Below, in pieces: positions 1-64,000 of a stretch of DNA of 64,000 nt. Source of the DNA: Frigoribacterium endophyticum (lineage in GTDB: Bacteria; Actinomycetota; Actinomycetes; Actinomycetales; Microbacteriaceae). Below the pieces are notes generated by a model. That model had not been told where the DNA came from. It searched no databases and worked only from the letters and a program-made list of their open reading frames with translations. Made by a program: the position numbers and the translations under genes. The DNA is taken from the NCBI RefSeq assembly GCF_011759585.1, contig NZ_JAAOYV010000001.1, positions 186,001-250,000 of the forward strand, given 5' to 3'. Numbering within the stretch: the stretch's first letter is position 1; each line of letters opens with the position of its first letter.

Positions 1-1159
1 CCGCGATCGCGAGCTTCTCGCCGGGGCACCGGTGGCCGGCGGCCGGGTCTCCGCCACCGTGCGGGACGAACGTCGTGATCGCCTCGTAGTCGTCGACACC
101 GGCGAAGCGCTCCGGATCGAACTCGGAGGCGCGGTCCCAGGACGCGTCGTCGGTGTCGGTGCCGAGGATGTCGAGCAGCACCCGCCCCCCGGCCGGCAGT
201 CGCTGCCCGTCGAGCTCCACGTCGTCCCGCGCCCAGCCCGGCAGCATCGGCACGAACGGGGCGGTCCTCCGGACTTCCTGCGCGAAGGCGACGGCGAGCG
301 GCCCGCCGGTCAGGGTCCTGCGCTCCGCGCCCTCCGCGGCGATCCGCCCCCGCCACTCGGGGCGGTCGTGCAGTTCCCCCGCCGCGAAGGCGACGAAGCG
401 GGCCACGGCGATCATCGGGCGGATGCTGTTCTGCAGCTCGATCCCCGCCAGCTTCGCGGGCAGCAGCGCACCCTCTGGGTCCCGGTGCCAGGCCCACTCG
501 TGCAGAGCCGTCCCCGCGTCGGGCTCGAGAGCGCCGGCTCGGACAGCCTCCACGAGGCGGCGAGCGTGACGGTCCGACCACGCGCGGTTCACAGCCGCGA
601 GCAGGTACTCGGGGGAGTACGGCACGCCGAAGCCGTCGACGATCTGTGCGAGGCGCGCGGACCATCGGGTCCGTGCCGCCGCCGTCCCGGGCAGGCCCGC
701 CCACGCCATGCTCGCTCGCCCGAACGCTCCGACGGCCGCGTCGTAGGCGGAGCGTCGACCGCCGGCCAGCCAGCCGTCGACCTCACGGCGCCACTCGCGA
801 TCGAACAGCGGCGTCAGCCGCGCGACCTGCTCGTCGTCGTAGGCGACGTCGAGGAAGGTCGCCTTCCGGTGCCGGTGCTCCGCCTCGTCGAGGCTGTGGA
901 CCGACCCCCGGCCGAACAGCGTCTGCTGGACGACCGCGGGCATGGCTCCGTGCCGTGCGATCCGCTGCTCGTCGTAGAACAGCTCGACGGCCTCGGCGCC
1001 GCGCACGAGCAACGCTGGCCGCCCGAGGAGCCGGAGAGGCACGGCACGCGCACCCGAGCGGGTGCGGCCCCACAGTCGGGCACCGAAGCCGTAGCCCCGG
1101 GTGAGCACGGAGAGGGAGTCGTCACGCAGCGGATTCGTCGTGGCAGTCGAGTCGGACAT
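1..1159 (-). CDS. CYP152-family fatty-acid peroxygenase (P450), C-terminus cut by window edge
   Basis: The 386 visible residues read as a CYP152 cytochrome P450, the H2O2-dependent class that hydroxylates or decarboxylates fatty acids without a redox partner. The heme loop HGGGDPAAGHRCPGE has the axial Cys at 378. Arg247-Pro248 (in NSIRPMIA) is the class-specific pair that holds the substrate carboxylate. His88 (GSVHSLDE) falls where the alkene-forming enzyme OleT has His85. About 35 C-terminal residues are missing. ATG 1159 is the first start after an in-frame TGA, and that TGA is the stop of the upstream aminopeptidase gene: the two share a reading frame with nine codons between them, so co-transcription is likely. 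The family is firm; hydroxylation versus decarboxylation is not decided by sequence. Confidence 0.9.
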   Translation of the reverse strand, partial: MSDSTATTNPLRDDSLSVLTRGYGFGARLWGRTRSGARAVPLRLLGRPALLVRGAEAVELFYDEQRIARHGAMPAVVQQTLFGRGSVHSLDEAEHRHRKATFLDVAYDDEQVARLTPLFDREWRREVDGWLAGGRRSAYDAAVGAFGRASMAWAGLPGTAAARTRWSARLAQIVDGFGVPYSPEYLLAAVNRAWSDRHARRLVEAVRAGALEPDAGTALHEWAWHRDPEGALLPAKLAGIELQNSIRPMIAVARFVAFAAGELHDRPEWRGRIAAEGAERRTLTGGPLAVAFAQEVRRTAPFVPMLPGWARDDVELDGQRLPAGGRVLLDILGTDTDDASWDRASEFDPERFAGVDDYEAITTFVPHGGGDPAAGHRCPGEKLAIA

Positions 1160-1186
1160 GCGGCCATCGTGCCCCCACTCGTGGAT

Positions 1187-1963
1187 TCAGGACCGGCGAG
1201 GCGGCAGCGTGAGGATCTCGGCGCCGTCGTCGGTGACGAGCACCGTGTGCTCGCTGTGCGCCGTGGCGCACCCCGTGGCGCTGCGCAGCGTCCAGCCGTC
1301 GGGGTCGGTGACGAGCTGGTCGGTGTCTAACATCACCCACGGTTCGAGGGCGAGCAGCAGGCCTGGTCGGAGGCGGTAGCCGCGACCGGGGCGGCCGTCG
1401 TTGGCGACGTGCGGATCCTGGTGCATCGTCGATCCGATGCCGTGCCCGCCGAACTCGAGGTTGACGGCGTAGCCGGCGTCGGTCAGGACGGTGCCGATCG
1501 CGTGGGAGAGGTCGCCCACCCGGGCACCGGGGCGGACGGCCGCGATGCCGGCGGCGAGTGCCCGCTCGGTCGCCTCGATCAGCGCGGTGGCCTCGGGTGC
1601 GGCCTGGCCGACGACGAAGCTCACCGCGGAGTCGGCGGCGACGCCGTCGAGGGAGACCGCGAGGTCGAGGGTCACCAGGTCGCCGTCGACGAGCCGCTGC
1701 GCCCGGGGCTTGCCGTGCAGCACCGCGTCGCCGACGGAGGTGCAGAGGTGGTGCCCGAACGGGCCGCTGCCGAACGAGGGGGCGTAGTCGACGTAGCAGG
1801 AGTCGGCGCCGGCTCGGTCGATGAGCTCGCGAGCCCAGGCGTCGAGCTCGAGGAGGTCGGTGCCCACCTCGGCCCGGGAGCGGAGGGTGTCGAGGATGCT
1901 GCCGACCAGGGCCCCGCTCCGACGGGCTCGGTCGATCTCGGCCGGGGCGAGGATCTCGATCAC
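1187..1963 (-). CDS. map: Type I methionine aminopeptidase
   Basis: 258 residues, normal for a short type I enzyme, which removes the initiator Met from nascent proteins in the cytosol. All metal ligands are visible: Asp100, Asp111, His174 (in GGHGIG), Glu207 (ALEPW) and Glu238 (SEHT), and the substrate-contacting His83 lies in LHGKP. It starts with ATG 1963 and is followed, in the same frame, by the CYP152 gene. It faces an XRE regulator gene across 111 bp. Actinobacteria often carry several map copies. Position beside a regulator rather than with ribosomal genes suggests this is an accessory copy, which is inference. Confidence 0.93.
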   Translation of the reverse strand: MIEILAPAEIDRARRSGALVGSILDTLRSRAEVGTDLLELDAWARELIDRAGADSCYVDYAPSFGSGPFGHHLCTSVGDAVLHGKPRAQRLVDGDLVTLDLAVSLDGVAADSAVSFVVGQAAPEATALIEATERALAAGIAAVRPGARVGDLSHAIGTVLTDAGYAVNLEFGGHGIGSTMHQDPHVANDGRPGRGYRLRPGLLLALEPWVMLDTDQLVTDPDGWTLRSATGCATAHSEHTVLVTDDGAEILTLPPRRS

Positions 1964-2024
1964 GGAGGCTCCCAGGGGTCAGGCCGTCGAGGTGCGAAGG
2001 GCGCACCGTCCACGGCGGTATTGT

Positions 2025-2068
2025 TATCCCGGTAAGACTATCCCGTCCTGCAGCCCGTCGGCTACCAT
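2025..2068 (+). promoter_or_regulatory. Leaderless promoter and TATCCCG direct repeats before the XRE gene
   Basis: TATCCCG occurs at 2025-2031 and 2039-2045, a 14-bp period that places both copies on nearly one helix face. A TACCAT -10 hexamer at 2063-2068 lies 6 nt before ATG 2075, the spacing of a leaderless actinobacterial transcript. The repeats overlap the expected -35 zone and lie between divergent genes, so they may be the operator of the XRE protein controlling itself and map. The operator role is inference. Confidence 0.5.
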
Positions 2069-2074
2069 CGCCCC

Positions 2075-2386
2075 ATGGTCCGTCTCCCGCTCACGCCCGC
2101 TGAGATCGAGCGTGGCCGCCGGCTCGGCGCCGTGCTGCGCTGCACGAGGGGCGAGCGCCCCCTCCTCGAGACCGCCCTGGCCGCGGGGATCTCGCCGGAG
2201 ACCCTCCGCAAGATCGAGTCCGGTCGCGTCGCCACGCCGTCGTTCGCGACGATCGCCTCCGTCGCTCGGATCCTGGGGTTGTCACTCGACGCACTCTGGG
2301 CCGACGTCGAACTGCCGGACGCCGAGGCGCCAGGCAGCTTCCTCGGCAGCGAGACCCCCGGCGGTCACCCGGCCCTCGCCTCCTGA
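2075..2386 (+). CDS. XRE-family helix-turn-helix regulator
   Basis: 103 residues with one HTH_XRE domain covering about residues 8-78. The motif AGISPETLRKIESGRVATPS is the recognition-helix region typical of Cro/C1-type proteins. The C-terminus is short and polar with no sensor domain, so it is probably a small dimeric DNA-binding protein acting in the cytosol. It is divergent from map and the P450 gene and probably regulates them from the shared 111-bp region. Start ATG 2075 is supported by the -10 element 6 nt upstream. Confidence 0.85.
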   Translation: MVRLPLTPAEIERGRRLGAVLRCTRGERPLLETALAAGISPETLRKIESGRVATPSFATIASVARILGLSLDALWADVELPDAEAPGSFLGSETPGGHPALAS

Positions 2387-2496
2387 CGTCGTCACGGCGC
2401 TCGGCGACGGAGAGGCTCGACCTCGACGTCACCGAGCTCGTCGTGCGCCCTGCCGTGCAGCGCTGAGCCGCTCGTCGACGCGGCGTCGACCCGCCG

Positions 2497-3426
2497 TCAG
2501 GGGAGGACGACCACCTTGCCCACGATGCGGCCCGTCTCCGCCTCCGCGTGCAGCGCGGGCAGGTCGGCCAGGGGGATGTGCCTGGTCACCTCGACCGTCA
2601 GCTCGCCCGCGTCGACGAGCGCGACGAGCTGCTCGAGGCGGTCGCGGTCAGGTCGCACGAACACCGTCGCGGCCCGGACGCGGCGGGACGCGTCGCCGGG
2701 CGTGGCGATGAAGGCGGTCGTGCTCACGACGACGCCGCCGTCGCGCACCGCGGCGACGTCGGCCTCGAACTGCGCGGGGTCGAGCGGCGCCAGGTTGAGC
2801 AGGACGTCGACCTGGCCCGCGAGAGCACCGAGCACGTCGGTCGCGGTGTGGTCGATGACCTGGTCGGCGCCGGCGGAACGGACGGCGTCGGCGCTGCGGG
2901 GGCTCGCGGTCGCGACGACGTGGGCGCCGAGTCGCTTCGCGAGCTGGATCGCGTACTTGCCGACGACGCCGCCCGCGCCGATGACGAGGAGACGCTGGCC
3001 GGCCCGCAGCTCGCCGTCGTCGATGAGGGCCTGCCACGCCGTCAACGCCACCGACGGCAGGGCCGCCGCGTCGGCCAGCGGGATGCTCGTCGGGGCGGCG
3101 ACGAGGGCGTCGGCCGGGGCGACGACGAACTCCGCCGCGCCTCCGTCCCGTTCCATCGGCAGGAAGCCGACGACCTCGTCGCCGACGGCCAGGCCGTCGA
3201 CGCCGTCGCCGAGCGCCTCGACCGTGCCCGAGACGTCGTAGCCGGGCACGTGCGGGAGCGCCACGGGGATCGGGAGGAAGCCGCCCCGCATGCCCGCGTC
3301 GGCCGCGCTGTAGGCGGACGCCGCGACGCGCACGAGGACCTCCCCCACCGCGGGGGTCGGTCGCTCGACGTCGCCGTACTCGAGGACCTCGGGTCCGCCT
3401 ACCTGGTCGAAACGCACTGCCTTCAT
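2497..3426 (-). CDS. Zinc-independent NADP-dependent oxidoreductase (quinone oxidoreductase-like MDR)
   Basis: 309 residues from ATG 3426, which has a GGAGGA ribosome site 7 nt upstream. The frame is open further 5', but that extension runs through the operators and is not coding-like. The N-terminal GroES-like fold is followed by the Rossmann motif GAGGVVGKYAIQLAKRLGA, which binds NADP(H). The zinc-ligand cysteines of alcohol dehydrogenases are absent, so it is a medium-chain reductase of the QorA/zeta-crystallin type acting on enones or quinones. It is divergent from a MarR regulator across two palindromic sites, the usual layout for an inducible detoxification reductase. The substrate is unknown. 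Confidence 0.88.
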   Translation of the reverse strand: MKAVRFDQVGGPEVLEYGDVERPTPAVGEVLVRVAASAYSAADAGMRGGFLPIPVALPHVPGYDVSGTVEALGDGVDGLAVGDEVVGFLPMERDGGAAEFVVAPADALVAAPTSIPLADAAALPSVALTAWQALIDDGELRAGQRLLVIGAGGVVGKYAIQLAKRLGAHVVATASPRSADAVRSAGADQVIDHTATDVLGALAGQVDVLLNLAPLDPAQFEADVAAVRDGGVVVSTTAFIATPGDASRRVRAATVFVRPDRDRLEQLVALVDAGELTVEVTRHIPLADLPALHAEAETGRIVGKVVVLP

Positions 3427-3445
3427 CGTGTTCTCCTCCGTCGTG

Positions 3446-3463
3446 TGCTTCGAGTTCGAAGCA
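3446..3463. promoter_or_regulatory. Probable MarR operator 1 (perfect 8-2-8 palindrome)
   Basis: TGCTTCGAGTTCGAAGCA is a perfect inverted repeat of 8-bp arms with a 2-bp centre, 20 bp upstream of the reductase start. A second copy lies 36 bp away. Palindromes of this size between a MarR gene and its divergent target are the standard MarR operator layout. Confidence 0.7.
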
Positions 3464-3481
3464 ATTCCCAGAACGTAACAC

Positions 3482-3499
3482 TGCTTCGAAGTGGAAGCA
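3482..3499. promoter_or_regulatory. Probable MarR operator 2 (imperfect copy)
   Basis: TGCTTCGAAGTGGAAGCA repeats operator 1 with one arm mismatch. It ends 18 bp before the marR start codon, so it would overlap that gene's own promoter. Two sites 36 bp centre to centre suggest control of both divergent genes. Confidence 0.65.
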
Positions 3500-3517
3500 A
3501 CCAATAGGCTGGGAGCC

Positions 3518-4012
3518 ATGACCGACTCTCCGACCGTTCTCACGCCGGCGCAGCTCGCCGCCTACTTCGCGTTCACCGAGGTCAGCGCTCTGCTCCGGCC
3601 GTCGGTCGAGGCGCAGCTGCGGGAGGCGGGCGGGCTGAGCTACGTCCAGTTCCAGCTCCTCGCCCGCCTCGGCGACGACCCGGACGGGCGACAGCGCATG
3701 ACCGACCTCGCCGACGGGGTGGTCCACAGCCGGAGCGGACTGACCTACCAGGCGCAGCTGCTCGAGCACCGCGGCCTGGTCGTGCGCTCCCCGTCGCCCG
3801 ACGACGAGCGCAGCACGGTCGTGACGATCACGGATGCGGGCCGAGACGTGCTCGCCGCTGTCTTCCCGGGGCACATCGAGACCGTTCGTGGCCTCCTCTT
3901 CGCCCCCGTGACGGACGACGACGCCGAGCAGCTCGCCCGCATCCTCGGCCTCGTCACCGCGCACCTGCGTGCGGCCCCGCCGCGTTCGGCGCGGAGGCGC
4001 GCGTCGAGCTGA
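3518..4012 (+). CDS. MarR-family transcriptional regulator
   Basis: 164 residues with a winged helix-turn-helix over about residues 45-125. The wing region reads SPSPDDERSTVVTITDAGR, the MarR signature D-x-R-x(3)-V-x-(I/L)-T-x-x-G. ATG 3518 is chosen over a GTG at 3491 because that upstream start would lie inside the second palindromic operator. It likely represses itself and the divergent oxidoreductase; the inducer is not predictable. An 11-bp-stem hairpin follows about 80 bp after the stop. Confidence 0.9.
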   Translation: MTDSPTVLTPAQLAAYFAFTEVSALLRPSVEAQLREAGGLSYVQFQLLARLGDDPDGRQRMTDLADGVVHSRSGLTYQAQLLEHRGLVVRSPSPDDERSTVVTITDAGRDVLAAVFPGHIETVRGLLFAPVTDDDAEQLARILGLVTAHLRAAPPRSARRRASS

Positions 4013-4090
4013 GCCGCCGGACAGGGGTCACGCGAGCCGCGCGCTCCTCACCCAGGGCGGCCACCGGTCGATCACCAGGGAGACGACGTG

Positions 4091-4143
4091 CGACCGCCCC
4101 GCGTGGTGACCACTGACGTCGTGGTCGCCTCACGGGGCGGTCG
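4091..4143. terminator. Hairpin after marR
   Basis: CGACCGCCCCG and its exact complement CGGGGCGGTCG (11 bp each) bracket a 31-nt loop that contains a smaller TGGTGACCA palindrome. It lies between the marR stop at 4012 and the end of a minus-strand remnant at 4161, where a bidirectional terminator would serve both. There is no U-tract, as is common in actinobacteria. Confidence 0.6.
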
Positions 4144-4160
4144 GGTGTGCTGATCCGGTG

Positions 4161-4409
4161 CTACTCGGCGGAGGGGACCGCCAGGGTGCGGCGGTGACGG
4201 GCGGCGACCAGCAGGCCGCCTCCGACGAGGAGCAGGAGAGCGACAGTGACCGCGACCCCGGACGAGGTGACCGTCGAGGAGGCCACGACGACCGGGATCA
4301 CGGTCGCCGCGACGGGCTTCAGCCCCGGCGAAGAGGTGCGGACGGTCGTCACGGACTCCGACGGAGCCGCCGTCGAGCTCGCCGATCTTGAGGAGACGAG
4401 TTCTGTCAC
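4161..4409 (-). pseudogene. Decayed surface-protein fragment, possibly with an internal inversion
   Basis: The minus frame ends in a classic anchor tail: a hydrophobic segment (VALLLLVGGGLLVAARHRR) and stop at 4161. Its first 50 codons are only Ser/Thr/Ala-rich. On the opposite strand, about 4246-4400 encodes EATTTGITVAATGFSPGEEV, which strongly resembles the Ig-like GFxPGE repeats of microbacterial wall proteins. That plus frame has no start region upstream and runs into the next gene's antisense. The simplest reading is the remnant of a minus-strand wall protein in which about 150 bp was inverted. A small intact membrane protein of 82 residues cannot be excluded. Confidence 0.35.
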
Positions 4410-4422
4410 CCGATCGCCGCAC

Positions 4423-4968
4423 CTACCGGCGGCTCGTCAGCTCCACCCGGTCGTGCGTCTCGACGGCGAAGTGCTGCCCCGGGTAGCGGAGGCCGGCGAA
4501 GTACATGTTCGTGTGGGCGACGATCTGCTCGCCGGTGATGACGACGCCGTCGTGCTCCGCGTCGGTGGTCGTGTGGGCGTCCGAGACGAGGGTCACGTCG
4601 AAGCCCCGCACGGCCGCCGCCTGCGTCGTCGTGCGGACGCAGTAGTCGGTCTGGGCACCGGCGACGACGAGGTGCTCCGCGCCCAGGCGCTCGAGCACCT
4701 CGGCGAGGTCGGTGCCGACGAACGAGTCGCGGCGGTCCTTCCGGACGAGCGGCTCGTCGTCAGCCCGGGCGAGCGGCGGAGCCAGCTGCCAGTCGTCCGT
4801 GCCCTCGGGGAACTCGTCGTGGTCCTGCACCCAGACCACGGGCACGCCCTCCGCCCTCGCCCGGTCGACGAGACGGGCTGTCCGCTCGAGGACGGCGTCG
4901 GCGTCGACGCACCCGACGACGACGCCGCGCTGGAGGTCGATGACGAGCAGGGCCGTGGCGGAGGTCAT
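4423..4968 (-). CDS. Isochorismatase-family cysteine hydrolase
   Basis: 181 residues, a typical single-domain length. The catalytic triad of the family is visible: Asp11 (VIDLQ), Lys77 (RKDRRDSF) and Cys110 (QTDYCVRTT). Members hydrolyse amides such as nicotinamide, ureidoacrylate or N-carbamoyl compounds in the cytosol; this sequence does not decide among them. ATG 4968 is chosen because the frame upstream is antisense to the next gene's leader. It is transcribed alone, with surface-protein debris downstream. Confidence 0.9.
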
Positions 4969-5097
4969 GCCGCGAGCATCCCAGCGCGGGGCGGTCCGCC
5001 GCAACGTCACCGCGGGCGGCTCGCCAGGCCGACGGGCCTGCGAGACTGCACGCATGCACCCCGTCGTCGTCACCGACACCCGCTGGGGTCCTCTGGC

Positions 5098-5595
5098 GTG
5101 ACCGACTACGTGCGTCCGGCGTTCGCCGAGACCGTCTTCTCCCCGCGGGCGTCCGACCCCGACCTCGGCGACGACCCGTCGTACGCCGATCCGGAGAGCT
5201 ACCGCCCCGTCGCCACCGTCGCCCAGGCGCTCGTCGAGCACGTCGCCCGCGAGTACGACGTCGTCGTCGACGCGCCGCTGGAGGTCCCCTCGGTGCACGC
5301 ACGGTGGCTGCCCGAGCCCGTGTCGCGCATCGTCCGGATCTCTCCCGTGCACCCCGGGGAGGTCACGGTGTGGATCGTCATCGGCACCGAGCCCGGTGTC
5401 GTCGGCGTGGCCGCCGGCACCGTCAGCTCCTGTCAGGTGGAGTGGTCGCTCTCGCGGTCGCGACACGGTTGGTCGGGCAGGACGCCGACGCGCGGCGTGC
5501 GTCGGGCCGAGCTCCGACGGTGGGCGGACGCGCTCGCCGGGCTGCCCGACGGTCGCTGGGCGGGCTGGACGCCTCGCGGGCACGACGACGGCTGA
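5098..5595 (+). CDS. DUF6226-like protein of unknown function
   Basis: 165 residues starting MTDYVRPAF, with [20 protein letters not shown] near residue 45 and no membrane segment or signal peptide. The opening YVRPxF...VF pattern resembles DUF6226, a family from Microbacteriaceae and relatives; I recall this rather than have searched it. It is probably cytosolic. A 15-codon ORF at 5054-5101 ends in TGA overlapping the GTG start (GTGA), so it could be a translationally coupled leader, or could be chance. Function unknown. Confidence 0.75.
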
Positions 5596-5733
5596 CCGAG
5601 ACCGCTTCGGGTCGCACCCGGCCGACCCGGCTTCCCCGTGCGGCTCCGCGCGAAGTGGGGCCGTCACGGAGCTCCGCCGTGCCCTATCTTCGTCACGGCC
5701 CACCTCGGGCCCAGCTCCCGACGAAGGACGACC

Positions 5734-7146
5734 GTGACCGGCCCTGCCCCCGCCCCCGACGCCGCTCCCGCTCCCGCCCCGGCTCCGTCAGCCGACGCGC
5801 TGACCGGCACCGCGCCTCCGCCCGTCCGTGGCCTGCGCCGGTTCGGCCGGCCGCCGCGCGTGATGGGCGTCGACGTCGCCCGCGGCGTCGCCGTGATCGG
5901 CATGATCGGGGCCCACGTCGGGGTCACCGAGGCGTTCCGCTGGGGCGACGTCAGCACCTGGACCGACCTCGTCCACGGCCGCTCCTCGCTCCTCTTCGCC
6001 CTCGTCGCGGGCATCTCGATCGCGCTGCTCACGGGCGGTCGCACCCTCCCGGCCCGGGAGCGCCTGCCGCGGCTGCGCCTCCTCCTCGTGGGCCGCGGCG
6101 CCGTTGTCTTCGCCCTCGGCGTCGCGCTCGAGCTGCTGGGCACCGGCATCGCGGTCATCCTCACCCTCTACGGCGTCCTGTTCGTCGCCGTCGTCCCGTT
6201 CCTCCGCTGGCGGCGTCGCCACCTCCTGGTCACCGCCGCGCTGCTCGCCCTCGTGGGGCCGTTCGCCCTGACCGTGCTCGGGTACGTGGCCGTCGACGCC
6301 TACGGGCCCGGGATCGACCTCGTGCTCTTCGGCAGCTACCCGGTCACCGTCTGGCTCGCCCTGCTGCTGACCGGCCTCGCGATCGGGCGCAGCCACCTGC
6401 TCTCGCGCCGCACGGCCGTGCGCCTGCTCGTCGTCGGCGTCGCCCTCTGCGCGGTCGGCTACGGCGTCGCGGGGCTGACCGGGAGGTCCGCCGCGTCGTC
6501 GTCCGGCTCCAGCTCGTCGTCGTCGTACGAGGAGGGCGTCACCGTGCCGGGCGGCGACCTCGACCTCACCGACTGGACCTGCTGGTCGTCGCCCGACTAC
6601 GTCGACTGCTACCCCGACAGCGCCGACGTCTCCGGCAGCAGCGAGTCGACCGTGTCGTTCACGCCGACCGACGCCGGCACGGGCGCCGTCGAGCAGCTCG
6701 GCGTGCTGGCGGAGATCCTGCACGACAGCGGTGTCGTCGACGCCGTCGTCGACGCGTCGCCGCACTCCGGCGGGTCGGCCGAGATCGTGGGCAGCGGCGG
6801 CTTCGCCATGGCGATCGTGGGAGGCGCGCTGCTGCTGAGCAGGCCGCTGCGGTGGGTCCTGCTGCCGGTCGCCGCGCTCGGCTCGATGCCGCTGAGCGCC
6901 TACGCGGCGCACGTCGTCGTGATCGCGGTGACGCTGGGAGCGGCCGGCACCGCGCCGGACGACACGCTCTGGGTCGTCCTCTCCCTGTCGCTCCTCGTGG
7001 CCAGCACGCTGTGGGTGCAGGTCGTCGGGCGAGGCCCGCTCGAACGGCTGGCGGCCGCCGGCGCCCGGGCCATGGCGGGCGACCCCCGCCGACCTACTCC
7101 GCGGGCGGAGCCGCCTCGAGAGGCGCCTCGACCAGACGCGCCGTGA
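5734..7146 (+). CDS. DUF418/HGSNAT-type multi-pass membrane protein
   Basis: 470 residues from GTG 5734, with a GAAGGA site upstream and a TATCTT -10-like element at 5685-5690. A Pro/Ala-rich tail of about 40 residues precedes [20 protein letters not shown], the first helix of the heparan-glucosaminide N-acetyltransferase/DUF1624 fold. About ten transmembrane segments follow, and the end ([16 protein letters not shown]) matches DUF418. Such proteins may transfer acyl groups across the membrane; the substrate is unknown. Unusual is an extracytoplasmic insertion near residues 255-330, a poly-Ser stretch followed by a two-Cys module ([13 protein letters not shown]). Its last 53 bp overlap the 3' end of the convergent Asp23 gene. 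Confidence 0.82.
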
Positions 7147-7486
7147 CGCTGACGACGACCTCGTCGGCGTCGGCGCCGAGCTCCGCCACCGTCTGACGGA
7201 CCACGTCGGCGGCCCGCGCGAGGGTCTGCGGGGTGGGCACCGCCACGTCGGTGGCGACGTGCGCGGCGACGGAGAGCAGGCCGCCGGAGCGGTCGACGTC
7301 GACGAGGCCGGTGGGCTCCGCGAGCTCGAGCCCCTCGGCGACCAGGGTGACGGCCGCCTCGACGACGGGGTGCGCGTCGAAGACGTCGACGACGCCGGGT
7401 GCACCGCGCAGCGCCCGGGTCAGGGCGCGCGACAGGGCCTGGTCGGTCTCGGCCGTCTCGGGGGCGTCCAGCATCTCGTCGGTCAT
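7094..7486 (-). CDS. Asp23/Gls24-family-like small protein
   Basis: 130 residues. The core VDVDRSGGLLSVAAHVATDVAVPTPQTLARAADVVRQTV has the alternating pattern of the C-terminal half of Asp23: a beta strand of type VxVxxHVAxD, then a helix of type xxLAxxVRxxV. The usual N-terminal GVVxxIAGxAAxxVPGV is replaced by LSRALTRALRGAPGVVDVF, so it is divergent. ATG 7486 overlaps the upstream stop (ATGA). It is third in an operon with the ECF sigma factor and is probably an envelope-stress component. Its stop lies 53 bp inside the convergent membrane-protein gene. Confidence 0.75.
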   Translation of the reverse strand: MTDEMLDAPETAETDQALSRALTRALRGAPGVVDVFDAHPVVEAAVTLVAEGLELAEPTGLVDVDRSGGLLSVAAHVATDVAVPTPQTLARAADVVRQTVAELGADADEVVVSVTARLVEAPLEAAPPAE

Positions 7487-8151
7487 CTCCGCGCCTCCTC
7501 GGTGCCTGTGTCGGTGGGGCCGCCGTCGGGGCCCCCGCCGGAGCCGGTGCCCGTGCCGCGGTCGCCCGGCAGCCACACGTCGTCGACCGTCACGTCGACC
7601 GCGGTCACGGCGAGCTCGGTGTGCAGCCCGAGCGTCGCGGCCACGCGGTCGCGCAGCTGGTCGGCCACGGCGTTGAGGTCGAGCCCGTAGCGCACCGCCG
7701 CGGTCACGCGCACCACGACGGGCGCTCCCGCCGTGTCGACGTCGCCGTCGAACGAGGTCGAGCTGAGCAGGACCCCGTCGAGGTCGTCGCCCGCGCGGCG
7801 CACGAGCCCGCGCGCCGCGGCCTCGGTGACGCTGAGCTTCGTCGCCGGGTCGGGGTGCCCGACCGGGATGTCGCGGCCGCCCACGACCTCGTGGCGGATC
7901 GTCTCGAGCAGGCCGGTGATCCAGGTGTCGTCGCGGTCGGGCTCACGCTCGGCCTCGCGCTCGAGGGAGGCGTGCGAGAGTCGCGTCACCCGGTCGAGCG
8001 CCTGCAGGTACAGACGGCACTCGGCGGACCCCTCGATGCGCGGGTCGCGCGGCGTCCGGCCTCGGTCGAGGTAGTCGGCGAGCTCGTCGACGGGCACGCC
8101 GTCCACCAGCTCTGCCGCGTCGAGGGGCGCGGAGTCGTCGATCGGTGTCAT
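7483..8151 (-). CDS. Putative anti-sigma / Asp23-like fusion protein
   Basis: 222 residues. The N-terminal 100 residues (VDELADYLDRGRTPRDPRIE, then a helical segment ending ASLEREAE) resemble the helical N-terminus of zinc-less anti-sigma factors. The C-terminal part (VTEAAARGLVRRAGDDLDGV, then VRVTAAVRYGLDLNAVADQL) has the Asp23/Gls24 pattern. ATG 8151 overlaps the sigma factor stop as ATGA and has GGAGG 7 nt upstream; the in-frame ATG at 8157 is too close to that site. Coupled translation with an ECF sigma gene suggests it binds and restrains that sigma factor. The anti-sigma role is inference. Confidence 0.72.
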   Translation of the reverse strand: MTPIDDSAPLDAAELVDGVPVDELADYLDRGRTPRDPRIEGSAECRLYLQALDRVTRLSHASLEREAEREPDRDDTWITGLLETIRHEVVGGRDIPVGHPDPATKLSVTEAAARGLVRRAGDDLDGVLLSSTSFDGDVDTAGAPVVVRVTAAVRYGLDLNAVADQLRDRVAATLGLHTELAVTAVDVTVDDVWLPGDRGTGTGSGGGPDGGPTDTGTEEARR

Positions 8152-8795
8152 CGCCATGCCTCCATCTCGCCCATCAGGAAGACCCGTGCCCGGGCGATCT
8201 GCCCGCGCACGGTCGAGGTCGGCAGGTCGAGGGCCTGCGCGATCTCGGCGTACGAGTAGCCCGCGGTCTCGCGCAGCAACCAGCAGCGTCGCTGGTCGAG
8301 GGGGAGCTTGTCGAGGGCCGACCACATCGCGTCGAGCTGGAGGCGCGTCTCGACCTGTCGGTCGGGGGCCTCCGAGCGCGGCGCGGGGCGCTCGTACGCG
8401 TCGACGTCGTCGTGGTCGCGGCGCACCCGCAGCCGGTCGATGCTCCGGTTGCCGACGATGCGCATCAGCCAGGCCCGGAGGGTGCCCGGGTCGTCGAGGT
8501 CGCCGAGCCGCCGCCAGGCGACGAGGAACGCCTCCTGCACGACGTCGTCGGTCTCGACGTCGGAGCCGAGCAGCCGGCCGGCGAGCACGCGCATCAGGGG
8601 GCCGTGACGCCGGGCGATCACCTCGAAGGCGTGCACGTCGCCGTCCCGGGCACGCGTCGCCAGCGTGCCGTCCGAGGCGTCGAGGAGCGGGTCGTCGGCG
8701 ATGGTGTCGACCTCCCGGGCGATCGGGCGGGGTGCGGCGCACCTCGCCGGGCGGGGCGTCGTGCCCGCGGCGGAGCGCGGGTGGGTGACCCGCAC
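8148..8795 (-). CDS. ECF-type RNA polymerase sigma factor
   Basis: About 215 residues from GTG 8795. Region 2 is clear (HAFEVIARRHGPLM, then DVVQEAFLVAWRRL), as is region 4 (LDKLPLDQRRCWLLRETAGY and the HTH YAEIAQALDLPTSTVRGQIA), with an acidic linker between. The frame stays open to ATG 8888, but residues before the GTG are Pro/Ala-rich and unlike the family, and homologues begin near DDPLL, so even 8795 may be slightly long. It is first in an operon with two Asp23-type genes and probably drives both arms of the Asp23 locus in response to envelope stress. Confidence 0.88.
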   Translation of the reverse strand: MRVTHPRSAAGTTPRPARCAAPRPIAREVDTIADDPLLDASDGTLATRARDGDVHAFEVIARRHGPLMRVLAGRLLGSDVETDDVVQEAFLVAWRRLGDLDDPGTLRAWLMRIVGNRSIDRLRVRRDHDDVDAYERPAPRSEAPDRQVETRLQLDAMWSALDKLPLDQRRCWLLRETAGYSYAEIAQALDLPTSTVRGQIARARVFLMGEMEAWR

Positions 8796-9113
8796 TGCTG
8801 TCGTTGCTACCACGGCGGGCTGGGCGGGCGGCGCGTCCTGGCCGCTGGTCGAGTCCGGGGGCCTCGCGATCCGCGCCTCCCGGCCCATGCTCCCCGGACC
8901 GCGCTCCCGCGCCGCGCCTCCTCACCGGGTGCGGGGCGCGTCGGGGCGGACGGCCCTGTCGGCCCGTCTTCTGGGGTGTCGGCGCGACCCGTCGATCCCG
9001 TCCACAGACACGAATCATCCTCACTGCACGACAGATCCGTGACGAACCTGCCACGTCGCACGTCCTGTCAGTGGTGCCCGCCCGAGGGCGTGCGCACCGG
9101 AGAGGAACCGAGC

Positions 9114-10115
9114 ATGACCACGTACCAGACGCTCGCCGTCGCCCCTGCACCCGCCGACGGCCCGGGCGCCTCCGACCGACCCCGCCGGGCCAGCGCCTCC
9201 GGCACCGACCCCGACGAGGCCTGCCTGCACTACGAGCAGGTCTGGGGCGGACGCGACTTCCGGGCCGAGGCCGTCGACGGTGCGTTCACGTACCGCTGCT
9301 CGTCCGTCGACGACGGGCGCGTCACCCTCCTCACGTCGACCTTCGGCGGGCGGCTGCACGGCGAGGTGCCGTGGCCCGACCGCTACGCCGTCGGCTGGTT
9401 CCGCGAGGGGGCCGGGTCCGTCGACCACCGCCGGGGCGGCCACCGCAGCCGCGCCTCCGACCCGTTCCCCCTGCCCACCGAGCTGCCCTACGAGCTGCGG
9501 CTGTCGCCGCACGTGCAGCACGTGGTGCAGGTCGAGCCCGGCTTCCTGGAGGAGACCGCCCGCGAGCGACACGGCGGCCCGGCCCAGCTCGTCGTGCTCG
9601 ACGGCTCGGCGACCCCCGCGCCCGAGGCGGTGCAGGGATGGAGGCGCGCCCTGGCCGCCGTCACCGGCCCGCTCGTCGAGGTGGGCACGTCGCCCCTCCT
9701 CCGCGCCGAGGCGCAGCTCGTGCTCGTCCACGCGATCCTCGACCTCTTCCCCTGGAGCGTCTCGGACGTGCCCGCGACCGTCCGCTCCGTCGGCCCGGGC
9801 CGCCTGCGCGACGCCGTGGACTTCGTCCACGAGCACGCCCACGAGCCCATCACGCCGTCCGACGTCGCGGCCGCCGCGGGGCTGCACCCCCGCACCCTGC
9901 AGCAGTCGATGAGCCGCCAGCTCGGGGCCTCGCCCGCGGCCTACGTGCGGCAGGTCCGCCTCGACCGCGTCCACGCCGAGCTCCTCCGCGCCGCTCCGCG
10001 GGAGGTCCACGTCGCCGACGTCGCGACCCGCTGGGGCTTCGGCAACCTGGGCCGGTTCTCGGCCTCCTACGCCCGCCGGTTCGGCGAGCAGCCGCGGGAG
10101 ACCCTGCGTCGATGA
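9114..10115 (+). CDS. AraC-family transcriptional regulator
   Basis: 333 residues. The C-terminal 100 residues hold the double helix-turn-helix: ITPSDVAAAAGLHPRTLQQS (first) and VATRWGFGNLGRFSASYARR (second), ending GEQPRETLRR. The N-terminal 220 residues resemble the AraC-binding-like (cupin-type) domain of regulators related to FeaR (FRAEAVDGAFTYRC, then LRLSPHVQHVVQVEPG). ATG 9114 has AGAGGAA upstream. The gene sits between the two arms of the Asp23 locus, so it may regulate them or be a bystander. The 225 bp before it show no clear promoter to my eye. The ligand is unknown. Confidence 0.88.
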   Translation: MTTYQTLAVAPAPADGPGASDRPRRASASGTDPDEACLHYEQVWGGRDFRAEAVDGAFTYRCSSVDDGRVTLLTSTFGGRLHGEVPWPDRYAVGWFREGAGSVDHRRGGHRSRASDPFPLPTELPYELRLSPHVQHVVQVEPGFLEETARERHGGPAQLVVLDGSATPAPEAVQGWRRALAAVTGPLVEVGTSPLLRAEAQLVLVHAILDLFPWSVSDVPATVRSVGPGRLRDAVDFVHEHAHEPITPSDVAAAAGLHPRTLQQSMSRQLGASPAAYVRQVRLDRVHAELLRAAPREVHVADVATRWGFGNLGRFSASYARRFGEQPRETLRR

Positions 10116-10288
10116 CGGATGCGCGGGCGGGATGTCCGCGAAGTGAGTGTCCTCACCTCGCTTCCTGACAGCCGCCTGAACCGCCGTGACACCTGACAAC
10201 GTCGATGCGTCTGAATGATGAGTCCCACCGACGGGAACACCGCACCACCACCCGGTGGGGCGCCACCAGCACGAGAAGGAGACAGACC

Positions 10289-10720
10289 ATGACCAACGTC
10301 ACCCCCGCCACCAGCACCGCTGCCGCCAAGCACACCGGCGACGCCGCCGGCAAGAACACCATCGCCGAGGGCGTCGTCTCGAAGGTCGCCGGCATCGCGG
10401 CCCGCGAGGTCCCCGGCGTGCACGACCTGGGCAACGGCGCCGCCCGTGCCATCGGCGCGATCCGCAACGCCATCAACCAGCAGGACCGCGGCCAGGGCGT
10501 CTCGGTCGAGGTCGGCGAGAAGCAGGTCGCGGCCGACATCGTCATCGTCGCCGAGTACCCCGTCGAGCTCCAGAAGGTCGCCGACGACGTCCGCAAGTCG
10601 GTCACCGACGCCATCTCGCAGGTCGTCGGCATGGAGGTCACCGAGGTCAACGTGACCGTCTCCGACGTCTACATCCCGTCGGACGACGCCGACGACGCCG
10701 ACGACAGCCGCGTCCAGTGA
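10289..10720 (+). CDS. Asp23/Gls24-family envelope stress protein
   Basis: 143 residues and the most canonical Asp23 in the cluster: IAEGVVSKVAGIAAREVPGV, then QVAADIVIVAEYPVELQKVA and VTEVNVTVSDVYIP. It ends in a short acidic tail (DDADDADDSRVQ). In Firmicutes, Asp23 is a membrane-associated protein, tethered by AmaP, that buffers cell-wall stress. ATG 10289 has AGGAGA 7 nt upstream. It opens a plus-strand operon in which the next four genes overlap by 4 nt each. The 173 bp before it have no recognisable consensus promoter and could hold the target site of the nearby ECF sigma factor. Confidence 0.92.
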   Translation: MTNVTPATSTAAAKHTGDAAGKNTIAEGVVSKVAGIAAREVPGVHDLGNGAARAIGAIRNAINQQDRGQGVSVEVGEKQVAADIVIVAEYPVELQKVADDVRKSVTDAISQVVGMEVTEVNVTVSDVYIPSDDADDADDSRVQ

Positions 10721-10905
10721 CCGCCACCGCCCGAGGCATGCTCGTCGGCGCGGTCCTCGCGCTGACGGCCCTGCAGTTCGGCTTCGGAGGTCTCCTCCTG
10801 GTCGCCCTGGCACTCGTGATCGGCTACTTCGTCGGTCGCTTCACCGAGGGCAAGCTGGACGTCCGCGGTGTCGCGGACGCCCTCCGCGGGCGGCGGTCCT
10901 CGTGA
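10717..10905 (+). CDS. DUF2273-like small integral membrane protein
   Basis: 62 residues starting at GTG 10717, overlapping the asp23 stop as GTGA. One hydrophobic hairpin (about residues 8-40: LVGAVLALTALQFGFGGLLL, then a second stretch) is followed by a charged tail (GRFTEGKLDVRGVADALRGR). That matches DUF2273 in size and context; those proteins co-occur with Asp23 and may help hold it at the membrane. Too small for an independent enzymatic role. Confidence 0.82.
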   Translation: MTATARGMLVGAVLALTALQFGFGGLLLVALALVIGYFVGRFTEGKLDVRGVADALRGRRSS

Positions 10906-11255
10906 CCGCGGCGGTGACGGCCGACCAGGCCCCCCACGGCCGCACCGTGATCACGTCGCGCGCCGTGCGCCGTGTGGTGTCGGCCGTCACCGCGGAGGCA
11001 CTGGACGCGAAGGCGTCCGACGTGTCCGTGGAGCTGTCCGACCGTGACGGCGGGCTCACCCTCGTCGCCAAGGCACCGGTGCGGCTCTCCCCGCTCGGCG
11101 TGCCGAACCGCACGGCGGGCACCCTGCTGGACCGGCTCACGTCGGCCCAGTCCACCATCCGGCAGCGCGTCCTGCAGCTGACCGGCACCGAAGTCGAACG
11201 CGTCGACCTGCAGATCACCGGCGCCGAGCTCAGCCAGAGGAGGCGGGTCTCATGA
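10902..11255 (+). CDS. Asp23-cluster protein, divergent Asp23-like
   Basis: 117 residues from GTG 10902 (GTGA overlap with the previous gene). Segments TSRAVRRVVSAVTAEALDA and LTLVAKAPVRLSPLG followed by LLDRLTSAQSTIRQRVLQLT mimic the helix-strand-helix order of Asp23, and RVDLQITGAEL resembles its last strand. It has no membrane segment. It is probably a soluble Asp23 paralogue that partners the membrane proteins encoded on either side. The assignment rests mainly on context and pattern. Confidence 0.7.
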   Translation: MTAAVTADQAPHGRTVITSRAVRRVVSAVTAEALDAKASDVSVELSDRDGGLTLVAKAPVRLSPLGVPNRTAGTLLDRLTSAQSTIRQRVLQLTGTEVERVDLQITGAELSQRRRVS

Positions 11256-11833
11256 GCACCAGCAGCACCTACCGCCGCGTCCTCCGTCGCGAGACGCACT
11301 CGTCGAGGTCGGGCGTCGCCGTGACCCTGGCCGTCCTGCTCGTCCTGGTGTTCGCCTGGATCGGCACGGAGTCCGTGCTCGCGGCCCTCGGCACCGCGCC
11401 CCTGCTCGTCGCCCCGGCGGACGCCGCCTCGGCCGTGCTCGGCGCGGCCGGCGCCCCGGTCGGAGCGCTCACCGCGATCGGTGCCGTCGTCGCGATCGTC
11501 GGCCTCGTGCTGATCGTCGTGTCGCTCGCCCCCGGCCGTCGCGGTCGCCGCGCCGCCACGGCGGACCGCACCGCCGCCGTGGTCGACGACCGGGTCATCG
11601 CCCGGTCGCTCGCCCGCACGGCGAGCTTCGCCGGCGACGTCCACCCCGACCGGGTGAGCGTCAGCGTGGGCAAGAAGGTCGCGCTCGTCGAGATCGACCC
11701 CGTGTCGGGCCGCACCGCCGACCTGCGCAGCATCGAGGAGGCCGTCCGCGGCGAGATCTCGAGCTACGACTACTCGCCGACGCTCCGCCCCCGCGTGAAG
11801 CTGTCCAAGAAGAAGGGGAAGGTCGGTCGATGA
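11252..11833 (+). CDS. DUF6286-domain membrane protein
   Basis: 193 residues, ATG 11252 overlapping the upstream stop. Two membrane segments (about residues 22-45 and 68-92) form a hairpin. They are followed by a cytosolic domain: RSLARTASFAGDVHPDRVSV, then KKVALVEIDPVSG, ending in the very basic SKKKGKVGR. This is the DUF6286 architecture seen in actinobacterial Asp23 clusters. It may anchor Asp23 paralogues, as AmaP does; the function is otherwise unknown. Confidence 0.8.
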   Translation: MSTSSTYRRVLRRETHSSRSGVAVTLAVLLVLVFAWIGTESVLAALGTAPLLVAPADAASAVLGAAGAPVGALTAIGAVVAIVGLVLIVVSLAPGRRGRRAATADRTAAVVDDRVIARSLARTASFAGDVHPDRVSVSVGKKVALVEIDPVSGRTADLRSIEEAVRGEISSYDYSPTLRPRVKLSKKKGKVGR

Positions 11834-12435
11834 ACGACACCAACCGCGCTCTGAACCGCATCGTCGTCTTCGTCGTCGGCCTCGTGCTCCTCCTCGCCGG
11901 TGCCGCCGTCGCGGTCGGCGCGCTGTGGCCCGACGTGCAGCAGACGGTCTCCGACGGCGCGTCCGACGCGACCGGCCCGGTCACGGACGCCCTCTCGGGC
12001 GGCCAGGCCTGGATCCTCTGGGTGACGGCCGCGGCCTGCCTCGTGCTGGCACTCCTGCTCGTCGTGTTCATCGTCCGTCAGGGCGGCGGGCGCACCAGCA
12101 CCCTGCTCGACCTCTCCGAGGCCGAGGGCAGCCACTCGCCGACCGGTGGCCACGTCGTCGTCGACGCGCGGGTCGCTGCCGACGTCCTGGAGGAGGCGCT
12201 GTCCAGCACGCCCGGCGTCCTCGCCGCCGACGTCGTCGCCTTCCGCGTCAAGGGCGAGAACGTGCTCCGCGTGACCGTCGACGCCCGCCGCGGCGCCTCG
12301 CCGGTCGACCTCCGTCGCGCCGTCGACGAGGCCGTGGCCCGCTGGGACGAGCTGCTCGGCACGGTCACCCCCGTCGTCGTGCAGATCAACGGCGGGCTCC
12401 GCACGCAGATGTCCGGAGCGACGCGGCTCGACTGA
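11830..12435 (+). CDS. AmaP-like Asp23 membrane anchor
   Basis: 201 residues with the AmaP arrangement: an N-terminal membrane helix (VVFVVGLVLLLAGAAVAVGA), a periplasmic loop of about 35 residues, a second helix (ILWVTAAACLVLALLLVVFI) and a cytosolic alpha/beta domain ending GGLRTQMSGATRLD. In staphylococci AmaP tethers Asp23 to the membrane. ATG 11830 overlaps the upstream stop and closes the tightly coupled run of five genes; a 146-bp gap follows. Confidence 0.82.
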   Translation: MNDTNRALNRIVVFVVGLVLLLAGAAVAVGALWPDVQQTVSDGASDATGPVTDALSGGQAWILWVTAAACLVLALLLVVFIVRQGGGRTSTLLDLSEAEGSHSPTGGHVVVDARVAADVLEEALSSTPGVLAADVVAFRVKGENVLRVTVDARRGASPVDLRRAVDEAVARWDELLGTVTPVVVQINGGLRTQMSGATRLD

Positions 12436-12581
12436 GCACCGCCCGGCACGACGCACCCGCACCACCGACGCGGCCCTCGACCTCGACCGAGGGCGAGGGC
12501 CGCTCTCGGTCCCACGACCTCCCCACCCGCACTCCACTCCGAGCCGCCCGCGCGGCCGACCGCCCGAGAAGGGGCCGCACC

Positions 12582-13478
12582 ATGAGCACCAGCACCAGCA
12601 CCAGCACCAGCACCAGCACCAGCGCCACCCACCACGTCACCCGGATCGACCTCGACTCCCTCGGGCCCGTCGACGCCTCGTCGCCCGAGGCCGCCCTCGA
12701 GCGCACCATCGCGCTCACCGTGCTCGGCACGACGGGCGTCCACGCGCTCGGCACCCCCTCGGCGCGCCTCGTCGGCGTCGTCCGGTCGCGCCTCGGCACG
12801 GGCGGCGTGACCGGCGTGACCGTGACGCAGGCCTCGACCGGCCTGCAGGTCGACGTCGCCCTCGTGGCGGAGTACCCGACCAACGTCACGGAGCTCGCCG
12901 AGGCGGTGCGCACGCAGGTCGGCCACGCGGTCGGCCAGCTCGACGGCGAGCCCGTCACGGTCGACGTGTCGGTGGTCGACGTGCACGGCCCGTTCGACGA
13001 CGTCGCCCCCGCCGACGACGCGTCGTCCGACGCTGACGACGAGGAGCCGCGTCGTGGGGGCGACCCCGAGGAGTCGCGGGTCGAGGACGGCGCACCGGCC
13101 GACGACCCGAGATCGCTCGGTGAGCGCGCCTCCGATCTCGCCGACTCGGCGAGGACCGCGATCGCGGACGCCATCGACGGCACGGCCGACGCGGTGGACG
13201 ACGCGTCCGGCGTGGCCCGCGACGCCGCGGCCCGTGACGCTTCCGCCCGTGACCCGAAGGCGGAGCCGGTCACGCACGACGCCGCCGCCGCCGTCGAGTG
13301 GGAGCGCGCGGCCGACGGCCACGGCGACGACGGTGACCGCACCGGACCCGTCGACGCCGAGCGCGACGCCGCGGACGCGGCCGTCGACGCCGCCGAGGCC
13401 GCTGCTCGCGCCGCGGAGGCCGCGGCCGACGCCGCCCGGGCCGCGGCCGCCGCCGACGACGACGCCCGCCGGGCCTGA
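12582..13478 (+). CDS. Asp23-family protein with long charged Ala-rich tail
   Basis: 298 residues. After six Ser-Thr pairs, residues about 35-145 form an Asp23 domain: LERTIALTVLGTTGVHALGT, LQVDVALVAEYPTNVTELAE, VTVDVSVVDVHGP. The remaining 150 residues are acidic and Ala-rich with repeated AAEAAARAAEAAADAARAAA, likely a long helix or coiled coil. Such a tail is unusual for Asp23 and could mediate assembly or reach the wall-synthesis machinery (inference). ATG 12582 lies in GCACCATGAGC with a weak ribosome site (GAAGGGG). Confidence 0.85.
   Translation: MSTSTSTSTSTSTSATHHVTRIDLDSLGPVDASSPEAALERTIALTVLGTTGVHALGTPSARLVGVVRSRLGTGGVTGVTVTQASTGLQVDVALVAEYPTNVTELAEAVRTQVGHAVGQLDGEPVTVDVSVVDVHGPFDDVAPADDASSDADDEEPRRGGDPEESRVEDGAPADDPRSLGERASDLADSARTAIADAIDGTADAVDDASGVARDAAARDASARDPKAEPVTHDAAAAVEWERAADGHGDDGDRTGPVDAERDAADAAVDAAEAAARAAEAAADAARAAAAADDDARRA
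12585..12620 (+). repeat. AGCACC hexanucleotide repeat (6 units)
   Basis: Six exact AGCACC units directly after the start codon encode Ser-Thr pairs. Slippage would change the length of the N-terminus by two residues without a frameshift. Confidence 0.9.
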
Positions 13479-13549
13479 CCCGGCCCCCGCCCTGACCGAC
13501 CCGCCCTGACCGACCCGCCCTGACCCGACCGCACGCAGGAGGAACGACG

Positions 13550-13963
13550 ATGTTCGGACGACGCACCACGACCAGCCGCCGACCGCACCGCCCCCGGGCG
13601 GTCTGGTGGGCCCTCGCCACCGGGCTGGTGGTCTGCCTGCTCGTGGTCGGCGGGGTCTTCGTGCCCGTGCTCGCCCTGATCGGCGCGGCCGACGGCGGCA
13701 CCGCCGGTGCGCTCGACGTGCCCGTCGGGTCGATCGCGGGCGCGGCGGCGGTGGGCTTCCTGCTCGCGCTGGCGCTGCTCGGCCTGGTGTTCCTCTCCCG
13801 GCACGGCGCCCTGGCGTGGGTGCTGGCGGTCGCGGCGGTCGTCTCGACGCTGCTCGTGTCGCTCTGGCCGCTCTTCGCCACGGCCCTCGCCGGGGTCGAC
13901 CAGGCCCGCGACGTGTGGCCCTTCATCCAGGACCTCGTGGCGCGGGCGGGCGTCGGCGGCTGA
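13550..13963 (+). CDS. Small membrane protein of the Asp23 locus
   Basis: 137 residues with three predicted membrane segments (about residues 18-48, 58-82, 88-112), a basic N-terminus (MFGRRTTTSRRPHRPR) and a short C-terminus ending in Gly-Gly. ATG 13550 has AGGAGG 8 nt upstream. The 71 bp before it contain an imperfect tandem repeat of CCGCCCTGACCGAC. No family is recognised; position suggests it belongs to the envelope-stress operon. Confidence 0.75.
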   Translation: MFGRRTTTSRRPHRPRAVWWALATGLVVCLLVVGGVFVPVLALIGAADGGTAGALDVPVGSIAGAAAVGFLLALALLGLVFLSRHGALAWVLAVAAVVSTLLVSLWPLFATALAGVDQARDVWPFIQDLVARAGVGG

Positions 13964-13985
13964 CCCGCGCCTCCCGCACCGTCCT

Positions 13986-14042
13986 CGAGTGGTCACGATC
14001 TGCTCCTCCCCGCCTCGGGGGAGAGCAGATCGCGACCACTCG
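13986..14042. repeat. Long palindromic hairpin, copy 1 of a repeated element
   Basis: CGAGTGGTCACGATCTGCTC (13986-14005) pairs with 14023-14042 with one mismatch. The 17-nt loop itself folds (CTCCCC against GGGGGAG), giving a near-continuous hairpin of 57 nt. It lies between convergent genes and could terminate both. The same 20-bp arm recurs at 14689. Confidence 0.8.
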
Positions 14043-14057
14043 GTCGTGGGGCGGGGG

Positions 14058-14630
14058 TCAGGTCGTGAGGCGGAGGAGGACGACCACGACGACGACGAGT
14101 GCACCGGCGCCCGCGACCGCGGCGACGACCCGCGCGCGCACGACGCCGGCGGCGGCCGCCGGTACCGTCCACAGCATCGGGACGAGCAGCCAGTCGAGCA
14201 GGCGGAGATCGGCGGCCGGCCCGGTGAGCAGCCCCGACCCCGCCCCGGCGATCAGGGCCGCCTGGGCGACGAGGAGCACGGCGAGGGCGGCGGAGAAGGC
14301 CCCGGAGAAGCGGCTGCCCCGCCGGCGCGTCCGGACGAACGCCCTGACGACGAGGGCGGCGACCAGGCAGGCGACGAGGATGCCGCCGGCGAGGGCCAGC
14401 AGCACGGCGCCCAGCCCCTCCCAGCCGCTCGGCGCCGCGACGACGGCCACGAGGAGCACGACGACGACGGTCGCGAGGCCGGCGAGGACGCCCGAGGCCA
14501 CGGCGGCGAGCGACCGCCCGACGGTCAGCGGCACGGCGTCGACGGTGCCGCGCCAGCCGCCGCCGCGGAGGGCGGGCGGGAGGGTCGAGAGGTCGGGGAG
14601 GCCCTCCGGCCCCCGGTCGTCGTCGGTCAT
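14058..14630 (-). CDS. Multi-pass membrane protein, unknown
   Basis: 190 residues, mostly hydrophobic, with about five membrane segments after a polar 45-residue N-terminus (MTDDDRGPEGLPDLSTLPPA). ATG 14630 has GGAGCAG upstream; the earlier in-frame ATG at 14699 would put the start inside the repeated palindrome, so it is rejected. There are no motifs of a known transporter. The gene is bracketed on both sides by copies of the same 20-bp inverted repeat. Confidence 0.7.
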   Translation of the reverse strand: MTDDDRGPEGLPDLSTLPPALRGGGWRGTVDAVPLTVGRSLAAVASGVLAGLATVVVVLLVAVVAAPSGWEGLGAVLLALAGGILVACLVAALVVRAFVRTRRRGSRFSGAFSAALAVLLVAQAALIAGAGSGLLTGPAADLRLLDWLLVPMLWTVPAAAAGVVRARVVAAVAGAGALVVVVVVLLRLTT

Positions 14631-14688
14631 CTGCTGCTCCCCGCTGTCGGGCCCCCGGCCCGTCGCCCCGACGCTAGCGCAGCGGCGC

Positions 14689-14745
14689 CGAGTGGTCACG
14701 ATCTGCTCCGCCCCGCCCCGGATCGGAGCAGATCGTGACCACTCG
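14689..14745. repeat. Long palindromic hairpin, copy 2
   Basis: Perfect 21-bp inverted repeat: 14689-14709, beginning CGAGTGGTCACGATCTGCTC, pairs with 14725-14745 around a 15-nt loop. It shares its arm with copy 1, 700 bp away. It sits between the start of the membrane-protein gene and the stop of the TetR gene, where it may terminate tetR transcription. Confidence 0.85.
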
Positions 14746-14757
14746 ATCGTCGGCGGG

Positions 14758-15396
14758 TCAGGAGTCGCGGGGCGGCCGGGCGAGGTCGGCCAGCGCCTCG
14801 AGCGCCTCGCGGATCGCGGCGTCGGGTCGTTCGTCGTCGCTCTCGACGGCCCACCAGCGGAGGGCCGCGTACGTGGCGGCGCTCAGCGCGTCGGCGAGGA
14901 CGACGATCCGGACCGTCCCGACGAGGTCGGGGCGGCGCTCGGCGATGAACGCCGCGAGCGTCGTCGAGCGGCTGCCCATCTGCGAGCCCACCTGCGTCAA
15001 CAGCTCGGGGTGCGCCGCGATGATGCGCAGCCGGGCCCGCGTCGCGGCGAGGTCGAGCGCCGGCACCGCGAGGCCCGCGACGAACGCGTCGCCGTAGGCC
15101 CGGAGGAGGTCGCCGCCGGGCGGGCTCGACCGGAGCCTGCGCTGCATCTCGTCGCCGACCGGCTCGGCGCCGTCCCAGACGAGGTCGGCCTTCGTGGGGA
15201 AGTAGCGGAACAGGCTGCGGCGCCCGATGCCGGCCGCCTCGGCGACGTCGGCCATGCTGACCGCGTCGTAGCCGCGCTCCTCGAAGAGGGCGACGGCGGT
15301 GCGGGCGAGCGCCGCGGGGTCGATCTCGGCGGGGCGGCCCCGGGGCGGCCGGTCGCCCGCGGAGGCGGGGGCGTCGGCGTCGGCGGTCGGGGGCAC
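14758..15396 (-). CDS. TetR-family transcriptional regulator
   Basis: 212 residues. The N-terminal HTH spans about residues 25-70 (ALFEERGYDAVSMADVAEAA, then IGRRSLFRYFPTKADLVW), the TetR_N signature. The FRYFPTKxDLVW ending and the following domain resemble the MftR/SACE_7040 subgroup. The start could be slightly downstream, but the Pro/Ala-rich N-terminus is common in this group. It is divergent from the small membrane-protein gene at 15534, though that promoter carries repeats better explained by the winged-helix protein. Ligand and targets unknown. Confidence 0.9.
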   Translation of the reverse strand: MPPTADADAPASAGDRPPRGRPAEIDPAALARTAVALFEERGYDAVSMADVAEAAGIGRRSLFRYFPTKADLVWDGAEPVGDEMQRRLRSSPPGGDLLRAYGDAFVAGLAVPALDLAATRARLRIIAAHPELLTQVGSQMGSRSTTLAAFIAERRPDLVGTVRIVVLADALSAATYAALRWWAVESDDERPDAAIREALEALADLARPPRDS

Positions 15397-15442
15397 GGTC
15401 CGAGGGTACCGGCGGTGCCGACGGTCCCGGTCAACAGCTCGC

Positions 15443-15481
15443 GGAAAGTACTTGCCAAAGTGGAAAGTACTTGCCTAGTAT
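15443..15481 (+). promoter_or_regulatory. Promoter with twin GGAAAGTACTTGCC operators
   Basis: GGAAAGTACTTGCC occurs exactly twice (15443-15456 and 15462-15475; 19-bp period), each centred on the palindrome AAGTACTT. A TTGCCA -35 (15452-15457), 18-bp spacer and TAGTAT -10 (15476-15481) interleave with them, so bound protein would block polymerase. The downstream operon encodes a winged-helix regulator of the type known to use AAAGTACTTT-like sites. Confidence 0.75.
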
Positions 15482-15533
15482 GGAGGCAGACGGACGGGCA
15501 CCGAGGCCCGGCCACCACCGAAGGAGCCCCGTC

Positions 15534-15983
15534 ATGACCACCGAGACCCCCGCCTCCGCCCCCAGCCCCGACGAGGCCCGCCGCCTGCTCGCCGAGGCCC
15601 ACGCGACCGGCCGGCTCACGACCGCCGCGGCCGGCTGGCCCGCCGTCGCCGTCATGCTCTCGCTCGGCACCGCCGTCTCGATGGGCACCCTCGCGATGGG
15701 CCTGACGGCCGGCGCGAACTACCTCGTCGCCCTCGTCGGCCTCCTCGCGTGGGTGCTCGTGGTCATCGTCTTCCAGCTCGCGGTGATGCGCTCGACCGCC
15801 GCCGGCGCCTCCCGCCGCTGGATCGGCTTCATCGTCGCCCTCTTCGTCGTCTACGTGCCGGCGATGATCGTCGTCGCGGGCTCCCAGGGGGAGGCGGTCG
15901 TCGCGACGTGCCTGCTGGCCGCGGCCCTCATGGCGGTCACGGTGGGCTTCGCGGCCGTCGAGGCCCGGGAGGCCCGGCGATGA
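15534..15983 (+). CDS. Four-helix membrane protein, unknown
   Basis: 149 residues: a 33-residue polar N-terminus followed by four membrane segments (about 38-60, 65-88, 98-118, 122-142). ATG 15534 has GAAGGAG 9 nt upstream. Its stop overlaps the start of the winged-helix regulator (ATGA). Pairs like this usually form a self-controlled unit in which the regulator represses its own operon. No catalytic motif is visible. Confidence 0.8.
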   Translation: MTTETPASAPSPDEARRLLAEAHATGRLTTAAAGWPAVAVMLSLGTAVSMGTLAMGLTAGANYLVALVGLLAWVLVVIVFQLAVMRSTAAGASRRWIGFIVALFVVYVPAMIVVAGSQGEAVVATCLLAAALMAVTVGFAAVEAREARR

Positions 15984-16279
15984 GCGATCCGCACCCGCGA
16001 CTCCGCCTCTCCGAGGTGCTGCACCAGCCGGTGCGCTTCTCGATCACCGCCGCGCTGGCGGCCGCCGACCAGCTCGACTTCGGCGACCTGCGCGACGCCG
16101 TGCAGGTGACCGACTCCGCCCTCAGCAAGCAGATCAGCACGCTCGAGACGGCCGGTTTCGTCAGGGTCAAGAAGGGCTTCGTCGGCAAGCGGCCGCGCAC
16201 GACGCTGTCGCTCACCCCGTCGGGGCGGACGGCGTGGGCCGAGCACCTGGCGACCCTCCGCGAGATCGCCGCCGGCTGA
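15980..16279 (+). CDS. Winged-helix (HTH_34-type) transcriptional regulator
   Basis: 99 residues forming a single winged helix: LSEVLHQPVRFSITAALAAA, then the recognition segment VTDSALSKQISTLETAGFV and the wing KRPRTTLSLTPSGR. Size and sequence match the short MarR/HTH_34 proteins without an effector domain. It is translationally coupled to the membrane-protein gene before it. The two AAGTACTT-centred repeats upstream of the operon are its likely sites, giving autorepression. Confidence 0.88.
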   Translation: MSDPHPRLRLSEVLHQPVRFSITAALAAADQLDFGDLRDAVQVTDSALSKQISTLETAGFVRVKKGFVGKRPRTTLSLTPSGRTAWAEHLATLREIAAG

Positions 16280-16281
16280 GC

Positions 16282-16316
16282 CGACCGCCCGACCGCCCGA
16301 CCGCCCGCCCGCCCGC
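16282..16316. repeat. CGACCGCC tandem repeat
   Basis: Three exact CGACCGCC units followed by CGCC units fill the gap after the regulator's stop and before the SDR gene. It is probably a slippage product; no role is apparent. Confidence 0.7.
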
Positions 16317-16385
16317 GCCTCGACCGCCCGCGGGTGCACGATGGGGCGGCGGCGCCCTCGCCGCCCCGACGGAAGGACCACCCCC

Positions 16386-17180
16386 GTGCAGATCGACCTC
16401 ACCGGCAAGACCGCCCTCGTGACGGGCTCGACCCAGGGCATCGGCCGCGCGATCGCGCTCGGCCTCGCCCGCGCGGGCGCGACCGTCGCGGTGAACGGGC
16501 GCACCGCCTCCCGCGTCGACGACGCGATCGCGGGGCTCCTCGACGACGCACCGGGCGCCTCCTTCACGGCCGCCCCCGGCGACGTCTCGACGGCGGAGGG
16601 CGCGCTCGCGGTGCAGGGCCTCGTGCCCGAGGTCGACGTGCTCGTCAACAACCTCGGCGTCTTCGGCTCGGCCGACCCCCTCGCGATCGACGACGACGAG
16701 TGGCGGCGCTACTTCGACGTGAACGTGCTCTCGGCCGTGCGCTTGATCCGCCAGTACCTGCCCGGCATGACGGGCACCGGCTGGGGTCGCGTGCTGAACA
16801 TCGCGAGCGACTCGGCGATCGTGACGCCGGCCGAGATGATCCACTACGGCATGTCGAAGACGTCGCTCCTCGCCGTGTCACGCGGCTTCGCGAAGGCGGC
16901 GGCGGGCACCGGCGTCACCGTCAACTCGGTCATCGCCGGGCCGACCCACACCGACGGCGTCGAGGACTTCGTCTACGAGCTCGTGCCCCGCGACCTGCCG
17001 TGGGAGGAGGCGCAGCACCGCTTCATGGTCGAGCACCGGCCGCAGTCGCTGCTGCAGCGGCTGATCGAGCCGGAGGAGATCGCGAACATGGTGGTGTACC
17101 TCGCCTCGCCGCTCGCCTCGGCCACGACGGGCGGGGCGCTGCGGGTCGACGGCGGGTACGTCGACTCGATCCTGCCCTGA
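16386..17180 (+). CDS. Short-chain dehydrogenase/reductase
   Basis: 264 residues with the classical SDR motifs: NAD(P)-binding TGSTQGIG (residues 13-20), NNLG, the catalytic Ser in NIASDSAI and YGMSK with the catalytic Tyr and Lys. The C-terminus ends GALRVDGGYVDSILP. Gly-Arg-Thr after the second strand (VNGRTAS) favours NADP(H). GTG 16386 has GGAAGGA upstream. It is a monocistronic cytosolic oxidoreductase; the substrate cannot be told from sequence. Confidence 0.93.
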   Translation: MQIDLTGKTALVTGSTQGIGRAIALGLARAGATVAVNGRTASRVDDAIAGLLDDAPGASFTAAPGDVSTAEGALAVQGLVPEVDVLVNNLGVFGSADPLAIDDDEWRRYFDVNVLSAVRLIRQYLPGMTGTGWGRVLNIASDSAIVTPAEMIHYGMSKTSLLAVSRGFAKAAAGTGVTVNSVIAGPTHTDGVEDFVYELVPRDLPWEEAQHRFMVEHRPQSLLQRLIEPEEIANMVVYLASPLASATTGGALRVDGGYVDSILP

Positions 17181-17222
17181 CGCGCGGCGCGCAGGCGCGG
17201 GCGCGGCGCGCGGGCGCGGCGC

Positions 17223-17279
17223 CGAGGTGACCCGTCCCGGGGCCTCGACGAGCGCCAGTGCCCAGGACGAGTCACCTCG
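17223..17279. terminator. Bidirectional hairpin between SDR and aztA
   Basis: CGAGGTGACCCGTCC (17223-17237) pairs with 17265-17279 with a single mismatch around a 27-nt loop. It lies between convergent stops at 17180 and 17301. No T-tract is present. Confidence 0.65.
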
Positions 17280-17300
17280 ACGCCAGGGCGCCGCCGCGGC

Positions 17301-17996
17301 TCAGTGCACGCGCCGCCCGTCGACCAGGTGCACCACGGCCACGTCGGGCCCGCGCAGCGACGCGTCGTGCGTCGCCTCGACGACCGTCGCCCCTCGCGCC
17401 AGCTCCGCGGCGACCGCCCGCCGGATCGCCGCCGTCGCCGCCGCGTCGACCCCCGCGGTCGGCTCGTCGAGCAGCAGCAGCTCGGCCCGCCGCGCCAGCC
17501 CCTGCGCGACCAGCGCGCGCTGTCGCTGACCGCCCGAGAGGCTCGCGAGCGGACGCCCGGCGAGCCCGACGATGTCGAGCGCCTCGAGGCTCTCGTCGAC
17601 GATCGCGCGGTCGCTCCGGCGCAGCGGGCGCCACGCGCCGCGGTCGGCCCAGCGCCCCATCGACACGGTCTCGCGCACCGTGATCGGCAGCCGGTCGGTG
17701 ACGGCGCTCCGCTGCACGACGACCGCCGTCGTCCGCCCGCGGGGCCGTACGACGGTGCCCGAGAGGTCGTCGTGCGTCCCGGCCAGCACGCTCAGCAGCG
17801 TCGACTTGCCCGAGCCGTTCGGCCCGACGAGCACGGTCAGCCGACCCCGTGGCACGTCGACCGACACGTCGTCGAGCGCCACCGCCCCGTCGTGGCGGGC
17901 CGTCACGCCGGCCAGGCGGGCCAGGGGAGGGGCGTCGGGGCCGAGGGAGGCGCGGGTCGGGTCGAGCGGGGCGGCGGCGAGATCGGAGACGGTCAC
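17301..17996 (-). CDS. aztA: Zinc ABC transporter ATP-binding protein AztA
   Basis: 231 residues with the full ABC ATPase set: Walker A GPNGSGKST, Q-loop region VVVQRSAV, signature LSGGQRQR and Walker B ELLLLDEPTAGVD. Subfamily and neighbours place it in the AztABCD high-affinity zinc importer on the cytosolic face of the membrane. Start is GTG 17996, exactly 6 nt after a TATGAT -10 hexamer (18008-18003), so the mRNA is leaderless. It is divergent from the other azt genes across 42 bp containing a Zur-like box, so repression under zinc sufficiency is expected. Confidence 0.9.
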   Translation of the reverse strand: MTVSDLAAAPLDPTRASLGPDAPPLARLAGVTARHDGAVALDDVSVDVPRGRLTVLVGPNGSGKSTLLSVLAGTHDDLSGTVVRPRGRTTAVVVQRSAVTDRLPITVRETVSMGRWADRGAWRPLRRSDRAIVDESLEALDIVGLAGRPLASLSGGQRQRALVAQGLARRAELLLLDEPTAGVDAAATAAIRRAVAAELARGATVVEATHDASLRGPDVAVVHLVDGRRVH

Positions 17997-18038
17997 ATGA
18001 GAATCATAACGAGAATCGTTTTCATGTAGGGTCGCCGA
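17997..18038. promoter_or_regulatory. Zur-like box between two divergent leaderless azt promoters
   Basis: The 42-bp gap holds two GAGAATC repeats (17999-18005 and 18011-18017), and GAGAATCGTTTTCA (18011-18024) forms an imperfect palindrome like actinobacterial Zur sites. The aztA -10 (TATGAT, 18008-18003) and the aztB -10 (TAGGGT, 18027-18032) each lie exactly 6 nt from a GTG start. One Zur dimer pair here could shut both promoters. Zur itself is not in the window. Confidence 0.75.
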
Positions 18039-18935
18039 GTGATGTTCCTCCTCGAGCCCTTCTCCACGGCCTTCCTGCTGCGCGCCCTCGTCGGCGGCGT
18101 GCTGGTCGCCGCGCTGTGCGGAGTCGTGGGCACCTGGGTCGTCGTCCGCGGCGCGGCCTTCCTCGGCGAGGCCATGGCCCACGGGGTGCTGCCCGGCGTC
18201 GCGGCCGCCGCCCTGCTCGGCCTGCCGCCGGTGCTCGGCGCCGCCGTCAGCGCGAGCGTCATGACCGCCGGGGTGAGCATCGCCTCCCGCCGCTCGCGGG
18301 TCTCGTCCGACACAGCCATCGGCCTGCTCTACGTCGCCCTGCTCAGCCTCGGCGTCGTGATCGTCTCGCGCTCCCGGTCGTTCGCCACCGACCTCACCGC
18401 CGTGCTCTTCGGCGACGTGCTCGCGATCGACGCCGGCGACCTGGGCTTCCTGGCCGTCGCCCTCGTCGTCGCGGTCGCGGTCGCGGTCGCCTTCCACCGC
18501 CCGTTCGTCGCCCTCGCCTTCGACCCCCGCGTGGCGCGCACCTCGGGCCTCCGGCCCCAGCTCGCCCAGGTGGTGCTGATCGGGCTCGTCACGCTCGTCG
18601 TGGTGGCGTCGTACCAGGCCGTCGGCAGCCTCCTCGTCGTCGGCCTGCTGCTCGGCCCCGCGGTCGCGGCCGGGCACTGGATGCGCCGCATCCCGACGAC
18701 GATGCTGCTCGCCGCCGCCCTCGGCGCCGGCGCCGTCGTCGTGGGTCTCCTCGTCTCGTGGCACGCCTCCACGGCGGCCGGCGCGAGCATCGCGTTCGTC
18801 GCGGTGGCCCTCACGGCCGTGTCGGCGGCGGTCCGCGCGACGGCCACGCGCCTCCGGCGCCCCTCCACCTCCGACGCGCCCGGCGCGTCGACCGCCCTGC
18901 CCGCCCCGACCCCGAAGGAGACGGTCCACCCGTGA
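18039..18935 (+). CDS. aztB: Zinc ABC transporter permease AztB
   Basis: 298 residues of the ABC-3 (manganese/zinc/iron) permease family, with about eight membrane segments. The conserved stretch near residues 40-60 (VVVRGAAFLGEAMAHGVLPG) contains the family pattern GxAxLGxAxAHxxLPG. GTG 18039 is chosen because a TAGGGT -10 lies exactly 6 nt upstream; the adjacent ATG 18042 is the alternative. The stop overlaps the aztD start (GTGA). It forms the membrane channel used with AztA. Confidence 0.92.
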   Translation: MMFLLEPFSTAFLLRALVGGVLVAALCGVVGTWVVVRGAAFLGEAMAHGVLPGVAAAALLGLPPVLGAAVSASVMTAGVSIASRRSRVSSDTAIGLLYVALLSLGVVIVSRSRSFATDLTAVLFGDVLAIDAGDLGFLAVALVVAVAVAVAFHRPFVALAFDPRVARTSGLRPQLAQVVLIGLVTLVVVASYQAVGSLLVVGLLLGPAVAAGHWMRRIPTTMLLAAALGAGAVVVGLLVSWHASTAAGASIAFVAVALTAVSAAVRATATRLRRPSTSDAPGASTALPAPTPKETVHP

Positions 18936-20284
18936 CCTCGCGCCCCGCCCGCCCCTCCCGCCGCCCCGCCCGCCCCTCCCGCCGCCCCGCCCGCTCGTCG
19001 ACCGCCGGTCGCCGTGCCCTCCTCCTGCCCGTGGCCGTCGCGTCCGCGCTCGCGCTCGCGCTCGCCGCGTGCGGCAGCGACCCGGCGGCCGACACCGACA
19101 CCGCCGCCGCCGACCCCGACGCGACCGCCACCACGGGGGCAGGCCACGGCTTCGTCGAGGGGGCCGACGAGCTCCAGGAGCCGCAGCTCCGCCTCGTCGC
19201 CCTCGCCGACGGCGCCCTGACCGCCCTCGACCCGGCGACCGAGCAGAGCGTCACCCTCGCCGAGGGGCTCGACGCGACCCGGCTCGGCACCGACGGCCGG
19301 TACGTCCTGGCGTCGACCGACGACGGCGCCGTGACCCTCCTCGACGGCGGCGCCTGGACGGTGCCCCACGGCGACCACTCCCACTACTACCTGGCCGACC
19401 CGCGCGTCGTCGCGGAGCCGGGCGAGATCGACGGCGGCGACGGAGCGGGGGAGGCGCGGATCGCCTCGAGCGCCTCGCTCACGGCCGTCGCCTTCGAGGG
19501 CTCGGGGACGGGCGTCGTGCTCGACGGCGAGGCGCTGGCCGACGGCGAGCTCGACGAGCGGGCGCGCGTCGAGGGCCTCGGGGCCGAGGGCGTGCTCGTG
19601 CCGCTCGGCGGCCTGCTGGTCGCGAGCACCGCGACGGGCGCCGCCGGCGAGGGCGTGGCCGACGCCGTCCGGGTCCTCACGGCCGGGGGCGACGAGGTCG
19701 ACGGTGCCCTCGCCCCCTGCCCCGACCTGCGCGGCGCCGCCGCGACCCGGGTCGGCGTCGTCGTGGGCTGCTCCGACGGCGCCGTGCTGGTGACCGAGGG
19801 CGACGACGGGTCGTCCGCCGTGGTCGAGCGCATCCCGTACCCCGCGGGCACCGCCCCCGCCGACGTCGCGACCGCGTTCGAGCAGCGCCCCGGGCGACCC
19901 GCCCTCGCGGCCGTCGCCGGCACCCGCGGTGCCTGGCTGCTCGACGCCCGGACCCGTGCCTGGACCCTGATCGAGACCCCCGAGCCGCTGCTGCGCGCGA
20001 CCGCGGTCGGCGACTCCGACGACACGGTCGTCGGAGTCGACGCCTCCGGGCGCGTGGTCGTCCTGTCGCCCGACGGGCTCGTGGCGCAGACCGAGCCGCT
20101 GCTCGCCGGCGACCTCGTCGACGGCGCCCTGCCCGAGGGCGTGCGGCTCGAGGTCGACGCCTCGCGCAGCTACGTGGCCTCGCCCTCGACCGGCCAGGTG
20201 CACGAGATCGACCACGCCGACGCGGCCCGCGTCGCGCGCAGCTTCGCCCTGCCGGCGAGCCTCCTGGTGGAGACGGGCCGATGA
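18932..20284 (+). CDS. aztD: Zinc metallochaperone AztD (copy 1)
   Basis: 450 residues. After a basic leader containing two RPARPSR-type repeats, a lipoprotein signal ends in LALAACGS, and a beta-propeller-like domain follows. The cluster WTVPHGDHSHYYLADPR has three His residues matching the zinc-binding region of AztD. In Paracoccus AztD is a periplasmic protein that hands Zn to AztC. Here the lipobox implies tethering to the outer face of the membrane. The start (GTG 18932) overlaps the aztB stop. A second, shorter AztD-like gene follows aztC. Confidence 0.87.
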   Translation: MTSRPARPSRRPARPSRRPARSSTAGRRALLLPVAVASALALALAACGSDPAADTDTAAADPDATATTGAGHGFVEGADELQEPQLRLVALADGALTALDPATEQSVTLAEGLDATRLGTDGRYVLASTDDGAVTLLDGGAWTVPHGDHSHYYLADPRVVAEPGEIDGGDGAGEARIASSASLTAVAFEGSGTGVVLDGEALADGELDERARVEGLGAEGVLVPLGGLLVASTATGAAGEGVADAVRVLTAGGDEVDGALAPCPDLRGAAATRVGVVVGCSDGAVLVTEGDDGSSAVVERIPYPAGTAPADVATAFEQRPGRPALAAVAGTRGAWLLDARTRAWTLIETPEPLLRATAVGDSDDTVVGVDASGRVVVLSPDGLVAQTEPLLAGDLVDGALPEGVRLEVDASRSYVASPSTGQVHEIDHADAARVARSFALPASLLVETGR

Positions 20285-21231
20285 GCGCCGTGCGCACCGC
20301 CCTCGCCGCCGCCGTCGCGGCGGGCGCCCTGCTCGCCGCCGCCGGCTGCACGGCCGCCGGCATGGGCCCCGGCACGGGCGCCGCCGGCACCGCCGACCGG
20401 CCGCGCGTCGTCGTGACGACGAACATCCTCGGCGACGTCGTCGGCGAGCTCGTCGGCGACCAGGTCGACGTCGTCACCCTGATGCCCCCGGGCGCCGACC
20501 CGCACTCCGTCGAGATCTCCGCCCGCGAGGCGGCCGAGATGCTCGACGCCGACCTCGTCGTCTCGAACGGCCTGGGCCTCGAGGAGGGGCTGCAGCAGCA
20601 CGTCGACGCGGCCGGGGCGGCGGGCGTGCCGGTCGTCGAGGCGGGCGACCTGATCGAGCCGCTCGCCTACGTCGACGGCGACGCGGAGGGCGAGCCCGAC
20701 CCGCACCTCTGGACCGACACGGGGCGCGTGCTCGACGTCGTCGACGGGCTCGAGCCCGTGCTGGCGACCGAGGTCGACGGGATCGACGTCGACCGCCTGA
20801 CCGCCGCCACCGCCTCCTACCGGGCCCAGCTCGAGACGCTCGACGCCGAGCTGACCGCGACCTTCGCGGCGATCCCGGCCGAGCGCCGCGCGCTCGTGAC
20901 GAACCACCACGTCTTCGGCTACCTCGCCGAGCGCTGGGGCTTCCGGGTCGTCGGCGCGGTGCTGCCGAGCGGCACGACCCTGGCGGCACCGAGCGCCTCC
21001 GACCTCGCCGACCTCACCGACGCGATCGAGGAGGCGGGGGTCGCCACGATCTTCGCCGACTCGTCCCAGCCCGACCGGCTGGTGCAGGTGCTCGCCGACG
21101 AGGCCGACGTCGACGTCGAGGTCGTCGCCCTGCACACCGAGTCGCTCAGCGCCCCCGGCGGGGGCGCCGCCACGTACCTCGAGATGATGCGCTCGAACGA
21201 GCAGCTCATCTCGCACGGCCTGTCTCCCTGA
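20281..21231 (+). CDS. aztC: Zinc substrate-binding lipoprotein AztC
   Basis: 316 residues of the cluster A-I (ZnuA/TroA) family. The lipobox LAAAGC (Cys23) predicts a membrane-tethered lipoprotein. The metal ligands are visible: the His of DPHSVEIS, the His of DPHLWTD, the His of TNHHVFGY and the Asp of IFADSSQP. The long His-rich loop of ZnuA is missing, as expected for AztC, which receives zinc from AztD. The start ATG 20281 overlaps the aztD stop. Confidence 0.94.
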   Translation: MSAVRTALAAAVAAGALLAAAGCTAAGMGPGTGAAGTADRPRVVVTTNILGDVVGELVGDQVDVVTLMPPGADPHSVEISAREAAEMLDADLVVSNGLGLEEGLQQHVDAAGAAGVPVVEAGDLIEPLAYVDGDAEGEPDPHLWTDTGRVLDVVDGLEPVLATEVDGIDVDRLTAATASYRAQLETLDAELTATFAAIPAERRALVTNHHVFGYLAERWGFRVVGAVLPSGTTLAAPSASDLADLTDAIEEAGVATIFADSSQPDRLVQVLADEADVDVEVVALHTESLSAPGGGAATYLEMMRSNEQLISHGLSP

Positions 21232-21259
21232 CCGGCCGCCACCCCGAAGGAAGGACCCC

Positions 21260-22525
21260 ATGACCCAGCGACACCAGCGACACCCGCGACGCCGTCGAGG
21301 CCTGGCCGGGCTCGCGCTCACGGCCGGCGCGGCCCTCGCCCTCACCGCCTGCTCGGGAGGCGCGGGCACCGACGCCGAGGCCGGCGCGGGCTCCGAGGCC
21401 GGCGGCACCACCGCCTCCGCCGCGCAGCCCCGCGTGGCCCTCACCTACGACGGCGGGCTGCTCGTGCTCGACGCCGACACCCTGGAGCAGCAGGCGGACA
21501 TCGAGCTGGCCGGCTTCAACCGCGTCAACTCGTCCGGCGACGGGCGCCACGTGCTCGTCTCCACCACCGACGGCTTCCAGGTGCTCGACACGGGCGCCTG
21601 GACCACGGCCGACGGCGAGCACCGCGTCGCCGAGCCCGAGCTGACCGACCTCGTCTTCGACGCTCCGACCCCCGGCCACGTGGTGCGCCACGGTGACAAG
21701 ACGATCCTCTTCTCCGACGGCACGGGCGAGACGACGGTCTTCGACACCGCCGACCTGCTCGACGCCTCGTCGACCGGCGAGCTGCCCGAGACGGAGCAGA
21801 TCCCGGCGCCCGAGGCCCACCACGGCGTCTCGATCGAGCTCGAGGACGGCACCCTGCTGACCACCATCGGCGACAGCGAGGGCCGCACCGGCGTGCGGGC
21901 GCTCGACGCCGACCGCGACGAGGTCGCGCGCAGCGAGGAGTGCCCGTCGGTGCACGGCGAGGGGACGACGGCCGACGAGGTGGCCGTGTTCGGCTGCAGC
22001 GACGGCGTGCTGGTCTACGACGACGGCACGTTCACCAAGCTGCCCGCCGCGGACGCCTACGGCCGCACGGGCAACGCGTACGTCACCGACTCGTCGCCGG
22101 TGATGTTCGGCGACTACAACTCGGACCCCGACTCCGAGGGCTACGAGCTCACGCAGCTGACGATGGTCGACACCGCGGCGAAGTCGTCGAGCGTGGTCGA
22201 CCTGCCCGAGGGCGTCGCCTACACCTGGAAGGGCGTCGCCCGCACCGCCGACGACGACGTGCTCGTGCTCGGCACCGACGGGGCGCTGCACCGCCTCGAC
22301 GGCCAGACCGGCGAGGCCACCGACTCGTGGCCGGTCATCGACCCGTGGACGGGCCCGGCCGAGTGGCAGGACTCGCACCCGAGCCTGACCGTGGTCGGCG
22401 ACTCGGCGTGGGTCACCGACGCGGCGACGCGCTCGATCCACCGCGTCGACGCGGCGACCGGCGAGGTGCTGGCCTCGGCCGAGCTGCCGGCCGCGCCGAA
22501 CGAGATCGCCGTCGTCACGGGCTGA
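21260..22525 (+). CDS. AztD-like zinc metallochaperone (copy 2)
   Basis: 421 residues with a lipoprotein signal (LALTACSG), a Gly/Ala linker and a propeller-like domain. It shares with copy 1 the frame TGAWT...HRVAEPE and FGCSDGVLVYDDG, but the three-His cluster is changed to ADGEHRVAE. Other His residues (VRHGDK, EAHHGVS, PSVHGEG) may bind metal instead. ATG 21260 has GAAGGAAGG upstream. Two AztD homologues flanking aztC suggest divided labour or different metal affinities. A strong hairpin follows. Confidence 0.82.
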   Translation: MTQRHQRHPRRRRGLAGLALTAGAALALTACSGGAGTDAEAGAGSEAGGTTASAAQPRVALTYDGGLLVLDADTLEQQADIELAGFNRVNSSGDGRHVLVSTTDGFQVLDTGAWTTADGEHRVAEPELTDLVFDAPTPGHVVRHGDKTILFSDGTGETTVFDTADLLDASSTGELPETEQIPAPEAHHGVSIELEDGTLLTTIGDSEGRTGVRALDADRDEVARSEECPSVHGEGTTADEVAVFGCSDGVLVYDDGTFTKLPAADAYGRTGNAYVTDSSPVMFGDYNSDPDSEGYELTQLTMVDTAAKSSSVVDLPEGVAYTWKGVARTADDDVLVLGTDGALHRLDGQTGEATDSWPVIDPWTGPAEWQDSHPSLTVVGDSAWVTDAATRSIHRVDAATGEVLASAELPAAPNEIAVVTG

Positions 22526-22546
22526 CGCCCGAGCGACGAGCCGACG

Positions 22547-22595
22547 CCCCGGGGAGGCGCGGTGCCGGTGCGACCGGCAGCGCGCCTCCCCGGGG
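22547..22595. terminator. Strong bidirectional hairpin between azt and iron operons
   Basis: CCCCGGGGAGGCGCG (22547-22561) pairs perfectly with 22581-22595. The loop contains a second stem (TGCCGGT with ACCGGCA). It sits between convergent stops at 22525 and 22622. The arm GGAGGCGCGGTGC recurs in the hairpins at 43754 and 50198. Confidence 0.85.
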
Positions 22596-22621
22596 TTCGT
22601 CCGTCCCGGAGCGCCCGCGCC

Positions 22622-23433
<812 letters not shown>

Positions 23434-23437
<4 letters not shown>

Positions 23438-24552
23438 AGGGAGCCTCCCGATCGGTTGGTGCGGACGATGAGCCAGATCAGGTACGGAGCGCCGAGCACG
23501 CCGGTGACGACCCCGACCGGGAAGCGTGTGCCGAGCGCGTACTGCCCGACGACGTCGGCGACGAGCACGAGCAGGGCGCCGACGAGCGCCGAGGGCACGA
23601 GCAGCGACCCGCTCGGCCCCACGAGGCGCGCCGCGATGGGGCCGCTGAGGAAGGCCACGAACGCGATCGGCCCGCAGGCGGCCGTCGCGAACGAGATGAG
23701 CCCGACCGCGGCGACGATGACCACGAGGCGGGTGCGGTCGACCCGCACCCCGAGCGCCGACGCGGCGTCGTCGCCGAGCTGCGTCGCAGCGAGGTCGCGC
23801 GAGCGGCTGAGCAGCAGCGGCGTCAGCACGACGAGGGCCACGAGCACGGGCACGACCTGGGGCCAGCTGCTGCCGTTGAGGCTGCCGGTGAGCCAGCGGG
23901 TCGCCTCCTGCAGGTCCCACTGTGCGGCGTTCGACAGCACGTACGCCGTCAGGCTGTCGAGCATCGCGGCGACGCCGATGCCGACGAGCACGAGCCGAGT
24001 GCCGGCGACCCCGCCGGGCTTCGACAGCAGGTAGACGAGCACCGCGACCGCGAGGCCGGCGGCGATGGCGAAGGCCGAGACCTGGCCGTCGTCGAGCGAC
24101 AGCGTCACGATGGCGAAGGCGGCGGCGGCGCTGGCCCCCGAGCTGATGCCGATGATGTCGGGGCTCGCGAGCGGGTTGCGGAGCATCGTCTGGAAGGTCA
24201 CGCCGCCGAGGCCGAAGCAGAGGCCCGCGGCCACGGCGAGCACCGCGCGGGGGAGGCGGAGGCGGCCGACCGTGAAGGTCGCGCCGGGCACGTCCTGCCC
24301 GAGCACCACGCCCAGCACCTCGCCGGGCCCGTAGAAGGTGCGGCCGACCATGAGGCTCAGCACGAAGAAGACGACGAGGGCGGCGACGAGCACGCCGACC
24401 ACGGCGCGGCGTCGGCGGCCCCGCCGGGCACGGCCCGCGGCGACCGAGGCGGCGACGGCGTCGAGGCGGCTCGAGCCGGGGCGGGCGGGCTCGCCGCCGG
24501 GGCCGCGGGGCGGCACGGGCGTCGCCGCCCGGAGGTCGGTCGGCGCGCTCAC
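23434..24552 (-). CDS. Iron-siderophore ABC permease (FecCD family), second subunit
   Basis: 372 residues. A polar N-terminus of about 60 residues precedes nine to ten membrane segments with the FecCD landmarks GVTFQTMLRNPLASPDIIGI and TAACGPIAFVAFLSGPIAAR. GTG 24552 overlaps the stop of the preceding permease gene. It pairs with that protein as a heterodimeric channel; paired, unfused permeases are the norm for FepDG-type systems. Confidence 0.93.
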
Positions 24553-25592
24553 AGGGCCTTCACCTTCGAGCGTCGGACGATCCAGATGAACACGGGCGCT
24601 CCGATCAGGGCGGTGACGATCCCGACGTCGATCTCGGCCGGGCGGGCCACGACGCGGCCGACGACGTCGGCGCCCGTGAGCAGCACGGCGCCGGCGACGG
24701 CCGAGAAGGGCAGCAGCCAGCGGTGGTCGACGCCGGTGAGCAGCCGGCAGGCGTGCGGCACGACGAGGCCGACGAAGCCGATCGGGCCGGTGACGGCGGT
24801 GGCCGCCCCGCAGAGCACGACGGCGCCGAGGGCGGCGGCCCCGCGGGCGACGGCGACGCGCTCGCCGAGGCCGGCTGCGAGGTCGTCGCCGAGGGCGAGG
24901 GAGTTGAGGGCCTTGGCCGAGAGCAGGCAGACGACGACGCCCACGACGAGGAAGGGCGCGACCTGCTCGAGGCTCGCCCAGGTGCCGCCGCCGACCCCGC
25001 CGATCTGCCACGAGCGGATGCTCGACGCGATGTCGCCGCGGGGCAGCGCGATCGCGGTGATGAACGACGCCAGGGCGGCCGAGGTGGCCGCGCCGGCGAG
25101 CGCGAGCTTGAGCGGCGTCGCCCCGCCCCGGCCGAGCGAGCCGATCGCGTAGACGACCAGCGCCGTGGCGCCGGCGCCCGCGACGGCGACCCAGATCGTC
25201 GTGGTCGAGGCGCTGAGGCCGAAGAACGCGATGCCCGCGACGACGGCGAGGGAGGCGCCGGTGTTGACCCCGAGGATCCCCGGGTCGGCCAGGGGGTTGC
25301 GTGTCACGCCCTGCATCACGGCGCCGGAGACGGCGAGGGCCGCGCCCGCCGCGACGGCGAGCACGGTGCGCGGCACCCGTTTCGCGACCGACGCGCGGTC
25401 GAAGCCGTCGGTCGCGCCGCCGAGGGCGGCCCACACGTCGGCGAGCGACACGTCGCGCGAGCCGACCGTCACGCTGAGCAGCACCACGCCGACCAGCACG
25501 GCCACCAGCACGAGCAGCCAGACGGCGCGCAGACGCCGCGGGCGTCGCACGACGGCGACGCCCGCGGCGGGCAGCGGGGGGGCTGTGGTCAC
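24549..25592 (-). CDS. Iron-siderophore ABC permease (FecCD family), first subunit
   Basis: 347 residues with FecCD motifs SGAVMQGVTRNPLADPGILG and GPIGFVGLVVPHACRLLTG and about ten membrane segments. GTG 25592 overlaps the binding-protein stop by one base (TAGTG), so translation is coupled. It forms half of the inner-membrane channel of the siderophore importer. Confidence 0.93.
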   Translation of the reverse strand: MTTAPPLPAAGVAVVRRPRRLRAVWLLVLVAVLVGVVLLSVTVGSRDVSLADVWAALGGATDGFDRASVAKRVPRTVLAVAAGAALAVSGAVMQGVTRNPLADPGILGVNTGASLAVVAGIAFFGLSASTTTIWVAVAGAGATALVVYAIGSLGRGGATPLKLALAGAATSAALASFITAIALPRGDIASSIRSWQIGGVGGGTWASLEQVAPFLVVGVVVCLLSAKALNSLALGDDLAAGLGERVAVARGAAALGAVVLCGAATAVTGPIGFVGLVVPHACRLLTGVDHRWLLPFSAVAGAVLLTGADVVGRVVARPAEIDVGIVTALIGAPVFIWIVRRSKVKAL

Positions 25593-26620
25593 TACGACTT
25601 CGCGGCGGCCTGCGAGAGGAGGTCGACGTAGTCGTCGAGGATCCACGAGATCGACAGCGGCGTCGGGTTGGCGGCCGTGCCGAGCGGGGTGGTGCCGGGC
25701 AGGGCGACGATGGCGCCGTTCTTCACCGCGGGCATCTGCGAGAGCACGGGGTCGGCCTCGAGGGCGTCGACGAGGGTCTCGTCGCCGTAGGTGACGATCA
25801 CGTCGACGTCGTCGAACGCGTCGGCCTGCTCGGCGCTCTGCGTCAGCGAGAACAGCTCGGTCGCGTCGCTCGCCTCGGTGATGCTGCCGGGCTGCTCGAG
25901 GCCGAGGTCGTCGAAGAACTGCACGCGGGTGTCGTGCGTCGTGTAGAAGCTGACCTCGCTGAGGTCGCCGGTGTCGACGTGGGTGAGGAACATCGCCGAG
26001 GTGCCGGCGAGCTCGGGGTGGGCGTCGGCGGTGTCGCTGATCTCGGACTCGAGGTCGCTGACCAGCTGCTCGCCCTCGTCGGCCATGCCCATGGCCTCGC
26101 TGTTGAGCTCGATCATGTCGCGCCAGGCGGTGCCCCACGCGGTCTCGGGGTAGGCGACGACGGGCGCGATCTCGCTGAGGGTGTCGTAGTCCTCCTGCGT
26201 CAGGCCCGAGTACGCGGCGAGGATGACGTCGGGGTCGGTGTCGGCCACGGCCTCGAAGTCGATGCCGTCGGTCTCGTCGAAGAGCACGGGGGTCTCGGCG
26301 TCGAGCTCGGTGAGCTTCTCCTCGACCCAGGGCAGCAGGCCGTCGCCGTCGTCGTCGCCGAAGTTCGCGGCGGCCATCCCGACGGGCACGACGCCGAGGG
26401 CCAGCGGCACCTCGTGGTTCGCCCAGGCGACCGTGGCGACGCGCTCGGGCTTCGTCTCGATCGTCGTCGTGCCGAGGGCGTGCTCGATCGTGATCGGCGT
26501 GAACCCGGACGACCCCGAGGAGGCGTCGGTCGAGTCGCCGGCGTCGGCGGAGCACCCGGCGAGGCCGAGGGCGAGGGCGGATGCTGCGCTGATCGCGAGC
26601 AGGCGCGTGGTGCGGGGCAT
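25592..26620 (-). CDS. Iron-siderophore substrate-binding lipoprotein
   Basis: 342 residues. ATG 26620 has GGAAGGA upstream and begins a lipoprotein signal (LALGLAGCSA, lipid-attached Cys). The mature part is a FepB/FhuD-type periplasmic-binding fold: ITIEHALGTTTIETKPERVA, then VPVGMAAANFGDDDGDG and AETPVLFDETDGIDFEAVAD. It binds ferric siderophore at the outer face and delivers it to the two FecCD permeases. The leader contains an 8-2-8 palindrome (GCGTGCTC-GG-GAGCACGC, 26671-26688) of unknown role. Confidence 0.93.
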   Translation of the reverse strand: MPRTTRLLAISAASALALGLAGCSADAGDSTDASSGSSGFTPITIEHALGTTTIETKPERVATVAWANHEVPLALGVVPVGMAAANFGDDDGDGLLPWVEEKLTELDAETPVLFDETDGIDFEAVADTDPDVILAAYSGLTQEDYDTLSEIAPVVAYPETAWGTAWRDMIELNSEAMGMADEGEQLVSDLESEISDTADAHPELAGTSAMFLTHVDTGDLSEVSFYTTHDTRVQFFDDLGLEQPGSITEASDATELFSLTQSAEQADAFDDVDVIVTYGDETLVDALEADPVLSQMPAVKNGAIVALPGTTPLGTAANPTPLSISWILDDYVDLLSQAAAKS

Positions 26621-26732
26621 GGGTGTCCTTCCGGGACGGGTGCTGGGGCCCGGCTCGACGCTCCGGGAGGGCGTGCTCGGGAGCACGCCGCGTCGGAGGG
26701 GTGCTCGTGATCGGAGCGACCCGTGGTCGGCC

Positions 26733-26751
26733 TTAGGTGAGCCTTACCTTA
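26733..26751. promoter_or_regulatory. DtxR/IdeR-type iron box
   Basis: TTAGGTGAGCCTTACCTTA fits the 19-bp DtxR consensus (TTAGGTTAGNCTAACCTAA) with few mismatches. It lies about 115 bp upstream of the siderophore-binding gene. Iron-loaded DtxR/DmdR would repress the importer. It is also about 95 bp upstream of the radical SAM gene on the other strand. Confidence 0.88.
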
Positions 26752-26843
26752 GCAGTGGCCCCGCCGCGATCGGCAAGCCGGTCGTTCGGCGTCGAGTGAT
26801 CGTCACCCTCTGCTGTCGGGGGTGCCGGGTAGACAAGGGGGCG

Positions 26844-27908
26844 ATGACTCCCTCGCCGCTGCTCGACGTCCGTCGCATCTACGCCGAGCCCGAGGCGGCG
26901 GCGTCGCCCCGCGGGCAGGAGATCATCGGGCGCTGGCCCGAGGCCACCGTCGTGCCGGTCGAGTCGCACTGGCGGATCCCCGAGGTGCACGGCGACGAGG
27001 CGAACGTGCGCCGGTGGGTGCGCATCAAGACCGAGGCCCTCGTGCTCGGCGTCAAGAAGAGCGTCGTCACCCGGCCGAACGGGCGCTCGGCCGACTTCAT
27101 CGCCCCGTCGCTGGCGAACGGCTGCGCGATGGCCTGCGTCTACTGCTACGTGCCGCGGCGCAAGGGCTACAGCAACCCGGTCACGCTCTTCACGAACGTC
27201 GAGCAGATCTCGCGGCACCTCGCGCGCCACGTGCAGAAGCAGGGCCCGAAGACCGAGCCGAACCAGTGCGACCCCGAGGCGTGGGTCTACGACATCGGCG
27301 AGAACAGCGACTGCTCGGTCGACGCGCTGCTCGCCGAGAACGTGCGCGACGTCTGCGAGCTCTTCCGCATGACGCCGACGGCCAAGGCGTCGTTCGCCAC
27401 CAAGTACGTCAACCGCGACCTGCTCGACTGGGACCCCCAGGGCCGGTCGCGCATCCGCTTCTCGCTGATGCCGGCGGAGGTCGCCAAGGTCACCGACCTC
27501 CGGACGAGCCCGATGAGCGAGCGGATCGCGGCGGTGAACGACTTCGTCGCGGCGGGGTGGGAGGTGCACCTCAACTTCTCGCCGGTCATCATGACGCCGG
27601 GGTGGCTCGACGACTGGCGCGAGCTGCTGCGGGAGGTCGACGACGTGCTGTCGCCGGCGGCGAAGGAGCAGGCCGCGGCGGAGATGATCTTCCTGACGCA
27701 CAACGCCGCCCTGCACGAGGTGAACGAGCGCTGGCACCCGAAGGGCGAGGAGCTGATCTGGCGCCCCGACCTCCAGGAGGTCAAGACCTCCGAGAACGGG
27801 GCGGAGAACCTGCGCTACCGGTACGACCTCAAGGCGCAGGGGGTCGCCGCCCTCACGGCGCTCGTCGCCGAGGTCGCGCCGTGGTGCCGCATCCGGTACG
27901 CCTTCTGA
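26844..27908 (+). CDS. Spore photoproduct lyase family radical SAM protein
   Basis: 354 residues. ANGCAMACVYCYVPRRKGY carries the CxxxCxxC that binds the radical-SAM 4Fe-4S cluster, in the context used by spore photoproduct lyase. KASFATKYVN, RIRFSLMPAEVAKV and NFSPVIMTPGWLDDW follow SplB order. True SplB repairs the spore photoproduct (a thymine dimer), but no spores are expected in this lineage, so the substrate may be another DNA lesion. ATG 26844 has AAGGGGG upstream. Transcribed alone, close to the iron box. Confidence 0.9.
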   Translation: MTPSPLLDVRRIYAEPEAAASPRGQEIIGRWPEATVVPVESHWRIPEVHGDEANVRRWVRIKTEALVLGVKKSVVTRPNGRSADFIAPSLANGCAMACVYCYVPRRKGYSNPVTLFTNVEQISRHLARHVQKQGPKTEPNQCDPEAWVYDIGENSDCSVDALLAENVRDVCELFRMTPTAKASFATKYVNRDLLDWDPQGRSRIRFSLMPAEVAKVTDLRTSPMSERIAAVNDFVAAGWEVHLNFSPVIMTPGWLDDWRELLREVDDVLSPAAKEQAAAEMIFLTHNAALHEVNERWHPKGEELIWRPDLQEVKTSENGAENLRYRYDLKAQGVAALTALVAEVAPWCRIRYAF

Positions 27909-27917
27909 CGGGGGAGG

Positions 27918-27923
27918 TACCCT
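27918..27923 (+). promoter_or_regulatory. -10 element of a leaderless transcript
   Basis: TACCCT lies 7 nt before the GTG at 27931, the spacing seen at other [16 protein letters not shown] in this window. It supports the small ORF that follows. Confidence 0.5.
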
Positions 27924-27930
27924 TGTCGTC

Positions 27931-28101
27931 GTGTCCGCCTCCTTGTGCTCCTCGTCGTGCCGTCGTGCGCGCGTGCGGGCGCAGGCGTTCCCCAACCGCC
28001 TGGTGCTGACGAAGCGCACGTGTGGCACGAACGGATGGATGAGCCTCTGGGGCAGCAACGCCCACGGCGAGATCGCCGGCTGCCCGCCGCCAGCGGCGTA
28101 G
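27931..28101 (+). CDS. Small Cys-containing protein of unknown function
   Basis: 56 codons, GTG to TAG. Third positions are almost all G or C, as in the surrounding true genes. The peptide has a basic first half (CRRARVRAQAFPNRLVLTKR) and a distinctive second half (TCGTNGWMSLWGSNAHGEIA, then GCPPPAA), with Cys at 6, 10, 31 and 51, two Trp and no membrane segment. A TACCCT -10 element 7 nt upstream makes it leaderless. It lies in the 263-bp gap before nhaA. I do not recognise it: a small regulatory or metal-binding protein, a leader peptide for nhaA or a modified-peptide precursor are all open. Confidence 0.5.
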   Translation: MSASLCSSSCRRARVRAQAFPNRLVLTKRTCGTNGWMSLWGSNAHGEIAGCPPPAA

Positions 28102-28171
28102 ACCTGCGGGCCCCGAGCCCGGCAGGTCGCCCCCGACCCGTCACCGCTCGACTCGACCCCTCTAGGACACC

Positions 28172-29482
28172 GTGCCCGACTCCGCCACGCCCGCCCCCGC
28201 CTCCTCGACGCCGCCCTCGCCCTCGGCCGCGCCCGCCTCCCGGGCCCAGCGCCTCTCGCGCTTCGTCAGCCGTGACACCACGGGCGGCCTGCTGCTGCTC
28301 GGGGCGACCGTGCTCGCCCTGGTCATCGCGAACAGCCCGGCCGGCTCGTTCTACGCGCAGGTCCGTGACACCACCTTCGGCCCGGAGGCGCTGCACCTCC
28401 ACCTCAGCGTCGGCACCTGGGCCGCCGACGGCCTGCTCGCGATCTTCTTCTTCGTCGTCGGCCTCGAGCTCAAGCAGGAGTTCGTCGCCGGCTCGCTGCG
28501 CGACCCCCGCGTCGCCACCCTGCCGATCGCCGCGGCCGTGGGCGGGGTCGCCCTGCCGGCGCTGATCTTCACCGCCATCAACATCGGGGCGGGGCCCGAC
28601 GCGCTGCAGGGCTGGGCCATCCCCGCCGCCACCGACATCGCCTTCGCGGTGGCCGTCGTCGCGGTCGTGGGCAAGCGGCTGCCGCCGGCGCTCCGCACCT
28701 TCCTGCTCACCCTGGCCGTGGTGGACGACCTCATCGCCATCACGATCATCGCGATCTTCTACACGGCGGGCATCGCGGTCGTGCCGCTCCTGCTCGCCCT
28801 GCTGCCGCTCGCCGCGTTCGCCGTGCTCGTGCGCCGCGGGGTCCGCTCGTGGTGGCTGCTCATCCCGCTCGGCGTCGTCGCGTGGGCCCTCGTGCACGCG
28901 TCGGGCATCCACGCCACGATCGCGGGCGTCGCGCTGGGCCTCCTGGTGCCGGCGATCGCCACCCGGCGGGCCGGCGTGACGCACGTCGACGCCGACGGCC
29001 ACGAGGAGCGCCACGCGCTCACGCACCACTTCGCCGAGCGCTGGAGCCCGATCTCGTCGGGCGTCGCCGTGCCGATCTTCGCGTTCTTCTCGGCGGGCGT
29101 CTCGGTGGGCGGCTTCTCGGGCCTCACCGAGTCGCTCGGCGACAGCGTCGCGATCGGCATCGTGGTCGCCCTCGTGGTGGGCAAGTCGGTCGGCATCACC
29201 GGGGCCTCGCTGCTGGTGACGCGCCTGCCCGGCATCAAGCTCGACCCGAGCCTCCGCTGGCCCGACGTCGTCGGCCTGTCGCTCGTCGCGGGCATCGGGT
29301 TCACCGTCTCGCTGCTCGTCGGCGAGCTGGCCTACGGCACCGGCAGCGAGCAGGACGACGTGGTCAAGGTCGGCGTGCTCGTCGGCTCGCTCATCTCGGC
29401 CGTGCTCGGCGGCGTCGTGCTGTCGGCGCGCGGCCGCTGGCACGAGCGCCACCGGACCGAGCAGGGCGTCACCGCCCCGTAG
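28172..29482 (+). CDS. nhaA: Na+/H+ antiporter NhaA
   Basis: 436 residues with about twelve membrane segments. The paired aspartates of the cation site are visible as Asp185-Asp186 in LAVVDDLIAITI, and the periplasm-facing helix reads PAATDIAFAVAVVAVVGKRL. GTG 28172 begins a 35-residue Pro/Ala/Ser-rich cytosolic tail before the NhaA core. It exchanges Na+ (or Li+) for protons and keeps cytosolic pH and sodium in range. Its TAG stop is part of the -10 element of the next gene. Confidence 0.95.
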   Translation: MPDSATPAPASSTPPSPSAAPASRAQRLSRFVSRDTTGGLLLLGATVLALVIANSPAGSFYAQVRDTTFGPEALHLHLSVGTWAADGLLAIFFFVVGLELKQEFVAGSLRDPRVATLPIAAAVGGVALPALIFTAINIGAGPDALQGWAIPAATDIAFAVAVVAVVGKRLPPALRTFLLTLAVVDDLIAITIIAIFYTAGIAVVPLLLALLPLAAFAVLVRRGVRSWWLLIPLGVVAWALVHASGIHATIAGVALGLLVPAIATRRAGVTHVDADGHEERHALTHHFAERWSPISSGVAVPIFAFFSAGVSVGGFSGLTESLGDSVAIGIVVALVVGKSVGITGASLLVTRLPGIKLDPSLRWPDVVGLSLVAGIGFTVSLLVGELAYGTGSEQDDVVKVGVLVGSLISAVLGGVVLSARGRWHERHRTEQGVTAP

Positions 29483-29485
29483 CCT
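29480..29485 (+). promoter_or_regulatory. -10 element overlapping the nhaA stop codon
   Basis: TAGCCT begins with the nhaA stop codon and lies exactly 6 nt before ATG 29492, the leaderless spacing. The acetyltransferase can thus be transcribed independently of nhaA. Confidence 0.6.
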
Positions 29486-29491
29486 GGCCCG

Positions 29492-30112
29492 ATGAACGAG
29501 CGCGACGACGACGTCCGCCGCCGGATGGCGGCCCACGAGCTGTACACCGACGGGGGCCCGGGCCTGGAGGGCCTCGCCGAGCGGCGCGTGCGCGGCAAGG
29601 AGCTCGCGCACGACTACAACGCGACGCGGCCGCGGGAGACCGAGCGCCGCCGCGAGATCCTCCACGAGATGCTCGGCTCGGTCGGCGCCGGCGTCTGGGT
29701 CGAGCCCCCGCTGCACGTGGCCTACGGCGACAACGTCGTGCTCGGCGACGAGGTCTACGTGAACTTCGGCCTGACCGTGGTCGACGACGTGGCCGTCGTG
29801 GTCGGCGACCGGGTGATGATCGCGCCGAACGTGACCATCAGCACCACCGGGCACCCGGTGCACCCCGAGGTGCGGCGCGACGGCAGCCAGTTCTCGGCGC
29901 CGGTCCACCTCGGCGACGACGTCTGGGTCGGCGCGGGCGCGGTCATCCTGCCCGGCGTGACGGTCGGCGCCGGCTCGGTCGTCGCGGCCGGGGCCGTCGT
30001 GACGGCCCACGTGCCGCCGATGGTCGTCGTCGGGGGAGTGCCGGCGCGGGTCCTCCGTGAGGTCACCGACGCCGACCGCGACCACCGCTGGCGCGAGCCG
30101 CGCTCGCTCTGA
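29492..30112 (+). CDS. Sugar O-acetyltransferase (maltose/galactoside type)
   Basis: 206 residues: an N-terminal Mac domain (MAAHELYTDGGPGL, then LAHDYNATRPRE) and a left-handed beta-helix of hexapeptide repeats (VVLGDEVYVNFG, VWVGAGAVILPGVTVGAGSV). The catalytic His is in ISTTGHPV. The enzyme acetylates sugars with acetyl-CoA in the cytosol, probably to detoxify non-metabolised sugars. Its stop lies in the stem of the following hairpin. Confidence 0.93.
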   Translation: MNERDDDVRRRMAAHELYTDGGPGLEGLAERRVRGKELAHDYNATRPRETERRREILHEMLGSVGAGVWVEPPLHVAYGDNVVLGDEVYVNFGLTVVDDVAVVVGDRVMIAPNVTISTTGHPVHPEVRRDGSQFSAPVHLGDDVWVGAGAVILPGVTVGAGSVVAAGAVVTAHVPPMVVVGGVPARVLREVTDADRDHRWREPRSL

Positions 30113-30165
30113 GGCCGGCAGCCCTGGGGAGCAGGGCTGCCGAGGAGTCGCGGGTCGGGCCTCAG
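30109..30165. terminator. Nested bidirectional hairpin
   Basis: The inner stem GGCAGCCCTG (30117-30126) with CAGGGCTGCC (30132-30141) has a 5-nt loop. The outer stem CTGAGGCC (30109-30116) with GGCCTCAG (30158-30165) contains the stop codons of both convergent genes. Confidence 0.85.
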
Positions 30166-30593
30166 GCGCCGGCCGGCAGCGGGGCGCGGAACCAGTCGAG
30201 CAGCGACCGGACCGACGGCTCGAGGTCCGGGCGCGAGCGCGCGACGTCGAGCGAGGCGCCCGACACGTCGGCGTAGCCCGGGATCTCGTCGACGAGGGTG
30301 TCGGTCGTGGCGCGGTAGCCCATCGTCCACGCGCCGAAGCGGCGCTCGTCGATGGTCTCGCGGAGCAGGACGTCGAGGTCGGTGTGGCGGGGGTCGGCGG
30401 CGATGAGCGCGTAGCGCTGCTGGACGGCCTCCTCGGGCCCCTCGAGCACCTGGACGAACCGGCCCTGCTTGTGCATGAGGAAGCCGGAGAGACCCAGGCG
30501 ACGGTTGTTGGCGCGGCTGTTCATCAGCAGGGTGGCGAGGTCGCCGTCCGAGAACGGGGTGCGGGCGGCACTGGTGTAGACGAGCGAGAGCAC
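30162..30593 (-). CDS. Short BLUF-domain blue-light photoreceptor
   Basis: 143 residues: a BLUF domain of about 95 residues and a helical C-terminus. The flavin-site residues of the family are present: Tyr6 (SLVYTS), Ser26 and Asn29/Asn30 (NSRANNRRLGLSGFL), and Gln48 (GRFVQVLEG), which flips on illumination. Short BLUF proteins act through partners; none is evident nearby. GTG 30593 is the start because the frame upstream is non-coding-like. FAD binding is predicted from family knowledge. Confidence 0.92.
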   Translation of the reverse strand: MLSLVYTSAARTPFSDGDLATLLMNSRANNRRLGLSGFLMHKQGRFVQVLEGPEEAVQQRYALIAADPRHTDLDVLLRETIDERRFGAWTMGYRATTDTLVDEIPGYADVSGASLDVARSRPDLEPSVRSLLDWFRAPLPAGA

Positions 30594-30795
30594 GGGGTCC
30601 TTCCGAGAGAGGTGCTCACCGAGCCTGCCCCATCCCGGCACCCGGTGCCACACCCCGATCTGGGGCGTGCCAGGGGGCGTGAGGACCGGTGTTCCCCGCC
30701 GTTCCGCGGCCCTACTCGTGCTAGCTTCGCGGAACCTGGGAGCACGACCGTCGTACGACAGCGCCGGCGGGGCCCCTGATGAAGGACCCGACCCG

Positions 30796-33700
30796 ATGCA
30801 CCCGTCGTCACCCCGATCTGCGCGCCTGCGTGCCCTCGTGGCCGCCACGGCGCTGACCGCCGCCGCGGCGGCCGTCCTCCTCGGCGCCCCCGTGCCGGCG
30901 AGCGCCGCCGAGCCCACGGGGACGCTGCGGGGCAGCATCTCCTTCGTGGGTGCGCCAGCCCCGCCGGAGGGCTCGATCATCGTGACCCTCTCCTCCGACG
31001 AGGCGGGGACGAGGACGGTGAGGGCCGACGCGCGGGGCGAGTGGGCAGCCAGTGGCCTGACCCTGTCGAAGCTGGGTGCGCGGATCAAGGTCGGCTACGC
31101 CGACACGTCGGGGGTCTTCGCCCCGGTGTGGTGGAACGGCCCCGGTGCCGTCGACCCCTGGGCCCTGACCCAGGAGGCGGGGTGGGGGGTGCACGTGACG
31201 GCGGACGACCCCGAGGAGGCCGTGCACGTCGACCTCCCGGCGGGTGCCTTCGTCACCGGCAGGGTCGTCCGGGCCACGCCCGACCCGCCCGCCGCGCCGG
31301 GCACGGTCCCCCCGCTGCGCCCCAACGAGCTGACGGTCGCGTACGGCACCTACTGGCGACAGAACCCCTCGGACGTCGGCACGTCCTACCACGACTTCGA
31401 GCGCGACACCGCCGCCGACGGCACCTTCACCCTGGGGCCGCTGCCCCCGGTCAAGTACCAGATCTCGGCCCGCGGTGGCTTCGTCGGAGCGTCGGCGAGC
31501 GACCCGAACCGCCGGGTGTCGTTGCAGCTCGCTCCGGGCGAGCACCGAGACACCGGCACGACCACGACGTTCCGCGCCGCCTCGGTGTCGGCGGCGACGG
31601 CGTGCGCGGCGTGTGACGACGTGTTCATGAAGCTGGTCACCGACGAGGGCACCGTCATCCCCCAGGCGGTGCAGGGGGCCTGGTCCCCGCTGCCCGACCG
31701 GGTGCACCTCGAGGCCTGGCGCCAGCCGGGTGAGCGAGCGTCGCAGCTGATCTGGTCCGGCGACGCGACCGAGCTCCGGGAGGGGCAGACGGTCGTGCTG
31801 CCCGCCGACTACGGCGGGACGAGGGCCGGTGAGCTGATCAAGAAGCCCGGTCGACCGGACGTCTCCGTGGTCGTCGGCCGGGAGCAGTTCCTGCCCCTCT
31901 CGTCCTTCGGTGCGGCCGTCGACCTCGGGCTCGGCCGCAGCGTGCGGACGGTGAGCCAGGAGGCGCGGCTCGTGCCCGACAACGGGCAGCCCGGACCGCC
32001 TCCGCTCCAGCAGCGCATCGACTGCGGCGACGAGACCTACTTCGCGGGCTCCGGGGCGGCCTGGCCGATCGAGCGCTCCCTCGTCGCTGGCCTGCCCGCC
32101 ACCGTGCTGCGGGCCGACGACGCGCTCTGTGCCGTGCTGCCCCGTGCCACCGGCAACACGACCCGTGCGCTCTTCGTCAAGTCGGCCTCGGACGCGACCA
32201 TCTGGCAGATCGACGCAGCGGGCGCCAAGCACGCCGTCAGGTCGCTGTCGACCGTCACCCAGCTCAGCGCCCCGGGAGAGGCGCGCTGGCTCGTCGTCGA
32301 CCCTGCCTTCATCGCCGCCAGGCCGACCGGGACGGACGTCGTGCCGGCCGGTGCACTCGTCAGGACGTCCTCGTCGCCCCGCGTGTACCTCGCGGACGGA
32401 CAGGGCGGCCTCGTGCCGATCTCCTCGTTCGCCCAGGTCGCCGCCATGGGCCTGTCGACGTCGTGGACGACGGTGCCCGACTCCGTGGTGGCCGCGTCGA
32501 CGGTCGCGGCCGAGCCGCTGGCCAGCGTCGTCCGCTGCGGCGCCGCCAGCTACCTCGCGGGCTCACGGACCCTCACTCCCGTGGCGTCTGCCCTGGTCGC
32601 GGGCCTGGCGTCGACGACGCTGCCGGAGGCGACCTGCGCGCTCCTGCCGCGGGCCGCCTCGGGCCCGACCACCGCCTTGTTCGTCAAGACCGCGGGCTCG
32701 CCGGCGCTGTGGATGATCGACGCGACCGGAGCGAGGCGCGCCGTGTCGTCGATGAGCACCGTGACGCAGCGGAACGCCCCCGCGGCCCCGCAGTGGCTGG
32801 TCGTCGACGACGCCTTCCTCGACTCCCTGCGGATGGGCCCGGAGGTCCTGCCCGTCGGGGCCTTGGTCAAGACGGCGTCGTCCCCCGTGATCTGGTGGTC
32901 CGACGGCGCCGACGGACTCGTCGCGCTGCCGTCGTTCGGGGTCGCGGCCGATCTCGGCTCCTCGTCTTCCTGGCGGGTGGTGCCCGATGCCCTCGTGTCG
33001 GCGGCGACGAAGGCCGCCGCGCCGCTCTCCACCGTCCTGCGATGCGGATCGACCACGTCCGCCCCGACGCTGCTCGCCGGCAGCGGCACCTTCTGGTCGG
33101 TGTCGCCCGGCCTGCTCACGGGACTGGCCGCGACCACCGTGCCGACCTCGACGTGCGCCGTGCTGCCGCAGCCGGCCGGCCGCTTCGACACCGGCGTCGT
33201 CGTGGGGACGCGGACGAGCCCCGTCCTCTGGTCGATCGACGCGGCGGGGACGAAGCACGCCCTGCTCGACATGCGCTCCGTCACGCAGCTCGGCGGTGGC
33301 CGCTGGGCGACGGTCGACGCCGGCCTCGTCGCGTCGCTGCCGACGGGGGCCGACGTGCTGCCGCCGGCGGTCCTCGTCAAGACGGCGTCCGAGCCGGCCG
33401 TGTACGTGACCGACGGCCTCGGCGGCCTCGTGCCCCTCGCCTCCTTCGACACCGCGGTCGACATGGGGATCCTCCTCGGCCTGCGCACCGTCACGCCTGA
33501 GGTCGTGGCAGGAGCGAGCGTGGCCTCGGCGCCCCTGGCCCAGGTGATCAGCTGCGGGAAGGGCGGTGCGTACGCGCTCGCCGGGTCGGGTGGTCTGTCG
33601 CAGGTGCCCGCGCCCATGGTGGCGGGGCTGCCGGTCACCGTCCTGCCCGTCTCCACCTGCACCGTGCTGCCGCGGGTGGCGGGCATGAGCCGCGCCGTCC

Positions 33701-33873
33701 TGGTGAAGGGGGTCACGGACCCGGTCATCTGGTCCCTCGACGCGGCGGGTGCGAAGCACGCTGTCCCGGACGGCGCCGCGCTGGCCCGTGTCACGAGCCC
33801 CGACGCACCCGCCTGGGTCACGGTCTCGCGCGGGTTCCTGGAATCCCGACCCACGGGCACGCCCCTCCGGTGA
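30796..33873 (+). CDS. Secreted protein with ~170-residue tandem repeats
   Basis: 1025 residues. A Sec signal (about residues 1-38, ending VPASAAE) is followed by an Ig-like/carboxypeptidase-regulatory-type region (residues 40-350: GRVVRATPDPP, DGTFTLGPLPPVKYQI). From about residue 355 on, units of about 170 residues repeat, each of two halves near 85 residues: LVKTASSPxIWxIDAAGxKHAVxSxSTVTQ and LVKTASSPxVYxxDGxGGLVPLxSF, each unit carrying a conserved CG pair. There is no LPxTG-type anchor, so it is probably released or wall-associated by charge. The VYxxDGxGGxxPLxSF pattern recalls repeats in actinobacterial wall hydrolases, but no catalytic domain is seen. ATG 30796 has GAAGGA upstream. 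Confidence 0.8.
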   Translation: MHPSSPRSARLRALVAATALTAAAAAVLLGAPVPASAAEPTGTLRGSISFVGAPAPPEGSIIVTLSSDEAGTRTVRADARGEWAASGLTLSKLGARIKVGYADTSGVFAPVWWNGPGAVDPWALTQEAGWGVHVTADDPEEAVHVDLPAGAFVTGRVVRATPDPPAAPGTVPPLRPNELTVAYGTYWRQNPSDVGTSYHDFERDTAADGTFTLGPLPPVKYQISARGGFVGASASDPNRRVSLQLAPGEHRDTGTTTTFRAASVSAATACAACDDVFMKLVTDEGTVIPQAVQGAWSPLPDRVHLEAWRQPGERASQLIWSGDATELREGQTVVLPADYGGTRAGELIKKPGRPDVSVVVGREQFLPLSSFGAAVDLGLGRSVRTVSQEARLVPDNGQPGPPPLQQRIDCGDETYFAGSGAAWPIERSLVAGLPATVLRADDALCAVLPRATGNTTRALFVKSASDATIWQIDAAGAKHAVRSLSTVTQLSAPGEARWLVVDPAFIAARPTGTDVVPAGALVRTSSSPRVYLADGQGGLVPISSFAQVAAMGLSTSWTTVPDSVVAASTVAAEPLASVVRCGAASYLAGSRTLTPVASALVAGLASTTLPEATCALLPRAASGPTTALFVKTAGSPALWMIDATGARRAVSSMSTVTQRNAPAAPQWLVVDDAFLDSLRMGPEVLPVGALVKTASSPVIWWSDGADGLVALPSFGVAADLGSSSSWRVVPDALVSAATKAAAPLSTVLRCGSTTSAPTLLAGSGTFWSVSPGLLTGLAATTVPTSTCAVLPQPAGRFDTGVVVGTRTSPVLWSIDAAGTKHALLDMRSVTQLGGGRWATVDAGLVASLPTGADVLPPAVLVKTASEPAVYVTDGLGGLVPLASFDTAVDMGILLGLRTVTPEVVAGASVASAPLAQVISCGKGGAYALAGSGGLSQVPAPMVAGLPVTVLPVSTCTVLPRVAGMSRAVLVKGVTDPVIWSLDAAGAKHAVPDGAALARVTSPDAPAWVTVSRGFLESRPTGTPLR

Positions 33874-33898
33874 CGCGCCGCGGAGGGGAACGGGGGGC

Positions 33899-34504
33899 GT
33901 GACCTCCGACGTCGAGCACGCGTACTCGCGCCGGGCCGCAGAGTACGCCGAGCACCTGGGGTCGATGGCGTCCGTGCACCCGTCCGACCGCCAGCTGGTG
34001 GAGGCCTGGGCCGCCGACGTCGACGGGCCCCTGCTCGACGCCGGGTGCGGGCCCGGGCACTGGACCGCCCACCTCGCCGGGCTCGGCGCCGACGCCCGGG
34101 GCGTGGACCGGGTGCCGGCCTTCGTCGAGCACGCCCGCGCCGCCCACCCCGCGGTGCCCTTCTCGGTCGGGAGCGTCGACGCCCTGCCCGACGGGGCGGG
34201 GACGCTCGGGGGAGTCCTGGCCTGGTACTCGCTGATCCACCACGAGCCCGCGGCGGTCGGTCGCGCGCTCGCCGAGTTCGCCCGGGCCCTCCGCCCCGGC
34301 GGGCGGCTGCTCGTCGGCTTCTTCGTCGGCGCCGACCTGGAGTCGTTCGACCACGCCGTCGTGACCGCCTGGCGCTGGCCGGTCGGCTGGCTCGCCGACG
34401 AGCTCAGCGGGGCGGGCTTCGAGGTCGTCGAGACGCACACCCGGACGGGCTCGCCGGAGGGTCCGCGGCCCCACGGCGCGGTGCTGGCCCGCTCGCGGGG
34501 CTGA
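33899..34504 (+). CDS. Class I SAM-dependent methyltransferase
   Basis: 201 residues. Motif I LLDAGCGPGHWTAHLA binds S-adenosylmethionine, the acidic residue after strand 2 is in GVDRVPAF, and motif post-II is YSLIHHEP. AEFARALRPGGRLLVGFF is the methyltransferase-11 hallmark. It is a small soluble enzyme with an unidentifiable substrate. GTG 33899 follows the repeat protein by 25 bp and has GGAGGGGAA upstream, so the two may be co-transcribed. Confidence 0.9.
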   Translation: MTSDVEHAYSRRAAEYAEHLGSMASVHPSDRQLVEAWAADVDGPLLDAGCGPGHWTAHLAGLGADARGVDRVPAFVEHARAAHPAVPFSVGSVDALPDGAGTLGGVLAWYSLIHHEPAAVGRALAEFARALRPGGRLLVGFFVGADLESFDHAVVTAWRWPVGWLADELSGAGFEVVETHTRTGSPEGPRPHGAVLARSRG

Positions 34505-34534
34505 GGCGTCAAGCCGGCGCTCGCCGCGCCTCCC

Positions 34535-34939
34535 TCACGCTCCGACGGCGGCGACGAACTCGATCTCGACCCGGGCTCCGCGGGGCAGGGCCGCGACCTG
34601 GTAGGCGGCCCGGGCCGGCAGGACGCCCCCGGAGAAGACCTCGGCGTACGCCTCGTTCACCGTGGCGAAGTCGGCGATGTCGGCCAGCAGCACCGTGGTC
34701 TTGACGACGAGCCGCACGCTCGACCCGGCGGCCTGCAGCACCGCGGCTCCGTTGCGGAGCGCCTGCGCCGCCTCCTCGCGGACCCCGGGCCCGGCGAAGT
34801 CGCCGGTCGACGGGTCGATCGGTAGCTGGCCGGAGACGAAGACGAGGTCGCCGACGCGGACGGCCTGTGAGTAAGGACCGATCGCGGCCGGGGCGGCGTC
34901 GGTGTGCACGACGTGGAGGGGGTCGGGGCCGAGGGTCAT
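34535..34939 (-). CDS. ridA: RidA-family enamine/imine deaminase
   Basis: 134 residues, the usual YjgF/YER057c/UK114 length. Arg110 in LPARAAYQVAALPRGARVEI is the catalytic Arg that binds the carboxylate of 2-aminoacrylate-type intermediates, and GPYSQAV and GQLPIDP are family motifs. RidA removes reactive enamines released by PLP enzymes. ATG 34939 overlaps the class V aminotransferase stop (ATGA), so it may clear an intermediate made by that enzyme. Confidence 0.93.
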   Translation of the reverse strand: MTLGPDPLHVVHTDAAPAAIGPYSQAVRVGDLVFVSGQLPIDPSTGDFAGPGVREEAAQALRNGAAVLQAAGSSVRLVVKTTVLLADIADFATVNEAYAEVFSGGVLPARAAYQVAALPRGARVEIEFVAAVGA

Positions 34940-36087
34940 CGTCGTCCTCCCAGGACGCTCAGGGCCGCGTCGAGGGCGGCGGGGGTGGTGGTGGCGTGGA
35001 CGCTGAAGCGCACGCGGTCGGGACCGTGCACGGTGGCGGTGACGCCGGCGGCGTCGAGCCGCGCTCCGACCGCCGGTGCCTCACCGGGGGCGACGCCCGC
35101 GACGACGAGGCCGGCCCGCCGCTCGCGGTCCGTGGGGGACAGGACGGCCACCCCGGCGGCCGTCAGCCGGTCGATCAGGTCGCCGGCCGTGTCGGCCACG
35201 AGCGACGCGACCGCCCCGACCCCGACGGACTCGAGCTGCTCCAGTGCCGTGGCCAGGGCTCCCGACGCGAAGGGCGAGCCGTTCGTGACCGAGAGGCGCT
35301 GGGCTCCCGGCAGCGGGGCGTGGGGCACGCCGTCGTACCGCGACGCTCCCTCGACGCCCGTCCAGCCGCCGAGCAGCGGGCGCAGCCGGTCGAGGGCCCG
35401 GGGCGAGAGCCCGACGAAGCCCGTGCCCCAGCCCGCCCGCAGCCACTTCTGGCCACCGACGACGAGGGCGTCGGCGAGCGACCAGTCGGCGTCGACGACC
35501 CCGAAGCCCTGGATGCCGTCGACCACGAGGAGCCGGTCGCCGACCGCCTCCCGGAGGCCGACGAGGTCGGCGACGGTGCCCGTGCGGAAGTCGACGGCGC
35601 TCACGGCGACGGCCACGGTGTCGCGCCCGACGGCGTCGGCCACGCGCTCGGGCGTGACCGGCGCGAGCGGCTCACCCGTCACGGGGGGCAGCGGACGCAC
35701 GGTCGTGAGCCCCGCCTCCTCCGAGCGCCACCACGCGTAGAGGTTCGACGGGAACTCCGCGCTGCTGACCACGACCTCGCCCCGGGGCAGGCCGAACGCG
35801 ATCTGCATCAGGCCGAGCGACGTGCTGCTGGTGAGCGCGATGCCTCCCCGGTCGAGGCCCGTGAGGCGCGAGACCGCGGCGAGGGCGCGCTCGTCCTCGG
35901 CGTGCAGGCCGGTGGACGGCACCCCGGCGCTCGCCGCGGCCGCGAGCTGGCCCATCGTCGCGACGACGTCGCGGGACGGGGGGCCGTAGCTGCCGAAGTT
36001 GAGGTAGCCGACCGGCTCGGCGAACGACCCGAGGTAGGCGTCGAGCGCCGAGCCGGGCGTCGGGGCCCCGCCCGGACCGGCCGTCAC
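34936..36087 (-). CDS. Class V aminotransferase-like PLP enzyme
   Basis: 383 residues. The PLP Lys is K214 in [16 protein letters not shown], the cofactor Asp is D190 in [11 protein letters not shown], and [13 protein letters not shown] belongs to the cysteine-desulfurase/aminotransferase class V fold. The sequence is closer to catabolic or selenocysteine-lyase-like members than to IscS, because no active-site Cys loop near residue 320 is seen. GTG 36087 overlaps the ABC ATPase stop. With the importer upstream and RidA downstream, it probably degrades the imported amino compound. The substrate is unknown. Confidence 0.87.
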
Positions 36088-36899
36088 GACAGCACCCGCT
36101 GCAGGAACTGCTTCGTACGGGCCTCGCGCGGGGCGCCGAGCACCTGCTCGACCGGCCCCTGCTCGACGATGCCGCCGTCGGCCATGAAGACGACGCGGTC
36201 GGCGACCTCGCGCGCGAACTGGATCTCGTGCGTCACGACCAGCATCGTCATGCCGTCCCGGGCCAGGTCGCCCATGACCTTCAGCACCTCGCCCACGAGC
36301 TCGGGGTCGAGGGCCGACGTCGGCTCGTCGAAGAGCAGGAAGAGGGGCTTCATGGCGACGGCACGAGCGATGGCGACCCGCTGCCGCTGCCCGCCGGAGA
36401 GCTGCCCGGGGTAGGCGTCGACCTTGTCGCCGAGGCCCACCCGCTCGAGGATGGCGACGGCCTCCGCCCGTGCCTCCGCAGCCGACCGGCGCTGGACGCG
36501 CACGGGCCCCTCGACGACGTTGCCGAGCACGGTGAGGTGCGGGAAGAGGTTGAAGTGCTGGAACACCATGGCCGTGCGGGCCCGTTGCGCCGACAACCGA
36601 CGCTCGCTCAGCTGGTGCAGCACGCCGTCGCGCAGCTGGAAGCCCATGGGCTCGCCGCCCACCCACACCTCACCGGCGTCGGGCTCCTCGAGGCGGTTGA
36701 GCGTTCGCAGGAACGTCGACTTGCCCGCGCCGGAGGGGCCGATGATGCACACCACCTCGCCGCTGCGCACCGTCATCGAGACGTCGCGCAGCACCTCGTG
36801 GCTGCCGTAGGACTTGCCGATGCCGATCGCCTCGAGGACGGGCGCTCCCTCGGCGGCGCTGGCCGCGCCTCCGGCGGGCGGGGTGGACGTCGCGGTCAC
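36084..36899 (-). CDS. Polar amino-acid ABC transporter ATP-binding protein
   Basis: 271 residues of the GlnQ/HisP family: Walker [11 protein letters not shown]-loop [14 protein letters not shown], signature [17 protein letters not shown], Walker [16 protein letters not shown] 20-residue Ala/Pro-rich N-terminus precedes the domain. GTG 36899 overlaps the permease stop. It powers import of an amino acid or similar solute together with the permease and lipoprotein encoded upstream. Confidence 0.94.
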
Positions 36900-37873
36900 G
36901 GGGTGCTCCTCACGAGGGGTGCGCGGCCGAGGTCGGCAGCGATCTTGCGGCGCAGGGCCCGCGCGTTCGGCGGCCCGCCCGGGCGGCGGTCCTGCCGGTC
37001 GAAGCTGCGCTCGAGGTGGTACTGGCCGACGCTCGCGACGCTGACGACGACCATGTACCAGATGGCCGCGGCGATGAGGGTCTCCATCACCTGGAGGTTG
37101 AACGACGAGATGTTGTTCGCGGCCTTGATCAGCTCGAGGTAGCCGATGACCGAGGCCATCGCCGTGCCCTTGAGCATGTTGATGAAGTCGTTCCCGGTCG
37201 GCGGGATGATGATGCGCATCGCCTGCGGCAGCACGATGCGGGCCATCCGCTGCGCGGGGGTCTGCCCGATCGACTGTGCGGCCTCGATCTGGCCGCGGTC
37301 GACGCTCTTGAGCCCGGCGCGGACGATCTCGGCCATGTAGGCGCTCTCGTTGAGGGCCAGGCCGAGGAAGGCCGCGACGAACGTGGTCATGACGTCGTTC
37401 GTGCTGACGTCGAGGAACACCACGTCGGTGAACGGCACGCCGACGGTCAGCCGCGGGAAGATCAGGGCGAGGTTGTACCAGAGCAGGATCTGCAGCAGGA
37501 CGGGCAGGCCGCGGAACAGCCAGGTGTAGCCGGCGGCGAACGCCTGCGCGACGGGATTCGCCGAGATGCGCATCAGGGCGATGACGACGCCGATGACGAC
37601 GGCGCTGACCTGGGCGACCACGGCGAGCACGATGGTGCCGACGAGGCCCTGCAGGATGATCGGCGACACGAGGTAGTACGGGATGTCACCGTAGGCGATG
37701 TCGCCCTGCGACGCCCCGTAGGCGAGCGCGACGAGCACCACGACGATCACCGCGGCGCTCACCCACCGCCCCCAGTGCTTCAGGCGCACCTGGGGCAGCA
37801 GCTCACGCCCCGCCGAGGAGGCGCGGGCCGGGTCGACCGTGTCGGCCCCGGCCCGCGGCGCGGGCGTCGGCAC
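36896..37873 (-). CDS. Polar amino-acid ABC transporter permease
   Basis: 325 residues of the HisMQ family. The EAA loop is [20 protein letters not shown], and [13 protein letters not shown] and [20 protein letters not shown] are family landmarks. About five to six membrane segments lie between a 35-residue N-terminal tail and a basic C-terminal tail (about 45 residues, [18 protein letters not shown]), longer than usual. GTG 37873 starts one base after the binding-protein stop. Only one permease is present, so it presumably homodimerises. Confidence 0.94.
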
Positions 37874-37874
37874 G

Positions 37875-38846
37875 CTACTCGCCCCCGTTGACGGTCGCCT
37901 CGGCGACGCTGCCCGACGTGATGCCCCAGGCGTCGAGGACCTCGCCGTAGGTGCCGTCGTCGATCAGCGAGTCGAGGGCGGCGGCGATGGCGTCGCGCAG
38001 CTCGGGGTCGTCCTTGTTGACGCCGATGCCGTACGGAGCGCCGTCGATGACGTCGCCGGGCACGACCTCGAAGGCCTCGCCGTCCTGTGCGGTCTTCGAG
38101 ATGTAGACGGCGCTCGGCAGGTCGTTGACGATGGCGTCGATGCGGCCGGTGCGCAGCTGCGTCTGGTTCTGGCTGTCGCTGTCGGTGACGGTGATCTCGA
38201 GCGGCTCGTCGCCGTCGGACTCGCACTGCGTGCTCGTCGACTCGGCGAACTCCTGCTGGCTCGTGCCGGTCACGACCGCGATGGTCTTGCCGCAGAGGGC
38301 GTCGGGCCCGGTGATGCCGGCCGGGTTGCCCTTCTGGACCATGAGGGTGATGCCCGACGTGAGGTAGTCGACGAAGTCGATGGCCTGCTGGCGCTCTGCG
38401 GTGTCGTTCATGGCGGCGATCGTGACGTCGACGCGGCCTGACTGCAGGCTCGTGATGAGCGACCCGAAGTCCTGGTTCTGGTACTCGACGTCGAGCCCGA
38501 GCTTCTTGCCGACGGCCGTGATGAGGTCGTGGTCCGAGCCGATCACCGTCGAGCCGTCGGCCGCGTAGAAGTTGTTCGGCGCCGACTGGACGTTCGAGCC
38601 GACCGTGAGGGTGCCGGCGTCGGCGATGTCGGTCGGCACCTGGGCGGCGAGGGAGTCGTCGACCTCGACCGCGTCGAGCAGCGCGCTCGTGTCGGGGATG
38701 CTCGAGGTCGACGCCGACGAGGCGTCGTCGCTCGCGTCGCCGGGCTGCGGTGCGCTGGGCCCGCCGCACCCGGTGAGAGCGAGCGCCAGGGCGGCGCCGG
38801 TGGCGACGGTGCCCCAGAGGGCGGTGCGGGTGCGGGGTCGGGTCAT
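37875..38846 (-). CDS. Polar amino-acid-binding lipoprotein (SBP family 3)
   Basis: 323 residues. The signal ends in the lipobox LALTGCGG; a Ser/Asp-rich linker precedes the bilobed domain (LTVGSNVQSAPNNFYAADGS, then DHDLITAVGKKLGLDVEY, SGRVDVTIAAMNDTAERQQA). This is the PBPb family that captures polar amino acids at the outer face. It is the first gene of a five-gene operon that continues to an aminotransferase and RidA, and is divergent from a YheO-type regulator. ATG 38846 has AAAGG upstream. Confidence 0.94.
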   Translation of the reverse strand: MTRPRTRTALWGTVATGAALALALTGCGGPSAPQPGDASDDASSASTSSIPDTSALLDAVEVDDSLAAQVPTDIADAGTLTVGSNVQSAPNNFYAADGSTVIGSDHDLITAVGKKLGLDVEYQNQDFGSLITSLQSGRVDVTIAAMNDTAERQQAIDFVDYLTSGITLMVQKGNPAGITGPDALCGKTIAVVTGTSQQEFAESTSTQCESDGDEPLEITVTDSDSQNQTQLRTGRIDAIVNDLPSAVYISKTAQDGEAFEVVPGDVIDGAPYGIGVNKDDPELRDAIAAALDSLIDDGTYGEVLDAWGITSGSVAEATVNGGE

Positions 38847-38913
38847 GGTCGAGCCTTTCGTGAACGTCGTCGGTCATCGGAAGCTAGCCGATCTCTCGGC
38901 ACGATGAGAGAAA

Positions 38914-38953
38914 ATTATCACACTGCGAACGTTTTGTTACATACCGGTAACCT
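38914..38953. promoter_or_regulatory. Divergent promoters of the amino-acid operon and its regulator
   Basis: On the minus strand GATAAT (38919-38914) is a good -10 for the ABC operon. On the plus strand TAACCT (38948-38953) lies exactly 6 nt before ATG 38960, a leaderless start. Between them TTACATACCGGTAA (38937-38950) is an imperfect palindrome that could bind the regulator. The region is AT-rich compared with its surroundings. Confidence 0.6.
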
Positions 38954-38959
38954 CGGGGC

Positions 38960-39691
38960 ATGACGTCTTCCTCGAGCCCTACCGTGGTCGACCGCAGCCG
39001 GGTGCTCCGGGCGGAGTTCGCGCCCTACCTCCCGCTGATGGACTTCCTCGCCGAACTGCTCGGCCCCCGCACCGAGGTGGTGCTCCACGACACGAGCGAC
39101 CTCGGCCGGTCGATCGTCGCCCTCACGAACGGCCACGTCAGCGGGCGCACCGTCGGCGGCCCCGCGACGGACCTCGTGCTCAAGGTGCTGCAGAACCACG
39201 AGCACGACGACCGTGACTACCTCGCGAACTACCTCGCCGAGTCACGCACGGGCGGGACCTTCCGGTCGTCGACCTTCTTCATCCGCGACGAGGCGGGGGG
39301 AGTGGTCGGCATGCTCTGCCTCAACATCGACGACGAGCCGCTCACCCGGGCCCGAGACCTGCTCGCCGCCATCACGGCCACGACGGGCCTCGTGAAGGGC
39401 GCCTCCGAGGGAGGCACGCCCGGGGCGCCGGAGAGGCCCGCGGCGGTGGCCGAGCGGCTGAGCACGACCGTCGACGAGCTCGCGCTCGACGGCGTCGCGC
39501 GGATCGTCGCGGCCCGTGGCGTCGACCCGCAGCGGATGACGCCGGAGGAGAAGGTCTCGGCCGTCCGCGACGTGGAGCGAGCCGGCGTCTTCCTGCTCAA
39601 GGGGGGCGTCGCCCAGGTCGCCGAGGCCCTGCACGTGTCGGAGCCCACGGTCTACCGGTACCTCAAGCAGGTCCGCCGCGCCTCCTCGTAG
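38960..39691 (+). CDS. YheO/DauR-type regulator (PAS_6 + HTH_22)
   Basis: 243 residues. The N-terminal YheO-like PAS domain spans about residues 18-145 (LLGPRTEVVLHDTSDLGRSI, then ITNGHVSGR-like LTNGHVSGRTVG and FFIRDEAGGVVGMLCLNIDD). The C-terminal HTH_22 domain (residues 185-240) ends GVAQVAEALHVSEPTVYRYL. DauR of this family controls D-arginine catabolism; other members respond to amino acids. Divergence from an amino-acid importer-aminotransferase-RidA operon makes it the likely regulator. Its last 29 bp overlap the 3' end of the convergent sensor kinase gene. Confidence 0.9.
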   Translation: MTSSSSPTVVDRSRVLRAEFAPYLPLMDFLAELLGPRTEVVLHDTSDLGRSIVALTNGHVSGRTVGGPATDLVLKVLQNHEHDDRDYLANYLAESRTGGTFRSSTFFIRDEAGGVVGMLCLNIDDEPLTRARDLLAAITATTGLVKGASEGGTPGAPERPAAVAERLSTTVDELALDGVARIVAARGVDPQRMTPEEKVSAVRDVERAGVFLLKGGVAQVAEALHVSEPTVYRYLKQVRRASS

Positions 39692-42029
39692 GCTCCCGGC
39701 CGGCCGTGCCCGGGCGCGGGCGCGGGCGCGGGATCGTGACCCACAGGTCGACCTCGTCGTCGACGTCGAGCCCGAGGGCGGCGGCCGTCTCGTCGGTCGT
39801 CAGGGCGACCACGGTCACGGCCGTGTCGGAGTCGGGGCCTCCGCTCCGCACGACGATGCGGCTCGACCGCACCGGCTCGAGGTGACGGGCGACCTCGTCG
39901 AGGAGGCCGTCGAGGTCGGCGGGCGCGATGTCGTCGAGGCCGCCGTCGTCGAGCACCTGCACGAGCGCGCCGCGGCGACGGTGCGCCGAGACGGTCGCCC
40001 GCACCGCGTCGTTGAGGAGCCCGCGGCCCCGGATCTCGTCGCGCAGCGCCTGCTCGAGCACGCGGCACTCGGCCCGCGCGGCCTCGTCGAGCTCGCCGGC
40101 CGCGTCGACGATGCGCTGGAGCACCGGGGCGGCGGTCCGCCGGGCGTGCCGTAGCCGGTGGCGCCCCTCGGCGTGGAAGGCGTCGAGCTCGGCGTGCTCC
40201 GTCGTCAGCGCGTGGTGCGTGCGCGCGGCCACGTCCGCCGCGGCGCTGACGCGGCGGACGGCGCGGTGCATCAGGAGGCCGGCGACGACGATGACGATCT
40301 CCGCCGCCAGGCCGAGCCGGAGCACCCCGTACGGGCCGGCCCACACGGCGATCTGGACGACGAGGACCCCCACCGCGACGAGGGGCGGCCCGCGGCGGCC
40401 CGCCATCCACCCCATCACCGCGCCGGCCAGGACCCCGCAGGTGTACCGGGCGATCGACACGCAGTCGAAGGTCGCCGGGTCGAGCCCGATCGTCGCCACG
40501 GCGCAGAGCAGGCAGCCGACCGCGGTGGTGCCCCACGCGGCCGCGTCCGACATCGTGCCGGCGCGGGCTCCGCGGAGGAGCGTGGGCAGGATGAGCAGGC
40601 CGAGCAGCGACGCGACGACGGAGCCGTAGGCCCTCGTGACGATCAGGGCGTCGAGGGAGGCCACGAGCACCGCGACCAGGATGAGGGCGCCGAGGGCCTG
40701 GTAGAGCCGGCGGCGGGGGATCAGCTCGAGCAGGTCGCGGCCCGGCCGACGCCCGGGCCGGGAGCCCGCCGTCCCCGGGCGCCACTCCAGCGTGACGACG
40801 GTCCCCTCGCCGGGCGCCGAGACGACGTCGGCGGTGCCCCCGACGGCGGCCACGCGCTCGAGGACGGAGACGCGGACCCCCAGCCGCTCCGCCGGCACGC
40901 CGGCCGTGTCGAAGCCGACGCCGTCGTCCGAGACCGTCACGCGCACGCCCCCGCCCGCCAGCGGCACGGCGACGGCCGCGCGCACCACTGCCGCACTGGC
41001 CGCCGTCCCGCCTGCGTGCCGCACGCTGTTCGAGAGCGCCTGCACGGTGGCCCCGACCAGGGCGTCCGCGACGTCGTGGGGGAGGCGGACGTCGCGCGCC
41101 GGGGCCAGGTCGAGTCGGGCGAGCCCGCGGAACGCCGACAGCTCGCCCTCCGCGGCCGACACCGCCTCCCCGACGGTGAGCGACGGGCGCGCGGCCGAGG
41201 GGCGGTCGTCGGGCGCGGCGAGGATGTCGAGGGAGGACCGGGCCATCGCCGCGGCACGGCCGGAGGAGCCGCCCGCGGCGGCGGCGAGGAGGGCGGCGAG
41301 CACGGTGTCGTGCAGCACGGCGTCGGTGTGCGACCTCTCGGCCTCCGTCGCGACGCGCCGCTCGTGGCGCTCGACGAGGACGCGGGCCCGGCGCTCGACG
41401 TCGTCGGCCCGGTCGGCGCTCGCCCGCAGCGCCCGGACGCCGAGGACGAGGGCGCCGGCCAGGAGGCCGAGCCCGATCAGGTCGACGAGGGTGTGGGTCG
41501 CCGTGGACCGACCGGCGTAGACGCAGGCCAGCGCGAGGTCCAGGCCCGCGCAGATCGCGGCGGCCCGCACCGGGCTCGGCTCCGCGACCGCGGTGCAGCT
41601 GAAGGCGATCAGCGACAGCCCCAGGAGCCACGGCGTCGACCCGGCGGGGAGGGCGTCGCGCAGGGTGAAGGGCTCGACGACGAGGAGCCCGACGTAGGCG
41701 ACCACGGGCAGCCAGAGGCCCGTGTGCACCGGGCCGGGGTGCCGCAGGAGCGCGAGCGGCAGAGCCGCGACCATCGAGACGGCGAGGGAGAGCGACAGGA
41801 CGAGCAGCGCGGGCCCGACGGCGTGGTGGTCCGTCGCCCAGGTCGGCAGGGCCAGGAGCACGAACAGCAGAGCCGCGACGGAGAGGGTCGCGGCCATGCC
41901 GCGCTCCACGCCGCGACGGAGGGGGCCGGCGTCCCGGCGGTCGGGCCGGTCCGCGGCGGGAGGCCCCGGCGACGCCGACTCCGTGCCCCTGGCCAGCTCG
42001 CCAGCCAGGTCGACGGAGCTCGTGGTCAT
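39663..42029 (-). CDS. Sensor histidine kinase with duplicated membrane/kinase modules
   Basis: 788 residues from ATG 42029. Module 1: about six membrane segments (residues 48-200), a linker helix, His240 in DAVLHDTVLAALLA (NarL-type dimerisation helix) and an HATPase domain with N334 (SNSVRHAGG) and D368-G370 (SDDGVGFD). Module 2: a second membrane block (about 440-610), then REGRHRLRHARRT-like sequence and a poor ATPase-like region (VLEQALRDEIRGRGLL, then VLDDGGLDDI) without an N-box. The second module looks catalytically dead. No response regulator gene is adjacent. The signal is unknown. Confidence 0.85.
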   Translation of the reverse strand: MTTSSVDLAGELARGTESASPGPPAADRPDRRDAGPLRRGVERGMAATLSVAALLFVLLALPTWATDHHAVGPALLVLSLSLAVSMVAALPLALLRHPGPVHTGLWLPVVAYVGLLVVEPFTLRDALPAGSTPWLLGLSLIAFSCTAVAEPSPVRAAAICAGLDLALACVYAGRSTATHTLVDLIGLGLLAGALVLGVRALRASADRADDVERRARVLVERHERRVATEAERSHTDAVLHDTVLAALLAAAAGGSSGRAAAMARSSLDILAAPDDRPSAARPSLTVGEAVSAAEGELSAFRGLARLDLAPARDVRLPHDVADALVGATVQALSNSVRHAGGTAASAAVVRAAVAVPLAGGGVRVTVSDDGVGFDTAGVPAERLGVRVSVLERVAAVGGTADVVSAPGEGTVVTLEWRPGTAGSRPGRRPGRDLLELIPRRRLYQALGALILVAVLVASLDALIVTRAYGSVVASLLGLLILPTLLRGARAGTMSDAAAWGTTAVGCLLCAVATIGLDPATFDCVSIARYTCGVLAGAVMGWMAGRRGPPLVAVGVLVVQIAVWAGPYGVLRLGLAAEIVIVVAGLLMHRAVRRVSAAADVAARTHHALTTEHAELDAFHAEGRHRLRHARRTAAPVLQRIVDAAGELDEAARAECRVLEQALRDEIRGRGLLNDAVRATVSAHRRRGALVQVLDDGGLDDIAPADLDGLLDEVARHLEPVRSSRIVVRSGGPDSDTAVTVVALTTDETAAALGLDVDDEVDLWVTIPRPRPRPGTAGREPTRRRGGPA

Positions 42030-42051
42030 GCCGTCACGGTATTTCTGCCCG

Positions 42052-43047
42052 TCAGGTGTGGTCGACACCCCCGAACGGGCCAGTGCGCATCCTGGATGAC
42101 GGGCCACCGGGTGCGCCGAGCGCGCCGCGACCGCCCCGCGCCGCGACGACGGCGACGACCGCCACGGCGGCGCCCGCGACGGCCCACGCCGCGACCGCGA
42201 CCGCGCCCGCCGGGTGGACCACCGACTGCCCCAGCGACGCCTGCACGGCGAGCAGGACGGTCGCCGCCCCGTACGCGACCGCCGCCACCAGCACCAGCCG
42301 GAGCTGGACGACCGGCGACGCCAGCAGCGGCACCCGCCGCCCGAGCGCGCCGAGCAGCAGCGCCGCGAGCGGCAGGGCCTGGAGGGCGTGCATGCCGACG
42401 AAGTGGGCGACGCGGTAGTCGCCGCCGACCGTGCTCCACCCGAGCAGGGCCAGCCCCGGCCCGCCGTCGACGACGCCCACGGCGTGGGCCCCGACGATGC
42501 CCGTCGGGCTTGCGATCTGGGCCCCGGTCGGCCCGGTCATGAGGAAGGCCACGCCGATCCCGCCGAGGGCGATCAGGGCGCCCGCCCGGACGGCGGCCGT
42601 GAGGGCCGGCGTGGGGAAGCGCAGGCCGACGAGCATCAGCGACGTCACGAAGGTGCAGAGGTACATGACCGTGATCGCGACGGCCATGGCGCCCCAGACG
42701 ACGACGTGCAGGCCGTCCGAGACGTTGAAGTGGCTCGTCGTGCCGGTGGCGACCGCCCAGACGATGAGCACCTGCTCGACGAGGAGCGTCGCGGCGATCA
42801 CCGTGCCGAGGCGCCCGGCGAGCACCCGGCGGCGCGGCAGGTGCGCGATCAGCCACGCCCACGTCACCGCGTAGAGGCCGATCGAGAGCGAGAACTTGAG
42901 CGGCTTGGCCCAGGCGGGCGCCCCGAGGATCGTCCGCGGGTCGGCCACGAGCCCGACGACGCAGGCCACGGCGCACACGCCCATCACGGCGGCCAGCGCC
43001 ATGAGCGGAGGGTGCCAGGCGACGGCCCGGCGCAGCCCGGCGCTCAC
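42052..43047 (-). CDS. Multi-pass membrane protein co-encoded with MerR
   Basis: 331 residues with about eight membrane segments. PRTILGAPAWAKPLKFSLSI near residues 37-56, then TSHFNVSDGLH and GDYRVAHFVGMHALQALPL, include conserved-looking His residues inside or next to helices, which could bind heme or metal; this is speculation. I do not recognise a transporter family. GTG 43047 overlaps the merR stop (GTGA), so the regulator most likely controls this protein. Confidence 0.8.
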   Translation of the reverse strand: MSAGLRRAVAWHPPLMALAAVMGVCAVACVVGLVADPRTILGAPAWAKPLKFSLSIGLYAVTWAWLIAHLPRRRVLAGRLGTVIAATLLVEQVLIVWAVATGTTSHFNVSDGLHVVVWGAMAVAITVMYLCTFVTSLMLVGLRFPTPALTAAVRAGALIALGGIGVAFLMTGPTGAQIASPTGIVGAHAVGVVDGGPGLALLGWSTVGGDYRVAHFVGMHALQALPLAALLLGALGRRVPLLASPVVQLRLVLVAAVAYGAATVLLAVQASLGQSVVHPAGAVAVAAWAVAGAAVAVVAVVAARGGRGALGAPGGPSSRMRTGPFGGVDHT

Positions 43048-43691
43048 GAGCGTCGGTCGTCCTGGTCGGCGACCGGGAAGAGGTCGTGCGTGACGTCCTC
43101 GTGCGCGAGGCGGCGCAGGCCGGCGAAGAGCGGGTCGCCGAGCACGGTGCCCACGACCATCAGCTCCGCGACGTCGTCGCGGTCGTGCCGGCCGCCCAGC
43201 GCCTCCACGTCCGCCCGGGCGGCCGTGGCCGCGGCCGCCAGGTACGCCTGCAGGTAGTCGTCGGTGGGCTCGAAGTCGATCGTGGCCAGCCCGTCGAGGG
43301 CGCGGGCGGCGGCGTCGAGCCCGGGGTTCTCGTCGGTCGTCGCCCAGCCGGCGGCGCTCGTCAGCGCGGCCACGCGCTCGCGGGCCGCGGGGCTCGGCGC
43401 GGCGTCGTGCGCCCGGGGCGAGCTCATCGCGTGCTGGGCCGCGGCGAACGCCTCGGCCAGCGGGGCGTCGTCGGCGTCGAGGGCGGCGAGGACGCCCTTC
43501 GTGGCCGCGACCGAGAGGCCCCCGACCTCGAGCAGGGCCCGGACGAGGCGCACCCGCCGCACGTGCCGGTCGTCGTACGAGGTCTGGTTCGGGGCCGTCT
43601 TCTCGCCCGGGGGCAGCAGCCCCTCACGTTGGTAGTACTTGACCGCCGTGAGCGGTGTGGTCGCCTCCTGGGCGAGTTCGGATATGCGCAC
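43044..43691 (-). CDS. MerR-family transcriptional regulator
   Basis: 215 residues. The N-terminal winged HTH reads VRISELAQEATTPLTAVKYY, then QREGLLPPGEKTAPNQTSYD and HVRRVRLVRALLEVGGLSVA, a standard MerR_1 domain. The C-terminal 130 residues are helical and lack the Cys pattern of metal sensors, so it probably senses a small organic ligand or another cue. GTG 43691 lies exactly 6 nt after a TACTCT -10, so the mRNA is leaderless and carries merR and the membrane-protein gene. Confidence 0.9.
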   Translation of the reverse strand: MRISELAQEATTPLTAVKYYQREGLLPPGEKTAPNQTSYDDRHVRRVRLVRALLEVGGLSVAATKGVLAALDADDAPLAEAFAAAQHAMSSPRAHDAAPSPAARERVAALTSAAGWATTDENPGLDAAARALDGLATIDFEPTDDYLQAYLAAAATAARADVEALGGRHDRDDVAELMVVGTVLGDPLFAGLRRLAHEDVTHDLFPVADQDDRRS

Positions 43692-43697
43692 TATCGG

Positions 43698-43703
43698 AGA
43701 GTA
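43698..43703 (-). promoter_or_regulatory. -10 element of leaderless merR
   Basis: TACTCT on the minus strand lies 6 nt before the GTG start. The surrounding CGATAGTGC and GGATAGCAG segments could be the MerR site. Confidence 0.55.
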
Positions 43704-43753
43704 CTGCTATCCATTCGTGAGGCACAAGGGGAAGCGACCCCTGTCGACGACGA

Positions 43754-43789
43754 GGAGGCGCGGTGCAGGTCTCCCCGCACCGCGCCTCC
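43754..43789. terminator. Hairpin downstream of the amidase gene
   Basis: GGAGGCGCGGTGC (43754-43766) pairs perfectly with GCACCGCGCCTCC (43777-43789), with a 10-nt loop. It lies 17 bp after the amidase stop on the minus strand. Same arm as the hairpins at 22547 and 50198. Confidence 0.85.
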
Positions 43790-43805
43790 CGCAGGCTCCT
43801 CGCGC

Positions 43806-45635
43806 CTACTTCGTCAGCGGACCGTAGAGCGCCGGCGACGTGCGGGCGTGGGTCGCCTGCTCGAACGCGTAGCCGAGGCCGATCAGGGTCGACTCGTCGT
43901 AGTCGCGGCCGAGGAACTCGAGGTTGACGCCCGCGCCCGTGACGGTCGCGTCGACCGCGATCGCCTGGCCCATCGGCACCGTCACGGCCGGCATGCCCGT
44001 GTTGGGGCTGAGGCGCATGTTCGTGCTGAACGAGTTGTAGGCGACCGCCGAGGGGTAGATCAGGGCGTCGAGGTCGCCCCCGTCGAGCATGCCCGTGACG
44101 AGCTGCTGGCCCGCGGCGATCTGCGTCGTGTGCGACCCGGTCGGGCCGGCCCAGGCCTGGTACTGCGCCTCGGTCACCGCGGCGCGCGCCGTGTAGATGC
44201 TGGCCCGCGACTGGACGTAGCGGCCCGACGCCTGGATCTCGGGGATCGTCCGCGCCGTGACCTCGGGGGCGAGGTGGTCGCGCGTGTAGGCGGCGAGGTC
44301 GTGCGCGAACTCGTTCGTGCTGCCGCTCGACTCGGAGAGCACCCGGGCGAACCCGGCGGGCGGCGTGACCGCGACGACGGTCGCGCCCTGGGCCCGGAGG
44401 GTCGCCAGCGACGCGGCGAAGAGCCGCTGCGTCGTCGCGTCGGTGCTGACCATCGAGGCGACGTAGCCGATCCGGGTGCCCTCGAGCGCCGTCGGGTCGA
44501 GCGCGGCCGTGTACGAGGTCGGCACGCGGCCCTGCTGCTCAGCGGTGACGGGGTCGCTCGCGTCGACGCCCGTGACCGCGTCGAGCGCGATCGCGGCGTC
44601 GGTGACGCTGCGGGCGAGGGGGCCGCCGGTGTCCTGGCTGAGGGCCAGCGGCACGATGCCGGTGCGGCTGGTGAGCCCCACCGTGGGCCGGACGCCGACG
44701 AGCTGGTTGTACGACGACGGGATGCGGATCGAGCCGCCCGTGTCGGTGCCGAAGCCGATGCCCGCGAGGTTCGCGGCGATCGCCGCGCCCGTGCCGCCGC
44801 TCGAGCCGCCGGCGGTGCGGCTCGTCACGTACGGGCTGGCGACGAGGGTCGTCTGCCCGGCGGGCTGGCCCGCGGTGTACTCCGAGGCGAAGCCGTAGGC
44901 GAACTCGTCGAGGCTGGCCTTGGCGAGGATCACAGCGCCGGCGTCGCGGAGCCCCGCGACCATGGTCGCGTCGTCGTCGGTCTGGTTCGCGTCCCAGCAG
45001 CCGCAGCCGGCCGTGGTCGGCATGTCGAGGGTGTCGTAGTTGTCCTTCACGGCGATCGGCACGCCGAGCAGCATGCTCGTCATGCCCTGCGAGGCCCGGG
45101 TGGCGTCCGCCGCGGCGGCCGCGGCGAGGGCCTCGTCGTTCGTCGTGATGATCGAGTGCAACGGGCGCCCGTCGGCGGCCGGGTCGACCTTCGCGGTGTC
45201 GTACGCCGCGATGCGGGCCAGGTAGTCGGCGGTGAGGTCGACCGAGCTGACGACCCCGGCGTTCATCGCGGCCTGCATGTCGACGGCGCTGGCCTCGACG
45301 AGCTGGAACTCGCCGTCGTCGTAGATCGCGCGCTGCGACACCGCGGCGACGTCGGCCACGGTGATCACGCCGTCGGCGTCGACGTCGGCGGTGGCGACGG
45401 CGTCGAACTCGGCGGAGGGCGACGTGGCGCCGAGGGCGGCGGAGACCAGCTCGAGGTCGGCCGCGGTGACCTGGTCGTCGCCCGTCAGGTCGAGCTCCGT
45501 GTAGTACGGCGCGAGGAACGCCGCGACGGGCGCGTCGTCGGCGGCGGCGCCGGGCGCGACGACCAGCCCGCCGACGGCGAGGGCCGAGATGATCGAGGTC
45601 GCGGCGACCGTGGCGGTGCGTCGGCGAGTGGTCAT
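43806..45635 (-). CDS. Secreted amidase-signature enzyme with N-terminal dockerin
   Basis: 609 residues. Residues 1-32 are a signal peptide. Residues 45-105 form a type I dockerin: two calcium loops, DLTGDDQVTAAD (49-60) and DVDADGVITVAD (84-95), each followed by a helix. Residues 115-609 are an amidase-signature domain with Lys197 (GVPIAVKDN), the GGSSGG serine (278-279) and nucleophile Ser302 (DTGGSIRIPS). The enzyme hydrolyses C-terminal or free amides outside the cell; the substrate is unknown. A dockerin on an amidase, before the catalytic domain, is odd. The gene directly upstream encodes a wall-anchored cohesin, its likely partner. ATG 45635 is chosen as the start of the signal peptide. 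Confidence 0.93.
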   Translation of the reverse strand: MTTRRRTATVAATSIISALAVGGLVVAPGAAADDAPVAAFLAPYYTELDLTGDDQVTAADLELVSAALGATSPSAEFDAVATADVDADGVITVADVAAVSQRAIYDDGEFQLVEASAVDMQAAMNAGVVSSVDLTADYLARIAAYDTAKVDPAADGRPLHSIITTNDEALAAAAAADATRASQGMTSMLLGVPIAVKDNYDTLDMPTTAGCGCWDANQTDDDATMVAGLRDAGAVILAKASLDEFAYGFASEYTAGQPAGQTTLVASPYVTSRTAGGSSGGTGAAIAANLAGIGFGTDTGGSIRIPSSYNQLVGVRPTVGLTSRTGIVPLALSQDTGGPLARSVTDAAIALDAVTGVDASDPVTAEQQGRVPTSYTAALDPTALEGTRIGYVASMVSTDATTQRLFAASLATLRAQGATVVAVTPPAGFARVLSESSGSTNEFAHDLAAYTRDHLAPEVTARTIPEIQASGRYVQSRASIYTARAAVTEAQYQAWAGPTGSHTTQIAAGQQLVTGMLDGGDLDALIYPSAVAYNSFSTNMRLSPNTGMPAVTVPMGQAIAVDATVTGAGVNLEFLGRDYDESTLIGLGYAFEQATHARTSPALYGPLTK

Positions 45636-45730
45636 GGCGGGCAGTCTCCGGGGTGAGGGCGACGAGGGCGTCGCGGGGGCGAGGGGAGCGTGGGAGTCGC
45701 GGGCCGGCAGCCCGGTCCGGTCGCGGGCGC

Positions 45731-46483
45731 TCATCGGGTCGCCGCCGCACGGCGACGGAGGGCGACCGCGGCCATGACGAGCAGGCCCAGCACGAGCAGC
45801 CCGGCTCCGCCGGCCACGAGGGGCCAGCTGTCGGAGCCGGTGAACGCGAGGTCGTCGCGCGAGCCGGTGGCGGTCGGGCGGCCGGCGGCCGCGCCCGTGA
45901 CGGGAGCGGTGGCGGTGGGGCTGGCCGAGGGCGCGGGCGCGCCGGCCGTCGGGCTGGCGGACGGCTGCGGGGCCACCGGTGCGGCGGCCACCGCGACGAC
46001 GGCGGAGGCCGTCGGCGTGACCACGAGGCTGCTGCCGTCGGCGCCGATCAGCTCGACCGAGTCGAGCGACACGGCGGCGCTGCCCGCGGCGACCGCGGTG
46101 AACTGCAGGTCGACGGTGAGGTCGCCGGTCAGGGCCGGGGAGCTGCCGAGCCGCGTGTGCAGGATCGAGAGCGACCCGTCGGCCACCTGGACGTCGTCGA
46201 AGCCGCCGCTCGGGGAGGTGGCGCTGTCGGCGACGTAGTCGAGGGCGACGTCGTCGAAACCGACCTCGAGGTCGTACGCGTAGACGTCGGCGGTGCCGGT
46301 GAGCACGACCGAGACGTCGACGACGTCGCCGACCGTGGCGGTCGCGGGGGCCGTCACGGTGGCCGAGGCCAGGACGGGGGCGGCGGAGGCGGGGGAGGCG
46401 CCGAGCGCGACCGCGGCGAGGGCCAGGGCGACGGCCGTCGCGGAGCTGCGGGCGCGCGGGAGGCGCCGACGGAGGGGCTTCAT
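45731..46483 (-). CDS. Wall-anchored cohesin-domain protein (LAFTG)
   Basis: 250 residues. A signal peptide (1-35) precedes one cohesin-type beta-sandwich (about 37-165): ATVGDVVDVSVVLTGTADVY, AYDLEVGFDDVALDYV, LTVDLQFTAVAAGSAAVSLD. A Pro/Ser/Thr linker (170-210) leads to the sortase motif LAFTG (212-216), a membrane helix and a basic tail (ALRRRAAATR). A class E sortase would attach it to peptidoglycan. A single cohesin on an anchor, next to a dockerin amidase gene 95 bp downstream, suggests display of that enzyme on the cell surface. ATG 46483 has GGGAG upstream. The 211 bp before it show no clear promoter. Confidence 0.9.
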   Translation of the reverse strand: MKPLRRRLPRARSSATAVALALAAVALGASPASAAPVLASATVTAPATATVGDVVDVSVVLTGTADVYAYDLEVGFDDVALDYVADSATSPSGGFDDVQVADGSLSILHTRLGSSPALTGDLTVDLQFTAVAAGSAAVSLDSVELIGADGSSLVVTPTASAVVAVAAAPVAPQPSASPTAGAPAPSASPTATAPVTGAAAGRPTATGSRDDLAFTGSDSWPLVAGGAGLLVLGLLVMAAVALRRRAAATR

Positions 46484-46694
46484 CGGGAGGGAGTCCTTCT
46501 CATGGGGAGGAGCGGCGGAGGGTGGTGTGCAGGAGGCTCGAACGGTATCCAGGGCGTGTTTCCGGCTCACGCCCAGGTCCGTTTCGAGTTCGTTACGTCT
46601 GCCTGCAGCCCGTTCCGCCGCTCGGCGTTGTGCGCCTCCATCCGGCCTGTCACCATGAGCGCGGGCGGCACGCCCCCTTCAGGCAGGAGACGAC

Positions 46695-47135
46695 ATGGCC
46701 GACGACGGCTTCACGAAGGAGGAGCGCGCCGCGATGAAGCAGCGCGCCGCCGAGCTGCGGGTCGAGGCGAAGCGGCAGAAGCTCGCCGACAAGGCCGCGG
46801 CGGAGGAGGCCGACGCGCTCGCCGCGATCGCCGCCATGACGGACGTCGAGCGGCCGATCGCGCAGATGGTGCACGAGATCGTCGCCGAGCACGCCCCGAG
46901 CCTGCGTCCCAAGACCTGGTACGGGTTCCCCGCCTACGCGCGGGAGGACGGCAAGGCCGTCGTCTTCTTCCAGCCCGGCGCCAAGTTCGGCACGCGGTAC
47001 TCGACCCTCGGGTTCCAGGACGGCGCGCAGCTCGACGACGGGGTGATGTGGCCCACGGCGTACGCCGTCACGGGCGTCGACGACGCGACCCGCGCCTCCC
47101 TCGGGGCCCTGGTCCGACGCGCCGCCGGCGACTGA
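46695..47135 (+). CDS. DUF1801-domain protein
   Basis: 146 residues. The first 50 form a charged helix (KEERAAMKQRAAELRVEAKR, then QKLADKAAAEEADALAAI), and residues 55-146 form a YdhG/DUF1801 fold: LRPKTWYGFPAYAREDGKAV, then FGTRYSTLGFQDGAQLDDG. Relatives include the Bacillus frataxin-like Fra (YdhG), linked to iron handling, but most DUF1801 proteins are uncharacterised. ATG 46695 has AGGAG upstream. Cytosolic, monocistronic. Confidence 0.87.
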   Translation: MADDGFTKEERAAMKQRAAELRVEAKRQKLADKAAAEEADALAAIAAMTDVERPIAQMVHEIVAEHAPSLRPKTWYGFPAYAREDGKAVVFFQPGAKFGTRYSTLGFQDGAQLDDGVMWPTAYAVTGVDDATRASLGALVRRAAGD

Positions 47136-47168
47136 CCGGCGCGCGCCGGCGCCCCGGCGGCGACCGGG

Positions 47169-48188
47169 TCAGACGCTGTCGGGGTCGAGGTTGATCGTGT
47201 TGCCGTAGATCAGGTACTGCTGGTCGCCGGTGACGAGCAGGCCGGCGTTGAGGTAGATGAGCGCCGCGGGCGTGATGCCGAAGCGTGCGGCGACGGCGTC
47301 GATCGTGTCGCCCGCCGCGACGAGGTAGCCGCGCGGGCCGCCCGCGGGCGTCGACGACACGACGGTGCCGGTGGCGAGGTCGGCGGAGCCCGAGTCGGCG
47401 ACGACGATGTTCGTCTGCCGGTCGGGCACCGACCACCTGACGGGCGTCACGGCGAGCACCTTCTCGGGGCCGATCTCGACGGGCAGGTCGGCTCCGTCGG
47501 TGGCGGCGGAGTAGGTGACCAGCGTGCCGAGGTAGCCGGGCGTGCTCGTGCCGAGCAGGGTCGAGGTGGCGAGGGCGGGCTCCGTCGTGGGGCCGCCGAG
47601 CTGCAGGTCGCCCGGGCCGTGCGCCGTGAGGCCGTCGCCGACGCTCGGCGCGATCTCGATCAGGGTCGCGCCGACCGGCACCGGCAGCGTCGAGGTGAAG
47701 CCGGAGTACTCCATCGAGAAGGTGTCGTCGCCGTTCGCGGTCGCCCGCCAGTGGTAGGCGACGCTGCCCTTCGGCGAGCGGACGTCGCCCTCGGAGACGA
47801 CCGTGCCTGCGGCGACCGGCGTGACGAACGGGGCCGGGACGGCGGGGTCGGCCGGCGGCGCCGTCGCGGGGCGCGGGGTCGGCGAGCCGGTGGCGGTCGC
47901 GACGGTCGGCGTGGGCGAGGACGTGCTGGGCGCGACGGCCTGGGCGGTGCGCGTGGCGGTGCTGACGGGCGTCGGCTCGGCCTCGCCGGGCCAGAGGGCC
48001 CAGCCGACCGCGCCGATGGCGATCGTCGCGACCGCGACGACTCCGCCGACGATCGCGATCACGCGGCCGCGGCCGCGCGGCGGTGCCTCGGTGCCCGTGG
48101 CGGTGCTGCCCGTGGTGGTGCTGGCGGCGCTGCCGGTGTCGGAGCCCCCGGCGTCGGTGCCGTCGCTCCTGGTGGTGCTGTCGTCCAT
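47169..48188 (-). CDS. Membrane-anchored LysM-domain protein
   Basis: 339 residues. A Ser/Thr/Gly-rich N-terminus is followed by one membrane helix (about residues 42-65, VIAIVGGVVAVATIAIGAVG), a long Pro/Thr-rich linker, a predicted beta domain (150-290) and a C-terminal LysM of about 45 residues (YLVAAGDTIDAVAARFGITP, then ALIYLNAGLL). The orientation places LysM outside, where it binds peptidoglycan. ATG 48188 follows a GGGAACGACAG leader. It has no catalytic motif and may be a wall-associated structural protein. Confidence 0.85.
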   Translation of the reverse strand: MDDSTTRSDGTDAGGSDTGSAASTTTGSTATGTEAPPRGRGRVIAIVGGVVAVATIAIGAVGWALWPGEAEPTPVSTATRTAQAVAPSTSSPTPTVATATGSPTPRPATAPPADPAVPAPFVTPVAAGTVVSEGDVRSPKGSVAYHWRATANGDDTFSMEYSGFTSTLPVPVGATLIEIAPSVGDGLTAHGPGDLQLGGPTTEPALATSTLLGTSTPGYLGTLVTYSAATDGADLPVEIGPEKVLAVTPVRWSVPDRQTNIVVADSGSADLATGTVVSSTPAGGPRGYLVAAGDTIDAVAARFGITPAALIYLNAGLLVTGDQQYLIYGNTINLDPDSV

Positions 48189-48359
48189 CTGTCGTTCCCC
48201 CTCGGGCCAGCCTAGGGGGGTCAGCCTGCGGGGCGCGAGCGGCGCCGCCCCCTGCACCCGCCCCGCACCGCAGCAGCGCCGTCGCTCGCGCCTGCGCCCG
48301 CCCGGCGCAAGCCCCCGTCGCACATCGGACGAGGCGGGGCGCACGGCGGAGCGGAGCCG

Positions 48360-48365
48360 TAGAGT
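48360..48365 (+). promoter_or_regulatory. Probable -10 element of pgi
   Basis: TAGAGT is the best TANNNT hexamer in the 249 bp before pgi; it predicts a leader of about 65 nt. GGAGG at 48424-48428 is the ribosome site for GTG 48438. Confidence 0.45.
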
Positions 48366-48437
48366 TGGCCCCGGTCCGTCACGCGACGGCGCGTCTCCCG
48401 CGGGCCGTACCGCTCATCCGCTCCAGGAGGACCACCC

Positions 48438-50165
48438 GTGACCGAATCCGTTCCCGTCGACCCCACCTCGACCGAGGCGTGGCAGCAGCTCGCCCGCATC
48501 GCCGACGGCTTCTCGCCCGACCTCCGTGCCTGGTTCGACGCCGAGGCCGACCGCGCCGAGCGCCTCACCTTCCAGGCCGCCGACCTCACCGTCGACCTCT
48601 CCAAGGGCCTCGTCACCGACGAGGTCCTCCAGCACCTCCTCCAGGTCGCCACCGACGCCGGCGTCGCCGAGCGCTACCAGGCCATGATCTCGGGCGAGCA
48701 CATCAACGTCACGGAAGACCGCGCCGTGCTGCACACCGCCCTGCGCCGCCCGAAGGAGGGCGCCGAGCTCGTCCCCGCGGCCGGCTTCGTCGTCGACGGC
48801 CAGGACGTCGACGCCGACGTCCACGCCACGCTCGACAAGGTCTACGCCTTCGCCGAGAAGGTCCGCTCCGGCGAGTGGGTCGGCGTCACCGGCAAGCGCA
48901 TCGAGACCGTCGTCAACATCGGCATCGGCGGCTCCGACCTCGGCCCGGTCATGGTCTACGAGGCGCTGAAGCCCTACGTGCAGGAGGGCCTCGAGGTCCG
49001 CTTCGTCTCCAACATCGACCCCACCGACGTCTCCGAGAAGACCGTCGGCCTCGACCCCGAGACCACCCTCTTCATCGTCGCGTCGAAGACCTTCGGCACG
49101 CTCGAGACCCTCACCAACGCGCGTCTCGCCCGTGACTGGCTCTGGCGCGGCCTCGCCGCCGCCGGTGCCCTCGACGACACCGACGAGGCCCGCACGGGCG
49201 CCGTGGCGAAGCACTTCGTCGCCGTCTCGACCGCCCTCGAGAAGGTCGCCGCGTTCGGGATCGACCCCGAGAACGCGTTCGGCTTCTGGGACTGGGTCGG
49301 CGGCCGCTACTCCGTCGACTCCGCCATCGGCACCTCGGTCGTCATCGCGATCGGCCCCGACGCCTGGCGCGAGTTCCTCGCCGGCTTCCACGCCCTCGAC
49401 GAGCACATGCGCACCGCTCCGCTCGGGCAGAACGTGCCCGTGCTGATGGGCCTGCTCAACGTCTGGTACTCGAACTTCCTCGGCGCGCAGAGCCACGCCG
49501 TGCTGCCCTACTCGCAGTACCTGCACCGCTTCCCCGCCTACCTCCAGCAGCTCACGATGGAGTCGAACGGCAAGAGCGTCCGCTGGGACGGCTCGCCCGT
49601 CACCACCGACACCGGCGAGGTCTTCTGGGGCGAGCCCGGTACCAACGGCCAGCACGCGTTCTACCAGCTCATCCACCAGGGCACCCGCATCGTGCCCGCC
49701 GACTTCATCGCGGTTGCCAACCCGGCGCACCCCCTGAAGGACGAGTCGGGCGACGGCAGCACGGTCGAGCCCGGCCAGGACGTGCACGCGCTCTTCATGG
49801 CGAACTTCTTCGCGCAGTCGAAGGCCCTGGCCTTCGGCAAGACGGCCGACGAGGTCCGCGCCGAGGGCACCGCCGAGGCGGTCGTCCCCGCCCGCGTCTT
49901 CAGCGGCAACCGCCCGACGACGTCGATCCTCGCCCCGGCGCTGACCCCGAGCGTGCTCGGCCAGCTGATCGCGCTCTACGAGCACATCGTCTTCGTCGAG
50001 GGCACGATCTGGGGCATCGACTCGTTCGACCAGTGGGGCGTCGAGCTCGGCAAGCAGCTCGCGCTGCAGATCGCCCCGGCGGTCGACGGCGACGTCGCCG
50101 CGCTCGAGGCGCAGGACAGCTCGACCGGCGCGCTGATCGCGAAGTACCTGGAGCTGCGCGACTAG
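48438..50165 (+). CDS. pgi: Glucose-6-phosphate isomerase
   Basis: 575 residues, a long-form isomerase interconverting glucose-6-phosphate and fructose-6-phosphate in glycolysis and gluconeogenesis. Signature regions are intact: [13 protein letters not shown], the sugar-phosphate loop [25 protein letters not shown], and [19 protein letters not shown] with the catalytic His/Glu environment. Third positions favour C over G more than in the neighbours, consistent with strong expression. GTG 48438 has GGAGG upstream. Monocistronic, ended by a strong hairpin. Confidence 0.97.
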
Positions 50166-50197
50166 CGAGCGACGAGGTCACCGGGCGAGGGCCCGGG

Positions 50198-50234
50198 GGA
50201 GGCGCGGTGCAGGCTCGACCTGCGCCGCGCCTCC
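50198..50234. terminator. Bidirectional hairpin after pgi
   Basis: GGAGGCGCGGTGCAGG (50198-50213) pairs with 50219-50234 with one mismatch and a 5-nt loop. Between convergent stops at 50165 and 50268. Third copy of the shared arm. Confidence 0.88.
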
Positions 50235-50267
50235 TGCGTCCTGGCCGTGTCGTCGGCCCCGCCGGGC

Positions 50268-51257
50268 TCAGCCCGCGGTCGGCACGCGCACGGTCAGTGC
50301 GTGGTGCGCGACCGTGATGGCGACCTCGCTGACGAGGCCGCGGGGGTCGCCGTCGATCTGGATCTCCTGCGGGGCGGCGAGCTGCACCCGCATCGCCCGC
50401 GCCTGGGCGAAGCGCATCGAGCGGGGCCGGGGGCTCCACCGGGTGACGACACGGCCGACGCCGGTGCGGTGCAGCAGGCGGTTGAACGCGAGCCGGTAGC
50501 CGATGTACGTCCACCCCGGGCCGCGCCCGGGGCGGAGCACGACCGCGTCGAGCAGCCCGTCGTCGACGACGGCGTCCGGGATCATCAGGATGCCCGCGGT
50601 CAGCGTCCCCGAGTTGCCGACGATCACCGTGTGCACGCGGGTCGACACCGGGGGCTCGTCGTCGAGCGCGTACGTCATGTCGAACTGGCGGTTGCCGAAG
50701 ACGCTCCGCGCGATGGGGTCGGAGTACGCGAGCCAGCCGATCCGGGCCTTGAGCCGGGGGTCGGTGTGCCCGGCCATGTGGGCGTCGACGCCGATGCCGG
50801 TCATGACGAGGAAGGCGTGGCTCGTGCTCGTCCCGTCAGGCCGCCCGAGCTGGGCGGTGCCGACGTCGACCGGCCGGTCGCGGCCGCCGAACGCGGTCTC
50901 GACCGCCGAGCGCAGCGCGTTGAGCGGCAGGCCCAGCTCCCGGGCGAACAGGTTGCCGGTGCCCGCGGGCACGAGCCCGAGCGGGGTGCCCCGCCCGGCC
51001 GCGACCTCGGCCACGGCGCGCAGCGTGCCGTCGCCCCCGGCCACCACGAGGAGTCGCGGGCCGGCCCCCAGCGCCGCCTCGGCCGCCGAGCGCCCGTCGT
51101 CGCCCGCGCTCGTCTCGAACCAGGTCGCGGGAGCCCAGCCGAGCCGCTCCTCCTGCTCGGCCACGAGCTGCCGGAGCGCGGCGACGTCGACCTTCACCGG
51201 GTTGACCACCACGGCGGCCCTGGCGGGTGTCGGAGCGTCGTGCCGGGGTGGTTCCAC
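50268..51257 (-). CDS. Diacylglycerol/lipid kinase family protein
   Basis: 329 residues of the DAGK catalytic family. VVNPVKVD begins the fold, VVAGGDGTLRAVAEVAAGRG contains the nucleotide-binding GGDGT, and VPAGTGNLFARELGLP is the conserved GTGN loop. FLVMTGIGVDAHMA belongs to the C-terminal lobe. It phosphorylates diacylglycerol or a similar lipid at the inner membrane face; actinobacterial paralogues act in phospholipid recycling or phosphatidylinositol mannoside pathways. GTG 51257 is 7 nt after a TAGGGT -10, so it is probably leaderless. Confidence 0.92.
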   Translation of the reverse strand: MEPPRHDAPTPARAAVVVNPVKVDVAALRQLVAEQEERLGWAPATWFETSAGDDGRSAAEAALGAGPRLLVVAGGDGTLRAVAEVAAGRGTPLGLVPAGTGNLFARELGLPLNALRSAVETAFGGRDRPVDVGTAQLGRPDGTSTSHAFLVMTGIGVDAHMAGHTDPRLKARIGWLAYSDPIARSVFGNRQFDMTYALDDEPPVSTRVHTVIVGNSGTLTAGILMIPDAVVDDGLLDAVVLRPGRGPGWTYIGYRLAFNRLLHRTGVGRVVTRWSPRPRSMRFAQARAMRVQLAAPQEIQIDGDPRGLVSEVAITVAHHALTVRVPTAG

Positions 51258-51264
51258 AGGCGAG

Positions 51265-51302
51265 ACCCTAGTGCAGGGCGCCGGGCCGCCCGCCGGTACA
51301 CT
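51265..51302. promoter_or_regulatory. Divergent promoter pair
   Basis: TAGGGT on the minus strand (51270-51265) lies 7 nt before the kinase GTG. TACACT on the plus strand (51297-51302) is the best -10 for the hydrolase, giving a leader of about 25 nt. Confidence 0.5.
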
Positions 51303-51334
51303 CCCAGACGGCAGATCCCCTGCCTCACCCGCCC

Positions 51335-52150
51335 GTGGAGGACACCATCGCCGAGTCGTCCCCCCGCCGCGGCGGCCCGTCGGCCGACCGGCCCTCCGTG
51401 CACTGGTGGTCCGCCCACGGCCCGGAGCGGCACCCGCCCGGAGCGCCGGTGTTCGTGCTCGTGCACGGGCTGGGCCTGTCGCACCGTTCGTTCAGCCGGC
51501 TCGCGGCCGCGCTCGTCGCCCACGGGCCCGTGCTGGCCCCGGACCTGCCCGGCTTCGGGCGCTCGCCCGGCCCGGGTCGGCGCCTGACGATCCCGCAGCT
51601 CGCCGAGGCCCTGCTGCCGAGGCTCGACGAGCTCGCCTCGGCTCCGCTCGCCGGCCCGGTCGTGCTCGTCGGGCACTCGCTCGGCGCGCAGGTGGTCGTC
51701 GAGATGGCCCTGCGTCGCCCCGACGTCGTCGCGGGCGTGGTGCTGGTGGGCCCCGTCGTCGACCGCGTCGCGCCGAGCGTCGTCGGCCAGGGCCGCCGGC
51801 TCGCCCTCGACATGCTCGGCGAGCCGCCGCTCACGAGCGCCATGGTGACGCGTGACTACCTGCGCGGCGGCCTGCTGTCGTACGCGGCGGGCACCCGCTC
51901 GATGCTCCGGCACCCGATCGACGAGCGCCTCCCCGGTCTGGCGGCGCCGCTGCTCGTGCTGCGGGGCCGACACGACCCCGTGGCGCCCGCCCGCTGGGCG
52001 GACGAGCTCGTCGCGCTCGTCGCCGACGGCGAGGCGCGCGACGTGCCCGCCGCCGTCCACGACGTCGTGCACTCGCGGGCCGCGGCTGTCGGCCGCGAGG
52101 TCGTCGACTTCGCCCGACGCTGCTGCCCAGGGGCCGTGTCGCAGGTCTGA
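51335..52150 (+). CDS. Alpha/beta-fold hydrolase
   Basis: 271 residues. FVLVHGLGLSHRSF holds the oxyanion-hole HG, VLVGHSLGAQ holds the nucleophilic Ser, and LVLRGRHDPVAP and VHDVVHS give the Asp and His of the triad. There is no signal peptide. The short cap (about residues 145-195) suggests an esterase or a C-C hydrolase; the substrate cannot be told. GTG 51335 follows TGCCTCACCCGCCC with a weak ribosome site. Confidence 0.9.
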   Translation: MEDTIAESSPRRGGPSADRPSVHWWSAHGPERHPPGAPVFVLVHGLGLSHRSFSRLAAALVAHGPVLAPDLPGFGRSPGPGRRLTIPQLAEALLPRLDELASAPLAGPVVLVGHSLGAQVVVEMALRRPDVVAGVVLVGPVVDRVAPSVVGQGRRLALDMLGEPPLTSAMVTRDYLRGGLLSYAAGTRSMLRHPIDERLPGLAAPLLVLRGRHDPVAPARWADELVALVADGEARDVPAAVHDVVHSRAAAVGREVVDFARRCCPGAVSQV

Positions 52151-52268
52151 CATCGATGTCGTCCACCCCTTGCCTCGGAATGAGCTGTGTGGATACGATC
52201 AGCCGGTCGAGCCCCTGGCCCCCGATCACGGGGTCGGTGAGGGCCGACGTCCCCCCTGGTGAGCCACC

Positions 52269-52286
52269 GCGCACGATGTCGTGCGC
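52269..52286. promoter_or_regulatory. Perfect palindrome upstream of the GH3 gene
   Basis: GCGCACGATGTCGTGCGC is an 8-2-8 palindrome 36 bp before the GTG start. Its size and position suit a repressor operator, such as a LacI-type sugar regulator. No regulator gene is adjacent, so this is inference. A TACGAT -10 candidate lies at 52194-52199. Confidence 0.5.
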
Positions 52287-52322
52287 ACCGGCCCGCCTGC
52301 TCGTGATTACAAGGGAGTAGTC

Positions 52323-55300
52323 GTGACCGTCGTCCCCACCCGCCCACCTCGAGGCCGAGCCGGCAGGGCGACGCGCCGCGTCGCCGTCGGCACGGCCCTC
52401 ACCGCCGTCTCGGCCCTGCTGCTGTCGGGCCTGCCGGCCCTCGCCGCCGTCGCCGCCCCGGTCGACCTCGCCCGCTTCGGCACCGTCACCGCGTCGGCCT
52501 CGCAGTCCGACGCCGACGGCACCTTCCCCGCCGAGGCCCTGAACGACGGCGACGCCGCGACCCGGTGGGCCAGCGGCAACGGCCCCGACGAGGACGTCCC
52601 GTTCACCGCCTCGGTGATCGTCGACCTCGGCGGCGTGGCCCGCGTCGACGCGATCGGCCTCGACTGGGAGTCGTCGTACGCGACGCGCTACACGGTCGAC
52701 GTGACCACCGGCGACCCGGCGCTGGCCGAGAGCTGGACCACCGCCCGGACGGTCGACGCCGGCGACGGGCAGCGCGACGAGGTCGCTCTGTCGGCGCCCA
52801 CGGACGCCCGCTACGTGCGCGTGAGCATGCTGCAGCGCTCGGCGGCGACCTGGGACGCCTCGCGGCCGCACTGGTACGGCTACTCCGCCTACGGCCTCCA
52901 GGTGTACGGCGAGGCACAGACCCGCTCCGTCAGCTTCGACCGCGCGACCGCGACCGTCGCCGCCGGGCAGACCCTCACCGCCGGCCTCAGCCTGACCGGC
53001 ACCAGCGACGAGCCCGTCAGCGTGCGGGTCCGCTCCACCGGCGGCACCGCCGTAGCCGGCACCGACTACCGGGCCGTCGACGAGACCGTGACCTTCGCGC
53101 CCGGCGAGACCACCGCCTCCGTCGCGCTCGAGACGATCTCGACCGGCGCGCTCAGCCCCCGCCGCACGGTCGAGCTGACCGCCTCCGACGCCAGCGAGCC
53201 GACCGTCGTCGGGTCGCGCGGGTCGCTGGCAGTCACGCTCACCCCGACGGGCGAGCTGCCCAACGTCGGCGAGACCCGCGTGCTCGACGACTTCGAGGCC
53301 GGGGTGCCCTCGGGCTACTTCGGCTGGGGCGCCAGCGCCGCGGTGACGCCCGCGCTCTCGACCGTCGCCGCCGAGCGAGAGGGGGCCGCCGGCACGCAGG
53401 TGCTCAGCGCCGTCGTCGCCGGGCCCACCGCCCCCGACAGCTGGTACGGCTTCTCGCACGACCAGCCCGCCGCCGACTGGAGCGACGCCGACGGCTTCTC
53501 GTTCTGGTTCAAGGGCGCGGCCAGCGGCCAGCAGCTGCGGTACGAGCTGAAGAACGGCGGCGTGCTCTTCGAGACGAGCGTCACCGACGACAGCACCGAC
53601 TGGAAGCGCGTCAGCGTGCTCTTCGCCGACCTGCGCGTCAAGGGCCAGCCGACCAGCGACACCCGCTTCGACCCGTCCGCCTCGACCGGCTTCGCGGTGA
53701 CGCTGACGCAGCTCGGCGCCGGCACGTACCTGGTCGACGACGTCGCCGTCTTCGACCGCGCCACCATGATCGAGGACTTCGAGGGCGACGTGCCGCTCAG
53801 CACGACCGCCGACCCCGTCGGCTTCTTCACCTGGGGCTCGCCGGCACCGGCCGAGCCGACCATCAGCCGCGAGGTCACCGTGCAGGAGCGCGGCGGCGAC
53901 GCCGAGAACCACGTGCTCTCGGGGCAGTTCTCGATCCCCTCCGGGGGCTACGGCGGGCTGAGCCACAACCTGGCCAACAGCCAGGACTGGTCGAGCTACC
54001 AGGGCATCCGCTTCTGGTGGTACGCGTCGCAGTCGAACAACCCGGCATCGCCCACGGCGGGCGCCGACATCAAGCTCGAGATCAAGGACGGCGACCCGGC
54101 CGGCGGCGACACCGCCGAGACCAGCGAGCTGTGGGCCACGACCTTCAAGGACAACTGGGGCAGCAGCACCTCGCGCTGGAAGCTCGTCGAGCTGCCCTTC
54201 TCGTCGTTCACGCCGTCGGGCTACCAGCCGGGCGACGCCGCGACGACGAACGGCACCCTCGACCTGACGGCCTCGTTCGGCTACTCGTTCACCTTCACGC
54301 CGGGCACCCCGGCGCCCGTCGGCTGGGCGATCGACGACACGCAGCTCTACGGCACCCCCGCCTCCGCGGCCTCGGTGACCGTCGACTCCGCCCAGGACGT
54401 CTGGCTCGTCGACGCCGGCCAGCCGGCCGAGGTCGCGCTGACCGTGACGACCGCCGGTGACGAGCCCCTCGCCTCCGACGTGTCCGTCGACTGGGCCACC
54501 GCCGACGGCACCGCCGTGGCCGGCACCGACTACGACGCCGCGTCGGGCACCGTGACCTTCCCGGCCGGGAGCGCCTCGGGTGCTCAGCAGACGGTCACCG
54601 TGGCGACCCGCGCCTCCGCGGGGGCCGCCGAGGCCAAGGAGCTCCAGGTGACCCTCGCGTCGACCACGGCGAAGGTCGGCGACGGCCCGCGCGTCGTGCT
54701 CGCCGCGCACGACCTGCCGTATCTCGACGCCTCGCTGCCCACCGCCGACCGCGTCGCCGACCTGCTGGGCCGGATGACGCTGGAGGAGAAGGTCGGGCAG
54801 ATGGCCCAGGCCGAGCGCCTCGGCCTCACGTCGACGAGCGACATCAGCGACCGGGCCCTCGGCTCGCTGCTCAGCGGCGGAGGGTCGGTGCCCGAGGGCA
54901 ACACCGCCGTCGCCTGGGCCGACATGGTCGACGCGTACCAGCGCGAGGCCCTGTCGACCCGCCTGCAGATCCCGATGATCTACGGCGTCGACGCCGTGCA
55001 CGGCCACAGCAACGTGGTCGGCGCGACGATCTTCCCGCACAACACCGGCCTCGGCGCCACCCGCGACCCGGCCCTCGTGGAGGAGATCGCCCGGGTCACG
55101 GCTCAGGAGGTGCGCGCCACGGGCGTGCCGTGGACCTTCGCCCCCTGCCTCTGCGTCTCGCGCGACGAGCGCTGGGGACGCAGCTACGAGTCGTTCGGCG
55201 AGGACCCCGCGCTGGTCCGCACCTTCGCGGCCCCGTCGGTGCTCGGCCTGCAGGGCGACGACCCGACCGACATCGGCGGCGCCGACGAGGTGCTGGCCAC

Positions 55301-57416
55301 GGCCAAGCACTGGGCCGGCGACGGCGGCACGACCTACGACGAGTCCGTGGCCGGGACGGGCGCCTACCCGATCGACCAGGGCGTCACCGAGGCCGGGTCG
55401 CTCGAGGAGTTCACCCGCCTGCACGTCGACCCGTACCTGCCGGCGCTCCAGGCCGGCGTCGGCACGATCATGCCGTCGTACTCGGCGGTCGACCTCGGCG
55501 ACGGCCCCGTGCGCATGCACGAGAACACCGCCCTGAACACCGACCTGCTGAAGGGCGACCTCGGCTTCGAGGGCTTCCTCATCAGCGACTGGGAGGGCAT
55601 CGACAAGCTGCCCGGCGGCACCTACGCCGAGAAGGCGGTGCGGTCGGTGAACTCGGGCCTCGACATGGCGATGGCGCCCTACAACTACGGGGCCTTCATC
55701 GACAGCATCGTCGCGGCCGTCGGCTCCGGCGCCGTCCCGCAGTCGCGGGTCGACGACGCCGTCCGCCGCATCCTCACCCAGAAGTTCGACCTCAACCTGT
55801 TCGAGCAGCCCTTCGCGGACCGCACGAACGTCGACGGGGTCGGCTCCGCCGCGAACCGTGCCGTGGCCCGCCAGGCCGCCGGCGAGTCGCAGGTGCTGCT
55901 GACCAACGAGGGAGGCGCGCTGCCGCTCGCGAAGGACGCCTCGCTCTACGTGGCCGGCTCCAGCGCCGACGACCTCGGTCGCCAGATGGGCGGCTGGACG
56001 ATCAGCTGGCAGGGCGGGTCGGGCGACACGACGACGGGCACGAGCATCGCCGAGGGCATCCGCGAGGTCGCCCCCGACGCCGCCGTGACCGTCAGCCCCG
56101 ACGCCTCCGCCCCGATCGGCGCCGACCAGACCGGCGTCGTCGTGGTGGGCGAGCGCCCGTACGCGGAGGGCCAGGGCGACGTGCCGAACAACGGCTCGAG
56201 CCTGTCGCTGACGGCGGCCGACCAGGCCACCGTCGCGAAGGTCTGCGCCGCGACCGCCACGTGCGTGGTGCTCGTGGTGTCGGGCCGGCCCCAGCTGCTC
56301 GGCGACGTCGTCGGCCAGGCCGACGCCGTGGTCGCCTCGTCGCTGCCCGGCTCCGAGGGCACCGGCGTCGCCGACGTGCTGTTCGGCGACCGGCCCTTCG
56401 CCGGCCGCCTGCCCGTGACCTGGGCGGCCAGCGCCGACCAGGTGCCGATCAACGTCGGCGACGCCGACTACGAGCCGCTCTTCCCCTACGGCTGGGGCCT
56501 CCGCACCGACGGTGCGCGTGACCGGGTGGAGGCGCTGGTCGCCGGCCTGCCCGAGGGCGCGGCCCGCGAGGCGGTCCAGGCCCTGCTCGACGCCGACGTC
56601 TGGGGCGACGACGGGAGCGTGACCGACCCGGCCGCGGCCCTGCGCCTCCTCCTGGCCGCGGTGGGCCCGTTCAGCGGCACCGACCTCGGGGCGATGACCA
56701 CGGCCGACGTGCTCGTGTCGCTCGCCCGTGACCTCGCGCAGGCGGCGATGATCGACGGCACGGCCGCGGCGGGCTCGGACGGCCTCACGGCCGACGCCGA
56801 GGCCGCGCTGCAGCGCGGACTGCCCGACGTGGCCCTCCGGGGCTTCGCCGCGGTGCTCGGCATCGACCTCGAGGTCGACGAGCCCACGAAGGCGATCGTG
56901 CCCGGCACGCTCGACCCCGCGACCGCCCGCCCGGGCGACTCGGTGTCGATCACGGCCACCGGCTTCGTCGCCGGAGAGGCCCTCGCCGGCACGGTGTTCT
57001 CCGAGCCGCAGTCGATCGGCACGGCGACCGCGACGGTCTCGGGCGTCGGCGTCCTGCGCTTCACGGTGCCGGCCGACCTCGAGCCGGGGGCGCACGTCGT
57101 CGAGCTCGAGGGCGCGGGGCAGATCGCCCGCGCGACGCTGACGGTGCTGGCGGCCGACGGCCCCGGCGACCCGGGCACGCCCGGCACGCCCGGTGCGGGC
57201 ACGCCCGGGACGCCCGGAGCCGGCACGCCCGGCGCCGGGGTGCCCGGTGCCGGAGCCGGCGGCTCCGACGGCCCCGGCCGCGTCTCCGCCGCCCGCGGTC
57301 CGCTCGCCTTCACCGGCTCGGACGCCTGGGTCGGCATCGGCGCCGCGGCCCTCATGATGATCGTGATGGGCGCCTGGCTGACGCTCCGTCACCGTCGTCG
57401 ACAGGGCAACGACTGA
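52323..57416 (+). CDS. Wall-anchored multidomain GH3 glycoside hydrolase (LAFTG)
   Basis: 1697 residues. In order: signal peptide (1-42), F5/8-type-C carbohydrate-binding domain (45-195), Calx-beta (200-310), two CBM11/CIA30-like modules (320-480 and 480-675, each opening DDFEAGVPSGYFGWG or EDFEGDVPL), a second Calx-beta (685-796), GH3 N-domain (799-1153; nucleophile Asp1089 in GFLISDWEGIDKL), GH3 C-domain (1190-1395), a helical stretch, an Ig-like domain (1525-1610), a PGTPGTPGAG linker and LAFTG (1661-1665) with membrane helix and basic tail. It resembles exo-beta-1,3/1,4-glucanases and beta-glucosidases of GH3. GTG 52323 has AAGGGAG upstream. Confidence 0.92.
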   Translation: MTVVPTRPPRGRAGRATRRVAVGTALTAVSALLLSGLPALAAVAAPVDLARFGTVTASASQSDADGTFPAEALNDGDAATRWASGNGPDEDVPFTASVIVDLGGVARVDAIGLDWESSYATRYTVDVTTGDPALAESWTTARTVDAGDGQRDEVALSAPTDARYVRVSMLQRSAATWDASRPHWYGYSAYGLQVYGEAQTRSVSFDRATATVAAGQTLTAGLSLTGTSDEPVSVRVRSTGGTAVAGTDYRAVDETVTFAPGETTASVALETISTGALSPRRTVELTASDASEPTVVGSRGSLAVTLTPTGELPNVGETRVLDDFEAGVPSGYFGWGASAAVTPALSTVAAEREGAAGTQVLSAVVAGPTAPDSWYGFSHDQPAADWSDADGFSFWFKGAASGQQLRYELKNGGVLFETSVTDDSTDWKRVSVLFADLRVKGQPTSDTRFDPSASTGFAVTLTQLGAGTYLVDDVAVFDRATMIEDFEGDVPLSTTADPVGFFTWGSPAPAEPTISREVTVQERGGDAENHVLSGQFSIPSGGYGGLSHNLANSQDWSSYQGIRFWWYASQSNNPASPTAGADIKLEIKDGDPAGGDTAETSELWATTFKDNWGSSTSRWKLVELPFSSFTPSGYQPGDAATTNGTLDLTASFGYSFTFTPGTPAPVGWAIDDTQLYGTPASAASVTVDSAQDVWLVDAGQPAEVALTVTTAGDEPLASDVSVDWATADGTAVAGTDYDAASGTVTFPAGSASGAQQTVTVATRASAGAAEAKELQVTLASTTAKVGDGPRVVLAAHDLPYLDASLPTADRVADLLGRMTLEEKVGQMAQAERLGLTSTSDISDRALGSLLSGGGSVPEGNTAVAWADMVDAYQREALSTRLQIPMIYGVDAVHGHSNVVGATIFPHNTGLGATRDPALVEEIARVTAQEVRATGVPWTFAPCLCVSRDERWGRSYESFGEDPALVRTFAAPSVLGLQGDDPTDIGGADEVLATAKHWAGDGGTTYDESVAGTGAYPIDQGVTEAGSLEEFTRLHVDPYLPALQAGVGTIMPSYSAVDLGDGPVRMHENTALNTDLLKGDLGFEGFLISDWEGIDKLPGGTYAEKAVRSVNSGLDMAMAPYNYGAFIDSIVAAVGSGAVPQSRVDDAVRRILTQKFDLNLFEQPFADRTNVDGVGSAANRAVARQAAGESQVLLTNEGGALPLAKDASLYVAGSSADDLGRQMGGWTISWQGGSGDTTTGTSIAEGIREVAPDAAVTVSPDASAPIGADQTGVVVVGERPYAEGQGDVPNNGSSLSLTAADQATVAKVCAATATCVVLVVSGRPQLLGDVVGQADAVVASSLPGSEGTGVADVLFGDRPFAGRLPVTWAASADQVPINVGDADYEPLFPYGWGLRTDGARDRVEALVAGLPEGAAREAVQALLDADVWGDDGSVTDPAAALRLLLAAVGPFSGTDLGAMTTADVLVSLARDLAQAAMIDGTAAAGSDGLTADAEAALQRGLPDVALRGFAAVLGIDLEVDEPTKAIVPGTLDPATARPGDSVSITATGFVAGEALAGTVFSEPQSIGTATATVSGVGVLRFTVPADLEPGAHVVELEGAGQIARATLTVLAADGPGDPGTPGTPGAGTPGTPGAGTPGAGVPGAGAGGSDGPGRVSAARGPLAFTGSDAWVGIGAAALMMIVMGAWLTLRHRRRQGND

Positions 57417-57438
57417 GCGGTCGCGCCACGTCGCACTG

Positions 57439-57483
57439 ACGACGGAGGCCCCCGTCCCTTCCCGGGGCGGGGGCCTCTGTCGT
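57439..57483. terminator. Bidirectional hairpin between GH3 and fruA
   Basis: ACGACGGAGGCCCCCGTCCC pairs with the complementary arm ending 57483, with three mismatches and a 5-nt TTCCC loop. It lies between convergent stops at 57416 and 57503. Confidence 0.88.
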
Positions 57484-57502
57484 GCGCTGCGGGCGGTGGC
57501 CG

Positions 57503-59575
57503 CTAGGCGGCGACCGGCTTGCGCTGGCCGACCACGGCGCCGGCGTCGGCGGCCTGCGCGGCCTCGACGGTGACGCTCTCGCCCGAGCGGCGGACGAAGC
57601 GCTTGAGGCCGACGAGCACCACGGCCGACACCACGGTGCCGGCGAGGATCGCGACGACCCACATGCCGAGGTTCCCGATCGCGAAGAACACGAAGAGGCC
57701 GCCGTGCGGGGCCTGCGACGTGACGCCCGCGGCCATCGAGATGGCTCCGGTCACCGCGCCTCCGACCATCGAGGCCGGGATGACGCGCAGCGGGTCGGCC
57801 GCGGCGAACGGGATGGCCCCCTCGGAGATGAACGAGGCGCCCAGCAGCCACGCGGCCGTGCCGTTCGAGCGCTCGACCTGCGAGAAGCCCTTGCGGTACA
57901 GCACCGTCGAGGCGAGGGCCATCGCGAGCGGCGGCACCATGCCCGCGCCCATGACGGCGGCCATGATCATCAGCGGTGCGGGGTTGTCGGTGAGCGAACC
58001 CGCCGAGAGGCCGGCGACGGCGAACGAGTAGGCCACCTTGTTGACGGGGCCGCCGAGGTCGACGCACATCATGAGGCCGAGCACGACGCCGAGCACGACC
58101 GCGCCCGTGCCGTTGAGGCCGTTGAGGAAGTCGGTCAACGCGACGGTCAGCGCGGCGATCGGGCCGCCGAGCACGAGCACGAGCAGGCCGCTCGCGAAGA
58201 TCGACGCGAAGAGCGGGATGATCACGACGGGCATCAGGCCGCGCAGCCAGCGCGGCACGGTGGGCCGGCCGATCCAGTACGCGGCGAAGCCGGCGAGCAG
58301 GCCGCCGACGAGGCCGCCGATGAAGCCGGCGCCCATGAAGACGGCGACGGCGCCCGCGACGAAGCCGGGCGCGATTCCCGGGCGGTCGGCGATGGCGTAG
58401 GCGATGTAGCCGGCGAGGGCCGCGACCAGGAAGCCCATGGACAGGTTGCCGATCTGGAAGGCGGCGGCGCCGAGGAAGTACACCAGGCCCTCGGGCGGCA
58501 GGTTCGTCAGCGAGTAGTCCGTCAGCACGGTCGCGGCGTTGCCCGCGATCTCGTAGCCCGAGAGCAGGAAGCCCAGGGCGAGCAGCAGGCCGCCGCCGGC
58601 GACGAACGGGATCATGTACGAGACGCCGGTCAGCAGCCAGCGCTTCAGCGACGAGCCGAAGCCCTCCTTCGCGCGGGTCTCCTGCGCCGACGCGTCGTCG
58701 GCCGAGCCGGCGACGCGGGGAGCGGCGGGGTCGGTGGCCGCGGCCATCGCCTCCTCCACCATGGCGTCGGGGGCGTCGACGCCGCGCTTGACCGGCCCGC
58801 GCACGACGGGCTTGCCGGCGAAGCGCGACTGGTCGCGCACGTCGACGTCGACGGCGAAGATGACGGCGTCGGCCGCGGCGATCACGGCGGGGTCGAGCGG
58901 GGTCACCTTCGACGAGCCCTGCGTCTCGATCTGCAGGTCGGCGCCGAGGCGGGCGGCGGCCGCGACCAGGGCGTCCGCGGCCATGTAGGTGTGGGCGATG
59001 CCGGTGGGGCACGCCGTGACGCCGACCAGCTGGGGGCGACGGGCGCCGTCGGCCGGGGAGGTGCCGGAGGCGCTGGTCGCGCCCGCGGGAGCGGTGCCGG
59101 TGGTGCCCCGCGCCTCCGCGACGTCGCCGCTGACCTCCTGGTCGACGAGGGCGACCACGTCGGCGGGGGTGCGCGCGGCCCGGAGCGCCGCGGTGAAGTC
59201 GTCGCGGATGAGCGCGCGGGCGAGGGTGGAGAGGACCGTCATGTGGTCGCTGTCGGCGCCCTCGGGCACCGCGATCATGAAGACGATGTCGGCGTCGCCG
59301 TCGGGGGCGCCGAAGGGCACCGTGCGGGCGAGGCGCGAGAAGGCGAGCGTCGGCTCGGTGACCGAGGTCGACCGGGCGTGGGGGATGGCGATGCCGCCGG
59401 GCACGCCGGTGCCGATCGAGGCCTCGCGGGCGATCGCGTCGTCGGCGAGCGAGTCGGCGGAGCCGGCGCGGCCGGCGGCGGCCACGCGGCCGGCGAGCAC
59501 CCGGATCACGTCGGACGACGTGGCTCCCAGGTCTTCGTCGAGGCCGACGAGGTCGGTGCTGATGAGTGCGGACAT
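57503..59575 (-). CDS. fruA: PTS fructose transporter EIIABC
   Basis: 690 residues. IIA (1-150) carries the phosphorylated His66 in GIAIPHARST; IIB (180-290) carries Cys189 in GVTACPTGIAHTYMAA; IIC (about 300-670) holds eight to ten membrane segments, including GLMMCVDLGGPVNKVAYSFA. The protein imports fructose and phosphorylates it to fructose-1-phosphate with phosphate from HPr. It follows fruK by 33 bp in one operon. EI and HPr genes are not in the window. Confidence 0.96.
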   Translation of the reverse strand: MSALISTDLVGLDEDLGATSSDVIRVLAGRVAAAGRAGSADSLADDAIAREASIGTGVPGGIAIPHARSTSVTEPTLAFSRLARTVPFGAPDGDADIVFMIAVPEGADSDHMTVLSTLARALIRDDFTAALRAARTPADVVALVDQEVSGDVAEARGTTGTAPAGATSASGTSPADGARRPQLVGVTACPTGIAHTYMAADALVAAAARLGADLQIETQGSSKVTPLDPAVIAAADAVIFAVDVDVRDQSRFAGKPVVRGPVKRGVDAPDAMVEEAMAAATDPAAPRVAGSADDASAQETRAKEGFGSSLKRWLLTGVSYMIPFVAGGGLLLALGFLLSGYEIAGNAATVLTDYSLTNLPPEGLVYFLGAAAFQIGNLSMGFLVAALAGYIAYAIADRPGIAPGFVAGAVAVFMGAGFIGGLVGGLLAGFAAYWIGRPTVPRWLRGLMPVVIIPLFASIFASGLLVLVLGGPIAALTVALTDFLNGLNGTGAVVLGVVLGLMMCVDLGGPVNKVAYSFAVAGLSAGSLTDNPAPLMIMAAVMGAGMVPPLAMALASTVLYRKGFSQVERSNGTAAWLLGASFISEGAIPFAAADPLRVIPASMVGGAVTGAISMAAGVTSQAPHGGLFVFFAIGNLGMWVVAILAGTVVSAVVLVGLKRFVRRSGESVTVEAAQAADAGAVVGQRKPVAA

Positions 59576-59608
59576 GGTGGGGTGCTCCTTGGGGTCGGGC
59601 GTCGTTGC

Positions 59609-60664
59609 TCAGCGGTGGCCGACGGCCACGGGGGCCATCGGGACGACGTCGATGTCGTCGGGGGAGGTCTGGTCGAGGGAGGGGACGATGCTGCCGGGCA
59701 GGGCCGCGGCGGCCGCGCCCGAGGCGACGGCCTGCGCGAGGCGGCCGGCCGGGCCCGCGCCGGCCTGCTCGGCGAGCAGCCAGCCCGAGAGGGAGGAGTC
59801 GCCCGCGCCGACCGTGCTCAGCGGCACGATGCGCGGGGCGGCGGCGAACCACGCGCCGGAGTCGTCGACGAGCACGGCGCCCACGCTGCCGAGGGTCAGC
59901 AGCACCGCGCCGACGCCGAGCTCGCGGAGGCGCTGGGCGCCCGCCACGGCGGCGTCGAGGTCGCGCTCGTAGGTGTCGGCGTCGCCGCCGACGACCTCGG
60001 CGAGCTCCTCGGCGTTCGGCTTGACCAGGTCGACCCGGACGCCGGAGGCGACGAGCGCGGCGAAGGGGGCGCCCGACGAGTCGACGGCGATGCGCGGCGC
60101 GGCGTCGCCGTGGGCGGCGCGGACGGCGCCGACGACGTCGGCGAGCCAGGTCACCGGCAGCCCCGGGGGCAGCGACCCCGCGAGCACGAGCCACGACGCC
60201 AGGGGGGCGTGCTCGACGACGAGGCCGGTCAGCGCCTCCACGTGGGCTCCGAGGTCGGGGCCGACCTCGTTGATCTTGGTCGTCGTGCCGCCGGGCTCGG
60301 TGACGGTGACGTTCGCTCGCAGGCGCTGCTCGATCGGCAGGTTGACGGTGGGCACGCCGCGCTGGCGGAGGGCCGTGAGCACGGGGTCGTCGAGCAGCCC
60401 GGGCAGCAGCGCGACGGTCTCGGCGCCCGAGGCCGCGAGGGCCCGCGAGACGTTGACGCCCTTGCCGCCGGGCTCGTCGGTCGTGCGGGCGGCGCGCTGC
60501 ACCTCGCCGCGGCGGAGCTCGTCGGTGAGCTCGATCGTGCGGTCGAGGGAGGGGTTCGGGGTGACGGTGAGGATCATCCGCCGGGCGGGGGCACCCTCGG
60601 CGGGGCCGGTGCCGTTGCCGGTGCCGCTGCCCGCGGGGCCGTGGGCGGTCGGTGCTGTGCTCAT
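59609..60664 (-). CDS. fruK: 1-phosphofructokinase
   Basis: 351 residues from ATG 60664 (GAGG upstream), or 322 from the second ATG at 60577, where the PfkB fold begins (MILTVTPNPSLDRTIEL). DEPGGKGVNVSRAL and STVGAGDSSLSGWL are the two PfkB signatures, the latter holding the catalytic Asp. It converts fructose-1-phosphate to fructose-1,6-bisphosphate and is upstream of fruA. A usual fruR repressor gene is absent from the immediate neighbourhood. The Gly/Thr-rich N-terminal 29 residues are optional. Confidence 0.94.
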   Translation of the reverse strand: MSTAPTAHGPAGSGTGNGTGPAEGAPARRMILTVTPNPSLDRTIELTDELRRGEVQRAARTTDEPGGKGVNVSRALAASGAETVALLPGLLDDPVLTALRQRGVPTVNLPIEQRLRANVTVTEPGGTTTKINEVGPDLGAHVEALTGLVVEHAPLASWLVLAGSLPPGLPVTWLADVVGAVRAAHGDAAPRIAVDSSGAPFAALVASGVRVDLVKPNAEELAEVVGGDADTYERDLDAAVAGAQRLRELGVGAVLLTLGSVGAVLVDDSGAWFAAAPRIVPLSTVGAGDSSLSGWLLAEQAGAGPAGRLAQAVASGAAAAALPGSIVPSLDQTSPDDIDVVPMAPVAVGHR

Positions 60665-60808
60665 CGTCGGACCTCGTCGTCGTCGGGAGCCTGATCGACT
60701 CCGTTCCGGACGATGAAACCACATGATCGGGCAGAGAACAACAAGAACGGGCATCCGATTCGGCCCACATGCCTCGGGATGTGCGATAGACCCGACGTCA
60801 TCCACCGG

Positions 60809-60874
60809 TTCCTCTCGAATTTGAGAGTGATCCGTGCCTGTGAGCGTGGTTCTTCTCAAATTCGAGAGTGATCT
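60809..60874. repeat. Two 25-bp direct repeats each containing a palindrome
   Basis: 60809-60833 and 60850-60874 match at 22 of 25 positions with a 41-bp period. Each centres on an inverted repeat (CTCTCGAATTTGAGAG; CTCAAATTCGAG) and ends GAGTGATC. They occupy the AT-richest part of the 390-bp gene-free gap 60665-61054, about 145-210 bp upstream of fruK. They may be operators for the fru operon or an interspersed repeat. The rest of the gap holds only the hairpin at 60976; I see no gene there. Confidence 0.7.
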
Positions 60875-60975
60875 GCTCGGCGGGCTCCGTGCCTCCCCGG
60901 CGTCTGGTCGTCGCCGAGCGAATCGCTCGCGTTCTGCGGCGCGTTGCGGTCTGGGAGTCACGCGATGACGCCGAC

Positions 60976-61015
60976 GGGCCGCGGCCGACGACGGTGAGGT
61001 CGACGGCCGCGGCCC
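60976..61015. terminator. Hairpin downstream of the lamin-tail protein gene
   Basis: GGGCCGCGGCCG (60976-60987) pairs perfectly with CGGCCGCGGCCC (61004-61015), with a 16-nt loop. It lies 39 bp after the minus-strand stop at 61055. Confidence 0.75.
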
Positions 61016-61054
61016 GGGGGGAGGCGCGGTGCGGGTGCCGGAGGTGCGCCGCGG

Positions 61055-63640
61055 TCAGGCGCGACGGCGGCTGACGAGCACCCCTCCCGCTCCGGCGAGG
61101 AGCAGCAGCGCCGCGAGCGCCGCGCCGAGGCGAGCGTCGGCACTGCCGGTGTAGGCGAGCGCGCCCGCGCGGGTCGGGGCGGCGGCGACGCGGGTCGGCG
61201 TCGTGCCGGCCGGGACGGTGCCAGCGCCCGTGCCCGTGCCGGTGCCGGGCGCGCCGGCCCCCGTCCCCGGCACGACCGGCGTCGTCGGGTCGGTCGGCGC
61301 CGTCGGTGCCTCGCACGGCAGCGTCCCGGCGCGGAGCGAGAACCCGTCCGTGTCGGCGTCGTCGGCGTAGAACGTCTGGCGAGCGCCGTCGGTGCAGGTC
61401 GCGGCGTCGGCCACGGCGAAGCCCTCGTTGGCGAGCCCGCGGTCGGCGTTCAGCGGGGCCTCGTAGACGACCTGCTCGGCGAAGGCGCCCGAGGCGTCGA
61501 CGTCGAAGAGGGCGGTGCGGCCCGAGCAGGCCTCGTCGCAGACGACCCACAGGGCGTCGAGGTCGGCGTCGAACTGCACGTCGGCCACGAGGTCGAACGA
61601 GGTGGCGATCGTCGCGACGCGCTCGGCCGAGCCGTCGGTCGAGAGGGCGTAGGCGTAGACGCTCGCGGTGCCCTCGACGCCGACGAAGAACAGGCCCTCG
61701 CCGTGGCCGGGGTGGGCGGCGGGGTCGTAGGCGGCGCCGGTCGACTCGTCGACGAAGCCGCGCTCCGTGAGCCACGAGTCGGGCACCCAGGTGACGCCCT
61801 CGAGCCCGGCGTTCGCGCCGAGGCCGGGGAAGTCGGCGGCGAGGTTCCACTCCTGCGTCGCGACGAGCGTCGTCGCGCTGCCCGCGGCGGCCACGTCGTA
61901 GCGCAGCACCGAGGGGCGGCTGACGCTCGACGCCGCGTTGTTCCGCTCGGACGAGACGTACACGCCGCCGTCGCTCGAGTCGCCGGTCACGGTGACGCCC
62001 TCGGCGTCGACCCGGCCGGTGCCGTCGGGGTAGCGCAGGGCCTTGCCCGCGGACCAGCCGGAGTCGGTGGCCGGGGCCCAGCCCCCCGCGCCGTCCGAGA
62101 CGATGCGGTAGAGCAGGCCGTCGCCGTTCTGCACGGCCCAGAGGGTGCCGTCGGCCGAGGTTCCCGAGGGCTCGTAGTCGAGGCCGCTGAGGTCGCCGGT
62201 GAAGGTCGCCTCGTCGTCGAGCGGCAGCTCGTCCGGGCCGCCGGGCCACGGCTGGGTGAGGACGGTGCCCGCGGCGATGTTCGCCGAGCCCTTGGTGGCC
62301 TCGAGCGTGGCCGTGAAGTCGCCGGTGCCGTCGGGGCTGCGGCCCCAGGTCACCGCGGCGTGCTGCGTCCAGGCCCAGGAGTCGACGAGGGTGACGCCGT
62401 CGCGCGCGAACAGGCGGACGCTGTCCGCGCCTCCCAGTCCGAAGTCGAACCCGGCGGGCGTCGTCGTCGTCAGCTCGTCGAGCACGAGGAAGCCCCCGGG
62501 CTGGATGACGGAGCCCGTCGGCAGCACGTACCGGTGCGTGTCGTCGCTGTCACGGAGCACGAAGCCGCTGACGTCGACGGGGGTCGCGCCGACGGTGGTG
62601 AGCTCGACCCAGTCGCCGGGCGTGCCGCCGCTCGACTCGACCTCGTTGAGGCGAACGGGGGAGGAGCAGTCGTTCGCCGCGCCCTTCGTGCTCGTCGTCG
62701 TGGTGGCGAACTCGCCGGTGCCGTCGGGGCAGCGGCCGTAGCTGACGAGGCTGTGCTCGGTCCAGCTGTAGGTGAGCGCCAGGGCGCCCGAGGTGTCGTA
62801 GACGCGGGCGGAGTCGGCGCCGCCGAGGCCGAAGTCGAAGCCGGGGCGGACGCCCTGGGCCTGGTCGATGACGAAGAAGCCGCCGGGGGCGACGGTCGAG
62901 CCGGCGGGCAGCACGTACTTCGCGTGGGAGTCGTCGCCGTCGAGGAAGGACCAGCCGGAGACGTCGACGGCGGCGCTGCCGACGTTGGTCAGCTCGACCC
63001 AGTCGGTGTCGTCGCCGTTCGACTCGACCTCGTTGATGCGCAGCGTCGTCGCGACCGGCGCGGGGGCGGGCGTCGGAGCCGGGGTGGGCGCGGGGGTCGG
63101 AGCCGGCGTCGTGCCGGGGTCGGTCGGCGTCGTCGCCGCGGCGTTGGCCGTGCCCTTGCTCGAGGCGGGCGTGACGCCGAAGGCGCCCGTGCGGTCGGGC
63201 AGGCGACCGTACGTCGTGGCGGCGGCGGCCGTCCAGCTGTACGAGTCGAGCAGCGTCGTGCCGTCGGCGTCGAACAGGCGCACCGAGTCGGCCTTGCCGA
63301 GGCCGAAGCTGAGGCCCGTGGCCGGGTCGGTCGACTCGTCGACGACGAGGAACCCGAGGGCCGGGAGGGTCGTGCCCGCCGGCAGGGTGAAGGCGTGGGT
63401 GTCGTCGTTGTCCTTCAGCACGAGGCCGGAGACGTCGACCGGGGCCGAGGTGGTGTTGGCGAGCTCGATCCAGTCGCCGGGCGTGCCGCCGTCCGACTCG
63501 ATCTCGTTGACGACGACCGTGCCGAGGAGCGTCGGGGCTCCCGTGGCGGCCGAGGCGGGGGCGGCGGTGCCGACGAGCCCGACGGCGGCGACGCAGCCGA
63601 CGAGGGTCGTCGCGCCGAGGCGCCGGAGGAGGGGGTGCAT
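61055..63640 (-). CDS. Wall-anchored protein with three lamin-tail domains and an esterase-like propeller (LAYTG)
   Basis: 861 residues. After a signal peptide (1-32) come three lamin-tail (LTD) domains at about 40-165, 196-323 and 325-452, each with the pattern VxxNEVESxGxxxDWVELTN and later GLGxADSxRLFxxDG. A Pro-Thr-Pro-Ala linker separates the first two. Residues 475-790 form a propeller-like region (LSGLDYEPSGTSADGTLWAV, GLEGVTWVPDSW, GHGEGLFFVGVEG) resembling esterase-like/phytase-like domains. A Gly/Thr linker leads to LAYTG (828-832), a membrane helix and RRRA. Catalysis is unproven. LTD proteins often accompany secreted nucleases or phosphatases. ATG 63640. Confidence 0.88.
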   Translation of the reverse strand: MHPLLRRLGATTLVGCVAAVGLVGTAAPASAATGAPTLLGTVVVNEIESDGGTPGDWIELANTTSAPVDVSGLVLKDNDDTHAFTLPAGTTLPALGFLVVDESTDPATGLSFGLGKADSVRLFDADGTTLLDSYSWTAAAATTYGRLPDRTGAFGVTPASSKGTANAAATTPTDPGTTPAPTPAPTPAPTPAPAPVATTLRINEVESNGDDTDWVELTNVGSAAVDVSGWSFLDGDDSHAKYVLPAGSTVAPGGFFVIDQAQGVRPGFDFGLGGADSARVYDTSGALALTYSWTEHSLVSYGRCPDGTGEFATTTTSTKGAANDCSSPVRLNEVESSGGTPGDWVELTTVGATPVDVSGFVLRDSDDTHRYVLPTGSVIQPGGFLVLDELTTTTPAGFDFGLGGADSVRLFARDGVTLVDSWAWTQHAAVTWGRSPDGTGDFTATLEATKGSANIAAGTVLTQPWPGGPDELPLDDEATFTGDLSGLDYEPSGTSADGTLWAVQNGDGLLYRIVSDGAGGWAPATDSGWSAGKALRYPDGTGRVDAEGVTVTGDSSDGGVYVSSERNNAASSVSRPSVLRYDVAAAGSATTLVATQEWNLAADFPGLGANAGLEGVTWVPDSWLTERGFVDESTGAAYDPAAHPGHGEGLFFVGVEGTASVYAYALSTDGSAERVATIATSFDLVADVQFDADLDALWVVCDEACSGRTALFDVDASGAFAEQVVYEAPLNADRGLANEGFAVADAATCTDGARQTFYADDADTDGFSLRAGTLPCEAPTAPTDPTTPVVPGTGAGAPGTGTGTGAGTVPAGTTPTRVAAAPTRAGALAYTGSADARLGAALAALLLLAGAGGVLVSRRRA

Positions 63641-63755
63641 GCGTGATCCGTTCGTGGGGTGACGTGGTCACCCGCACTCTCGTGCCCCGCGACGTGCAGC
63701 CGGTGAACCCCCGGTGAACGACAGGTGGTGCGCATCACCGCGTCGACCGGGAGTG

Positions 63756-63801
63756 CTGCCTCCCGTCGGGCCGGCGGCCTGCCTCCCGTCGGGCCGGAGG
63801 C
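63756..63801. repeat. 23-bp tandem duplication
   Basis: CTGCCTCCCGTCGGGCCGG occurs at 63756-63774 and 63779-63797. The second copy can fold (GCCTCC with GGAGGC) and lies just after the stop of the truncated gene, so it may act as its terminator. Confidence 0.65.
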
Positions 63802-63816
63802 CTTCCCGGAGGGGGC

Positions 63817-64000
63817 TCAGGCCTCCTCGTCGTCCTCGTCCTCGTCGCCCTCCGCGTTGCCCGCGGCCTCGACCCAGTCGGTCGCCTCGTCGGAGAGGTA
63901 GAACTCGTCGTCGGTGCCCTCGCCGACCCAGGTGTCGTCGTCGCCCGGCTCGCCCGTGACGGCGGTGATCTGCTCGAGGATCTCCGGCGGCACGGCGTCG
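63817..64000 (-). CDS. Acidic C-terminus of a truncated hypothetical protein
   Basis: The last 60 codons of a minus-strand gene whose 5' part lies beyond the window. The visible part reads PPEILEQITAVTGEPGDDDT, then YLSDEATDWVEAAGN and a run of Asp/Glu up to TGA at 63817. Third positions are G/C as in real genes. The acidic tail suggests a soluble, perhaps nucleic-acid- or protein-interacting product, but the family cannot be named. Confidence 0.7.
   Translation of the reverse strand, partial: DAVPPEILEQITAVTGEPGDDDTWVGEGTDDEFYLSDEATDWVEAAGNAEGDEDEDDEEA

Follow-up and report, generated by a model that had tools for sequence, protein, structure and literature searches.

In the type I and type II cellulosomes of Clostridium thermocellum, Ruminococcus and Acetivibrio, the cohesin is located on a separate protein and a dockerin with two calcium loops is carried by a secreted enzyme. 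Anchoring and single-cohesin scaffoldins, and also cSca5 of the mucinolysome, combine a cohesin with an LPxTG or membrane anchor, as described in the available parts of PMC11557425 and PMC12997984. Dockerins on peptidases and cell-wall hydrolases have already been mentioned (available text of PMC2930009 and PMC6403190), and their presence outside glycoside hydrolases is not novel by itself. The translated genome of Cellulosimicrobium cellulans F16 is reported to contain neither cohesin nor dockerin (PMC4562250), and none were reported for three cellulomonads (PMC3544764).

Here we analysed a stretch of 64,000 nucleotides from Frigoribacterium endophyticum (the window) that encodes a cohesin protein next to a secreted amidase. 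The locus resembles type I and type II cellulosomes in that the cohesin is separate and a two-loop calcium dockerin resides on the enzyme, with matches in profile and predicted fold. We conclude that it very probably constitutes a minimal surface display with one socket and one plug, where the dockerin-amidase is held at the wall by a sortase-anchored protein with a single cohesin.

Gene organization and domains

As originally predicted, both genes are found on the minus strand at 43806-46483 (Table 1). The cohesin protein consists of a signal peptide, a single cohesin domain, a linker rich in Pro, Ala, Ser and Thr, and a sorting signal. The amidase consists of a signal peptide, the dockerin and the amidase domain; a C-terminal anchor is absent. 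A 4-bp overlap between cohesin stop and amidase start (ATGA or GTGA) is kept in 81/84 loci where the cohesin gene comes first. This favours the ATG at 45734 as the start of the amidase, so that the earlier annotation, which used the internal ATG, should probably be corrected.

Table 1. Features of the locus, in positions of the window
Feature	Position	Strand	Details
Cohesin anchor gene	45731..46483	-	250 aa, stop included
Cohesin domain, PF00963	46058..46345	-	residues 47-142; 29.2 bits vs cut-off 24.1
LAFTG sorting motif	45836..45850	-	residues 212-216; then hydrophobic stretch and RRR-containing tail
ATGA overlap, 4 bp	45731..45734	-	cohesin stop and probable amidase start
Dockerin-amidase gene	43806..45734	-	642 aa from ATG at 45734; 609 aa from internal ATG at 45635
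Type I dockerin, PF00404	45333..45491	-	residues 49-101 from ATG at 45635; 29.7 bits vs cut-off 22.9
Calcium loop 1, D49-D60	45456..45491	-	Asp at both ends
Calcium loop 2, D84-D95	45351..45386	-	Asp at both ends
Amidase-signature domain, PF01425	43884..45155	-	residues 161-584; 264 bits

The anchor protein had been predicted to contain a cohesin, and the search with PF00963 confirms this with a score above the cut-off; the profile also matches 16 of 18 aligned cohesin members at E<=0.01. The fold was assessed on the predicted model of a relative, the fusion protein L125, which served as the query in place of the window protein. This model suggests a cohesin beta-sandwich with 2vo8, 2jh2, 2w1n and 4dh2 as best matches, and comparing the predicted cohesin-dockerin model of L125 to solved cohesins resulted in 2vo8 with an E-value of 1e-8. 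By both profile and fold, the nearest cohesins are non-cellulosomal ones.

The predicted LAFTG sortase signal is present in the anchor protein. Furthermore, all features of a class E sortase substrate are found: the LAxTG motif, which is the substrate signal of this class, a hydrophobic stretch, a basic tail and a class E sortase encoded in the genome. Among 90 separate cohesin partners, 83 have a hydrophobic C-terminal tail. Wall anchoring is nevertheless not universal, since no anchor is visible in the Isoptericola cohesin (L099) and the cohesin proteins of five loci from another order have extra C-terminal domains without a sorting signal.

The claim of a two-loop dockerin on the amidase likewise held. 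PF00404, which matches 19 of 20 aligned dockerin members at E<=0.01, passes its cut-off, and the Asp pairs D49/D60 and D84/D95 are located as predicted. Both loops are 12 residues long, and their end Asp residues are invariant in an alignment of 76 sequences; in an alignment of 20 sequences, loop 1 of the divergent L045 starts with Glu. When searching the whole genome at E<=10 for cohesins and further dockerin proteins, we found one cohesin and one dockerin, which are those of the window. As 14 control genomes also give matches at E<=10 (cohesin in two, one of them above the cut-off; dockerin in nine, two of them above it), our domain calls rest on the cut-off scores.

In the amidase domain, K197, S278 and S302 (the Lys, Ser and Ser of the signature), which we take to be the catalytic residues, are invariant in 20 amidase sequences. 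The best solved relatives are 1m21 (E 4e-68) and 5ac3 (E 2e-68), presumably the peptide amidase Pam of Stenotrophomonas, whose catalytic region aligns with the window amidase from residue 110 onwards, beyond the dockerin. Peptide amidases remove C-terminal amides of peptides. A search for the amidase on plasmids at E<=1e-80 gave no match.

Distribution and conservation of the gene pair

We collected 97 distinct dockerin-amidase loci, mainly by dockerin profiles, where identical dockerin-amidase sequences were removed and near-identical ones kept. A first contig scan with the cohesin protein as query gave no matches; a second scan with the dockerin alignment as query was successful. A cohesin gene on the same strand adjoins the dockerin-amidase in 92 of the 97 loci and the other five sit at contig ends; thus, homologues of the two genes were not found apart in this survey, except that one cohesin outside the family (G598) has no dockerin match in its genome, and the conservation of the pair across loci rules out a chance origin. 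The hosts are Frigoribacterium, Curtobacterium, Leifsonia, Microbacterium, Cellulosimicrobium, Cellulomonas and Georgenia, and a family of another order. All survey counts are lower bounds, as the first-pass genome search drops true cases and missed, for instance, the window's own cohesin.

Co-occurrence is also observed at the level of genomes. Of 299 genomes of the family, 15 have a PF00963 match and all 15 encode a dockerin-amidase; the genes are adjacent in 14, and in one they are found at the ends of two contigs. In Microbacterium sp. 2FI, a single reading frame encodes cohesin, dockerin and amidase as a natural fusion.

A partial Mantel test on 89 loci resulted in a value of 0.30 for cohesin and dockerin with the catalytic domain fixed, which was reached in 0/999 permutations (these ignore relatedness), and in 0.35 for cohesin and catalytic domain with the dockerin fixed. 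We thus find no special co-divergence of cohesin and dockerin. Clustering the neighbours of 96 loci revealed no third gene common to most genera; the largest clusters comprise 10-13 loci and are mostly lineage-specific flanking genes or belong to a general family (ABC-type ATPase). In a genome of the same genus (G035), one flank aligns (pgi 90%, a DUF1801 gene 83%), and no clean empty site was detected, as nothing from window positions 38000-46698 aligns within a 16-kb stretch.

Dockerin-less sister amidases

Sister amidases without a dockerin, detected at E<=1e-60 within one bacterial family, are 38-49% identical to P0002 and have a signal-like N-terminus and the same domain. All 13 complete sister amidases examined have their own hydrophobic C-terminal tail, and 10 of them an LxxTG sorting motif. 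The dockerin-amidases, including that of the window, present the reverse: neither tail nor motif occurs in any of the 94 complete proteins. In a midpoint-rooted amidase tree, which includes genome G132 twice, the groups with and without dockerin are set apart by one split.

Judged from sequence, this anchor swap is the best functional evidence for display, and since the sister amidases are themselves anchored, display is favoured over release into the medium. Together with the 1:1 co-occurrence and the natural fusion, it supports the pairing of cohesin and dockerin, which the original prediction had based on adjacency. A more far-reaching possibility is that, in one clade of these secreted enzymes, docking took the place of covalent attachment to the wall. 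The signal for the sortase would then have shifted from the enzyme to the cohesin protein of the same operon, and a reversible, calcium-controlled display would have spread over two or more orders of Actinomycetes, serving a single enzyme and functioning apart from cellulosomes. We give this evolutionary scenario an even chance.

Proposed mechanism and alternative explanations

In the mechanism that we propose, both proteins would be secreted, and a sortase, probably the class E enzyme of the genome, would couple the cohesin protein to peptidoglycan via LAFTG. The amidase, which lacks its own anchor, would bind Ca2+ by the two loops of its N-terminal dockerin and dock on the neighbouring cohesin. 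It would thus be held at the wall non-covalently and there may hydrolyse some extracellular amide, its nearest solved relative being a peptide amidase.

Alternatively, the N-terminal module could be an ordinary calcium-binding EF-hand pair with a stabilising role in the amidase, and the cohesin-like neighbour an unrelated surface protein of the same operon. Calmodulin EF-hands are indeed found with the profile of the module (best E 1.3e-8), where the best 60 of 245 matches are calmodulins or calmodulin-containing constructs; the predicted model of L125 also has an additional six-residue helix before loop 1, at the place of the first helix of an EF-hand. In the predicted model of the window dockerin, however, a mere three-residue helical turn precedes loop 1, and the module comprises three helices, one of which links the two loop-helix motifs, in contrast to the four helices of an EF-hand pair. 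Moreover, EF-hand_7 scores below its cut-off (12.7 vs 30 bits), whereas PF00404 exceeds its own. With the window model as Foldseek query, the 16 top-ranking chains, 2ozn_B included, come from cohesin-dockerin or scaffoldin complexes, at probabilities of 0.38-1.00 compared to at most 0.08 for EF-hand proteins, although the E-values are weak despite the high probabilities of the top matches (best 0.075, none <=0.001). Nor would an unrelated neighbour be expected to turn out a cohesin each time, as it does in all 92 loci in which it can be observed. Based on the Pfam scores, the window model and the fold search, we rejected a generic EF-hand pair and consider this explanation very unlikely.

Even less probable, in our view, is that the cohesin protein acts alone or with a different dockerin partner and that the amidase is released to the medium. 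The anchorless cohesin partners (L099 and the five loci of another order) would fit this explanation, as would G598, a genome outside the family with a cohesin over the PF00963 cut-off and no dockerin match; but the sole dockerin found in the window genome is that of this amidase, and the anchors of the sister amidases point to display. Lastly, PMC12997984, in its available part, reads a cohesin and a dockerin in one genome as cellulosome-like, and the pair might belong to a larger multi-enzyme complex of this kind. A cellulosome requires several cohesins and several dockerins, with the dockerins on carbohydrate-active enzymes, whereas one of each was found here and the dockerin sits on an amidase. 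Furthermore, the neighbourhood holds no gene common to most genera, and according to Pfam neither protein has a glycoside hydrolase domain, a carbohydrate-binding module or cohesin repeats. We thus rejected a cellulosome and regard this explanation as the least probable of all, with a close to negligible chance. Docking of the amidase on its wall-anchored neighbour remains our preferred reading.

Significance and comparison with known systems

Within the scope of the present searches, this reading adds actinobacteria that lack a cellulosome to the range of cohesin-dockerin display. The locus is also present in further strains of C. cellulans and further species of Cellulomonas, which bears on the negative results of PMC4562250 and PMC3544764. 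Two proteins suffice to test this small system for affinity, specificity and Ca2+ dependence, and the self-anchored sister amidases offer a natural comparison between an anchor on the enzyme and an anchor via docking. Cohesin-dockerin pairs could also find use in protein engineering. If docking did replace the covalent anchor, the enzyme would be releasable or exchangeable between cells, and cohesin-dockerin would be a general display module rather than part of a cellulosome.

When comparing the locus to type I and type II cellulosomes, the differences are the single cohesin and single dockerin found, the amidase as enzyme, and the lack of cohesin repeats and of a carbohydrate-binding module. 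The anchoring and single-cohesin scaffoldins likewise combine cohesin and anchor, but their genomes contain several cohesins or many dockerin proteins according to the available parts of those sources, whereas here there is one partner from the same operon. The closest cohesins by profile and fold belong to glycoside hydrolases from Clostridium perfringens (NagJ, 2jh2/2o4e/2ozn; GH33, 2vo8), and the structural matches of the modelled window dockerin include the NagH partner dockerin (2ozn_B). Whereas the C. perfringens cohesins, judging by the entry titles, sit within glycoside hydrolases, the cohesin described here forms a stand-alone anchor with an amidase as its partner.

Organization of the gene pair

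Two adjacent genes on the same strand had been predicted to encode a wall-anchored cohesin protein and a secreted amidase bearing a dockerin. We found both genes as described, and both domains score above their Pfam cut-offs: 29.2 bits against 24.1 for Cohesin and 29.7 against 22.9 for Dockerin_1; the second protein also matches Amidase with 264 bits (cut-off 27).

Genes of the cohesin–dockerin pair in the window
Feature	Positions	Strand
Cohesin anchor gene	45731-46483	minus
Dockerin-amidase gene	43806-45734 (alternative start 45635)	minus

The cohesin protein begins with a signal peptide, followed by a single cohesin domain and a linker rich in Pro/Ala/Ser/Thr; then come the sortase-type motif LAFTG (residues 212-216), a hydrophobic segment and a tail rich in arginine. 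It has the single cohesin and the motif that the original prediction assigned to it. In the amidase, the dockerin lies between the signal sequence and the catalytic domain, as was also predicted. In 79 of 94 loci, with duplicates counted, the N-terminal part of the amidase contains an RR pair; export may proceed through either Sec or Tat. The start codon of the amidase gene is very probably the ATG at 45734, where the two genes overlap by 4 bases at the cohesin stop. This overlap occurs in 81 of the 84 loci where the cohesin gene comes first (74 ATGA, 7 GTGA), which suggests that the two genes are translationally coupled.

A profile search of the 3.32-Mb window genome at E<=10 detects one cohesin and one dockerin, both at this locus; the single dockerin detected in the genome is thus that of the amidase. 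Among 14 control genomes, the cohesin model matches 2 (1 above cut-off) and the dockerin model 9 (2 above) at E<=10; at E<=0.001 the matches are reduced to 1 and 2 genomes, respectively.

Distribution of the locus

Across 299 genomes of the family, cohesin (PF00963) was matched in 15 and Dockerin_1 (PF00404) in 20 genomes at E<=0.001, in a survey that is lossy and missed true cohesin genes in some genomes, including the window's own. All 15 cohesin-positive genomes encode the dockerin-amidase, in 14 on the same stretch and in G155 with the genes at two contig ends. The dockerin is borne by this amidase in 19 of the 20 dockerin-positive genomes; in G264 the match is a different short frame at a contig end. 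Six of the 20 have no PF00963 match in the survey, namely G264 and five genomes, among them that of the window, that do have an adjoining cohesin gene.

The pairing had been proposed on the basis of adjacency, and this adjacency is conserved. A scan with a dockerin alignment, using one genome per species, found 90 relatives, of which 80 named loci were kept. The dockerin is on this amidase in all 80, and a cohesin is present in 75; in the remaining 5 the dockerin lies near a contig end. After removal of duplicates, 92 of 97 distinct loci contain a cohesin beside the dockerin-amidase, always in the same orientation; the cohesin leads in 84 and the dockerin in 7, and in 1 locus the two are fused. 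Genera with the locus include Frigoribacterium, Curtobacterium, Leifsonia, Herbiconiux, Agreia, Mycetocola, Microbacterium, Glaciihabitans, Okibacterium, Cellulosimicrobium, Cellulomonas, Oerskovia, Isoptericola, Demequina and Georgenia. The pair is present in three Cellulomonas species and in Cellulosimicrobium cellulans PW and NBRC 15516; in strain JZ5 and in Sanguibacter the dockerin-amidase is located at a contig end, with no cohesin seen there in Sanguibacter.

In a class-wide sample of 394 genomes, the dockerin alignment and PF00963 matched 9 genomes each, and outside the window's family the dockerin was found in one family of another order (f34). The cohesin adjoins the dockerin in all 9 dockerin-positive genomes. 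Seven of the 9 PF00963 genomes are also dockerin-positive; the others are G677, with a weak partial match only, and G598, where a genome search for a dockerin found none. The G598 cohesin is either an orphan or has a dockerin partner too divergent for the profile; it is an f34 protein with extra C-terminal domains (L164 / L219). A further dockerin-amidase, 67% identical over the dockerin, is on a 3566-base contig filed as Stenotrophomonas maltophilia P13 (L109) and is probably a contaminant on this gammaproteobacterial record.

In a close relative of the same genus (G035, L211), window positions 38000-46698 are unaligned beside pgi and a DUF1801 gene, and the pair thus seems to occupy a part of the genome that differs from one species of the genus to another. 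A protein encoded at 47169-48344 (minus strand) has a C-terminal LysM-like repeat (20.3 bits against a Pfam cut-off of 20.9); in G035, about 36 kb separate its counterpart from pgi.

Location of the wall anchor

An L-x-x-T-G-type motif is present near the C-terminus of 82 of the 92 cohesin partners. Among the 10 without it, L045 (G132) and L218 (G185) have a hydrophobic tail; both are divergent and longer than usual between cohesin and tail. The cohesin gene of Demequina sediminis (L089, 5112-5860) is in two overlapping frames, the second bearing the motif, due to either a sequencing error or a broken gene. The L099 protein stops after the cohesin domain, and five f34 partners have extra C-terminal domains, presumably Ig-like, and no tail. 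The last is the fusion L125. Three sortase genes were found in the window genome: one is of class E (242.8 bits, cut-off 160) and two are class F-like (172.5 and 158.1 bits, cut-off 166).

In 199 family genomes, two kinds of match to the window's dockerin-amidase were obtained at E<=1e-60. Sixteen are full-length and include the dockerin (46-100% identity, E<=1.2e-119), and the other 17 begin at residue 81 or later (38-49% identity, best E 8e-89). We examined 14 of the latter (L185-L198), amidase-signature enzymes that are secreted and bear an LxxTG motif or hydrophobic tail of their own. All 14 have a signal-like N-terminus and none matches the dockerin profile. In a midpoint-rooted tree, 25 dockerin-amidases and these 14 separate completely (support 0.89 and 1.0). 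A hydrophobic C-terminal tail is found in 13 of 13 complete dockerin-less amidases (hydropathy 1.87-2.73), 10 of them with LxxTG. The same test on 96 dockerin-amidases (2 truncated) detected neither tail nor motif in the 94 complete ones (maximum hydropathy 1.22), and 83 of 90 separate cohesin partners carry the tail. Thus, in most loci the anchor is on the enzyme itself or, where a dockerin is present, on the cohesin partner. This distribution is the strongest evidence that docking would serve wall display and, together with the conserved pairing, supports the proposed surface-display reading. The anchor may have moved from enzyme to partner, a direction that is tentative because the tree is rooted at its midpoint. 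The window genome also has two further, partial matches to a sister amidase, with 42% (L222, G000:C2:292488-293411) and 37% identity (L223, G000:C1:859734-860414).

Natural fusion and structure models

The one fused locus comes from a draft genome, that of Microbacterium sp. 2FI (L125). Its open frame, 769 codons long, runs through signal peptide, cohesin, dockerin and amidase and has no sorting signal. A model of its cohesin-dockerin fragment has a mean pLDDT of 79.5 and a pTM of 0.55, with ten-residue blocks of 73-94 in the cohesin, 84-97 in the dockerin and a poor linker. The window dockerin model (pLDDT 79.9) has three helices in the module and a fourth behind it, where the amidase begins; before loop 1 it forms a three-residue turn, whereas the L125 model has a six-residue helix there.

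An EF-hand pair is an unlikely alternative for the N-terminal module: calmodulins score well against it by sequence profile alone, but EF-hand proteins reach a probability of 0.08 or less against the window model. The 16 best matches of this model all come from cohesin-dockerin or scaffoldin complexes (probability 0.38-1.00, E 0.075-2.4).

Comparison with known systems

We found no description of this pair in the titles and abstract openings listed from the open-licence literature on cohesin/dockerin and actinobacteria, sortase, amidase or several of the host genera; the terms 'actinobacteria' and 'actinomyce' do not occur in the available excerpts of PMC11557425. Excerpts report that neither a dockerin nor a cohesin domain was found in the translated C. 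cellulans F16 genome (PMC4562250), and likewise for three cellulomonads (PMC3544764); the C. cellulans strains and Cellulomonas species that have the locus differ from these. Excerpts of PMC2930009 and PMC6403190 mention peptidases and cell-wall hydrolases that bear dockerins. We conclude that the pair is an apparently new form of cohesin-dockerin display that is real, conserved and testable, with binding between the two domains predicted.

The nearest solved relatives of the enzyme are the peptide amidases 1m21 (E 4e-68) and 5ac3 (E 2e-68), which share its catalytic region, including the residues K197, S278 and S302 (counted from the ATG at 45635; invariant in 20 sequences). The alignment starts at residue 110. 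By fold, the cohesin is nearest to the non-cellulosomal cohesins of C. perfringens: 2vo8 and 2jh2 are the best solved matches of the L125 model, followed by others, cellulosomal ones included, and a search with the cohesin profile likewise points to 2jh2 and 2o4e (E about 2e-9).
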